Assembly: GCA_020086605.1 (NCBI GenBank)
Contig: JACBWW010000017.1
Location: 15,533,257-15,597,256 of the forward strand
Direction of reading: 5' to 3'
DNA length: 64,000 nucleotides
From: Lanius collurio
Lineage: Eukaryota > Chordata > Aves > Passeriformes > Laniidae
Below are positions 1 through 64,000 of the stretch, one piece after another; the stretch's first letter is position 1, and the number at the start of each line of letters is the position of its first letter. The notes under the pieces were generated by a model. It saw only the letters and a program-made list of their open reading frames with translations. It was not told where the DNA came from and did not search any database. Made by a program: the position numbers and the translations under genes.

Positions 1-699
1 TTTCTTCATAAAGAATCACCACAAAATATGTACGAAGAGTGAGAATTTTAGTAGGAAAGAAAGAATGCAAAGTTGTGTCTCCAGGAGAATAAAAGACAAA
101 GTCACTTAAAACTTTAATATGATTAGGCAGAAAAGCACAATATTTATCTATGTATCCTCTTCTTGGGGAATGGGGTGGAATGGTTGGTGGATGGGCAATT
201 GCATTTTTACTTCATGTTTAATGGAATTATGGTCTTTTGCACGTTTGTGCATATTCTGTCTTTGCTAGAGAACCAACGAGAGTAAAATATCCAGACTCCT
301 ATTGAGCTATGTTCAGTAGAAAAACCACCTCCTCATTTGCTAACTGATTGAAAAAGAAGGTCTCTAGTATTTGAAAGCATAGGCAGAAAAAACCCCTGAA
401 GCACAAAGGAATTAAGAAATCACTAAGAGCATGGCAGCTGCACCAGGTTCCCTGAACTGACAGGTTTCCCTCCAGTAAGCTGCGGTGCTCTTCAAATGGG
501 AATTTTCTCATTTTGGAAATGTAGCTCAGAGATGGACACTGTGAATATGCTGGTAACAACAGGAGTTTGAGGTACTGAGTTTTTCCACGTCTTGAGATCT
601 ATTTGGGGAAGACTTGCACAAAAAGCCTTTCATTACGTACCGTGCTATCTTTTACCGAGACTCACTGACTGGGATAAATAAGGAAATCGAGATTGACAG

Positions 700-852
700 C
701 ATTTGCTACCAGCAGACTTGAGCCAACTTCTAGTGTCTGGAATAGAAAATCAATCTCAGGATTGGGAAGAGAAAATGAAGCAATTAATGGGTAAATTGAT
801 TCCAACTGATCTACTTGGAAAAATGGCTATCTCTTCTCAGACTTGGGAAGAG
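700..852 (+). other. Weak candidate coding exon (151-153 bp)
   Basis: A plus-strand frame is open from 697 across 52 codons. It is preceded by TTGACAG, a possible acceptor, and followed at 853 by GTATGT after an AG, a perfect-consensus donor. Placed there, the exon is 153 bp and phase 0 at both ends. The peptide is hydrophilic and includes WEEKMKQLMGKLIPTDLLGK, which looks protein-like, but I do not recognise its family. Against it, the tract upstream of the acceptor is not pyrimidine-rich, an in-frame TGA lies at 694, and no partner exon is recognised. A chance frame is the more likely explanation. Confidence 0.15.
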
Positions 853-1524
853 GTATGTTGTTGCAGTTCACAATTTACATTGTGTGTTGTATTTATTTAC
901 TCTATTAATAGGCAAAGAAAGTATGTAAATATGATATGAAAGATGAAGAAAGTAATTTTATTTTAGTTATGTTATTAGTTATTTTTTGCACTTTTTTACA
1001 TGGTAAATGAAAGATATTCCAACTGTCAGTGGTGCAAAAATGTCTGTGTACTTGCCCTAAAAAGAAGGTTGCTGTGGTCTTATTCTGCACTGATACAGAA
1101 ACTCACAGAAACATCATATAATCAGCTTGATATAGGACAGCTCAAATTCAAATTATTTTTAGAAATAAATATTTTTGATAATTTGAGATCTAATGTGATG
1201 TACTTAATTTTGGTGCCCCTCCAATAGTAAGTGTTTATTTTCTGTATGAAACTGTTGGTTCACTAAAATAAATAAGCCTGAGGATTTCCTGCAGCTTCTC
1301 TTCTGTAGAATTAAAAATGCTTTTATTGTAACTCACAATGGGTCCCAACTAAAAATTCCTCTGGGAAAAGAAAAGAAATTTCTTGGTGGGTTGTATTGAT
1401 TTGTGAATGTAAATCTTGAGATCCAAATCAAGTCCAAACTGTCTAGAGTCTGTAATTAAGTCTATCAGAATCTGATGAAGATTCAATAATGCTAATTGTC
1501 CCCAATGGCTTGTATAAGTTATGG

Positions 1525-1590
1525 CACTGCTGAATCTACATGTTCACAAAAAGATGCTGCTGATGAATCTACATGTTCACAAAAAGATGC
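1525..1590. repeat. 33-bp tandem duplication
   Basis: The 26-base core starting GAATCTACATG and ending AAAGATGC occurs at 1532-1557 and again, identically, at 1565-1590, a 33-bp period. The short spacer (TGCTGAT) resembles the sequence before the first copy, so this is a direct tandem duplication. The copies are identical over the core, so it is probably recent or maintained. Confidence 0.85.
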
Positions 1591-4500
1591 CACCTCATCT
1601 GTAGAAAGCAGTTAATAAGAACCCTTTATGGTTGAAAGTCAATTTTTTAATCTTTCCTGCCATAATCTTCCCTGCTATATATAAAAATCTGCTGCATTTG
1701 GCAGTGATAGTTTTAGAAGTGAAAGGGTAGAAGTGATGGCTATAATAATCATATATATTTCGTATCATGGTAAGTTATGAATTTGCAATGAGGGAAAGGG
1801 ATATCTTCACTGAGCCTGCTTACACCAGAAAAGCCTGTCAAATATGTGGCAAAGGGTTTGTTGATTCTGTACTTTTAAAAGAAATTGTGGTATGGAAGAT
1901 CATTGTCAGTACATCTTTAATGCTCTAAGAATGACTGCTCATTCTGTGTTATAACAATCCTGCAGTAGCTGCTGGACCCATTGAGAAAGGTTTTTATGTA
2001 AATACAAATATCTTTTTTTCTTTGCTTTTTATTTTCTTATGGGTCAGGAATTGTGGTGGTGTTTCCAGCTGTTGTTATCCTTGTTATTATAGGACTGCAT
2101 TCACCCTGAGGGAATAGGAATACTGTTCTCACCAGTCCTGTGAGATTATGAGTCAAGTTTGGTGCAGATAAGAAGTGGTGTAAATTACAGGAGTGCTCAA
2201 TTATGAGAAGGTAAGAGCCTGTCATGCCCATGGGTGTCCTGTCTATGTGAGAAATAGATGTCCATGGTTGGCTGTGCAGCGTTCTAAGCATGTGCAGTAT
2301 GGATAGAGATGGTGCTGCAGGCTGGGGCATCCACACTGGCACCCAAGAAAGCAATGCATATGTGTGCAACCTTTTGAGTAAATGCCCTAGATGAAAATAA
2401 AAGGATCTGGGACACCACACAGCCTGGAGATGGGAGAAATCACATTGTGTACGCTGAAGATATAGCTGATGAGAAAATTGTTCTTTTTGTAAGGGGTTGT
2501 GTTTCAATGTGCCTTTTCAAGTCCAGAAAAGAGGAAATGAGAACTTGTAAGAAATGCCTTCTTTTTCTTTTTTTTCCTGTGGATTATTTTTAACCAAGAT
2601 CATTTAGTGAGCTTCTTTACTGTATGCCCTCTGCAAATCATTCTGTTTGTCCATCTGTGGTGGTGTGACAAATGTCACCAGAGAAGCAAATTATGTGAAG
2701 AAAAGTGGGAAAGCAAAAATTCCTTAGAGGTTCCTTAAGCCAGATTTCCTACCAAAGTCAATACACTATGAAAATAGTCTTTTATTTGGTAAAATTCTGT
2801 GAGCTAAAAACTAAATGACATATAAATTCTGTTTATAAACTGGAACTGATCAATAAATAGAATTATTTTCTTCTATTGTTGAGTCCAGCATAGAGTGTTC
2901 CTCACTTAAACAAGTCAAGCATAAAATTTATTACACACAGAGATGCAATGTCATCCTAGTGTGCAAGGTCCTGAGAGACTGCTATCAGAAGTTTTTTAAT
3001 GAATTTTCTCATTTGTATTCCCACATTGTCTTTCATCCAGCAAAAGGGACCTGTTCCAGTTTCAAGCAGATGGTGGAGGGTGCAGGACTGGAGTGTCTCA
3101 ACTCAGTTAACATGCTTTTCACCTGGTTTGGGGAATATCTAAGGCTGATAGTTGTCAGAAGTTCAAATTGTAACAAAGACATTTTCATAAGGGAAAATAT
3201 AACCAGATTTAATTTGAAAGGGCAACAATTGTGGCAGAGCAAGAAAATGAGCTGACACTACATACACTGATGGCTACCCTTTTGAAAACCTGTCTGTCAG
3301 AACAGGCCAGGTAATTTGTGATGCTGAACTCAAGCCCATCTGCCTTGAGGATTAAGATGGGAAGAAGTGAAACAAACCAGTAGCTATCCACACACCGCCT
3401 TTTTGTGGATGAAAAATGGGTTTAAGTGCCTGGCTCCCCTCAGCCCTGTTGCAGATGCTCTGCAGAGGGTGATGATGACCTTTGCCTCGGCATGTGCATG
3501 GTAAGTCTGAGACATCGCACAATGATGAACTCACTGTCTAGCCACTCTACAGCTCTTGTGCATGTATCTCAGTCTCAGAAATCCCAGACAGAAATATGAG
3601 CCCCCAGGGATGTAAATCACCATTTTCTCATTGAATCCTAGGGCTGATGAAGCTCAGGTTGGCTTCAAGCCTGTACAAGAACAATGAAGATATTTGAGCT
3701 GTGGTGTTAAACAAATCTCTAGTATCTTCAGATTGTGCAGATTTCAGGTGTGGAAAAAGGCATGACCAAAAGAGCTGAACAGATAATAAATTTTATATTT
3801 GTAATTATTTTTTGTATTCCTATTTCTTGAAACCATTTGCCAGAACTTAGCATGGATTTTATCTTAAATGTTGAACTGCTAGTATTTCTAGGTAGGCAAT
3901 CCTTTTCCTATCTCATTTTAGTTTGGTAAATCAGGACATATCTTTTTATTTCATCTCCAAATCACAAGTCTTCCTGAATAAGTTCTTTCTCAAGCAGAAA
4001 AATACCCATCTCCACATTGTCATGTTTCCAAAATGCAATGCCTTTCAGCCTACAAAAAAGAATAAGCCAGCAATTCCTTTCCATTTCAGAGCACTTTACT
4101 CAACATGCTCAGTGCATTTTTTTACTGACTAAAGATGGATGAAAGTGAGGCAGCTGTACTGCCAACAACTTGTTGTTCTAAATATCATCTTTCTTTTTTC
4201 CCCCTGTGACTGGGTATTTTTCATTTTAAGGAAATATTTTTTGTTTACTATTCAGAAGCATCAGAAATAAATATACAACTATAGTCTACTTCCAAGGATG
4301 TCATGAAAATATATGCTGTAATAAATTTTATCTTTCATGCTTGCCAAAGAAATAGTTCATAGCATTTAAGGGAGACCAAAGGAAAGAACCTTTAGTGGAA
4401 ATTCACTAGGAGCTTTGCTCCACATGGAAGTAATGTGGGGAAAAAACAAATTATGTTCAATACTCAGGATGCTCTCCCTTCCACCACAGCATCACTCACC

Positions 4501-5571
4501 AGCTCTGCCTGTGGGTGATGTTTGCCTAATGATTATTAGTATCATATGAGTTCTGCTTCAAAACTGCTGTGAATGAGCTAGAGCTGAGTGCTACGATGGA
4601 AATGAATGATAGTGGGAAAAGTATTAACAAGCTTCAAAGTTATGGATCCAAAAACTTTGCTTCAGTGTTGTCTTCTGCTCTACCCAAGTAGGCACTACTG
4701 CTCTGCAGCTGAGGAAACCTGCATGGGAGCTCTCTCCACCAGAAAACTGTCATTAGGAAAAAGTAAGAAAAGATGAAGTTTTTTCATCTCAGCACATTTG
4801 AGTATGTTGCCCATGATAATTGCATCCAGCTACTATAACTCTTTGCCTTCTGTCTGTTATCAGCTTTAGAAATAGACTTGAAACATCCTAGCAGTTGGAA
4901 ATCAAAGATGAATTTTTCTTGCAATACTTATTTTTTTCTCATGAAAGTTGTCATGTACTCTTAAAGAGGGGATTTTTCCTGGTACTGGGGGAACTCAGGT
5001 TGATGCAGATCAGCTACCTGCTTAACTGCTTGGGGTCAGGACTTGGATGTTTTCCCACAGAACATACATTGTAGAGTCAAGTTTGCATTATAGCTTGAAA
5101 AACTAATCAAAACCAACCCAATCGTTTTAGAAAACAAACAAAAAAAGATGGGCAGAAAATAGTTTTTGTTTAAAGTAAAAGTGTTTAAATGAGAGGCATT
5201 TGTTTGTGTCCTTCAAGGTAGAAACTGGAGGAGTGGTTTATGATTTTCTTTTGTTTCCAGGTGAAACTACTTAAATGGACAAAATCTAAGTATTTACATT
5301 TAAAAGCTTCAGTAGAGACATTTGCCAGATGTGAGAAATAAGATCAGTGTCTCTCAACCAGAAAGACAGGAAAGAAGACTGCAACTCTTCTTTTACAACA
5401 TAAATTCATTCACCCAGATGGATTAAAAGAAGCCAAAAATTTTTTAAAAAATTGAAACAATGTCCAGTGTTAGTAAGGTGCCTTCCCCCTACCCTCCAAA
5501 AAAACCCCAGCAAAAAAACCAATGCGTCAGAATATGTTTTGTCTCAGAATGGTTGCGTAGTTCTGGTTATT

Positions 5572-5603
5572 AAAAAAAAAAAAAAAAAAGCAAGCAAGCA
5601 AAC
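5572..5603. repeat. A18 homopolymer followed by (GCAA) units
   Basis: Eighteen consecutive A residues (5572-5589) are followed by GCAAGCAAGCAAAC. This is a simple repeat likely to vary in length and be prone to sequencing error. No retroposed gene body lies upstream of it, so I do not read it as a poly(A) tail. Confidence 0.8.
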
Positions 5604-8600
5604 ATGCAAGCTTAAAAGACTCTGCTATGGATAATACTATTCACAGCATTTATTCTTACATTGTCCTGTCCTCATCCTGTGCACAGAACAAGACAGACAC
5701 CCCTTGGAAGAAGAGGGTGGAAGCTTGTATTTAAATACAGAATTGCACCTGAGGACTGAATCACAGCATGCAAACACAAATGTGCCATGACAAGCCATAT
5801 GTTTCCATTCTTGATTTCTCTGTTATAAGCAACTCAAAGAGTTAGTAAATACAACTATACTACTCATTGTCTGTCTTTCTAGTTAATATCCATTTTTGGG
5901 GTGTATGTTAAATTCCCCTCGAAAATACAGAGCAAGTCACAGTGCCATTTCCCCCATCATTTTACATATATAATTTTCCATTAGTGCATTAACAGTGCAT
6001 ACACAACTGACTCTGCTCCACTCATTCTCCTCTCTTTTTTTTTTTGTCAACTTGAAATTACTAAAGTTTTAAATATTCTACCTGTCAGATTAGATTTGTT
6101 ATATACTCATAATACACATTAAAGCAGCTAAGCTTTTTTTTTTTATCGTTCCTTACATAACAGTGAATTTAATAACATTAAGTTTGGGCAGGAAGGACTA
6201 AGTAACAGGAAGTAATCTACATTTCATGGCTCCAGGTATAAGGCAAATAATACATATTATTCAATTATGCTGTTGCAGATAGGACTATTTTTTAGGAATA
6301 AGAAATTAGAAAATTAAAAATTTCCTCTAGTCTCAATTTAATAAGTTTTACTTGTATGAAATTTGATTATGTTGTATCATTGTTTAGGAAAGCAGAAAAG
6401 AAAGATTAAAAGCTACAGTTTACAGACAAGCAAGAAAAGCAAGCAAGCTATTCAGCACAGGAATACTTTGTCTCCTTAATGGATTTCTGCTGATTGTACA
6501 ACTTCATCTGAAGAACAGTAATGAAAGAAAAATGTGATACATATGCCTGGTGAGACTCAGGCTATGTAACAAATTACTTTATAGGTGACATTTTGTGCCT
6601 GTTAAAGAATATTTTTTGTTTGTTATTGCCTTAAGCTTGTTCAATATGTTCTATTTACATTTGACTTTTTTTCTCATGTGTCTTCTACAATAGGGGTTCT
6701 TTCAAATAGAAAATAATGAAGATGCCAAAGCTTACAATAAAGAAGGGTTTAGAAACAAAGTTTTAATCCAAGGCAGACAGGTCCTCACTTTTTCCAGCAC
6801 TGAATACCAAATGGCTCCTGTTTATTTCAGGGTATAAGAATCACAGTTAGTTTTTCCTCTGCCACTGGGTAATTACAATTTCATCCTAAACTGGTGCACT
6901 GAGAGGACAGCTGGACTGCAAGCACTGGAAACCACTTAACTGGAGGGTGGCATCACTGTGACAGGACTGGACAACTGGCCATCACTAAATACAAGGTATT
7001 TGCAAGCAGCTTTACTTTTGAATTTATTTGTTTTTCCTGTTACCCCTTAAAAACAGGTCTTTCCATTGCTTTTCAGCCCTTCTCCTGTCCTTGAAGTGGT
7101 GTACCCTGCCAGACGAGGCAAAGTTCAGTCAGACATGCAGGGCTGGTGTCTGCCAAGTCTTCACCAGGCTCAGCACAGGGCTCCTGCCTTGCTCTGTGGG
7201 GAGCTGGAGGGTGACAAAATGTGGATGAATTCCTTGCAACACTTCTCCCCAGCGAAACCATGCCAGAAACTTATATATGATCCCTGATGTCAGAGAAGGG
7301 GTCTTCTCAACCATAAAACTTTTCCCAGCTTTGTTCCAGGAAGCATGATGCAGTACAGCACTAGGCAGAGCTCAGTTTAGCAGCCTGTAATATATTTGCA
7401 CTTGAACATCTTGCCTGTGCCCTTACACCTCCGTTCCACTGAGCGCATTTCCTCCTGCAGGAAGTCCTGTGGAATTTTGTTTGTGGTTTGTCAATGGGGA
7501 AATTGCATGGGAGTAAAACATTTCTCAATTCTAGGTTTGAATTACACTGTTATCCTGTTGTCTGCCGTGAAGAGTTTTAAGTAGAGTGTTTACCATTAGA
7601 GTCTCTCCATGTAAATTATTTACTATTGACAGTGGTAGCTAGTAGCGAACATTTTTGTGGGATATGGATTTATAATTACACTGTTTAAGGATTAAAGCTT
7701 TTTTTTTGATGGCTTACCGAGAGTGTTTTTTGGTTTTGAAACTGTAGGAGATGTACGAGAAACCTGACCTATCGTTATCTCTGGCTCAGGAGAGGCAATG
7801 TGGAATGGATAATAATAAAAAAAAGGCAAAGAATTATTTTCTCTAAAAGCACTTTAATCTGAATCCATGGACAGATGGCCAAAGCAAAAATTGTTGTGTT
7901 ATTTTGAAACATTTGTGTGGCTGCCTGGAAGCTATTGTCCCTGCAGCAGGGCAGGCAGGGGGAGCTGAACAAATTCTCCTGGTGAGCTTCTCTGAGAAGT
8001 CAGCCAGATTCAGTCAGGAGCCAAAGCATAGAAACTTAAAAGCACAGCAGAAATACCTTCAACACATGCATTTCCCTGCCACCCTGGATTTACCGTGTGT
8101 GTAGTGTATGGAATGCTCACCCAGCCTCTGGGCCAGGAGTGGATAAACAGCTGCCATTCCAAAGGCACAGCTCGGTGGGGTCCGTGTGCAGGGTGGGACC
8201 CGAGCCACAGTGAAAGTTATGGAGTGAAAGGCTGGAATAAGGGGTGCTGCTGGGGTGGGGGTTTGGCACTTGGCTGAGGAGCACTGCTGCCAGGACACCC
8301 TGCTCAGCTCCTTCACCAGAGTGTTTGCTTTGTGTTCGGCTGGCCCTGGCTATGATCAGAGAGATGTTTGCCTGGAGTGCATATCAATAGGGGTAAAACC
8401 CACATTAATCTTTTATAAAAAGTTTTGACTCTAGCCTTGCGTCTCAGTATCCAAATGAAGGCTGTGAATAAGGAAGGTCTTAGTGACAGTGGAAGAAAGA
8501 TTTAAAATATACAACTCTATTAGGTCCTCCTAAATGTATTCTCTCTATTAAGTGTAATGCTTTAAATTATGGCTTTTAAAATATTGAAATATATCTTGTA

Positions 8601-9212
8601 TGTTATGACAAGATGAAAAAGTTCAAAATAACTTTAGAAGAACAGCTTAGTACTGTCCAGCACAGGGTGGATATGCATCTTGAAACAACCAGTCTGAAAG
8701 TGGTTGCCTTCTAAACGTGAAAAAACCCAGCTGTTCTCTGAACAAAAGTGCAAATTTTAATTTCTGTTTTACTCCCTAACTAAAATAGCAAAGAGTAATG
8801 AGTGCAAATGCATTTTTTGAATTAAACAATCACAATTTTCCTTGCTTTTGGAAACCAGTGCAACTATGAAAAGATGCATTTCAGAGCACCACAATGAAGA
8901 AAATATGAAATTGCCTCAGGAGGAAGTCAGTGTGCCAGAAATGTATTACATTCACTTACAAACAATTTATTGTTGATTATAATGAAAATGACTGACTGTC
9001 TGTAGCCATGTTACAAGTGGGTGTAATGCAGCCACCAATGACACAGCCTGGCAGGGATGGGCTCTGGTGCAAGAGGCACTGCTCATGGCTGAGATGAAGC
9101 TCCTGCTGGCACACCAGCCACATGCTGATTGCTAACCAAGATCTAGCCTGGCTGTTAAATTTTACAGTAATTAATAATTTTCCCAGCTATGATAAAATGG
9201 TTTTGATAAATC

Positions 9213-9715
9213 AGAGAATCACAGAATATGCTGAGTTGGAAGGGACCCACAAGGAGCACTGAGTCCAACTCAGCCCTGCACGGGACCATCCCCAAGAATC
9301 GCACCATGTGCCTGAACTCTGGAGTCTTCATCCGGCTCGGTGCTGTGACCACTTCCCTGGGGAGCTGTTCCAGTGCTCAGCCACCCTCTGGGTGTAGAAC
9401 ATTTTTCTAATATCCAACCTAAACCTCCCCTGACACAACCTCAGGCCATTCCCTCAGGTCCTCTCACAGGTCACCACAGAGAAGAGACCAGCATTTGCCT
9501 CTCCTCTTCCTCTCGTGAGGAAGTTGCAGATTGCCATGAGGTGTCCCCCTCAGTCTCCTCCAGGCTGAACAGACCAAGTGACCTCAGTCACTCCTCACAC
9601 AGTTTCCCTTCAAGGTCCTTCACCATTCTCTTGGCTCTGCTTTGGACGCTCTCTAATAGCTTAATATCTTTCTTATATTGCAGTAACAATGCCAGACCAA
9701 AATCTCTGACAAATT
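9213..9715 (-). mobile_element. CR1 LINE, 3' end, 5'-truncated
   Basis: The plus strand begins with the reverse complement of the avian CR1 3' terminus (AGAATCACAGAAT, then CTGAGTTGGAAGGGACCCAC and GAGTCCAACTC). It continues through the CR1 3' region, including CCAACCTAAACCTCCCCTGA. At its far end (about 9540-9690) the minus strand reads through the end of the reverse transcriptase ORF: LLLQYKKDI and then RMVKDLEGKL are visible before stops appear. The element is therefore inserted on the minus strand and truncated at its 5' end near 9715, as is usual for CR1. Stops and indels show it is dead. The plus-strand open frame at 9373-9753 is only an antisense reading. Confidence 0.93.
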
Positions 9716-12700
9716 CTATTTTTATGCAAACCTTACTTTTCAAAGTGACATAAAATAATGGACCTCTTCTATTTTTGTATAAATGACTAAAGCATGTGTC
9801 ATCAAACTATTGAGTAGATTTTAAGTACATAAATTTTTAATATTGTTTTTATTTTACAGTGGCTTTCACAGTGAGCTGACCAGAAAACACATATGAAGTG
9901 TGTGGTTTTGTTTAAAAATTCAGATAAATCAAAAGCCATTTTCCTAGGATACTGTCTCAGGGCAGAAAGAAATTGGCAACTGAATTACAAACCCTTGACA
10001 GTCATTCACTGTAAAAATGTTGATACAGCAGGAAATGTAAAGCTGTGAACCATATAGTTGTAATATAAAGATTCTACCCTTTTTATTTTTCTTTTTCTCC
10101 TTTAGAGCTTATTATAAGCTTTAACTAATACATTTGAAATAAGCCACAGTCACTTCTTGTGAGTTGCAGAAAGAGAATTCAACAGGCACAATAAAAACTT
10201 GCTAAACAAAGCAAGATTGTGAACTGAGAAAATAATCTTGTAACAAACATTGCCTAACTCAGTTCTGCTAAATTTGCATCTGATTTACAGGGTTTTTACA
10301 GCACGTACTGCACTTGTGAGGAGATTACTTAGTAAAAAAATGTCCCAAAAGATACCAGAGCCAAGAGGATGATAAGCAAGTTTGTGATTATAATATGCCA
10401 TGAAGCAGAAAGGCAGAGTGGGGGCTGTTTTCTGGGTGAACACACAGCAATATACTCTACAGATATTATATCTACATAGTGTATTGATAACAGTAGATTA
10501 GAGTGATTCTGGATCCTGGGTTGCTTTTACATGTAACTAGATCTGCTAAGGACTGAGCAGTTTTTCTGTGGTTCAGTGGAAAATCTAATTTGACTATTAG
10601 TGATCTAGTTTTGAGGTCTCTGTCACTGCCTTGACAGCAAATTTACAAAGAATTCTGTAGAGTCTTTTTGCCAATAAAGCAGTTTACTACCATTATGCAC
10701 AGTGCCTTTTGCTGTTGCAAGCACTACCATAGGAAAAATACTACAAGAGACAACTAACTCTGTTGTGGAAAAAATTTCAGATTGCCTTGATGTATAAAGT
10801 CTTTGAAGTTCTTACAGCTGATCTCAAACCCCCTGTTATGTAATACTACAGCCTGAAAAACCTCTGCACACAGGGTGGAGAGTAATTTCTTGAAGGCTTA
10901 GATAATGCTGATACTGGAATGAAACGATGGAGAAAATTGTGGCTGTGCTGATGAAATCTGGAAAACCACAGTTCCTACAAACTATCTCTGCAGAGAACTG
11001 GGGATCTGCTGAGCCACTCACCAGGATGCTGGGCAGCCTGCCTATTCTGCAGCTACTGTAGAAGTAAAGAGAGTTGAAAGTGCTCAGGGCTTCACGACCA
11101 GAGTATTAATCAGTGAAAATGGGTGATGCAGAGAAACTTCATCTTTGCATATAATTAGCTGGCATTCAAGTTGCTGTCTCTATGGGATTAGTTTTAGACT
11201 CCACCAAGGCAGCTGAGCTGGGCAGGGTAATTCAGCACAGTTGCATGTGCAGATAGCAGCTCTCAGATGCTGGCTTGAGTCCTGAAAGCAGTACAACAGC
11301 GTTGGCCATAAATAATACAGCAGGGAATATGTAGGCAATGCTGTTTTCAATACTCATGTTAATCTATTACAAGTTTGCTTTGGTATCTCTCCCTGACACA
11401 GCTTTATGCTGCTTAGACTTGCCCTTCATGTGTAAACAGTGAAGCTCATTGGTTTTTCTGTGCTCAAGCAACATGTGGCTCCAGAGTCACAGCTGTGTCT
11501 GGGAGGGGAAAGAACAGATGGACTCAAAGTGAGCATGCCATGTTCAGAATTACAATTAAAATTTTATATTGCTTCTTAAGGAATACAAATCCAAAGGAAA
11601 AAAAAAAATTCCTCAGTTTATTTTTGTTCAGATGATCTTATAAAAATGAAGACTGGGGTATGGTCTCACTGAAAGACACCGAAAAGAGAGTGCTGACAAT
11701 GAACAGTACAGAGCCACAGAGAACTCTGAAATACTGCAAACACTTTTTGTCATGATAGTATTGGACAGAGATTATCCAGTCTTGGGGTTACATGCACACT
11801 GTGTTCACTCAGACTGTGGACTTGCCTGTGCTTGGAGAACTAAACCCTTGAATCTCACAGCAGGTGAGATGTGGGTGACTGAACACAGGACTAATGAACA
11901 CTTACATTGTGCCCCTATAGTTGCCATAGTAATAAACCCTTGTTACTGTTCTCAGATTTCTGATAAATTACAAACAAGAGAGTCACAGTGAGGTCAAGAG
12001 AGAGCATTTCTGCATATCTTAATTTTGTTGCCTCTTTAATGTTATGTTGTGTCTCATTTGTGGAACTCAAAGGGGGATAAATCACAGGTGAATGCATGCA
12101 TACCTGTGTGTCCACATATATTAAAGCAACTCCTTGCAGTTGGTCAAAAATCCTCTGATGCCTATAAAAAGGTCATGCAGTTGCATGTACTACTGCACAT
12201 TGTGGCACTGGCATTATGATAAAATATAACAATACTAAAAAGAAACCATGCCTTTACCTGATTTTGTATGCGGTGCAAGAACAGATAATGGTGACAACAC
12301 TCATGTATGAGGTAGGCTGAAACTTGGAAGAATAAGAGTAATGCAAGTTTGTTTGATCAGGCTCATCTATTTCACTAAAATTTTCAAATTATGTTTTTTC
12401 CTTTCTCAGCCAAGTATTGCAAATCACTTATTTCTATTCAACAGCCTCCTTATAGTCAATAACATCTTGTGGGAACATGTTGTCAGCGAAGTTTGACACT
12501 TGAAGAAAAGGAAGGGTGGAAGTAGGTAGATCTCTGGGTTTTTCAAGCTTTCTACAAACTTGCTAGTAGCAGGGGAATGCTCCACAGACTGGAGGAAACC
12601 ACTGGGTTGTATCCTGAGGCTTACAGGGTCAGCGATTCTGAGTAGGCCTCTTAATACATCTGCATAATAAGCTTTCCCTTTTCCCTAATAATATTTTGGA

Positions 12701-14829
12701 AAGTGTTTCTGATCTGTATTTGCATGTGGATGCCAGAAGATGATGCATTAAGTCTGGAAGCTGAACTGAGCACAAACATGCTCAAATGAAGCAGGGAAAT
12801 ACTGCTGTGTCAAAGCCACAGATAATATTACATATGCAAAATTTACCTAGCAAGTTGCTGGAAAGGAGCCATCTCTTGAGCATTGCAGCAATGGGCTTAG
12901 CTTTTAAGTAAACCAGGAAAATTTATGATTGACAAAGAATAAATAAGAAAGTAACAGCACAGATCTCTAAAAGGACCTAAAATCTATCTAGCACTGGGAA
13001 ACAGCTATGTAATGGATTTTGTCTAAAACCAACTTATTATTATAGTATCATAAATCTATTTAGGGAAAAAAAAAGCAGCTTGAACATGTAACTCACATTG
13101 TTTCTCAGATCACCTGAAACTTAAAGATCAAGAGTACATTACGCAGGCCTTCTGATGATACAATATATGTGATGTGCCACATTTTATTTTGCTGTATCTG
13201 GCCATTCTTAAAGAGCTATTTCAAAAGTGTGTGTTACCACTTCCAGTACACAGCATTGCTCTAAACATTAGTGTGGGATGACTAGACACTGTGGTGTGCT
13301 GGAAATGGAATTTTTGTTATTACAGACACCAAATAAGACTTATCTGAAAAATCTGTTTCCTTATTCTGCAAGGTTTTCCTTAATAATTGCAATAAGAGAT
13401 ACATAGTTTTTTGTCTTCTTTGCAGAGAGAAAAGAGAGTACAATGAGCATTTCTGTTTTCAAAGAAAAGTTTTAAATTATCCTTAATGTTCCATTTTGGG
13501 AACTCTGTTTTAGCAAGATCTAGCTTGAGTATCTTCACAACTTTAATACCAGAGAGAGGCATGCTTTGCCTTATGAGGGACCAAACTTCTCCTTTAAGTA
13601 TAAGTGAAATTGCAGGATGTCAACAAAATGTGTGGAGTTGGGCTGCATCACAGATCTTGGCTCTGTAAAAGCACTCTTGCTTTCAATGCCTCTTGGTTCC
13701 AAATTCAAAGCAGAAGACATCAAGACATGGAAAAAGACAGGCAGGTGTCATTTTCATATATCCTTCCACTCACGACTCAGTACATTTTCTTGCACCATAA
13801 AGTTTGTATTGTACATCATTCTCTTTTTTTGAGCTTGAATATCTCCCTTTTCTGTGTGAGATATTTCCCTTGGTAAAAGTGAAACTTTCCAGTAAGCTTA
13901 CTGGAACTAAAATGGATTTAAATTGCTGCGAAATTCTAAGGGAATGACACTTTCTGCTGAATAACTTTTTCAGCCTTACATTAACAACCATCTGAAAGTC
14001 AAAGTTGTGTCTTTTCCCAAGGACATAGTTTCAAAGCTGTCACCTGTAATTATTATGCAAGGAAAGGAACTAATCAGATAGATAGTGTTCATCATTTGAT
14101 TTCATACTTGTTCTACAAGCTTTAAGCACAGGAAACCTATGAGAGATTTATTTCATTGCTCACTCATATCTTTACTGCACAGCATAAAGATGAATGTCTG
14201 CAAAGAGGTCTTTGAATTCTTTCTTTCAATTTCCTGCAAGGAAGGATACCAGAAAGGTTTGTAGCACTCCAGGGACTTAATTTCTATATATACCCGAGGG
14301 TGACTTCTGATCAAAGATACCTTTTAAAAAGAAGGCTTGTGAAGATCCTTTGAATAAATTCAAACTTCCTCCTCCAAGGGTTGGAGAGGGGCCGGAGCTC
14401 TCTCCCCATAAAGAGGGAACTGGACAGTATTATTGGTAGAAGTGCACTGAAAAAAAAAAACCCAAAAAACCTCAAATAACCTGTTTCCTAAGTGGAAAAG
14501 GGTTTTGTTTTAATAATCCAGTACAAAATTTAGTAAAGCTTTGGGAAATGTCTCCATTTATAGATATTGCTGTGACAAACATCCCCAGCTAGCATGGTTA
14601 TAGCTGAAGTTTGTTCTGTTTTTGAGTGCAGTGGTGTTTGCAAAATTTCCATTGTGTTGCTTTTTAAGGGAACATCAGTGTCTGGGAACTGGAATCTCTT
14701 CCTGAGCTAAGCTTCCTGGGACCATGAATTCACATATATGCTGATTTCATAATTTGGATGTGTATGTAATGCTGAAACAATAAAATCCTTTTGAAATTCA
14801 GTGTCAGTACTACCCCCTTTCCTTCATGA

Positions 14830-14965
14830 GAAGCCAATCCATTGTCGCTTGGCAGGAGCTGGCCCGCTAAGAGATAATAACACACACCTCAGTACATTAG
14901 TATCTTCCCCTCAGTAATATAGTTAAAGTTTCTCTGTGATAATTACTGTCCCTCCTTTATTTCCT
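14830..14965. promoter_or_regulatory. Possible conserved non-coding element
   Basis: This unique, non-repeat segment has a mix of GC-containing and TAAT/GATAA-type cores (for example GAGATAATAACAC and TGTGATAATTACTGTC) between more ordinary AT-rich flanks. It has no open frame. The call is based on appearance only; without an alignment it is a guess. Confidence 0.15.
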
Positions 14966-16514
14966 TGTAGTGTGAATAGTATAGACACACATCTTAAACT
15001 ATTTATTGTCATAAAATATCTGTGAATGGATTTAATTCAAATACTTTTAAATAGTCTTGATTCATAGGAGCAGTGCTGTTAAGCCCTTAAGAAATACTGG
15101 AAAATTTAAGGTATCCTAGAATTCCATCTATTGGGCACAGTTTTGTTCCACTTGAAAACAAAAACACTGCATTAGCACTTCCTTCAAATACTATTTTCAT
15201 TGAACCTTTGTGTGAAGGCCTTTGGCATGGACATTACGTTGTTTAAATGAGCGTTGAAGCAAAGTGTATTAAAAGTTGCAGGTATGTCCTGAGTCTCGTG
15301 TTTTGCTCCTATTTGCATTGTATACAACCCAACTTTCTTCTATTTAAGATTATTTAGAAATCACCAACTGATCTCCTTGGCATGACATGAGGCGTTGCCA
15401 GATAAGAGAGTGAACCTAGAAACAGATTTCTTGATCATCTCTATAAATAGGATGTCAATCCTGGGGCCTTTGCTGGAGTCAACCAACCAGCTTGTTCCAG
15501 ATCCAAGGCCACCATGGCTGCAGCGACCCTTTCCTCTGCTCAGCATGAGTGGCACAGCACAAAGCTGAGCTCACAGGCACCCTGTGCAGCTGCCCAGTGC
15601 TAGAACAGATAATTTTCGACCTTAGCCTATGTGTCTTCATGTGTCAGAACCCAAAAAGTTCTTTAATATTTTGCTACAGAAACATCATTTCTTCCTTGTA
15701 GCAACATCCTGTAAATGCCAGTGGCTATATCTCAGCAGGGTCCCCCTCATCAGGGGATGGTCCTGCTGGTTGGAAGAAACCAGAACATTTGGAAGACTAA
15801 AATGTCCCAATGATAGGAATGTTTTGCCTCTGTCTGGACCGGATTCCAACCAGTGGTTCTCCCTCCTCCCAATTTTTCAGCATTCTTTATGACAAGAAAG
15901 GATGTAAAGCAGAATTATCTTGGAGTTCTGTGATGGTGGTGCTAGTCCTAAAGGACTACAAATTTAACCTTACCTGCATATCTTTTTAAAATTAAGTTTC
16001 TTATAACACATTGAAATGTTCCAGCTATTTCACTGTATCTGGTGAAAACAGATATGGTGAATACAGACATGTATCTGGTGAAAACCCTTGGGTTAGAAGG
16101 GGCTGCAAAGACATGTAGAGGCTCCAATTTAGAAGAGAATTTAATGCATTTAGGAAATCAACAGAGGAAGACTTCTGGTTCCACTGGAGTTAGGGAGCCT
16201 GAAATATAACCTTAAATGTACTCTAGCTTTTGAAATAAGGAATACTTCAAATTACAGCAGAGAGCTGTTAAATTGTCTTGGCATATCTTCCATCTCAGGA
16301 GATTATCCCAAAGAATTATTCAAATTATTTAACAGCAGCAAGGTGCTTATGAACACCTCTCTTTAATTTTGCTGCTTTTTAACGACTTTCCCTAATTTTC
16401 CAAATTTGCAAAAGACATTTTTAGTAATTTCCTTTTTTTTTTTTACATACACCCATTACTTTAAAATTAAGTGAGAAAACTGAAATTTTCCCTGTTTGAA
16501 TGACACAGAAAAAA

Positions 16515-16533
16515 CACTTGTGTGTCACAAGTG
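16515..16533. repeat. 8-bp-arm inverted repeat
   Basis: CACTTGTG (16515-16522) and CACAAGTG (16526-16533) are perfect reverse complements around a 3-base loop, TGT. The arms overlap E-box-like CANNTG sequences. The immediate surroundings repeat TGACACAGA. It is probably a chance palindrome. Confidence 0.6.
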
Positions 16534-16887
16534 ACACAGAGAAACTGTTGGGAATAATAGTGTTAACCTTCATGCCACTTGGTCTTTAGAAGGAAGGTAA
16601 AGAAATATTTTACTATTGGATTTTACTAGAAAGATGTGGGTGTGAGGAATTGAAGGGTGGGTGACCACAGAGCTGGAGAAGATCAATTTGTGGAGCAGTT
16701 TTCACAAATGCTGGTGTGATCTCCAGAAAACTTAGTGGAAGCCAATGTCATCTTTTCGATTTACCACACATGTATTTTTAGTGAGGTTTAGTTACAAAGT
16801 CATCCCTGACATGAGGATAGGTTTCCTTTATCCAAAACCTCTGATCAAAATAATTTCAAGGATTCTACAAATTCCTCCAAATATACA

Positions 16888-16888
16888 N
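16888..16888. other. Ambiguous base (N)
   Basis: A single N occurs in ATATACANTCC. It marks an unresolved position, not a scaffold gap. Confidence 0.95.
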
Positions 16889-18165
16889 TCCAATGGTTAT
16901 TCCTGCTTCATTTGAAGATAGAGCTGTTAAAATTTAGGAAAGTTCCTTGTGGTAGAAAACATTGGCAAATTTTGTGAAAAACTCATTTTGCAAAGAAGTG
17001 TTACAGTGCAAAATAATGTTTTAAATAAAATAATTTTGTTATCTGGTAGCATGTAAGTACTCATTGTGTCATATTTGTCATGCCTTCTGGCATAACAAAT
17101 TTAGCATTTGCTGCAAGACACATTGGCTGCTGTCACAGGAGGTAGCAAAATTGATATAAAAGAGGGACAGCATATGGCAAAAATATCACTTTGGGAAAGG
17201 ACATAATGCTACAATTAATAATAAAAGAAGAAAATAATCTTTTTCTAAAGAGAAATCTAATACATTTAAAGTGCATCCCTGGAGCAGTTTACTGTGGTTC
17301 CAAGCATAGGTGAATTCTCCTAGGTGCAGTAATCTCTCAGTGTAATTTATTTTGTAAGTACTATGCCAAGCAGGAACACATAGTAGACAAAACATAGAAT
17401 ATATAATAAGCTATAGCCTTCCCCTCCCACTGAAATCTTTTTTCTTGATGAACTTTTGTACCAAAGACTTTATTTCTTGAAAAAGAAGCAGTATATATGC
17501 TTAGCTTGGAATGTCAGACTTTCTTGCTGCTGCATCACAGTGAAATATTTTTTATTTCTGGATTGGACTGGGTCTAATGGCATGTGTCAACCTCTCTGAA
17601 TTCTGGCTTGCCTATAAGTAGGGCTGAAATTGGGAAGTCTCTGAAAAATTACTTCTTTTTGACCAGGGAAGGGGAAAAAATGCCAATGTACATCAATTCA
17701 ATAAAAAAGTGTCAAAAAGTTCTCTCTCTAGAAGACTAGGTGGCTGTTGCAGGTCCATGTAGAAAGTTATTCTAGAAGCTATAGCAAATGAAAATACAAA
17801 GTGAAGTCTTCTGAATAGGTGTGTATTTGCTATTTCTCCAGAAGATAAGGAGAGGTTATTTCAGCTCAGGACAATAAGGAAGTTAACCTGCTAGATCCTT
17901 GCAACTGTTTTCAAGGACTTTTACTTGATAGAGAACAAAGAAAGTGCGATAAAACAGGAGTGGGTGTTTCACATCTTAAAGCTCTGAAAAGTGTGTTTGA
18001 CAGATTGCAAACATGGGAAAAATACATTTCTGAAGACCTTTGGTGGGAGGCAAGAGAATTCTCTCAGGCAGTAAATAGAATTTGTTAAAGTGAGTGGCTC
18101 CAGTACCTAATCTGTGCTGATTTCCATGGACAAACTGCAGTGAATCCTTCAGAAACCTTCACACA

Positions 18166-18359
18166 CAGCATCACACAGGATATGCTGAGTTGGAAGGAAC
18201 TCACATGGATCACTGAGTCCAGCTCCTGGCACTGCACAGCACCATCCCCAGGAGTCACACCATATGTCTGAGAGCACTGTCCAAAAATCTCTTGAACTCA
18301 GTCAGGCTTGGTGCTGTGACAGGGTGCTGCTCCCTAGGGAGCCTGCCCCAGTGCCTGAC
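18166..18359 (-). mobile_element. CR1 LINE 3' end, segment interrupted by LTR insertion
   Basis: The plus strand shows the CR1 3' terminus in reverse complement (CTGAGTTGGAAGG, then GAGTCCAGCTCCTGG and CACCATCCCCAGGAG), as in the copy at 9213. The element runs to GTGCCTGAC at 18359, is broken by a 501-bp insertion, and resumes at 18861. Joining CAGTGCCTGAC to CACCCAAAGG restores the order seen in the uninterrupted copy near 9371-9390, so the CR1 was present before the LTR. Confidence 0.92.
18354..18359. repeat. Target site duplication CCTGAC (left)
   Basis: CCTGAC immediately precedes the insertion and is repeated immediately after it at 18861-18866. Six base pairs fits integrase of betaretrovirus-like (ERVK) elements. 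One copy fits the CR1 empty site. Confidence 0.88.
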
Positions 18360-18413
18360 AGCATGAGACTCTTAATCTCAGGGTCGTGGGTTCGAGCTGC
18401 ACATTGGGCGCCA
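18360..18413 (+). other. Partial tRNA-Lys(CTT) sequence (positions 23-76) joined to an LTR
   Basis: This 54-base segment reads, on the plus strand, as tRNA-Lys(CTT) from A23 to A76, including the CTT anticodon, the TTCGA of the T loop and the post-transcriptional 3' CCA. Positions 23-58 (36 bases) match the usual vertebrate sequence exactly; positions 59-76 carry three differences. The CCA, which is not gene-encoded, and the two-base spacer before the LTR show that it derives from a mature tRNA used as a reverse transcription primer. It is not a tRNA gene: the acceptor 5' strand, the A box and most of the D arm are absent. A B-box-like GGTTCGAG remains at 18389-18396. On the minus strand, the first 18 bases after the LTR spacer form a PBS (TGGCGCCCAATGTGCAGC) of the tRNA-Lys(1,2) type. 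Confidence 0.9.
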
Positions 18414-18415
18414 TT

Positions 18416-18860
18416 TCTGGTGGTTGACTAGTTTGTCCATTGCTCAGTTTCTGTGGCAAGCTTGCCTCTTTATGTCTTGGATTATCTTAAACCATTTACA
18501 AACAGCCTAAATATTCCTTGACTGTGCAGCCCCACCTTAAGACAGTGTTAGTTGACAGCTACTCACCAGAAGCAGAAGTTGAGAAGAGAAATACAGCTCA
18601 AACCTCCTTATGGTGTTAAGTCATTTATTCCCTCTGTCCCAGGGGGACAGAGCACCAACCTGGGCAAGAATCAGCTGGGGTAAGAGGGCGAGGCTTTGTG
18701 TCCCCTTGGTTTTGTCCCAGAGAGGGGGAAAGGGGGCACCATGGCAGAGCTGGGATAAACAACCAACCAGATCAGAGCCCGGGCTGCTGGAACATCAGAC
18801 AAACCCAGCTATCTCAGAGTCACATGGCAGGGACCCAGCTGGGGGGGGTCCACCGCAACA
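18416..18860 (-). mobile_element. ERVK-like LTR, copy 1, with attached tRNA-Lys sequence
   Basis: This 445-bp LTR reads on the minus strand from TGTTGCGGTGG to CCACCAGA. It is clearly the same family as the copies at 29949 and 41627 over its full length. A polyadenylation signal lies mid-element. Two bases (AA on the minus strand, 18414-18415) separate the 3' end from the PBS, which equals the dinucleotide retroviral integrase normally removes. No gag, pol or env and no second LTR are present. The insertion as a whole (18360-18860) is flanked by CCTGAC duplications inside a CR1. ERVK assignment rests on the 6-bp duplication and the Lys(1,2) primer site. Confidence 0.92.
18624..18629 (-). promoter_or_regulatory. 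LTR polyadenylation signal AATAAA
   Basis: The minus strand reads GGGAATAAATGACTTAACA, shared in form with the other two LTR copies, so this is the family's poly(A) signal and marks the R region nearby. Confidence 0.75.
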
Positions 18861-19008
18861 CCTGACCACCCAAAGGTGAAAAACCTTTTTTGTAATATCC
18901 AGCCTAAACCTCCCCTGACACACCTTCAGGCCATTCTCTTGTGTTCTGTCAATTGTCATCAGAGAGAAGAGATCAGTGTCTGCCCCTCCTTTTCCCTGCT
19001 TGACTTCT
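18861..19008 (-). mobile_element. CR1 LINE 3' region, distal side of the LTR insertion
   Basis: The segment begins with the right target duplication CCTGAC, then CACCCAAAGGTGAAAAACC and CCAGCCTAAACCTCCCCTGA, matching the CR1 copy at about 9382-9480 in order. At about 19000-19008 the similarity to the CR1 3' region ends and the endonuclease-coding region begins. The reverse transcriptase coding region that should lie between them is missing. Confidence 0.88.
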
Positions 19009-19816
19009 GACATTTGGAATTGCCTGCTCCTGTTCCCTTATGAGGTCATGTCTAAAAAGTGACCAACACTGATGGATGCCAGCATCTCTAAAAAGTTTTT
19101 TCCAGGGCACCTTGCTTACTAGCTCCCTGAGAAGCCTGAAGTCTGCCCTCCTCATATGCAGAGTTCAGGTTTTGGCACTTTTCCTCCTCTTAACAAGATT
19201 TTAAACTCAATCTCTTTGTGGTCACTGTGGCCAAGACTGCCATTGATCTCCAGTTCACTCATGAGATTGACACTTCTGACAAGCAGAAGATCAAGGAGGG
19301 CGTTTTTTCTGAGCTGGCTCCCTTAGGACCTGTTCCGTAAAGGTGCCCTCCAGGTTTTTAGGAATCTTCTGGTCCGGGTTGTACCAGCTGTGTGATGTTC
19401 CCAGTTAATTTCTGGCAAGCCAAAGTCTCCCGTAAGGACAAGGTCAGTTCACTCGGAAGACCCCCTTAGCTCCTCAAAGATTGATTCATCATTGTCCCAG
19501 CCAGGAGGTCTACAGTCCCACAATGACATCTGCATTATTTGTTTGTCCCTTGATTCTTATCCAGAAGTTCTCAACTGTGCCACTGCCAGCTGTGAGCTCC
19601 ACACATTCTACCCCTTCTATTACATACAGTGCCACCCCTCTCCTGCTGTGCCTGACCCTCCTGAAGAGCCTGTAACCATCCAAGGCACTCCAGGCACAGG
19701 AATCATCCCCCCCGGTTTCACTTATGCCTTATGCCAGCAATGTCAAATCTCTGGGACTGGGCCAAAGCCTGGAGTTCTCCTTGTTTGTCCCTCATGCTGG
19801 GTACATTAGTGTGGAC
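19009..19816 (-). pseudogene. CR1 ORF2 endonuclease remnant, disrupted
   Basis: On the minus strand, from high to low coordinates, the pieces of a CR1 APE-type endonuclease are recognisable. They are an N-terminal stretch HTNVPSMRDKQGELQ near 19816-19765, then DGYRLFRR and VALYV near 19680-19625, and WIRIKGQTNNADVIVGL near 19570-19520. GDFGLPEINW follows at 19430-19401 and GHSDHKEIEF at 19232-19203. The SDH catalytic triad residues are kept (19218-19226), but the usual GDFN motif reads GDFG. After the endonuclease comes RADFRLLRELVSKVPW (about 19149-19102), the connector normally found ahead of the reverse transcriptase. Several stops and frameshifts break the frame. The reverse transcriptase itself is deleted, with the connector joined to the CR1 3' region. 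Plus-strand frames here are antisense. Confidence 0.88.
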
Positions 19817-20540
19817 ACTTTTCAGATTGGGGAATCCTTTCCTCAAGTTTTGACACAATATCCCATCACTAATCACTGGTCAGCCTGGCTTTGGAAGGGG
19901 CCTTACTAAACTGGAGACTTTTCCCGTAATGTCCTTTATCCAAGCCCCTAGAGACAGCAGACTTCCTTGTGAGTTGGGTCTGCTCTGTATATCAGGCCCT
20001 TCATGACCCTAGAAAGGAGTCTCTGATTAAAACTATCCCTCTTTTCCTTTTAACAGAGGAAGGCACAGTGTGCAATACAGGTGATGCTGTTTCAGGGGGC
20101 CCCACCATCCCAGAAGGATCTTCACCCACCTCATCAGTTGTCTGGCCTTCTAGTCCCAGAACCTCACATCTGTTGTAGAAGGTTCCAGTCCTACTTGTCA
20201 GATTCTGAGAAGGAGGAGGAATCTTCTCAGGTCTGCTTCCAGTGTTTGTCTTTAACAGACCCTTGGCTCACAGTCATTTCACTGATTACCCTGCAGGGTT
20301 CTGAGTCCACCTGCTTCTCCACTACAGTGGAGGTTTGAGACTCCCAAGAGTCTTGAGACCACAGTATCTCTGATAATAATGGGTCTATTTCTACATTCAC
20401 TTGAATGTTGTGTAGGGAGGTGGCATCAGCTACAGAACAAAATGCACCTACAAAGTCATACAGGCTGAGGAGCGCATGATAGGTCATATGTAGATCCTCA
20501 GCTTCACAGCACTCACCCCTCTTGAGATTGTTCATAGGGC
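19817..20540 (-). mobile_element. Probable further 5' part of the same CR1
   Basis: Sequence continues without a visible break upstream of the endonuclease remnant and keeps a similar, relatively GC-rich composition until about 20540. There the DNA returns to the AT-rich local background. This position would hold the end of ORF1 and the inter-ORF region of a CR1. I cannot recognise ORF1 motifs, so both the assignment and the left limit are tentative. Confidence 0.4.
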
Positions 20541-23500
20541 AGGGAAATCAAGGGCAATTTTAAAAAGACCACACTAAATCAAAAAGAACAAACCTCCCCA
20601 CTTTTGAGAAGTTAACAACATGGTAAACTTCTTTAAAAGGATGCTTCTGTCTAAGGGATGTGGCAGTTCACTGATATGGTCAGACTACCCATGGATTTTC
20701 TAAAAACCTGTGGAACTTAGGTGCATAGACCTGGGAGCAACTTATCTTTTTCTGGAATAAATCTCTGAGATTTTCAAGGACTCAGTTTTTCAACAATTTC
20801 TCTGAAACACTGATAAGCTTTTTAAGAAGAGATTGGGAGAGTGAAGAACGAAAGCTGTATGAAAATGGCTATTTTTTCTGCTTCCTAGAAAATTGCATGA
20901 ATGAGGGTAGGAAAGAATTCTTGTTAATTAGACTTTAATAATATGAATCCAGTCTTTCAGATTATGATTAACCATGTTTAGTTCACCCCGATAAACTGAT
21001 TTACAACATTTGCACTTTATACTCAGTACTGAGTATTTAAACTTTCAAAAGATAGTTTAATTTGTGCTCCTTTATAATATTTATATGAAAGATTATTTTT
21101 TGAGATTTGAAAACTGAAAGAATTTAGGTCTTATAAATTGAAAAAAAGGGTAAAATTTATAAGAATGAAAATGTTTTTTTATTTAAAGAGTGGCGCTTGT
21201 TTTCTACTTTGTAATAACAAAAAGAACAATGACTTCCTCTTCCAGGCATATTTTTTTAACCTAATCCTTTTGAGGACCAAAGATGTCACAAAACTCCTTG
21301 AAATATCATATAAACCATCAGGAGCTCAAGAGCACCTAGTTGTTTCTGGCTGCCCGGAACAACACCTTCAAAGCAAAATCCCCAGGGGGAGCTCTGCTCG
21401 AATAGCAAAGTCTGACAGTTAAAACCACTACCTAATGCAAAAGAGCACAGAGAAGGATCCAGTAGAATGGGAATGAAGGGATTTTCATACATTTCTACTG
21501 AAACACCCATATCAGTTTGTACCAATCATATTATTGACACCCAAAAGCACAAACTGGCAACACAGAATGGAATCAAGTTTGTACAAGCTTGGTATTCACA
21601 TTTTTCTTTTTTTCAAGAGAGGGGTGCAACACAGAACTGATCACAGAACTGATCACAGAACAAAGAATTATTGGCCTCTTTTGTATATATTCCCCTTAAA
21701 TTTCTGCTAGTGGAATAAGACAAATACGGATGAACTCACACCTGAATGAAGACACCAAATTAAGGGAGAGCCTTAACAATGATGTATTTTTCTCATTATT
21801 AATAATTTATTTCCCCCTCCAGAGAATCCAAAGTGCAGAATGAGAGAGCACAGATTTTTTTAAGCAATTCCCACAGGACCATTTCCATGCCGTCAGATGA
21901 TGGAGTCTGTTCCAGGGTGCTGTACCTAGAGGGATGACAGTGTTACACTGAAAGTTGCTGGGACCATTCATGTTTTGTTCCATGAGTTCCCACTGCTACA
22001 AACTGCAAGGGCATCCAGGGCAAGGAGAAGCTTTCTGAAGAGTTACCCTGGCTGTGTAGGAGTGTAACTGAGGGGAGCAGACTGCTAGAACAATCTTTGG
22101 TTTGATTCACAAATACTACTCTTTCAGGGGGTGATTTGTGGAGGGTGGTAAATAATGCAAAAGTGTATTTCATAGAGGAACTCATTCACACAGCCACAGC
22201 TGACTTTCAATCTTGAAGGTGATGGAAAAGCACCCATTACTAGGAAAGATGAAAACACTGCATTTATTTTCTTCCCTTTGGCAGAGAATTAGATTAATTT
22301 CTGTATCTAGGTCTGGATGAAATGTTCCTGCCCTTTGTTCAACCCAGCAATAACTCCAAAGATTTCTGAATATTTGGCTAGGTACAACAGTATTTTGTGT
22401 CATAAATCATGGATCACATTAGCTGGGCCATTCATGAACTCAGTAAGAATGACAAATGGAAAGCTAAATTTGGCTTTCAGTTGCACAGCTGTAAATCTAT
22501 TGTAGCTTTGAAATCTACAGAACATTCATTATGAAAAGAAACTTTATTTTCAATATTCCCAGAAGACATGAAAATCAAAGGACTTCTTTCACATCACTAA
22601 AAGCAGCATATCACTTCAGATAACAGTTTAAGAAATCCAGAGATTTTGTGAAAAAGAAACATGTTTTCTAAATATTTGTGTTCTGAAAAATGGTGTCATA
22701 GTCAAATGGTGGCAAAGTTTTTTGATTAGCAAATCTTAAACCTGAAGAGGCCAGAAAAGGGAATAAACATTTTTTTGGACAAGTTCTGAAATCAGTTTGT
22801 GTGGATGAGCTGCTGCCTCCTAGTTCTCCTCTCAGGTCTGGCAGGAAGGTTTTGGTCCGCTTTCTAGCGGTGTTGCATCCTTTTGGAAGAACAAAATCCT
22901 GGCCTTGTCTGAGAGGATGCTGTAGCTGATGCTCCAGACTCTATTTGAAGATTCAGTTCTGGGCGAGCACTTTTTCTTGTTTTCCTGTAGCAATAAGTCT
23001 AGTTGCTGCTCTAATGGGATCTTAATCATTATACTGATAGCTGGCAATTGTAGAAGGGGCGACTAAGGACGACTATGAGGAGATGGACAAGAAGGTGGTA
23101 TTGTTCTATGTAACAGGAAAGCAAATAAAGACAAGACCTCCCTCATCCATTTGTCCTGAGGTGCCAGAATTATGGCAGATTTTTGCCCTCACAGAGGAGG
23201 GCAGGAGTGTTGAACTATGTCTGATCTTTCTCCAGGCACAGGTGTAGAGCTGACAGAATTTGGCATTTTAAGAATTAAGTCTTAGGCTTGAAGGAAGTTT
23301 CCTCATGAGCATCTGTACATGTGGGTCTGGAAGGACTTGAACACACCAGCTCGGAGGAGCAGTCTGGAGCATTTCCTCATTTGAATGCATGAAACACACA
23401 AATGGTAAAACACCAGTGGCACAGAAAAGGAGCAGTATCTGGGTGCCAAATGTGTCAGATGTTACCTAGATAAAAAAATAACTATGCAGAGACATGTATT

Positions 23501-26500
23501 AAGAATTTGTAAGGCTTTTGGGATGAATGTGGAACATGGATGCTTAGACACCTTCAAGCATGCACTAGTGTTCCTGTTGCCTAATTCATAAGGACTGGCA
23601 GTGTAAAGCTGCAGGTGCCTAGAACTAGCTCTTTACTCAGAGATCTGCAAAGTCTGCTCTAGTACTGAGCGGTTCTGAGTGAAGAGGGGACATTGGACTG
23701 TTCTGATTCAATACATCTCCTCAGCTAATGCACATTCTTCCTCTGGTGTGTGAATATGAGAGGTGATGCCTCCACATTTCTGCATGCATAGATAGGGATG
23801 AAGCTGTCAAAATCCATCTGTAAGAGCAAAGCTGCTCCACTTCAGTGATACTTGGCTCCAGAGCAGAGGAGAAGTGGAGAGGCATTTGAGCTATGCCTAC
23901 TGCTCATCTGTATTAACAAAAAAGCGCTGGAAGCTATTCTCATCATCCTTTGCTTTCTTTTTGCTAATCCTTCTCTAGTCAGAAAAAAACCAGAAGTATT
24001 TTGGAGGCTTAAATTTATTCACATCTGTTCTGCAGATTTGTGAGTAGTGAGGAGCATGTGCTTAGAATATTCTCTGTCCAGGCATTGTGTAGATTCATCT
24101 ATAGAACACCGTATTGACAGAATGAATTCCTATTTACTAGGGTTGGTTGAACTGTTACCTCTTTTTCCTCTTCTGCCACTAGGTTATATGTAAAGAGAAC
24201 AATTTCTCAGACAGTCAGTCAGAACATTTGTACTGGAATTGAACAACAATTCAGACTCTCACTTGTTGCCAAATTCCTTATGTAAACTGGTAGCAATAAT
24301 AAAAAGGGATATTTAACATTTACATTCTCCTGGCACTTTTCTTCTACAGAGCCCAAATCACCAATCAGCTCCAGTTTCTTCGGCTGCAAGTAGAAAATTA
24401 ATAATTTGCTCAAAACAATATGAATAATCATATAATTTTCCCCCTGCATTTTCAGCATGACCATTAATCATCTGACATCCTTTTATAGATGGTTTCAGAA
24501 GTCTTTTCAGCTTGATTCTAGCATAGTGATAAAAAGTAATATTGGGCCAAAATTTCAAGTTCAAAACAAAATCCACCAACTTTCAGACATATCTGCATTT
24601 CAGACATACCTACACTGTTTATCCTGGCTGTAAATAACTAGAACATCCCAGATGTTTTTGATAATGTGTGAGGAACAAACTGAACAGGCACATCCAAAAG
24701 ATAAACTGAAAGACTTTACAAAGCTAAAAGAGTGCATGAGATTTCGAAAACTTGTATCTCTACATATCAGCAAAATGTTTTGATCCTGCAGAATTTGAAT
24801 TCTGCTGGCAGTACTCTCAGAGCTTCATAAAAAAATCCATATTGTCATATCAGTAAAATATCTGACACAAATATCTGAATTTGTAGGTGTTTATTGAATC
24901 AGTACCAGAAAAACCTTCTAACTGAATCACATAGTGACAGTTATTTGCAGCAGAAAAGGAAAATGAGTTGAAATACACAGAAAAAGGGAAAGCTGAGCCA
25001 AAAAGGGGAATGGAGGAATGAAATAATAGAATAACAGTTGACTGTGACATAGATGGGTTATGAGCTCAGCTTTGACTGTTCTTATAGTTTTTCTAAAAAA
25101 GTCCTTTCCCCCAGCTTTTTCCTGTTCAAACTGATTCATCATGCTGTTTCTATTTTTCTGGCCTGAGATAAATTTCATCTAAAGACCCCTTCAAAACATG
25201 TGAAGAAATCCCCTCTGGTGAAGTCTTGAACCACGTGTGTCTTTATTTCTCTGGAAAAGGCTATTTTGCCCAGCTGGCAGGCCTTCCTTCTTTCCTCAGG
25301 CTTTTTTTCTCGGATACAAGAACTTGTTTGTTAGAAATTATCTAAATTCTGCAATGACTGAGATAGTCTGACCTGCTTTTAACTGCCAAGAAAGTCTTTT
25401 TCTCCATGACCTAATGCGAGTCCATTCCCAAGGGATGGGCAATATGTTATGACAGCCCTGTATTTTGTATGCTCTCTAAGAACATCAAACCCTCATGGGA
25501 GCCTGTTCTAGTGTAACACATTTTCTATCTTTCTAATTAACTTAACCCTTTTGCCACTCTATATTAATTATCTCAGCTTCTCATACGTGTATTTTGAATT
25601 GGGGGACAGTATTTTGTTAAGCTGTTGGCTGATGTTTGGTGATTCTGTTCTTTTCCTGGTGCTTTCCAATTAAGTAATTTTCTCTATCTTCTTTGAACTT
25701 CCTCTTCCGTGATCTGCACTTCACTTTGATTAATCACATCACTCCATCCACATTGGTTTTTTTTAAATCTCCTTTGCCAAAGGGTTACGTGATGCCTTCC
25801 ATTCCCATTTTTCTTTCCAGAAGTCATCATGCTTAGTTCATTTGTCATCATACTCTTCTCATTTTTCTGCCTGACAGCTTGAAAGATTTCCTCTGGTCAT
25901 CTCCCCTTCACAGGTAATGGTGTTATTTGTATGTGTATTCCTTTAGTTCTCTTGTCTGTATCAATAAGTTCTCCTTCAACTCCACTTCAATTCTGGCAAT
26001 CTTATGATATGAGATTAAGGTTTTCTTTTTTTCCCTGTGATTGCATTAGTATTGATCTACTTTTCAATTCCCCCTTATTCATGTCACCCCAAGTAAAGCT
26101 GCTGTCATTACAATGTTCCTGCAGACAGTAGGATGAGTGCAGAGTGGATATGAAATGGAGCCAGACCTAAGATGTGTAATTTCATACACTGAAAAGGTTT
26201 GCAAATGTAACCTGTGCAGTATCATGCCTGTTTAGATCTGTGTCTTCTTACGGTTATATCTTTTAAAGTAATGCTGTACTATAGGTATTCTTCACAATTC
26301 TTTAGCAATTCGCTCAGGATTGTCACCCCCTCAACCAGGTGAAGTGCTTATTGCATAAATGCCTACAGAATACTATATTTCACACTAATGCAAGCAATTA
26401 AGACACAAAATTTTACAGTAGGTTCTGTTTTTCTCTCTCCTGCTGTTCAAATGGATGACACAGGAAAGAAACATGGCAAAATTCCTATGGGTTTCCGTTC

Positions 26501-28087
26501 ACAACTTTGGTGTCACCTGGAAGCTGAGGATTTTCAGAGTGAACATTATCATCTTGTCCAAAGAAAGCTTTTGAATTGGAAGAATAAATGATGTAGTTCT
26601 TGGGTTTCCCTTCTTTTGGACATCAGATTTTTTTTTATTAATTTTTTTTTTTTAATTTGGAAAAAACCCCATATTTTTATTGTGCTTTGTTTCTGAATTA
26701 GGTAATATAATTTAGAATCTGTTAGAACAAGTGACTATGTGGTTTAGGTCAGGATTGTCAATACATGTCAGGGAACCAGTTACTAAATGTATTAAGTTCT
26801 GGTAAATTAGCCAGAGAGAGATCTGTGTGTGTTCTTTTAACGTGGTGAGTTTCTATGCTTTTTGATAAGTATTACCCCTATTTGCATGATGGTAAAGGGC
26901 CTGTTTCACTTTTAAGTGGTCACTAGCATATAATTGCAAGTAAAATATATTTTCTGAGACCTGTGCCTTGATAAAAAACCCTGTTATTTCTGTGAAAATA
27001 AAGTAGCTGACTTGCATACAATGTAGGGATACTAATTTAAATTTTAAATCTTCTTAGTGGAGAGAAGAATGTGTTTTGAAGCTACAGTTTCATAATTTGC
27101 AACTAGCTAGAGCATCTGTTCTTTTGCAGATAAAGGGCAAGTGAAGTCTGAATCAAAATTACATCAACCATAATTTTATCTCTGTGTTGTGGCTATCCTT
27201 GCATGTATCCTCATCACTTCTGTCTAAAGTTTTGAATATTGGAACTGACTTGGTGGGAAATATTTTATTCCCACTTTAGGATTTAATTTGTTGCTTGTCA
27301 TTTGTTTAGCTTTCTTTCTTGTCCCCTCTAACCTTAGTCAGCTCTTTTGAAAATGTGTATTGTGATACACATAATTAGTTAGAAGTCATACTACAAAGTG
27401 GAACTTCTACAAAGTGCCAGTACTTTGTAAAAAAACCCTGTTAATGTACTTATATTCCCTTCTTCTGCACAGCTTCTTTCCTCTCTGCATTAACTCTGTG
27501 AATGGAGGTATACAAAAACCATAGCAAGTACTGTGTTTGAAAACTCCTGCTTTATGCAACACAAGAAGCAGAGCACAAGAAAGCAGCACATCCCCATCAC
27601 AGTAATTTTTTTGATCTTGTAGGGTCAGTACAAGCCTCTCCTATGAATTCTTGTCCATTACAATTAAGAAGTGCATAAATATTTATTCTTCTGTGCTCTC
27701 TAAACACCCTTACTAGGGATTTTTACTACATAAATGTAGTTTGGTTAGTGATGTCTAGACTAGATTTAATACTGCACAGCTGCTAGCAATGAAGAAAACC
27801 TTGGCAGTACCCTTGCCATTCCCCTTAATAAACTCTCAGTATTTTTAATCACCATACTGCTGATTCCTGGGTAGATAAAATAAGAGAAATTAGCTAAATC
27901 TTTCATGGTCCCTGTATACACCTGGTTTCAAAGCCCTGGCACCAATAATTCCACACCTAAAATATCAAGCTGAATTATTAGAACTAGTCTTGGCTGTGAA
28001 ATCAGTCATTAAATCCTCTGTGAGATGCCATAAACTCTCTCTGTCTCAGTTCTTCCAGTGTGAAATGAAATGTCTGGTGCTTTCTGA
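20541..28087. other. Unique AT-rich DNA, no gene recognised
   Basis: No gene or interspersed repeat was recognised. About 25130-26130 is rich in pyrimidines on the plus strand. A minus-strand frame at 22832-23047 and others of similar size lack recognisable domains. Small tandem repeats are listed separately; 26627-26656 is a T-rich run. Confidence 0.6.
21631..21661. repeat. 12-bp tandem repeat, about 2.6 copies
   Basis: The unit ACAGAACTGATC occurs at 21631-21642 and 21643-21654, followed by a partial third copy (ACAGAAC). It is a small direct repeat with no evident function. Confidence 0.8.
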
Positions 28088-28124
28088 TTGTGTGTGTGTA
28101 TATATGTATGTATATACATATATG

Positions 28125-28173
<49 letters not shown>
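28088..28173. repeat. TG/TA/CA compound microsatellite with dyad symmetry
   Basis: A short (TG)n tract (28089-28098) passes through alternating TATATGTATGTATATACATATATGTA into 23 uninterrupted AC dinucleotides (28128-28173). The left half is close to the reverse complement of the right, so the alternating purine-pyrimidine tract can also fold on itself. The open frame across it simply translates the repeat. Length is probably polymorphic. Confidence 0.95.
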
Positions 28174-28175
<2 letters not shown>

Positions 28176-29942
28176 TCCATCATGGTCCCTAATGTTGTAA
28201 AGAGGATAATAAAATTCTTAAATATCTAACACTCATGAATAAACATGGAATTAATCTCACTCAGGAATTGTCTTCTTTAAGCATCTAGTGTCTCCCAATA
28301 ATTAAGAGACAGTGAAAGCTTAAGTCTAGCCTGCCCTGGACACCTGTCAGCAGATGAAATGAACTTCTCTAAGGTGCACCTCTCCCCAGGGATGACAGAG
28401 GTTACCAGATTAAACTATAATTCCTACTTTTAGAGGCTACACTTGATTCATGTTCATAATTTAAATGGAAATCTCTATCATGGCTGTAAGCAGAAAGTAC
28501 TGATTTTTACTTTTGCATGAACCCGGCATCATCAGAGATGATGATTTACCAGGATACAGCCCTATAAGTAATTTCTAAATGTTCAGATTTTATAAACTTG
28601 GAGAGAAAAAAAATATTTTTACAAACTGAGTTTAAAGGAAATAAATGCACCCAGTGAAGTTAGTTTTATTTCTGTTCTCGGTCTTTCTGTTTTGATGCTT
28701 TCTGGGGTGTGATAGCATTCCAGAGAACTCTTGCTAAATATTTTATTTTTAATAACATTTAAATTCATGATGATGAAATCTCTAAATATCCTGCCAAATC
28801 TAGGAGAGGAGGCAAGTCTTTTCTCCACACTATTTTACCATTTTCCCCCAATAAAGACATGGTCTTACATGGTTTCCAGTCTCAAAAATTCCCAAGAGGT
28901 CTGTAGCAGCTGTGTTCAGCTACTCTTGGTGATGTCTGGGTGGTGGAAAATGCTCACATAGAGGAGATTTAAGCATAAAAGAAACTCCTGTCCAGATTGG
29001 GTGTTGCCTTATCTTTACTACATGAGATTGTTACTTAGCTTTGATCTGCATTGTGTTTTATTTTCATCTTTCCACAGAATCAGTAGGAAATCCTGACTGG
29101 GGCACTCTGAGACTGAGGTAGCCTTTAGTGATCAGCAGTGGGTATAAAATGAGTCTGTCACCTTGTACCACCTCTGTGCCACAGAGAATCTGGAGGATCT
29201 ATAGCTCCCCACTGGATTACCACTCAAATCTTCAAGCATTCTTTTATTCAGCAAAAGCATGGATAAAATCTAGCAAACCAAGTGTGGCACGTAGGCACCC
29301 ACCTTCCACTGAGATTAGAACGGATCCACTGCATTACTAAGCAAGTGCCATATTTTGATTTCTTCATGTGTCACTCTGGAGAATGAAGAGCTATTAGACT
29401 GGTGATTAGGAGTGTGTTTTGACCAAGTTGTGCAAGAAAAAGCTTCATTTTTTTCCTCAGAATATTGCGTTGAGCTCAGCACAGGCCCTGAAATTAGACA
29501 TTTGAATAATATGCATAAATAATAGGTAATGAGAAAGAAAAAGGCTGTGACCAACTGAAATGAGCCCAAGCTATGTCTGCAATTGTGGCACTATTTGCCA
29601 GTTTAAATATTGATGGTTTTGTCCCTTCACTTAAAAATGAATTTATAACCACTTGGTTCAGTCCTGTGTATTCTAAAATATTTGCAATGAAATAATTGAA
29701 AAATATCCTGCCCACATGTGCTGAAGTGTATTCTCTTTGGAGGTTTGCTTTCTTAAAGGTCATTCACTACTGCCTGCACTGGATAAATAGTCAGATTTGA
29801 GGATCTATTTATCATAAGAAAAGGCACTGTATGAGAGAACAGGACTGTAACATTCCCCGTTCTGCAACACTGCATACATTTCTCATCACCATGCTTCTGT
29901 ATGTGTTATTTGGTGGGAGATCTGAGAAAAGAAATTACCATG
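28174..29942. other. Unique AT-rich DNA, no gene recognised
   Basis: Between the microsatellite and the second LTR I see only short chance frames and no repeat I recognise. Confidence 0.6.
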
Positions 29943-29948
29943 ATGAGA

Positions 29949-30391
29949 TGCTGTGGTGGAACCCCCTGGGCCCCCCTGCCGGGTCCCTGCCATGTGACTG
30001 AGTCAGGTCTGTCTCATGTTCCAGCTGCTCGGGCTCTGATCTGGTTGGGTGTTTGTCCCATCTCCGCCCCTGGATCCCCTTTCCACCCCTCTGTGACAAA
30101 ACCAGATTGACGAGAAGCTCCACTCTCTTACCTCACCAACTATTGCCCAGGTTGGTGCTCTGTCCCCCCCAGGACAGAAGGAATAAATGACTTAACATCA
30201 TAAGAGGTTTGACCTATATTTCCCTTCTCAACTTCTGCTTCTGGTGAGTAGCTGTCACTGACACTGCCTTAAGTGGGGCTGCACAGTCGAGGAATATTTA
30301 GGCTGTTTGTGAATGGTTTAAGATATTCCAAGACATAAAGAGGCAAGCTCACCACAAAATTAAGCGGTGGACAAGCTAATGCACCACCAGA
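29949..30391 (+). mobile_element. ERVK-like solo LTR, copy 2
   Basis: This 443-bp LTR runs from TGCTGTGGTGGAACC to CACCACCAGA and is flanked by a perfect 6-bp duplication, ATGAGA (29943-29948 and 30392-30397). It fixes the family's boundaries: the 3' end is CCAGA rather than the usual CA, because no other placement gives matching flanks. A poly(A) signal sits at 30182-30187. No PBS or internal region follows, so it is a solo LTR left by recombination between two LTRs, or an equivalent loss. It has the opposite orientation to copies 1 and 3. Confidence 0.95.
30182..30187 (+). promoter_or_regulatory. LTR polyadenylation signal AATAAA
   Basis: GGAATAAATGACTTAACA lies about 235 bp into the LTR, in the position shared by all three copies. 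It could terminate plus-strand transcripts crossing the locus. Confidence 0.75.
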
Positions 30392-33300
30392 ATGAGAGAG
30401 CCAAAGCACCAGAGAGACTGGCTTCCTAGGGAAGGTGAAGAGGCACATGTCTGTACCATAGCTTGGACAAGTGGTTAATGGCTACTGGGATTGACAGAAG
30501 CCTTCTGATATTTAATGGGTATTAACACAGAAGTGACAGAACATTAAGGGATAAGGAAAGTAAAGAAAAGTATAAGTCTTTTGGGATGGGAAAATATCGT
30601 GTAAGAGATAGTATGTTAGGTCTATTGAAGTAATCACTATCAGTGTACCATTTTCCTAGGTTTTATTTTTATTGTTTACATGGCTGCTAGAAATTCGCTT
30701 TAATAACAATAAGAAGAAATGCAGTCAAAGTAACAAGAAAAAAACCTCTCAATCTTGAGAGAAACACCTTCCTGACTGGCAATTTTGATGAAATGTCTGA
30801 AAAGGAGCTAATCCTTGTCTCTTGGGATTATAGTAGGAAAATGGAAAGATGTAAGCAAATGCACAAGAGCAGACAAAGAACGGAACTAGATTTGATCAGG
30901 TTTATTTTAAATTGCAACAGTAATCAAAGCCTTTAACTTTTAAAAAACACCTCACACAGGTCATTAGACAACAGGATATGTGCATGTATAATGCAAAAGA
31001 CACTAGAAAAGTCAATCAAAAGAAATAAGGATAAAGTTCTACTGTGTTGAGGTACCCCTTTATCTCTTTGTTTTTCTTCTGAGAACTGTGCCCCAGAGGA
31101 AGCAATGGTGTGAAATATTGTTCAAGTTCATTCTGGAATATAAGCTCCTTCACCAGGACTGGCATGCACTTGCCTTGCTTTACTTGCCAGAACAGGATGA
31201 CACTCGTTTATCACCCACATAAACATTTGCAGCATGACTGCAAACAGCCAGCCATAAGAAGTAGCATCTCAGCAGCTCATTTCTAGAAAGTGTGGGGCAG
31301 TGGCTGATGCTACCAGGCTTGGGATGGGCACGCACAGGGTGATGCCAGGGTGCTTGGACCACGCATACTGATACTCTCCTTTTTGCCCAGGGAACAAATT
31401 TTGCTTCCCAACCTGTCCTCCTGACTGCAGAGATATGTTTGAATCCTGCCAGTTGTTCAGAATAGTGGGTTTGAAGTACTTTTCTGCTCTGGCTGTAGTG
31501 ATGACAGGAAGTACAGATACTTGACAGATACTCCTGGACAGCAGTGGCTGTAATTTGTACACATTATTGCCACATTTTTTGATCCTTCCTTCCTTTCCCC
31601 ACTCCTGCACCTGCATTTCTCTGCCCCAGTCTTTTCCTAGATAAACAATCAATCCTTAACTACTTTCTCTCTGTTTGTTCTGGTTTTGGGATATTGATAC
31701 CCATAATTATTATTTCTGTTACCATTCCTTACGTAATCTTAATCTTATGTGTTCTTACTGCTCTGGTCGTGCAGACACTGTTGACCTTGCAAGACTTTAC
31801 TACTCAGAGGTCCCCAGTGCCCCTCTCCAGTTATCTGTGAAGTTTGGCACATGCCTTCTCCTTAACCACCTGTGAAATTCAGACCTGTTCTCCAGCACTT
31901 TCTGTAGCTTTTGATAGCATCTCACACTGTTATCTATCACATCCAAGGACTTCTCAGGTCGGGTTCCTCCAGTGGGTTTTCATTCCCTGTTATGCTTAGC
32001 CTCACTGGAGTTCAGTCCAATAGCCTTGGCACCTGCCTACAGCCCACTGTGCTTTTTCTGCCTTTCTCTTATTTTGCTTCCCTTGGCATATTTTGCTCTT
32101 TCTGACGTTTGTTTTTTTTCCCACTTTTCAGCTTTCTTCCACTTAAAAAAATATTTCAATAAATAGCAATAACCAAAACTTTAAAAGAGCAACATATCGT
32201 GGTCTTAATCTACATCTGGCTGTAATTGCTGAAAGAAATAATGAGTCTGGAGTGCCCTGCATGAGCTCTGATGTAATGTGTGATTTCAAATTACAGTATG
32301 ATAAGGGAAAATGGGTAATAGGCTAAATTTCCTCAGCTTAGTGAAGAAATCTATGACCTCCTGCACTAATGCACTGTTATTCTGACTCATCAAGTAGAAC
32401 AGTCCAGTTCCAAAAGACAAAACACAGAACCAGATCCCTGATGTATACAGGGACAGAAAGATTGAAGGTTTGATATATTTGAACGAATGATATTGCTGGT
32501 ATGAATATACCTTAGATCAACATGTTTAATATGTTACTGGAGTCCTTATCAGAGCTGATTTCTGGAGGACTCTGTATAGATCAGCCTAGTCTCAGATTCT
32601 CCCAAAGCCCTATAGCTCCTTAGGTCTCCCCAAATAAAAATTTTTAACTCTTAAAACCTGAGCTCAGTGCCTCTGAAAAATCTGGGTCTGTCCCCAGTCA
32701 CAAATCACTGTTTCACAGAGTATCACATGCATTAAAAGTAGTCCAGCTTTTGTCAGAAGAATCTCTAAGACTTTTTATGTTCATAAGAAAATAATAGACA
32801 GAGATTTAAGTGCTTACACATACCATTCCTTTTCTCTTCCCTAGAGAGAAGGAATGTCACAGTCAGTGAGAGTTAATGCTTGCAAAATTGAACTATTTAA
32901 TATAATTTCTGTTAGTGTTGCAAAATGTAATTCAGATTTTAAAGGTTTCTTTTTTAAAATAACACAGACCCTTTGCTTTCTTCTATTAAAGCTCAAAACC
33001 TAATGTTTGTGTGTATGTTTATATATGTGTGCCCTCTTTTAATCAACAACAAAAACCTGCCCTCAGGGCAACATAGGCATTTATGAAGCAGACGAGGCAT
33101 GGATTGCGCCCTTAATACTGGATATTGTTTGCCAGTTGGGTGAGCTTTAACACACACTGTGAGCTGAGGACAAATTTGGCACTTTTTTTGGCCTCAGCTG
33201 CAAAAGTGTTTCTACAGTACAGCTGACTTCCAATTTACACAGTGCTGATGTGTTTTCCTTACGATAAAATGCCAGTGCACTAGAAATGACTGGTGTTTCA

Positions 33301-34482
33301 TTTCTGCTTTCCATTCCCCATGTTTTCTGCAATTCTTATCAGTACTGATTGACACTATTCAATATTTTTCATACTTTGAATGTGATAAAGATCTCTGCCT
33401 TTCCTTCTTATTATCATGTCTGGTCTTCTCACATATATTCCAATTCCATTATTAGTAACATTTGAAAAATTCGGTAATGCTTTTTTATTTATTTTCTCTA
33501 TCTTTGTGTATTATGAAGATAACTCTTTCTTGCTTGCTGCACATGACTGCCAAATTTCTAATGTAGTAATTTATAGTCCTTTCCAGACAGTTAGATAACA
33601 TCAACTGAAATGTGATTTACAGTTAATGAGGCCAGGCCATGCATTTTATTGTCTGAATTCACATTTTCCCTGTCATCTGTCTTCTGTCTTTGCATTGGGG
33701 TACCTTATGCAAATCACATACTTAGAGCGGTCACAGTTAAAACTTCAGGCTCTTCTGTCCTTCCTCCTCTTGTCAGGTCACTTGTAATTTTCCAATGTGT
33801 CCACTGAGATTTCATATGAGATGCGCCATGTGGGATTTTTTATCTCTTTCTGCTTGAGTATCTCTTCCTGTTGTCTAATGACCTATTGACAGAAGTAGTA
33901 TATTCTTCAGATAGTTTTGGTTTTGGTCCAGTAAGTCCTTCTCTCATAGTTTCCTGTCATTACTCACTGTATTCCGTGACATCCTTCACTGATCTCATCT
34001 TTTCTTCTGTACATTTCATGCCAACATAAAGTCACTTCAGGTCAGAGTTCACAGAATGCTAACTTCCTCCTGCTGCTCCTGTCAGATTCCCTTAAATCTA
34101 CTTTTCATCAAGTCACTAATCCCAGGCATATGATCTAATTGAGGGGTATATTACAGAGCCTTAAATATGCCTAAGCATTACTGAATTTAGCTTGAAAATG
34201 TTCTTTATTTTCTTTGTTTGTCATAATTATAATTCTCTTCTCTTAAGCTCCTATATAAAATGCCTACATCTGCACTCTTGTACAGAAATGTCTTTTCCTG
34301 TGGCATTTGTACAATTCCTTTCAGTATCACAAGGCACTGTTAACTCTAAATACTAACTCTCAAATCTCAGAAAAAATTCACTGAGGAATTAATATAAAGG
34401 AAAACCTGAATATTTTCAATTTCCATAATGCATCTTTTAATTTTTCAATAACTTTCCCAAAACATTTCAGAATTTGCAACTT

Positions 34483-34499
34483 AAAAAAAAAAAAAAAAA
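34483..34499. repeat. A17 homopolymer
   Basis: Seventeen consecutive A residues are followed by GAGAGAAGTGAGAGG. It is a simple repeat with no retroposed body recognised on either side. Confidence 0.8.
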
Positions 34500-34788
34500 G
34501 AGAGAAGTGAGAGGAAAAGAAGCCTTTCCTAAACTCTTGGCTATCTATTGTATCTTTTCTCCATGCAGCATATTTCAAATTCTAATAACAAATGCCCTTA
34601 AAAGATTCAAACATACTTCAAATTTCTTTTAGTGTGATACTGTTGTGTTCTGCTGTGTAATTTACCCAACTAAACTGCAGGCTGCTTGGCAAAGATTTCC
34701 TCTCCATATCATCATTGTCTGCTATCTGATGGCTCTTTACAACCTGAAACTTTGGCATCTTTCCTATTCTTTAGGAATCCTGCCAATA

Positions 34789-34810
34789 CTTTAAACATGC
34801 TTTAAACATG
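34789..34810. repeat. 11-bp perfect tandem duplication
   Basis: CTTTAAACATG occurs twice in direct succession, followed by a T-run. Confidence 0.85.
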
Positions 34811-37800
34811 ATTTTTTTTTTCATTATTCATGCAGTTAATGCAGTTCAGTTGCACTCAAAACATGGGAAAACAGAACATACATTTGCAATTACAGCTGAG
34901 CATTTTACTTTGTAACAACATTTTTCATTAACAAAACCTTTCTTGATGCCATTCAGGTGATTGAATATTTTTGCTATTTTTTGCATACATTTTCTAAACA
35001 GATTTATGTTTGCAAATGTTTTAACTGATGAATCTAGATTATCTTCATTTCTACTTGCTTTCCATTTAGACAATTTTCTCTTAATCCTCATCTGTGATTT
35101 GCCTTTATTTTGATTAACCACACCATGTTATTCCTACTTTTTTTAATATCCACTTCTCAAAAAAGTCTTTGTTTCACTTCAATCAAGAAACCAAACATTC
35201 TTTTTCTTCAGTAGTTGTATTATTCTTATCTTTGTTTCAGCTACCTGTCCAAATTCCTTTTTTTCAATTTACAAACATTTTTGTTTTAGTGGAAGCATCA
35301 CAATTACAGACAAAGACAATAGCAATATGGAAAATGTTTAGCAGTGATAAAAATAGTATTACTGAGTTAACATGTGCCCTTCTTCAAAATAACTTCCATT
35401 CTTTAAACTTAATTTTTACATGGGAATTCTGTGGCAAGAAAACCACATATTGATTTTTAATTGGGAATGATAGTGACTCCTCAAATTGGTGACTTGTTCA
35501 GGTTTATATGGAGCATGTCTCCTGTAATTTTTTTTGTGAATACAGCAAATCCACATCAAAGGTGATTTTTTTTCTGCTAGTGCTGCTTAAAATTCAAGGA
35601 TTTCTTTCTCTAAGTAAAGGTATTTGAGAATCTTCAGGCCCTAAGTGTTGGAAAAATTTGTTTCTCTGCCAATCTCACAACTACAAAAGAAAATGGTGGG
35701 TTGGCATCCTACTGTGTTAGTACACAGAAAGCCTACATGACCTGCTCACATGCCTGACTGCCTTTGCTTGCTGCAGAAAGTCTGGCAAGGAGCCCTAAAA
35801 TTACCATCTGTGGGGCCTTTGCATTTTCTTAACGAGGCTCCTACCCCGCCACAGCCAGGTTTCTATAGAGAAATCAGCATTGGGCAGCACCATGCTTTGG
35901 CTTTCCATGTCAGTGTTGCAAAATGAGACCACTGATGACACAGAAAGGAATTGGGATTTTGGCAACTGAGTGAGCGTTCGTGATGCTTGGCACCAAAACG
36001 TGGTGAGGGTCACATAATTCAGCATCAGACCTCCTAGCAATGTAGCAACTGGCCCAGAATCTGCTGAGTGGTTGTTAGTTATTGAACAATCCCAAACTGT
36101 ATGACCAAAATCCTACCATGTGGGTCCTCAGCTGCTTGTCCCAGATGATTAATGGCAACTGTTTTTGAAAGGGGTCCAGCAATATCTTTGTAGTGCCTTT
36201 ACATTTCCACAGCTCTAGATAAGTGACTATGCACCAAAAACCCTGAAACTCTTAGCCAAAACCTCTCCCTCCTGGTATATCTTACATAAACAAGTTCTCT
36301 GTTGGATTTCAAATACAGCTGACACTGAAATATGCCAGAACAAGAAGGCTGAACAGAAGAATTAATTGATTAGAAATTCTCTTAACATCTTAAAAAAATA
36401 TAGCTTCTTCATTGTTACCACTAGTACAAGCCAATAGGGAGGAAGGGAAAAATGCAAACTCCTTATACAAACAGCAAGACATAATAGTCTCTAAAGTCAG
36501 CTATGAATTAAAAAATTTAAAAAATAAATAAAACACTTCTTCTATTTCTTTAAGTTTCCTAAGGAATGTGAGAAACAGAGACTAGACATTATATTCTGAC
36601 ATAAATTTTTAGAGGTGGCACATCTGAAAATGTAATTTTCAAACGCTTTTGTTTGGGAACTTGTATTTAATTTTGGCAAATAAGAAAAAGCTCAGTAATT
36701 TTACAAAATCAGCTACTACTGAAAGGGAAACCACAGCAAAAGTTCATTTTCTGAACAGAGATCTGTCTTCTGTTATATATTGCAAATGTTAATATTGTGA
36801 ACTTTGTAACAGGAGAGAGATATTATTCTTTGGTCAGCAACACCCTGAACCACTGCTGTCTGAAGAACAGGTCAAATAAGATCCTTGACTAATTTAATCA
36901 GAATTTTAGTCCTCGAATATTTTTTGAACACAAGCTTTATTCATATTCTGAATTTTAATGATAATCCTTGCAGCACAATTCAGAATCTTCACTTAAAGAA
37001 AAAATTTCCTTTCTTCCTTCTGTGATATGGTCACATCTACTACTTAAGCCAAAGGAAAAAGAAATACTTAAAATCTCTTCTTCACCATAACAGAAATCAA
37101 TAAATCTTGACCTTTCTCTGTTCCCAAGGTCCCAAGAAGGTGTCCACAGAAGTGACTAAAAAGCCCTGCAACAGACTTTCTTGTTATTTCCTACACATTT
37201 AATGTGTCTATCAAGCTAGGAAAGCAATTTCATTTACTTTTCCTCTCTCTCTCAATGGAAATGTTGCCATTTCCTCTATAACTCTGTTGGTTTACTCTTT
37301 GTGTGGGAATTTGACTTGTAAGTAACTTTAACAAGCAATTTTACAGGACTATATATCTTTCTCTCTCCAGATGACAAGTTAAAATCTTGGCCATTTCAGG
37401 TGGAACATTGGAACAGGTGGAAATAAGCAATTTTCTTCTGTTTTATAGTTAGTGATATGCCTTTCTCATAATTCCTCTCTGTGGTTTGGTTACCTGCCAT
37501 TCAAACACGCATCACTGTTCTCTCCACTAAAATATGTATGTTACTCTAAACTTTTTTCTCTTCTTCTCAGGCTTCATTTTCCTACTAAAACAAATAGCAA
37601 GAGTCAGCAGCAACCGAACAGTTATGCTCCTCTCCATGCCTCACTCTCATCTTTTTTCTTCTACCTGGCTACATCAGAGAGCATTTCTTCAACTCAGTTC
37701 CTGGGGAAGAATCCAGAACTGTCTGTTAGGTGGGAAGCTGTCCCCTATAGTTAAAGAGAAAATGTAGAGACACCAGGATGGGACTGAAAATGACCTAGTG

Positions 37801-38544
37801 ATCCATCCAGTGCAAGTCAATGGCAGATACTGAGAATGGTGAGTTTTCTTCCTAATTATTTTTGGGCCTGAGACTTGGCAGCATAGCTTTGTAATGTCTT
37901 CTGGTAACAGACCCAAATAACGGTTCTTCCCATGAACTGAGCAGTGTTTATTATTATTTTTTTTTTACAGGAAGAGGATGATGCATTACTTATTTTCTGT
38001 AGTAAAGTGTAGTTAATATGAACATTCTGAAAAACAGAAGAAAACTCAGTATATTCAGGCTGCTGCAAATTCTTTGTATTGCATTTTGAATAGTTTTCTT
38101 AATCCTCTGTCTGGATCTGCCCTTAAGAGAGGTCACTATTATAAGACTTTATGTGTTTTAAATTGTCATTTTATTGGTGAGAAAGCTGGAATTAAATCAG
38201 CTACCAAAAACATTTGACTACCCAAGTCTTTCTTTTGCTGAAGAACACGCCTCTGATGATAAAGTGTATGTTGCTTCTCCAGTGTTTTACAGTTTAAGCA
38301 CACAAGTCACATTACACTTTATCAGTCTCATCTAATCATGATATAGACAGAGATCTGATGTATTAGAGATTTAAATTAAAGATTTCCAGTGCATATGTAG
38401 TTGCATATCTTTTCTTTTTTCTTATCTTTTCAGCATTTAGTGGGTTGGAGAGAAATTCTTAATATCTGGTATTCTTTCAAGATAATTGAGAAAAAAAATG
38501 AATGAGAGAAATATAAGTGCCACTGACCTTTCCCTCTTTGGTGC

Positions 38545-38634
38545 TTTTGTTTGTTTGTTTGTTTTTGTTTGTTTGGGTTTTTATTGGGGGATTTATTTGC
38601 CTGTTTGTTTGTTTTGTTTTGTTTTGTTTTGTTT
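38545..38634. repeat. (TTTG)n and (TTTTG)n microsatellites
   Basis: TTTG units at 38545-38576 grade through a G-rich interruption (GGGTTTTTATTGGGGG) into TTTG and then TTTTG units at 38602-38634. The hydrophobic open frame across it is an artefact of the repeat. Confidence 0.9.
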
Positions 38635-41626
38635 CAATCATTCCATAAATCTACTCACACAAATTCTTTTTGTTCAGAAGTTTCAGCTGTTGATTGCTAT
38701 GAAAACAAACACTTCATAGGTAGGCAATGAATCACTTAAATTTTCAAATTGAGAGTGACTCTCCAAATAGGTTCTGATGAGCAATCTGAACAGTTCAGTA
38801 ATCATCACTCTTGCTCAGTTGTTCCTCACCTTGCAAACAAGCATTTGAAAGAGTGAGGCCACTTATGGAGTAAGGGTCACTTTTGCAGCAATGAGTTTAT
38901 CATCATTTACTTTCACCATGAGTGTGCTTTATGTCTTCCAAGTTATGCTCTTTTCAATCCCACAGAACAGACAAAAAGATGTAGCCTTTGTCAATATTTG
39001 CTAAAAACTCTCAGTACTTCCTGACTTCAGAAGAAGATGCATGTTCTTTTATGTGGACATTTGGTTTTCACCAAGAAGTAGGAAATGTTTTCTAAAACGT
39101 AGGTCATGGAGCAAAAAGCAAGTTTTTCCCCTTCATTCACTTTAATGTTATTTTCTTCTTCTCCACATCCAGTACTGTCCCAGAATAACAACTTTAGCAA
39201 ACTTTCAAGCAGCGTGGCAGTTTCTGAATCCTCATTCATAATATCACTACTCACTCTAAGAGAAAGAATTACTTGTGACTTTCATGCAAAATAGCTGGTT
39301 GTGTCTTTTACGTCAACAGAAACATGACAGCAATAACAAATAGGATGTAATGCAGATAAAATCAACTAAATTACTTTAAAAATCACGTTGGCTACACAAT
39401 ATCTGATTGCATTTCCCAGAAAGCTGCACACATGAAGAGGAATTTCAGCTACTATCTGTTGTTCAGTAGGTGCCAAGCTCTCAGATCCAAGCTCAGCATT
39501 ATGTCACTGATAAATGATATGAAGGAATCCATGTGTATGTCATACCCATCTAAATAGGTGTTATGCCAAAGTTAGTAAGTTATTCATAAGTGTACAAACT
39601 TTTTGAAAATATCCTTCTTTTCTCAATGAAATTGTCATTTATGCTTATTTCCCTTGCAAACACCCAATTCCTTCAAGCAGACTAGACTACCTGCTCACCA
39701 TAAGCATAATGGCATCTAGACTGGTGGAGTGTATTTACTCAATCTTTTTTCTTATTAAAGTATATATATTTCACATTCTGATAAAGGTGACATCTGAACT
39801 GAAACAGATACACAAGTTTCAGAAAACTATAATCCCATTAATTATAACAAAAAAATATGGTTATCAGAAGTTACTTTGATATTTAACCTATGATTATCGC
39901 AAATCACAAGAGAGAAATTGAAAACCTTTGCCTGCTCTTTAGTGAATAAAATTTTCTTTCTCTGAAAGTGAAACTTTATACACCAGTGCCTACTTGATCA
40001 TGAATAAAAGCAACTGAAATCTGAAATATGATTTCAAACTTAGAATATTATATAGTAGCTTTTATGTTTATTTCAGAACACAGAACAATGTAACTGAAAG
40101 AATGCAGCTTTAAAATAATGCAATTTTCCTGTTCAATTGATAATTTTCAATTTATTTGTACATAAACCTCCGTGTCTAACTGAAAGCTCCAACATGTTTG
40201 TGTCATCTTCTCAAATGATAAGCTACATAATGGAATTATACATTTGTCCTTGATGATAGAAATAATCTTCAATTTGGGCATGTAACTATGTGCTCAACTA
40301 ATTCAGAACATGTGTCCCAGCAGGGCTGCAGGCTAGCTTAAACCCATTTATTTTAAACAAACAACAATGTTCCTGCTAATGTTCTTTATTGCTTTGGTTG
40401 AAGAATGTCTCATCTCTCCTCAGCAAACAGAAGTTACAAAGTTTGAAAAAGCCCTTCCTCTTCCACCATCTAAAGAGCTCTACCTGCAAGGAGAGGGCAG
40501 AGTAGTGCCTTAGGGCAGAGCACTGCCTTAGCAACAGATCTTAAGCCATGGTTGACTTCAAATCTAAAATTTAGCTTTGTAGTGAAATAAAGAAAACCAA
40601 ATGGGAGTAGGTGGTGAGGAAAGAGCCTCACAGGCTATGCTGATTGAGAATCTCAAGGGTTTTTACCTTTGCTCAAACTCAGATGTGATCCTGGCATAAG
40701 CCAGCAGAATCACTTAGTTAAAAAGTGTAATACTGACTTCTCCCGCTGAAAATCTGATCTGTAGTGTTATTTCCTGTCTTGTCTCTCTCAAAGTTTGTTG
40801 AACTCATTGACACTCAGAGAACTAGAGAAAAATAATTTAATAATAGAAACCTTTCTGCTTCCACCTTTAATTTAACAGAAAAAAGCTAGAAGTTTTCTTT
40901 TTCATGGTGTTATGGTCTGAGAAGTGTCCTGCTGGGAATCTGCCCTGCAGCTTGATAGTACAAACTTTGGCTCTTTAAAACCAGCTGGTGCATCTGGCCT
41001 TGCTACTGACCTATCTGTTTGAAGTGTGTGCATATTAGTTGAGGCTAAACTTTTGTTTGCAGCAAATTAACACAGCTCAGAGAGAAATCTCATGCTGTCT
41101 TACTGATCCAAGACAGCATTCTAATGGGAAAGCTACTTTTTGCTGGAAGCTAATGTCTGCCTTTCAGCTTATTCCTGTCATATTTCATATTGTTATTCTT
41201 GCAAATTAACTGATTTTTCTTTTTGTACATGATCTTTTACACAGACCTATGAACTCAATTGCATCTTTATATTTATAACAGATTTTATTGAAAAATGTTT
41301 TGGTTTGTGACACTGGTTCATATTAAATGTATAACTTGAAGTGGTCCTTGTGTTCATGAATGACTATTGTCCATATAGTTGATGTCAGCCTTAAATTTAA
41401 TGGACCCTAACATTGGATCAGGAAATAACAACAGTGCAAGGGACAAAAGATGCAAAATATTCTTGTGCAGCTCTCCAGCAATGAGGTGAAATGAATGGTT
41501 AGAGTCAAAAGTGCCTCATGGACTATGGGTCTCCTAAGAACTTTGGTTCACTGGCATCTTTCTATACTCTCTCCCTGTGTTGAAGAAAACCTTGCTTTGC
41601 TGATGGAAAGCAACAGTTTACATATT

Positions 41627-42057
41627 TCTGGTGGTTGATTAGCTTGTATACTGCTTAATTTTGTGGTGAGCTTGCCTCTTTATGTCCATTCACAAACAGC
41701 CTAAATATTCCTTGACTGTGCAGCCTTACTTAAGGCAGTGTCAGTGACAGCTACTCACCAGAAGCAGAAGTTGAGAAGGGAAATAAAGCTCAAACCTCCT
41801 TTATGATGTTAAGTCATTTATTCCCTCTGTCCTGGGGGGCACAGAGCATCGACCTGGGTGAGAGTTGGTGAGGTAAGAGGGCGGACCTTCTCGTCCATCT
41901 GGTTTTATCACAGACAGGGGGAAAGGGGATACCAGGGGCGGAGATGGGACAAACAACCAACCAGCTCAGAGCCCGGGCTGCTGGAACTTCAGACAGACCC
42001 GACTCAGTCACATGGCAGGGACCCGGCCGGGGGGGCCCAGGGGGGTTCACCGCAACA
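41627..42057 (-). mobile_element. ERVK-like solo LTR, copy 3
   Basis: This 431-bp LTR reads on the minus strand from TGTTGCGGTGAACC to CAACCACCAGA and is collinear with copies 1 and 2. Flanking hexamers CATATT (41621-41626) and CATCTT (42058-42063) match at five of six positions, consistent with a decayed target duplication. Unlike copy 1, no PBS or tRNA sequence follows its 3' end. GC-rich U3 sequence with runs of G (about 42028-42045) is retained. The open frames on both strands here (41814-42101, 41858-42115) are not genes. Confidence 0.93.
41817..41822 (-). promoter_or_regulatory. LTR polyadenylation signal AATAAA
   Basis: The minus strand reads GGAATAAATGACTT in the same place as in the other two LTR copies. 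Confidence 0.75.
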
Positions 42058-45000
42058 CATCTTGGTGGGGTGTATCGACATGGGTTTGCTGTCTCATGCA
42101 TCCCCTAGTTCCTAGAAAGCTGAACTTTCCAGAGCTTGACAAGGACTGGAAAATCACTGCTTCTCTCCCAGAGTGTCTGTGTAGTTTCTCTGCCCAACAA
42201 AGTGACAGATCTGCTTTTGATGTGCCCTCATAATGCATCAGCTGCCATGGGCTTGGTCATAAACAATTCTGTCCTGCTCCGCCAGGGAGAGGCTGCAAAC
42301 CCAGCTACCAGGGCACAGCCTGTGCCAAGGCTGAGAGCCAGTGGACAGCGAATGCCTGTTGGGATGTCTTTGCCTTGTACATAGAAAGAAGCCAGCAAGC
42401 ATCGCTTAATTGCTCTAATCCTCATTTACAACACCTCATTCACCTGTATTCTAAAGCAGACCATATAAATTGGGAACAGCCACATCTTCTGGAGAAGCAG
42501 TTATGAGTAAAAAAGAATTGTGCAGTAGGTATTAATAATTTTAATTGAGAAATACCGTGTAGTAATGATAAATGTTGTGTATAAACAAATTGTTCAGTTG
42601 AACTAATGGTTTAAGTTATTTTTATAGCATTAACTTTGGTAACTACTGAAATTACAAAAGTAATCTGGCAAGTCACTAGAAGGCTCCTTTTATTTACAGT
42701 GATCTAAAACAAAAACATCTGCTGCTACTGTTCTTGTTATATGTTCCCTTCTGTGCTGCATGGGTTTTTTTGCTTTTTACTGAAACACAGCCTGTGCAGA
42801 ACACCATAAAACAACAACTTAATTGCTGTGTTGATGTTTTTTTGGATCCCACTGACTTTCTTGGGCAGCTTATGAGCCCAATCAGAATGTAGAAATTTGG
42901 CACACCACACTTGTGTGAAATGCTTGGGGACAGGAGAAGGACAGGAAGAAAATGTGGAGCTGATGAAACAGAGAAGAATCAATTCACCAGCTTGAAGGCA
43001 AAATAAGCATACTAACTGACAAGTGCTTTCTAAATAGTTTGAACCAATTCAAATGACAGCCAAATAAACCATGGTATTGATAAATGCTGACGAATGAATA
43101 ATTTTTTTTGTAGGAAACCTCTACAAAGTGGGGTGAGTGTACTGAGAGGGTGAAACCTCCATTCCTCCACCTTTGTCTTGGATTTTTAGTTGATTTTGTT
43201 CTACAGCAAATAGACAGTGCCTCAGGTGAGAGAAACAAAAAACAGGGGAAATTAATTTCTATTTTAATAGCAAGAAATTCAAGACCGAGCTTCCAGGGAG
43301 ATTACTGCTTTTCACAGGTGGTTGAAGCTGCTTGGCTTGCAGCCCTCATGCCTTATACAGTCCAGGGAGCTGCTTTTGCCTAAAACATAAAACCACACTG
43401 CCAGTCTTTTGGGGAATGATGGATAATGAAAAATAGGATATCAATGTGTTAAATCTGTTTGCTAAATTATTTTAGCAATATTTTTAAAAATATTTTTTAC
43501 AAATATTTACAAACATTTTTTAAACTCTGCACTATTTACCAGTATTCTTTAGATGATATGTACAGATACTGATATGGGCAATGTGGTTTGTTCTCCCTAT
43601 GTGTTTGTTTTTGTAAAAACTGAAAGGATTAAAAAGGTGTTTGGAATTACATTATTTGATTAATGTAGGGTTACTACATTTTCAGATCCACTGCTTTAAT
43701 ATAATAAAAGCAAAAGATGTACTTTAAGTAAACTGCTAGTATTACACTTCCAGTTATCACTGGTTTTACTTGAGAGCATAAAATTTATCAGATATGTAAA
43801 CATCCTGATAAGAAAATACTCTAAGAGAGCTAAAATTCTGAAGAATTTAATTTAGAGAAAACAATTCAAGTCTTGTGTTGACACTTGCTTTTCTAAATGG
43901 ATGTTTTTCTTCTTAGAATAACAAGGGAAAATATATTTAAGTTAACAAAATTCTAGTCATATAAGCACAATGAAGGAAAGGAAAATACATGCTAATTGGG
44001 AATGATAAGCTTAAGGATTTATTTTTTGTGAAAGGTTTTGAAAATCTACAGGAATAAATTCTTACATTATTAGCAATATATATGAAATTTGGCAGATTTT
44101 GCAATTAATATAATTCTAATGCTACACAATCAAGACAGAAATGTCAGTGTTACTCCATCCAAAGGAACAGATATGTTTCCATATCCTTAATGAATTGTTT
44201 CTCAATACTGCAATAATTTGGGCATATATGTTCCTGAAGGAAATTCACCAAAGGATATGACATATCCAAACATATATACTGCTGGCAGTGTTTGTCAATT
44301 TTCTTTCTCCATTAAATATATCAGTTTTTGTTGAGAAAAATAGATCTCCTAAGAACAATAAGACTCTCCATGCTCCGTAAATGTTATGGTGAGATTTTTT
44401 ATCTTTTTTTTTCAGCTCAGCCTTTGAATCACAACTTGGTACCTGGCTTAGAAAATTTACAGGTTGAGATTAAAAAATGTAAAAACTCTAAAATGTCCTC
44501 CTAGGATGGAGTTGGATTAGTGTTAGTACCTCTCCAAAGGATATTTTCTGTCTCTTAGGTAGCATAGGCAGTTGCTTTTTATATCTCAAGAAGGCACAGG
44601 AGTTTGTGGTTTGGGTGATGGGATCAATGTGGATACTGAAACTGACTTCAAAGGACATGATGAATTTTTGACAGCTCCAGCATTAAATATCAGTTTAAGA
44701 TAGTCAAATCTTCTAATTCTTGAGCAGGCAGGTAGGTATTCACTCCCACTGAGATTTTTCTTCTGTTTTAAAAGAATCTGATGTAGTACTTCAGGGTGTA
44801 TAGGTCCCAACCTTTCTTCACTAACAAGGAAAGAAAATTAATTTAAGGCACATTCATGTTTTTGCAATATCATGAAATGCTAAAGTTCAGTCTTTAGTCA
44901 TTTGAAAAATCAAGCAAAAGGATTAAACTTTTAGTATGACCTTTTATGTGATTACATCTGCAGCACCAGAAGGAACAGTACTTTATCTCACTGAAGCATA

Positions 45001-45925
45001 CGACCTCGAGGACCTCTTTCACTTGTGAGCTTCCTGCTGAGACCTGCATGCTACACTGCCTGTCAAAATCCTGGGAGGAACATTTCATTTTCTGTGCTGT
45101 CAAATCTTTAAGTTATCTAATTGTCCACTTCAAATTTGTCATGCACACAGAGAATTCAAATGTGTTGGAGAAAACATGCAGCCCACAATTTCAGTTGTGT
45201 TTAGTGCTATTATGAAGCACCCAGTTTAGAGAGATTTATCTTCATAAGCAACTCCCTCTTTATTTATATGGCTGTGATTTCTACATTGTCAGTAGAAGAC
45301 AAACCATTTAGATAAAAAAAGCTCCCTTGACTGTTAGGATGACTGGATTTATTTAATGCTAAGTCTCATATTTAAATATTCTTATTTACTAAGAACACAC
45401 TGACATCAAAAAAATGTTCATGATTTTTCAATCTGTTTACGAGTATTTATTTTCAAGAGAGTTGCACTAGTGCATTTGCCAGCATTGTGGTTTTCATCCA
45501 GTAGTAGATGTTTTGAAATTAGCAGAGGAGAAAGTGTCTGAATCCCCCTAACAGCAAGAAAATAATAGCTAATTGTTATTTAGGTTTGATTACTGTACCC
45601 AAGGCACAAGTAAAAAAGAACATCTTTCTGAACATTGAAGATTTTTGGGCAGAGTTGACAACAGTGACTCTTAAATGTAGCTCCTGGGCTCATTCCAGTC
45701 AAAGTTCATTCAGTTACCTGGAGCTTTCATGAGCAGGACTTAAATGGGGGTCCATCACTTTCTCTATAACTTTAAGAAATTGAATCTCTTTTTCATGTTG
45801 TAGGTTTGGGTTCTTATCCAAATTCTGCCTGAAAGGAATCATAGTTGATACTACTAACTAAAGAAGTGATGCATTGATATACAGGCATGTCCCTGGGTGA
45901 GCCAGCCAGCCAGGAAACACTGGGG

Positions 45926-45952
45926 CTGTGAAGCCTTTATATGGCTTCACAG
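45926..45952. repeat. Perfect inverted repeat, 10-bp arms, 7-base loop
   Basis: CTGTGAAGCC (45926-45935) and GGCTTCACAG (45943-45952) are exact reverse complements around TTTATAT. The stem could form in RNA or as a small cruciform. It is too short to be a microRNA precursor as it stands. Confidence 0.9.
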
Positions 45953-48829
45953 GATGCCAAGGTTTACTGCAGCCCAGAGAACAAAGTGAGGATCTAGCAT
46001 TTCTAGCCCAAAAGGAAGACAATGCATAAAAAATAGTCTTATTACTTTAAAAATTAAAGTCTTGAATGCTCTTTATACACAAGCATTAAAGAATGGAAAA
46101 TGGATCTTTTGCTTTGTAGGTCACCTTTAAGACCTTCAGCTGTTAAAGAGAATTCTGCCTTAAGAAATTACAGCTCTACTGCATTTTAATGTCTTGTTTT
46201 CAGACAAAAGAATTTTTCACTTTGATCGCAGTTGGAATGCATTGGCAAAATTGTTACTGGACAAAGACAGCAAGAAGAAACAGTATTTAGTAAGGTTATG
46301 GGCTGGAGAAAGCATATGAAGGTTAAAGGTTGTTATGTATGTGAGCAAGATGAGAGGAATTAACTAAGTTTCTTTTTGCTGTTTGATGTCTGCCCAGAAC
46401 TGTATTAGGAGTACTGCCAAAATGGAGTCTTTCAGACAGGCTCCTCTTCTCAGCTTCATGAGGGAGACGTTTAAGCCTTGCTTCCACAATCATGGTGTTG
46501 GGCCCCGACATAAATGCAGGAAGGCACTGTGGACAAGTTGGATATTTCACAGGGGCTGGTTAACCCCCTTTCCTAAAGTAAGCTCCTAGAGTTAAGATGC
46601 TGCCACATTCATAGCATGGCAAAGACAGAATTTCCTTGTCCTAGAACTCCCTTGGGGATCAGGGCATAGTGATTTTCTCAGGATCACAGATGAGGAAACA
46701 GATGGATAATCAGGGAATTGCATGGAAATCTGTAATGGCCCCTAAAAGCAGTTTTTCTTGTCATCTGACTGTATTTATCAGCTGTATGTGGCTCTCCAGG
46801 GTAGAAACCACCATGTTCATCGTGCTATCAGCAGTGACAAAAGGAAAGAATAACCTTCAAGACAATCCTTATTCTTCTTAAAACAAAGACAACTCCCTCT
46901 TTGCCTTCTGCAAAAAGAAGCTGATAAATACATCTTTTTGTCCTCTTCCACTCTGCTTATTCAGAAACATGTAGACACTGAACTGATATCTATCAGTAGT
47001 GTTTTAATATAACTGTTGAGGGCAAGGAGTAGAAAAGAACAAGGACAAAAAAAGCTTTTTCTTCAGTCGTTCATAACAGTGCCAAAGGCAAGTTCTGCTT
47101 TAATAACAAAAGGAACACTTCTGCTGCCTGTTGAAGCAGAACGAATGTATTGCTGAAGAAAATAAATCAATGTAAATTATTTTAAATGTCCTGCATTATA
47201 TTATTCTAAGACAAAAAAGGTGAAAATGATGCTGTATGAGGTGGAGAAAAGATGTAGCTAAATGCAGCAAGGCATGAATTATTTAAAAGCTAATGGATGA
47301 CAGAAACAATTCAACACAGTTGTAGATGACTTACAATCTGAGAATCTGCTGTACAAGCTTATATAACATAAAGAGAAGTAGTTGGGTACTAACACAGTAA
47401 GGTGATGGGAAATGATAATGAATTAGAAGGAAAAGAACAGCATCTGTGCACTGTAGCTAACTCCATGCTTCTAGCAAGTCACCACTTTTGCCACAACCTC
47501 CTAAGCAGAAGACACTGATGGATCCCAAGCTCTGGGCCTCTGAGGCTCTACTAATCTCTCAGTGATATATCTGTAGGACTCCATAGTCCAAGGGAATCCT
47601 TCTTGATAGAGGATTTTCAGCTGCAGTGTAGCGCTGGACTTTCCCCACTGTGTATGACCTGCAGTCCTTCCTCATCCCCTTTCTGGCCATTGGAGAATCC
47701 ATAGACAAGTGGAAAACAGGGGGCTTTGTAATTGGCTGTAGCTTTGCTCTCTCTCAGAGGATGAGGACAAGAACTCCATGGCACACTGAAGTGTTACTGC
47801 TGTTGAATGACTTAGATGCCTTAAGATACCTGGGACTGTTTCTGCCAGGATGCTGCAGTCAGCACGTAGAGCAGGTTGAGTGAAGTGAAAAAATTGCTGT
47901 GGTAATAAAGTGCCCATAAGACTGCTGCAAAATCACTCATATGGCAGTTTATGGAGTTAGGGAGCTTCATCCCATCAGGAAGTATGGGAGCTTCCCCATT
48001 GCCCCCAAAACACACCTTCAAAGCTACATAATCCAAAATTTTCTTAGGTTTATCAAGTTTCAAGTGACTGCAGTACAGCTGCTTAAACAACACGAAGCTA
48101 AACTAAAGATGCCAGCTTTGTTATATCTTAGTGCATAAATAATAAATTGTTAATAAATGGAAGTTTAAACAGTCATGTGTAAGTTAACATGAGTGATGTT
48201 GCAGCATAGCAATTTCAAAGAAAGCAGTTGACTAAAACTAATATCATCAGGCAGATTGGAGAATGCTAGTTAGAAATGAGCTCTTGTGTCATATGCCTAA
48301 CTAATGATAGCAGCAGAAATTATAAAATGTAAAAAGGACCATAAAATGGCTCAAGGATACTCTACCCAGCAAGCCTATCCCCTGTGCAAAGGCTATAAGT
48401 AAGAATGAAACTCAACTAATAGCATGCATTTGTGTGTATATATATGTTTGACTTTGATAGGTCTGTTTATCAAGTGAAATAGCATGAAGAAAGCAGCTGC
48501 CCTTAAGTGTAACTAGAATTGAAAAGTTGTGGTTTGTTTATGTCTAAATCACCAGCCTTAATCAGACATCTTAGGTAATATGTAATCCATAGCCCAATGA
48601 GATTCGCCCCTGTGACTCAGCTGTAAGGAGTTGCCCGTTTAGAGACCATTTTGTTAGGGAGAATATGATATGATGTTGCCTACATTTGTCTGTCTGCTTT
48701 AGATTGTAGCTGAGGGGATACTAAAGATGAGGAATGGCCAGCTTGAACATCACACTGATTTGATTTGTGCTGTTTTCTTCTACTGAGATGTGCACACTTC
48801 TTAACTTCATGTTAAATCATCAAGCATTT

Positions 48830-48985
48830 GGCTGCAACAGACATTTTTACCAAGCTGTACCTGTGCTCTCAGCAATCACATTAATTGGAGTGCAATAGCA
48901 GCATATAATCTGGCAGGCAATAAGCAAGGCTCCCTGAGAGAAGTGTGTGCACATTTCAGATTGTTATCTGCACGTTCTGGTTTTG
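48830..48985. promoter_or_regulatory. Possible conserved non-coding element
   Basis: This unique segment is non-repeat and has no frame. It contains the homeodomain-type core ATTAATTG (48880-48887) within CAATCACATTAATTGGAG, and richer sequence complexity than its flanks. The call rests on appearance only. Confidence 0.18.
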
Positions 48986-50984
48986 CTTTCTGTACAATAG
49001 GGGACTGACTGCACCTCCTGGACTTCCTAGCCTACATCAAGATGTATGAATGTGTGAAGAGGGAGAAGAAAGGAACAACAGCATAGTGAGAATTCCCTCA
49101 CGTTCTGGAAGAGTTATAAATATGTGTGTGAAGGACATTCAGAAGTAAAATAACCTTGGCTACCATTTTCACACTCGTGTAGGTGTTTCCAGAAGAAGAA
49201 CAGTGATGAGTATGGGAACAATGATGAACTGAAATGACAGTGTTGATAAGCTCCTCAAATTTGGCTTTTTAAAGGTCAGAAAGTTTTTAACATTAGAATG
49301 TTGAAGGACTGGAAAACAGTACAGCTCGCACTATAAATCTTCTAGTAGATGCCTGAAGAAAGCTATAAAAAAAATCACTATTACAACATACATATGATTG
49401 AATTTCAATGAATCATCATTTTATAGTGGCCATGACATGAAATCTCCATCTTCCTCTGAAACTGAAGGTTAAGAATGATACACTGTTTTACATGGCCCTG
49501 ATGTTTATATAGAATTCTGAAAACAGCATGAAGGAAAGCAGGAAAATAAAGCAGATGTATGAAAAACCTTGTCAGATAACAGGGAAACTACTGTTCTTTT
49601 ACAGAGAGTATTATTTTGTTATTGTTATTTAGTGAACTGGGAAAAATTCTCACCTTAAATTACTGTTATTCTGCATTCCATTACTGTAACAATCAAGACT
49701 GCCTGTCTTTGGGAGCTGTAGTTTTATATATAACATACCTAAACTATATGTCCAAAGATTTTTAGACTTTAGCCACCTGAGATTTGCAGTGTAGAATCAT
49801 CATGAAAAGCTCAGCCTGAAATGTTCACTTATAATAAAAAGTGAACAGATAAAAAAGGAGAAGTTATAATTCCACACATTTGTTTGACATTATAGACTCA
49901 AGTGGTCCATTTCATGAATCAGATCATCAGGACATACCAGTTACTTCTGCTTGTCTGAAAATCTTATTAACACTGTATAATGCTTTTCCTGTCACTTTCA
50001 TTGTTTTACGTAAGGCTAGGTCATAATCAGGTCTTGCATGAAAATGACCCCTTCTTATTCAGTGGGTTTGGTTCCATGTTTAGCTCACCTATGGAATAAT
50101 ATATGTGGTTAAGTAGGATGGGTTTGTAATTATCACTTTGCTCCAGGCAGCACAATTTATCAAGGCAGTAAAAGTGAGTAAGCTGGAATGTAGCCCTGCT
50201 CACACCTCATCAGCAGATTGTTTCCTGCAGCCCAGCTCCTGGAGGAGTGCTAGATGTGAGCAAATCCATCGAGGGCAATCAAAATGCACAGGTAAGGCTG
50301 AAAAGGAAAACAACATGCCTGCCCAGACATCTGACATCAGCACTCAGCCTTATGTGACCTGCATTACTGGAGCTGATGTATAGGGAAGAAAACTGCCACA
50401 TAGACCTTCAAGGTACAGTAATGATTTTTCTGGGGTGATACTTGGTCAAAAATACAATTAGGCTGATATCCTATAAACAAAAATAATAATTTTTGGAATT
50501 AACATACAAAATATATGAGTACGAACACTCTTACCAGGAAATTCATATTATGTCTCTATATTAGTTCAGAATTATAATTTCTAAAGAAAATTTTATTTTA
50601 GTTTTTTAGTCAAGCTACTGCTTCAGAGCCTTGGCTCTGTGGATCACCTCATTTAAGTTGGCAAGATAACTAATTTAACATAACCATATTAATCCATAGT
50701 GTGAGCCAGATACCAAGATGAATTTGGCCTGGTATGCTCTGCACTATTTGGGAAACAAAGTAGACTTTTTTTTTAATGCATTTTAAACTAGTAGATTTAG
50801 AAGTTAGTTTTGACTGTTATTTTACAGAAGCTTTTACTGAGTTCAAGAGCTTACACTGAATTCCTCTCAGATAAATTTCTTCCCTTGTGTTCCATTTCAC
50901 TAAAGTGAGAAGATTCCATTTTGTGGTAAACTAACTAATTTAGAAATTTATTTAGCTGTCTGTAAGTCCCAAAATGAATTCAGC

Positions 50985-51300
50985 ATTTCCTTTGCCCTAT
51001 TTCTCATTAATCTACGGGCCAGATGCATTATCTCACTTCCAGTTCCAATGAAATGAGAAAGAGGATTACTTTTTTAATTCCCATTTGCCATCAGTGCAGC
51101 AGTCCTGGAGCATTAGAAGTCCATCTCTCCATTTATTTTTAGTACTCTGATTATTGCCCACAGTTTGGAAACAACTTCTGCAATACCCAGTGCTGCAATA
51201 TGGATCTCCATTCAAGTATTAACCATCCTGTCTTGGGCTCAATTACCATTTTGACAAAATTAAATTGGCAATGTTGAGTTTTATTTGAGAGCAGTAGAAA
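50985..51300. promoter_or_regulatory. Possible conserved non-coding element
   Basis: About 300 bp of unique sequence has no simple repeats, several ATTA/TAAT cores and mixed composition. The style resembles vertebrate distal enhancers. No open frame or repeat similarity is seen. Conservation is untested. Confidence 0.18.
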
Positions 51301-53004
51301 TAAAGTGACTTTTTGCTGCTCAAAACTAGGGAGATCTTATCAGGAAAGACTAGCTCTTTTTTTTTTTTTATGTTGAGATAAAAGAATAGCACTTTGATTA
51401 CAATGCTGGGAAGCAGCATTGCTTGAGTTACTCACAATAGAATGCACTGCCAATGGGTCTTGAAAGCCTGGCTCTCTCTGTGGCCAGTCCTTCAGGATTC
51501 CTCCAAGGGTTGTCCTGTACAGACACCTCGTTACATTCTGGTATATCTGCAAGAATGAGTATGAAGAAAGCCTGGTTTTGCTGTTCAAATTACACTTGGA
51601 TTTTGAGCCTGTTAGGGAATCAGACACTTCCCTTTCCTGGTGTTTCCACCCATATTTCTCATGTGTTCATTTACCTGGCCATACTCCCACTTTGACTTGC
51701 TCACCTAGTTAAGCTTGCTCACTCTTCTAGAATCTGGAAGCTCTTGTTAGCACTGCAGAAATAAGGTTGTGTTTAGCAGTTTGTAGTATTGTCCCCACAA
51801 AAACACAGAAGAAGAACGTGAGCACTGGAAATCTCAGGCTTTGCAGTAGAAGCTGTAAAGGTCTTGGTTACAGCAGCTCCATGGTAACAGGTGAGCAGAT
51901 AGGAGCTTCCTTTGCCCATACTTCAAATCAAACAGGTATGAACTAGCTGGCTACATGATGCAGGGCATCTGTGACATTACCAGGGTGAGGTTGTACTGAC
52001 TTGTTTTAGAAGCTCCCTTAAAAATATAGATTTAAAAATAAATTACTGGGGTTTCTTTTATGCATTTTAAATTGTTTCCGAGATTTTAAGGCACTTCAGG
52101 TACAAGAACAACTTACAATTTTTTCTTCACTTGTGTTTATGTCCATTCAGCCCTTTTAAGAATCCTAAGGGTGTGTGCATTTTCATGTTGGAAATTTTAT
52201 CAAACTGAACACTTCTGTGCTAGTAAAGAGAAAAGAAACTGTGAATAGGTGGGAAATTCACCTCAACATCTTTCAACTGCATTTTGTGCTTGCTTTATGC
52301 ATGATTACTCTGCTTCCTGTTCTCTTTTTCCACTGCTATGCCAATAAGGTTGATAATGAAAACACACCAAGGATCCAAATCTTGCCAAGGTAAATCCTGA
52401 CTGATATGAATGGGAACTGGATTTTGCAGTGCCATTTATCAAGGGGTTTCTGAGGCCAGTGATGAAGTGAGAAGTGCTTCATTGCTCGCAGTCAAACCAC
52501 CACCACTAGAAATGGTGTTGTGTGAGAGGAGCACATTTTATGCCTGCTGGGTTTCCATCTCTATTGTGACAAGAGCAGCGGTGGCTAATGGCCTCTGGTG
52601 TGCTGTAGCCTTGGGGTGATGTGGTGGCATGTGCCTCCTCCTGAAGCCCAGCCTTTGCCCACACTGATGACCAGCTGTCAGCTGCTCCCATGTTAAAGCT
52701 TCCTGAGAGCAATTCACCAACTGGCAGTCATATGAGGACATGCTCATTTCCAGAGCAACCTGCTCCCCCATCAGTTTCTGCCTAGACATTTATCGGGTCA
52801 GAAAATTCCCTTTTCAAGCTGGATCTCTGTTTTCCCTTTTAATGCAATTACATGTGCTTCAATGCAGGGAACTTCACTAGTTGCTGGCAAGGTTTTCCTG
52901 AAAGCAATTGTGTCTCTGTTTAAGTCATATATGAGCATGACACAACTTTTCATCCTGAATAAAGTTGTGAATTGCATTACATAACCCCTTAAAAGAAAAA
53001 GAAA

Positions 53005-53215
53005 AAAGCAACAGCTAAAGCAGCACTTATATTTATGAGCAGTTTTTCATGGTATTATCTCCACTTAGGCTGTAATGCTCCTCTGATACAGATGCTTAAT
53101 CTGCTCTTTATTTTCAAGAAAGCCATGCGAATGCCGTCCAATAATTCTCATTTCAAATCTACCAGCACGCTCTCCAGCCCTTTGACTAATCACTGCAATG
53201 AATTTTTTTTTTCCG
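53005..53215. promoter_or_regulatory. Possible conserved non-coding element beside a poly(T) tract
   Basis: Unique sequence of even composition, including CATGCGAATGCCGTCC and CTTTGACTAATCACTGC, contrasts with the simple-repeat tract that begins about 50 bp downstream. The frame that opens at 53035 runs into the T-run and is not supported as a gene. Confidence 0.18.
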
Positions 53216-53253
53216 AAATCTTTTCTTTCAGTGGTTACACAGAATTAGCTGAG

Positions 53254-53265
53254 GTTTTTTTTGGT

Positions 53266-53308
<43 letters not shown>

Positions 53309-53339
53309 CCTTTGGTTTGGTTTGGTTTGGTTTGGTTGG
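53254..53339. repeat. T42 homopolymer and (TTTGG)n microsatellite
   Basis: After a T8 run and GGTG, 42 consecutive T residues (53267-53308) are followed by CC and five TTTGG units ending at 53339. On the minus strand this reads as CCAAA units and then a long A-run. I see no retroposed gene or LINE body adjoining it on either side. The true length is uncertain, since such tracts are often miscalled. Confidence 0.9.

Positions 53340-64000
<10,661 letters not shown>

Follow-up and report, generated by a model that had tools for sequence, protein, structure and literature searches.

How could an LTR come to carry a copy of a primer tRNA beside its end, within one and the same target-site duplication? 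This question is raised by a locus in the window, by which we mean the whole stretch of 64,000 nucleotides analysed here, taken by us to come from a bird. A 501-bp insert was found at 18354–18866 between exact CCTGAC repeats. On the LTR-sense (minus) strand, the insert runs through a 445-bp LTR (TGTTGCGG...CCACCAGA), the dinucleotide AA, and 54 bases complementary to positions 76–23 of tRNA-Lys(CTT), i.e., the 18-base primer-binding site TGGCGCCCAATGTGCAGC and 36 more bases, up to the second CCTGAC. A retroviral LTR is thus linked, via two bases, to 54 bases copied from the 3′ portion of a lysine tRNA. The first-pass annotation had described such an insert of 501 bp between CCTGAC duplications, with an LTR, AA, an 18-base primer-binding site and 36 further tRNA bases ending at position 23, and both its coordinates and its content were confirmed. 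The features of the insert are as follows.

18354–18359, no strand: target-site duplication CCTGAC, tRNA side, an exact 6-bp match to 18861–18866
18360–18413, minus strand: copy of tRNA-Lys(CTT), positions 23–76 including CCA, 54 nt, 51/54 identical
18396–18413, minus strand: 18-base Lys primer-binding site, with three differences from the tRNA (61, 62 and 66)
18414–18415, minus strand: AA spacer between the LTR end and the primer-binding site (TT on the plus strand)
18416–18860, minus strand: LTR A, 445 bp, TGTTGCGG to CCACCAGA in its own sense, aligned over its full length with two sibling LTRs
18861–18866, no strand: target-site duplication CCTGAC, U3 side, an exact match to 18354–18359

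The plus strand of 18360–18413 reads as the tRNA, and the LTR-sense strand is its complement. The LTR contains AATAAA. The CCTGAC duplication measures exactly 6 bp and extends to neither 7 nor 8, and an exact 6-mer match at this spacing of 507 was seen at 39 of the 63,474 positions compared in the window (0.06%). No internal retroviral sequence lies beside LTR A or beside its siblings, LTRs B and C.

The identity of the tail was examined by alignment with a reference sequence of tRNA-Lys(CTT). The two are identical at 51 of 54 positions, and at all 36 beyond the primer-binding site; the differences fall at tRNA positions 61, 62 and 66, with none in 23–58. The tail also includes CCA, which is added to tRNA post-transcriptionally. 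A chance likeness was rejected, because local alignment to the tRNA scored 48 at the tail and no more than 15 anywhere else in the window. ARAGORN named the reference Lys(CTT), and the insert agrees over 39 of its first 43 bases with an independent tRNA-Lys(CTT) gene, which ARAGORN called in an unrelated contig (L001, 3101–3175), so that the identity of the tail does not rest on the reference sequence alone. Over the window itself ARAGORN listed no tRNA, the copy in the insert being truncated, and an Rfam search of 17000–20000 at E ≤ 1 gave a single match, which was not a tRNA and was below the gathering score. For the 18-base primer-binding-site pattern with Ns and up to three mismatches, 0.49 matches are expected by chance; the weight therefore falls on the 36 further bases and on the structure. 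The three differences from the tRNA are confined to the primer-binding site, the 36 bases beyond being free of them, an arrangement with a probability of 0.033 if differences are randomly placed and a point against the origin favored below. Because two of the three are adjacent and one is CpG-like, this concentration may be due to chance. A 17-base tail pattern matched two viral contig stretches, one in L001, where the tRNA-Lys(CTT) gene called by ARAGORN overlies the match, and one in L002, where 22 of 23 bases match the tail and ARAGORN calls no tRNA. Between 522 and 11176 of L001, ARAGORN called 44 tRNA genes in the 11,236 bases examined of this 523,836-base IMG/VR contig.

Whether the LTR and the tRNA copy entered together can be read from the surrounding sequence, a dispersed repeat that is presumably CR1. 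Two copies of it are relevant here.

18174–18995, plus strand: dispersed repeat that received the insert, identified by flank alignment, its matched stretch interrupted by 18354–18860
9220–9510, plus strand: second copy of the host repeat, identified by flank alignment and used as the empty-site control

When joined, the flanks of the insert align through the join to 9220–9510, with 233 of 316 columns identical, and this second copy has neither LTR nor tRNA. The tail lies outside the LTR yet inside the duplication, which argues that one integration inserted both. As far as the window shows, the LTR and the tRNA copy thus entered in a single event. Two separate insertions, of a tRNA retropseudogene and then of an LTR, were rejected, because one exact duplication encloses both parts and the host repeat is uninterrupted in its other copy. 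A tRNA-derived SINE or a tRNA retropseudogene was also rejected, as the tRNA copy has no duplication of its own that leaves the LTR out.

A BLAST search of the insert against the window revealed two further long matches, both solo LTRs.

29943–30397, plus strand: sibling solo LTR B, 443 bp (29949–30391), with exact ATGAGA duplications and no tRNA tail
41621–42063, minus strand: sibling solo LTR C, 431 bp (41627–42057), with AAGATG/AATATG duplications matching at 5/6 and no tRNA tail

LTRs B and C end in CCACCAGA, at the same base as LTR A before its AA. Because each does so directly beside its own duplication, the tail of A must start exactly at the LTR end plus AA, the site where the primer tRNA joins retroviral minus-strand DNA. 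The possibility that the tRNA is part of the LTR or a feature of the family was rejected, both siblings in the window being without it. Identities over aligned bases are 371/432 for A and B, 365/419 for A and C, and 390/427 for B and C, and among 416 sites A has 38 private differences, B 21 and C 14. The tRNA part of A diverges at 3 of 54 sites (5.6%) and its LTR at 38 of 416 private sites (9.1%), values compatible with one age for the two parts as judged from these sequences. LTR C (41627–42057) lacks a short stretch near the U5 end that A and B have. As two of two siblings found here are solo, LTR–LTR recombination is common in this family.

The features of a class II/ERVK-like element are shared in part. 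A 6-bp target-site duplication was found in all three copies (exact in A and B, 5/6 in C) and a tRNA-Lys(CTT) primer-binding site in A only (15/18), but the termini are not TG...CA, as A, B and C all run TG...GA by their duplications. In the accessible text of one source, the CA terminus is called invariant and 6 bp is given as the duplication size of MMTV (PMC9410886). The LTRs of this family end in GA, from which we infer that its integrase may tolerate odd ends. Exact LTR patterns gave no matches in the viral and prokaryote contig collections, which carry little information on birds. Elsewhere in the window, a pure AC repeat of 23 units occupies 28128–28173, and a T tract (period 1, 92% matches) at 53255–53308 is followed by TTTGG repeats at 53311–53337.

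In our judgment, the insert is, on balance, likely to descend from a full-length viral DNA that entered with a tRNA tail on its right end and was afterwards reduced to one LTR by recombination between its two. In ordinary reverse transcription, plus-strand synthesis takes in 18 bases of the tRNA and halts at m1A58. In the proposed course of events, tRNA-Lys(CTT) would have primed reverse transcriptase and stayed on the minus strand, and plus-strand synthesis would have copied the retained primer past A58 and the anticodon to about position 21–23. Concerted joining by integrase, of a U3 end that was normal and another end that came from the tRNA, would then have produced the 6-bp duplication usual in the family. 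Recombination between the LTRs would have taken out the internal region together with one LTR, so that LTR, AA and tRNA copy were left. As in a retained primer of the Colicelli–Goff type, the tRNA complement stands at an unprocessed U5 end, in the order LTR end, AA, TGG, and the copy continues beyond the primer-binding site without a mismatch. A read-through of A58 and of the anticodon loop, which the first-pass annotation had proposed, is supported by this uninterrupted identity as far as position 23. Its proposal that integrase joined both ends also agrees with our results, the U3 end being normal, the other end tRNA-derived and the 6-bp duplication exact. Such a duplication points to concerted joining, although the joined strand at the tRNA end is ...CATGCT, four bases past a CA and not a CA end.

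Details of the copying step can be considered further. A stop just before D20, with 21 as the last copied base, and integrase trimming of the usual two bases would place the junction at 23, as observed, but this is speculative. D16 and D20 are listed for human tRNA-Lys3 in the available excerpt of one study (PMC11878792), and another, in the part accessible, reports reverse-transcription stops at dihydrouridine only after alkaline treatment (PMC9176250), which leaves the D20 detail unsupported. The tail carries the expected base at positions 37, 46, 54, 55 and 58. Reverse transcriptases are described as often misincorporating at m1A and pseudouridine (PMC7472051, in excerpt), so the unchanged bases hint at an under-modified primer tRNA rather than error-prone bypass, which we regard as a fair guess.

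The main competitor of the recombined provirus is a direct integration of single-LTR DNA, i.e., a duplex plus-strand strong-stop product extended through the tRNA, which would give a solo LTR without recombination. Both this route and a two-LTR provirus followed by recombination predict the identical sequence at the locus, and which of them is likelier is judged from the known order of reverse transcription. The anatomy U3-R-U5-AA-tRNA is that of an extended plus-strand strong-stop product, in favor of direct integration. A clean U3 end, however, arises when the minus strand copies the transferred strong-stop DNA to its end; because it normally needs a completed second strand transfer, a two-LTR precursor is the likelier. 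In a single-LTR intermediate, the minus strand continues past U3, and a clean TG end would need an extra cut at the border of U3 and the polypurine tract. The over-extended plus strands described in accessible parts of PMC13191261 are not used in the second strand transfer, which bears on both routes: such products would be dead ends available for integration, and a full-length DNA would presuppose either another plus strand or a tRNA peeled off first and copied later. The open-access literature on integration of intermediates led to HIV solo LTRs, which are explained by recombination, and solo LTRs are stated to form by homologous recombination (PMC7077288, as excerpted). The full-length route asks for no more than a slip already described and an event that is frequent; direct integration of single-LTR DNA seems to us a tentative possibility. 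The stronger form of that proposal, that integrase took the extended strong-stop DNA as a complete substrate and integrated it concertedly, so that solo LTRs may be born from aborted reverse transcription, is slightly more doubtful. The first-pass annotation had settled on integrated single-LTR DNA: its one-piece integration stands, whereas the claim that there was only ever one LTR is not established, a recombined provirus giving the same sequence.

Four further readings were weighed against the recombined, tRNA-tailed provirus. If integrase had joined the U3 end only and host repair had joined the tRNA-bearing end, the 6-bp repeat would be accidental. In its favor, integrase had no proper end to work on at the tRNA side. 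Aberrant U5 ends in RSV were described by Oh, Chang and Hughes (2006), reportedly with large duplications or deletions rather than 5–6 bp. Uncoordinated joining is also known (PMC2857682, in the part accessible). Against these points stand the rarity of exact 6-mers at spacing 507 in the window and the duplication size of the siblings, which is also 6 bp in B (exact) and C (5/6), and we consider a host-repaired end improbable. An amplified non-autonomous LTR-AA-tRNA family, with this locus as one copy, is very improbable, as the other two LTR copies in the window are without the tail and a lone LTR that has neither a partner LTR nor a polypurine tract is not copyable by the normal scheme. A Pol III-driven family with the insert as founder was rejected, the A box being absent and the B-box region altered to GGTTCGAGCTG; the suggestion of the first-pass annotation that the insert might have founded an LTR-tRNA family is, with one LTR and these promoter regions, unlikely from its anatomy. 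We give still less credence to a 5′ LTR with an enlarged primer-binding site left over from a provirus whose interior was deleted from the leader to the exact 3′ LTR end. An ordinary provirus also starts with LTR, AA and a Lys primer-binding site, but a normal leader matches the tRNA over 18 bases, not 54, and the far break of the deletion would need to coincide precisely with the duplication, making two coincidences in all. Least credible is an assembly or cloning artefact at the LTR-tRNA join, since an exact duplication, an empty site and a join at the primer-attachment base are unexpected of a random misjoin.

The recombined-provirus reading can be compared with systems in which tRNA-derived DNA has been seen beside LTRs, all cited here from the accessible portions of the sources. 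The circular MLV DNA of Colicelli and Goff (1986) carries a tRNA between its LTRs, explained by a primer that was retained and copied after complete plus-strand elongation (PMC12220202). What the circle has in common with our insert is a primer tRNA that stayed attached to the U5 end and was copied by plus-strand synthesis. The MLV circle, however, was unintegrated and held a spurious tRNA-Gly without 4 bases, whereas here the tRNA matches the primer-binding site and the DNA was integrated, between 6-bp duplications, and is fixed in the assembly. In an HIV-1 clone from the same source, 67 nt of reverse-transcribed tRNA-Gly lie beside the 3′ LTR (PMC12220202), so that tRNA-derived DNA with CCA abuts an integrated LTR there too. 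That tRNA was not the primer, it replaced host DNA without direct repeats, and its authors regarded it as a separate, self-primed event, in contrast to the single duplication that encloses LTR and tRNA here. Sequence of tRNA or of the primer-binding site has also been reported in 2-LTR junctions (PMC5618025).

In Mre11-deficient cells, insertions were found at 11 of 147 junctions, some of them of 2, 4, 11 or 15 bases of the primer-binding site, and the 5′ junction was normal in the three proviruses for which both ends were known (PMC2797772). These share with our insert a U5 end extended into the primer-binding site and a normal U3 end. In the abnormal proviruses, though, the repeat was absent or 2–3 bp, whereas in our insert the extension is 18 + 36 bases long and the duplication is exactly 6 bp, a difference that counts against the recombined-provirus reading. 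Plus strands that run on into the tRNA past the 18-base primer-binding site are described for TRMT6-mutant cells, where extension past A58 occurs; minor stops lie at psi55, m5U54 and ms2t6A37, and unmodified tRNA is fully copied (PMC13191261). Those products are intermediates in vitro or in infected cells, unlike the integrated copy here, whose end at 23 corresponds to none of the listed stops (A58, psi55, m5U54, ms2t6A37 and full length). The Helenus TRIMs resemble the insert as non-autonomous LTR elements that contain a tRNA-like sequence, but theirs lies inside both LTRs, is unrelated to the primer-binding site and comes with 4- or 5-bp duplications (PMC10886601), while our insert has one LTR, and the tRNA, which lies outside it, is the primer. 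A Helenus-like TRIM with a Pol III promoter was rejected on the single LTR, the tRNA outside it and the missing A box.

Primer read-through, tRNA-bearing circles, partial primer-binding sites at junctions and a tRNA beside an integrated HIV LTR are thus already in print, as far as the accessible texts go, and the open-licence literature searched listed no endogenous insert of an LTR and its primer tRNA whose duplication is intact. From test tubes and infected cells, copying of the primer tRNA past A58 is known as a dead end. Such a copy in the germline, flanked by exact 6-bp repeats, would demonstrate that an integrase accepted a tRNA-derived end in concerted joining. The junction of LTR, AA and tRNA is also a search key: genomes can be screened for it and the junctions counted, and the tRNA positions at which they stop would trace reverse transcriptase stops on real primer tRNAs, making the modification state of the tRNA, and the choice between single- and two-LTR precursors, testable from sequence. 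If single-LTR integration proved true, solo LTRs would arise without recombination and integrase could use a tRNA-derived end.
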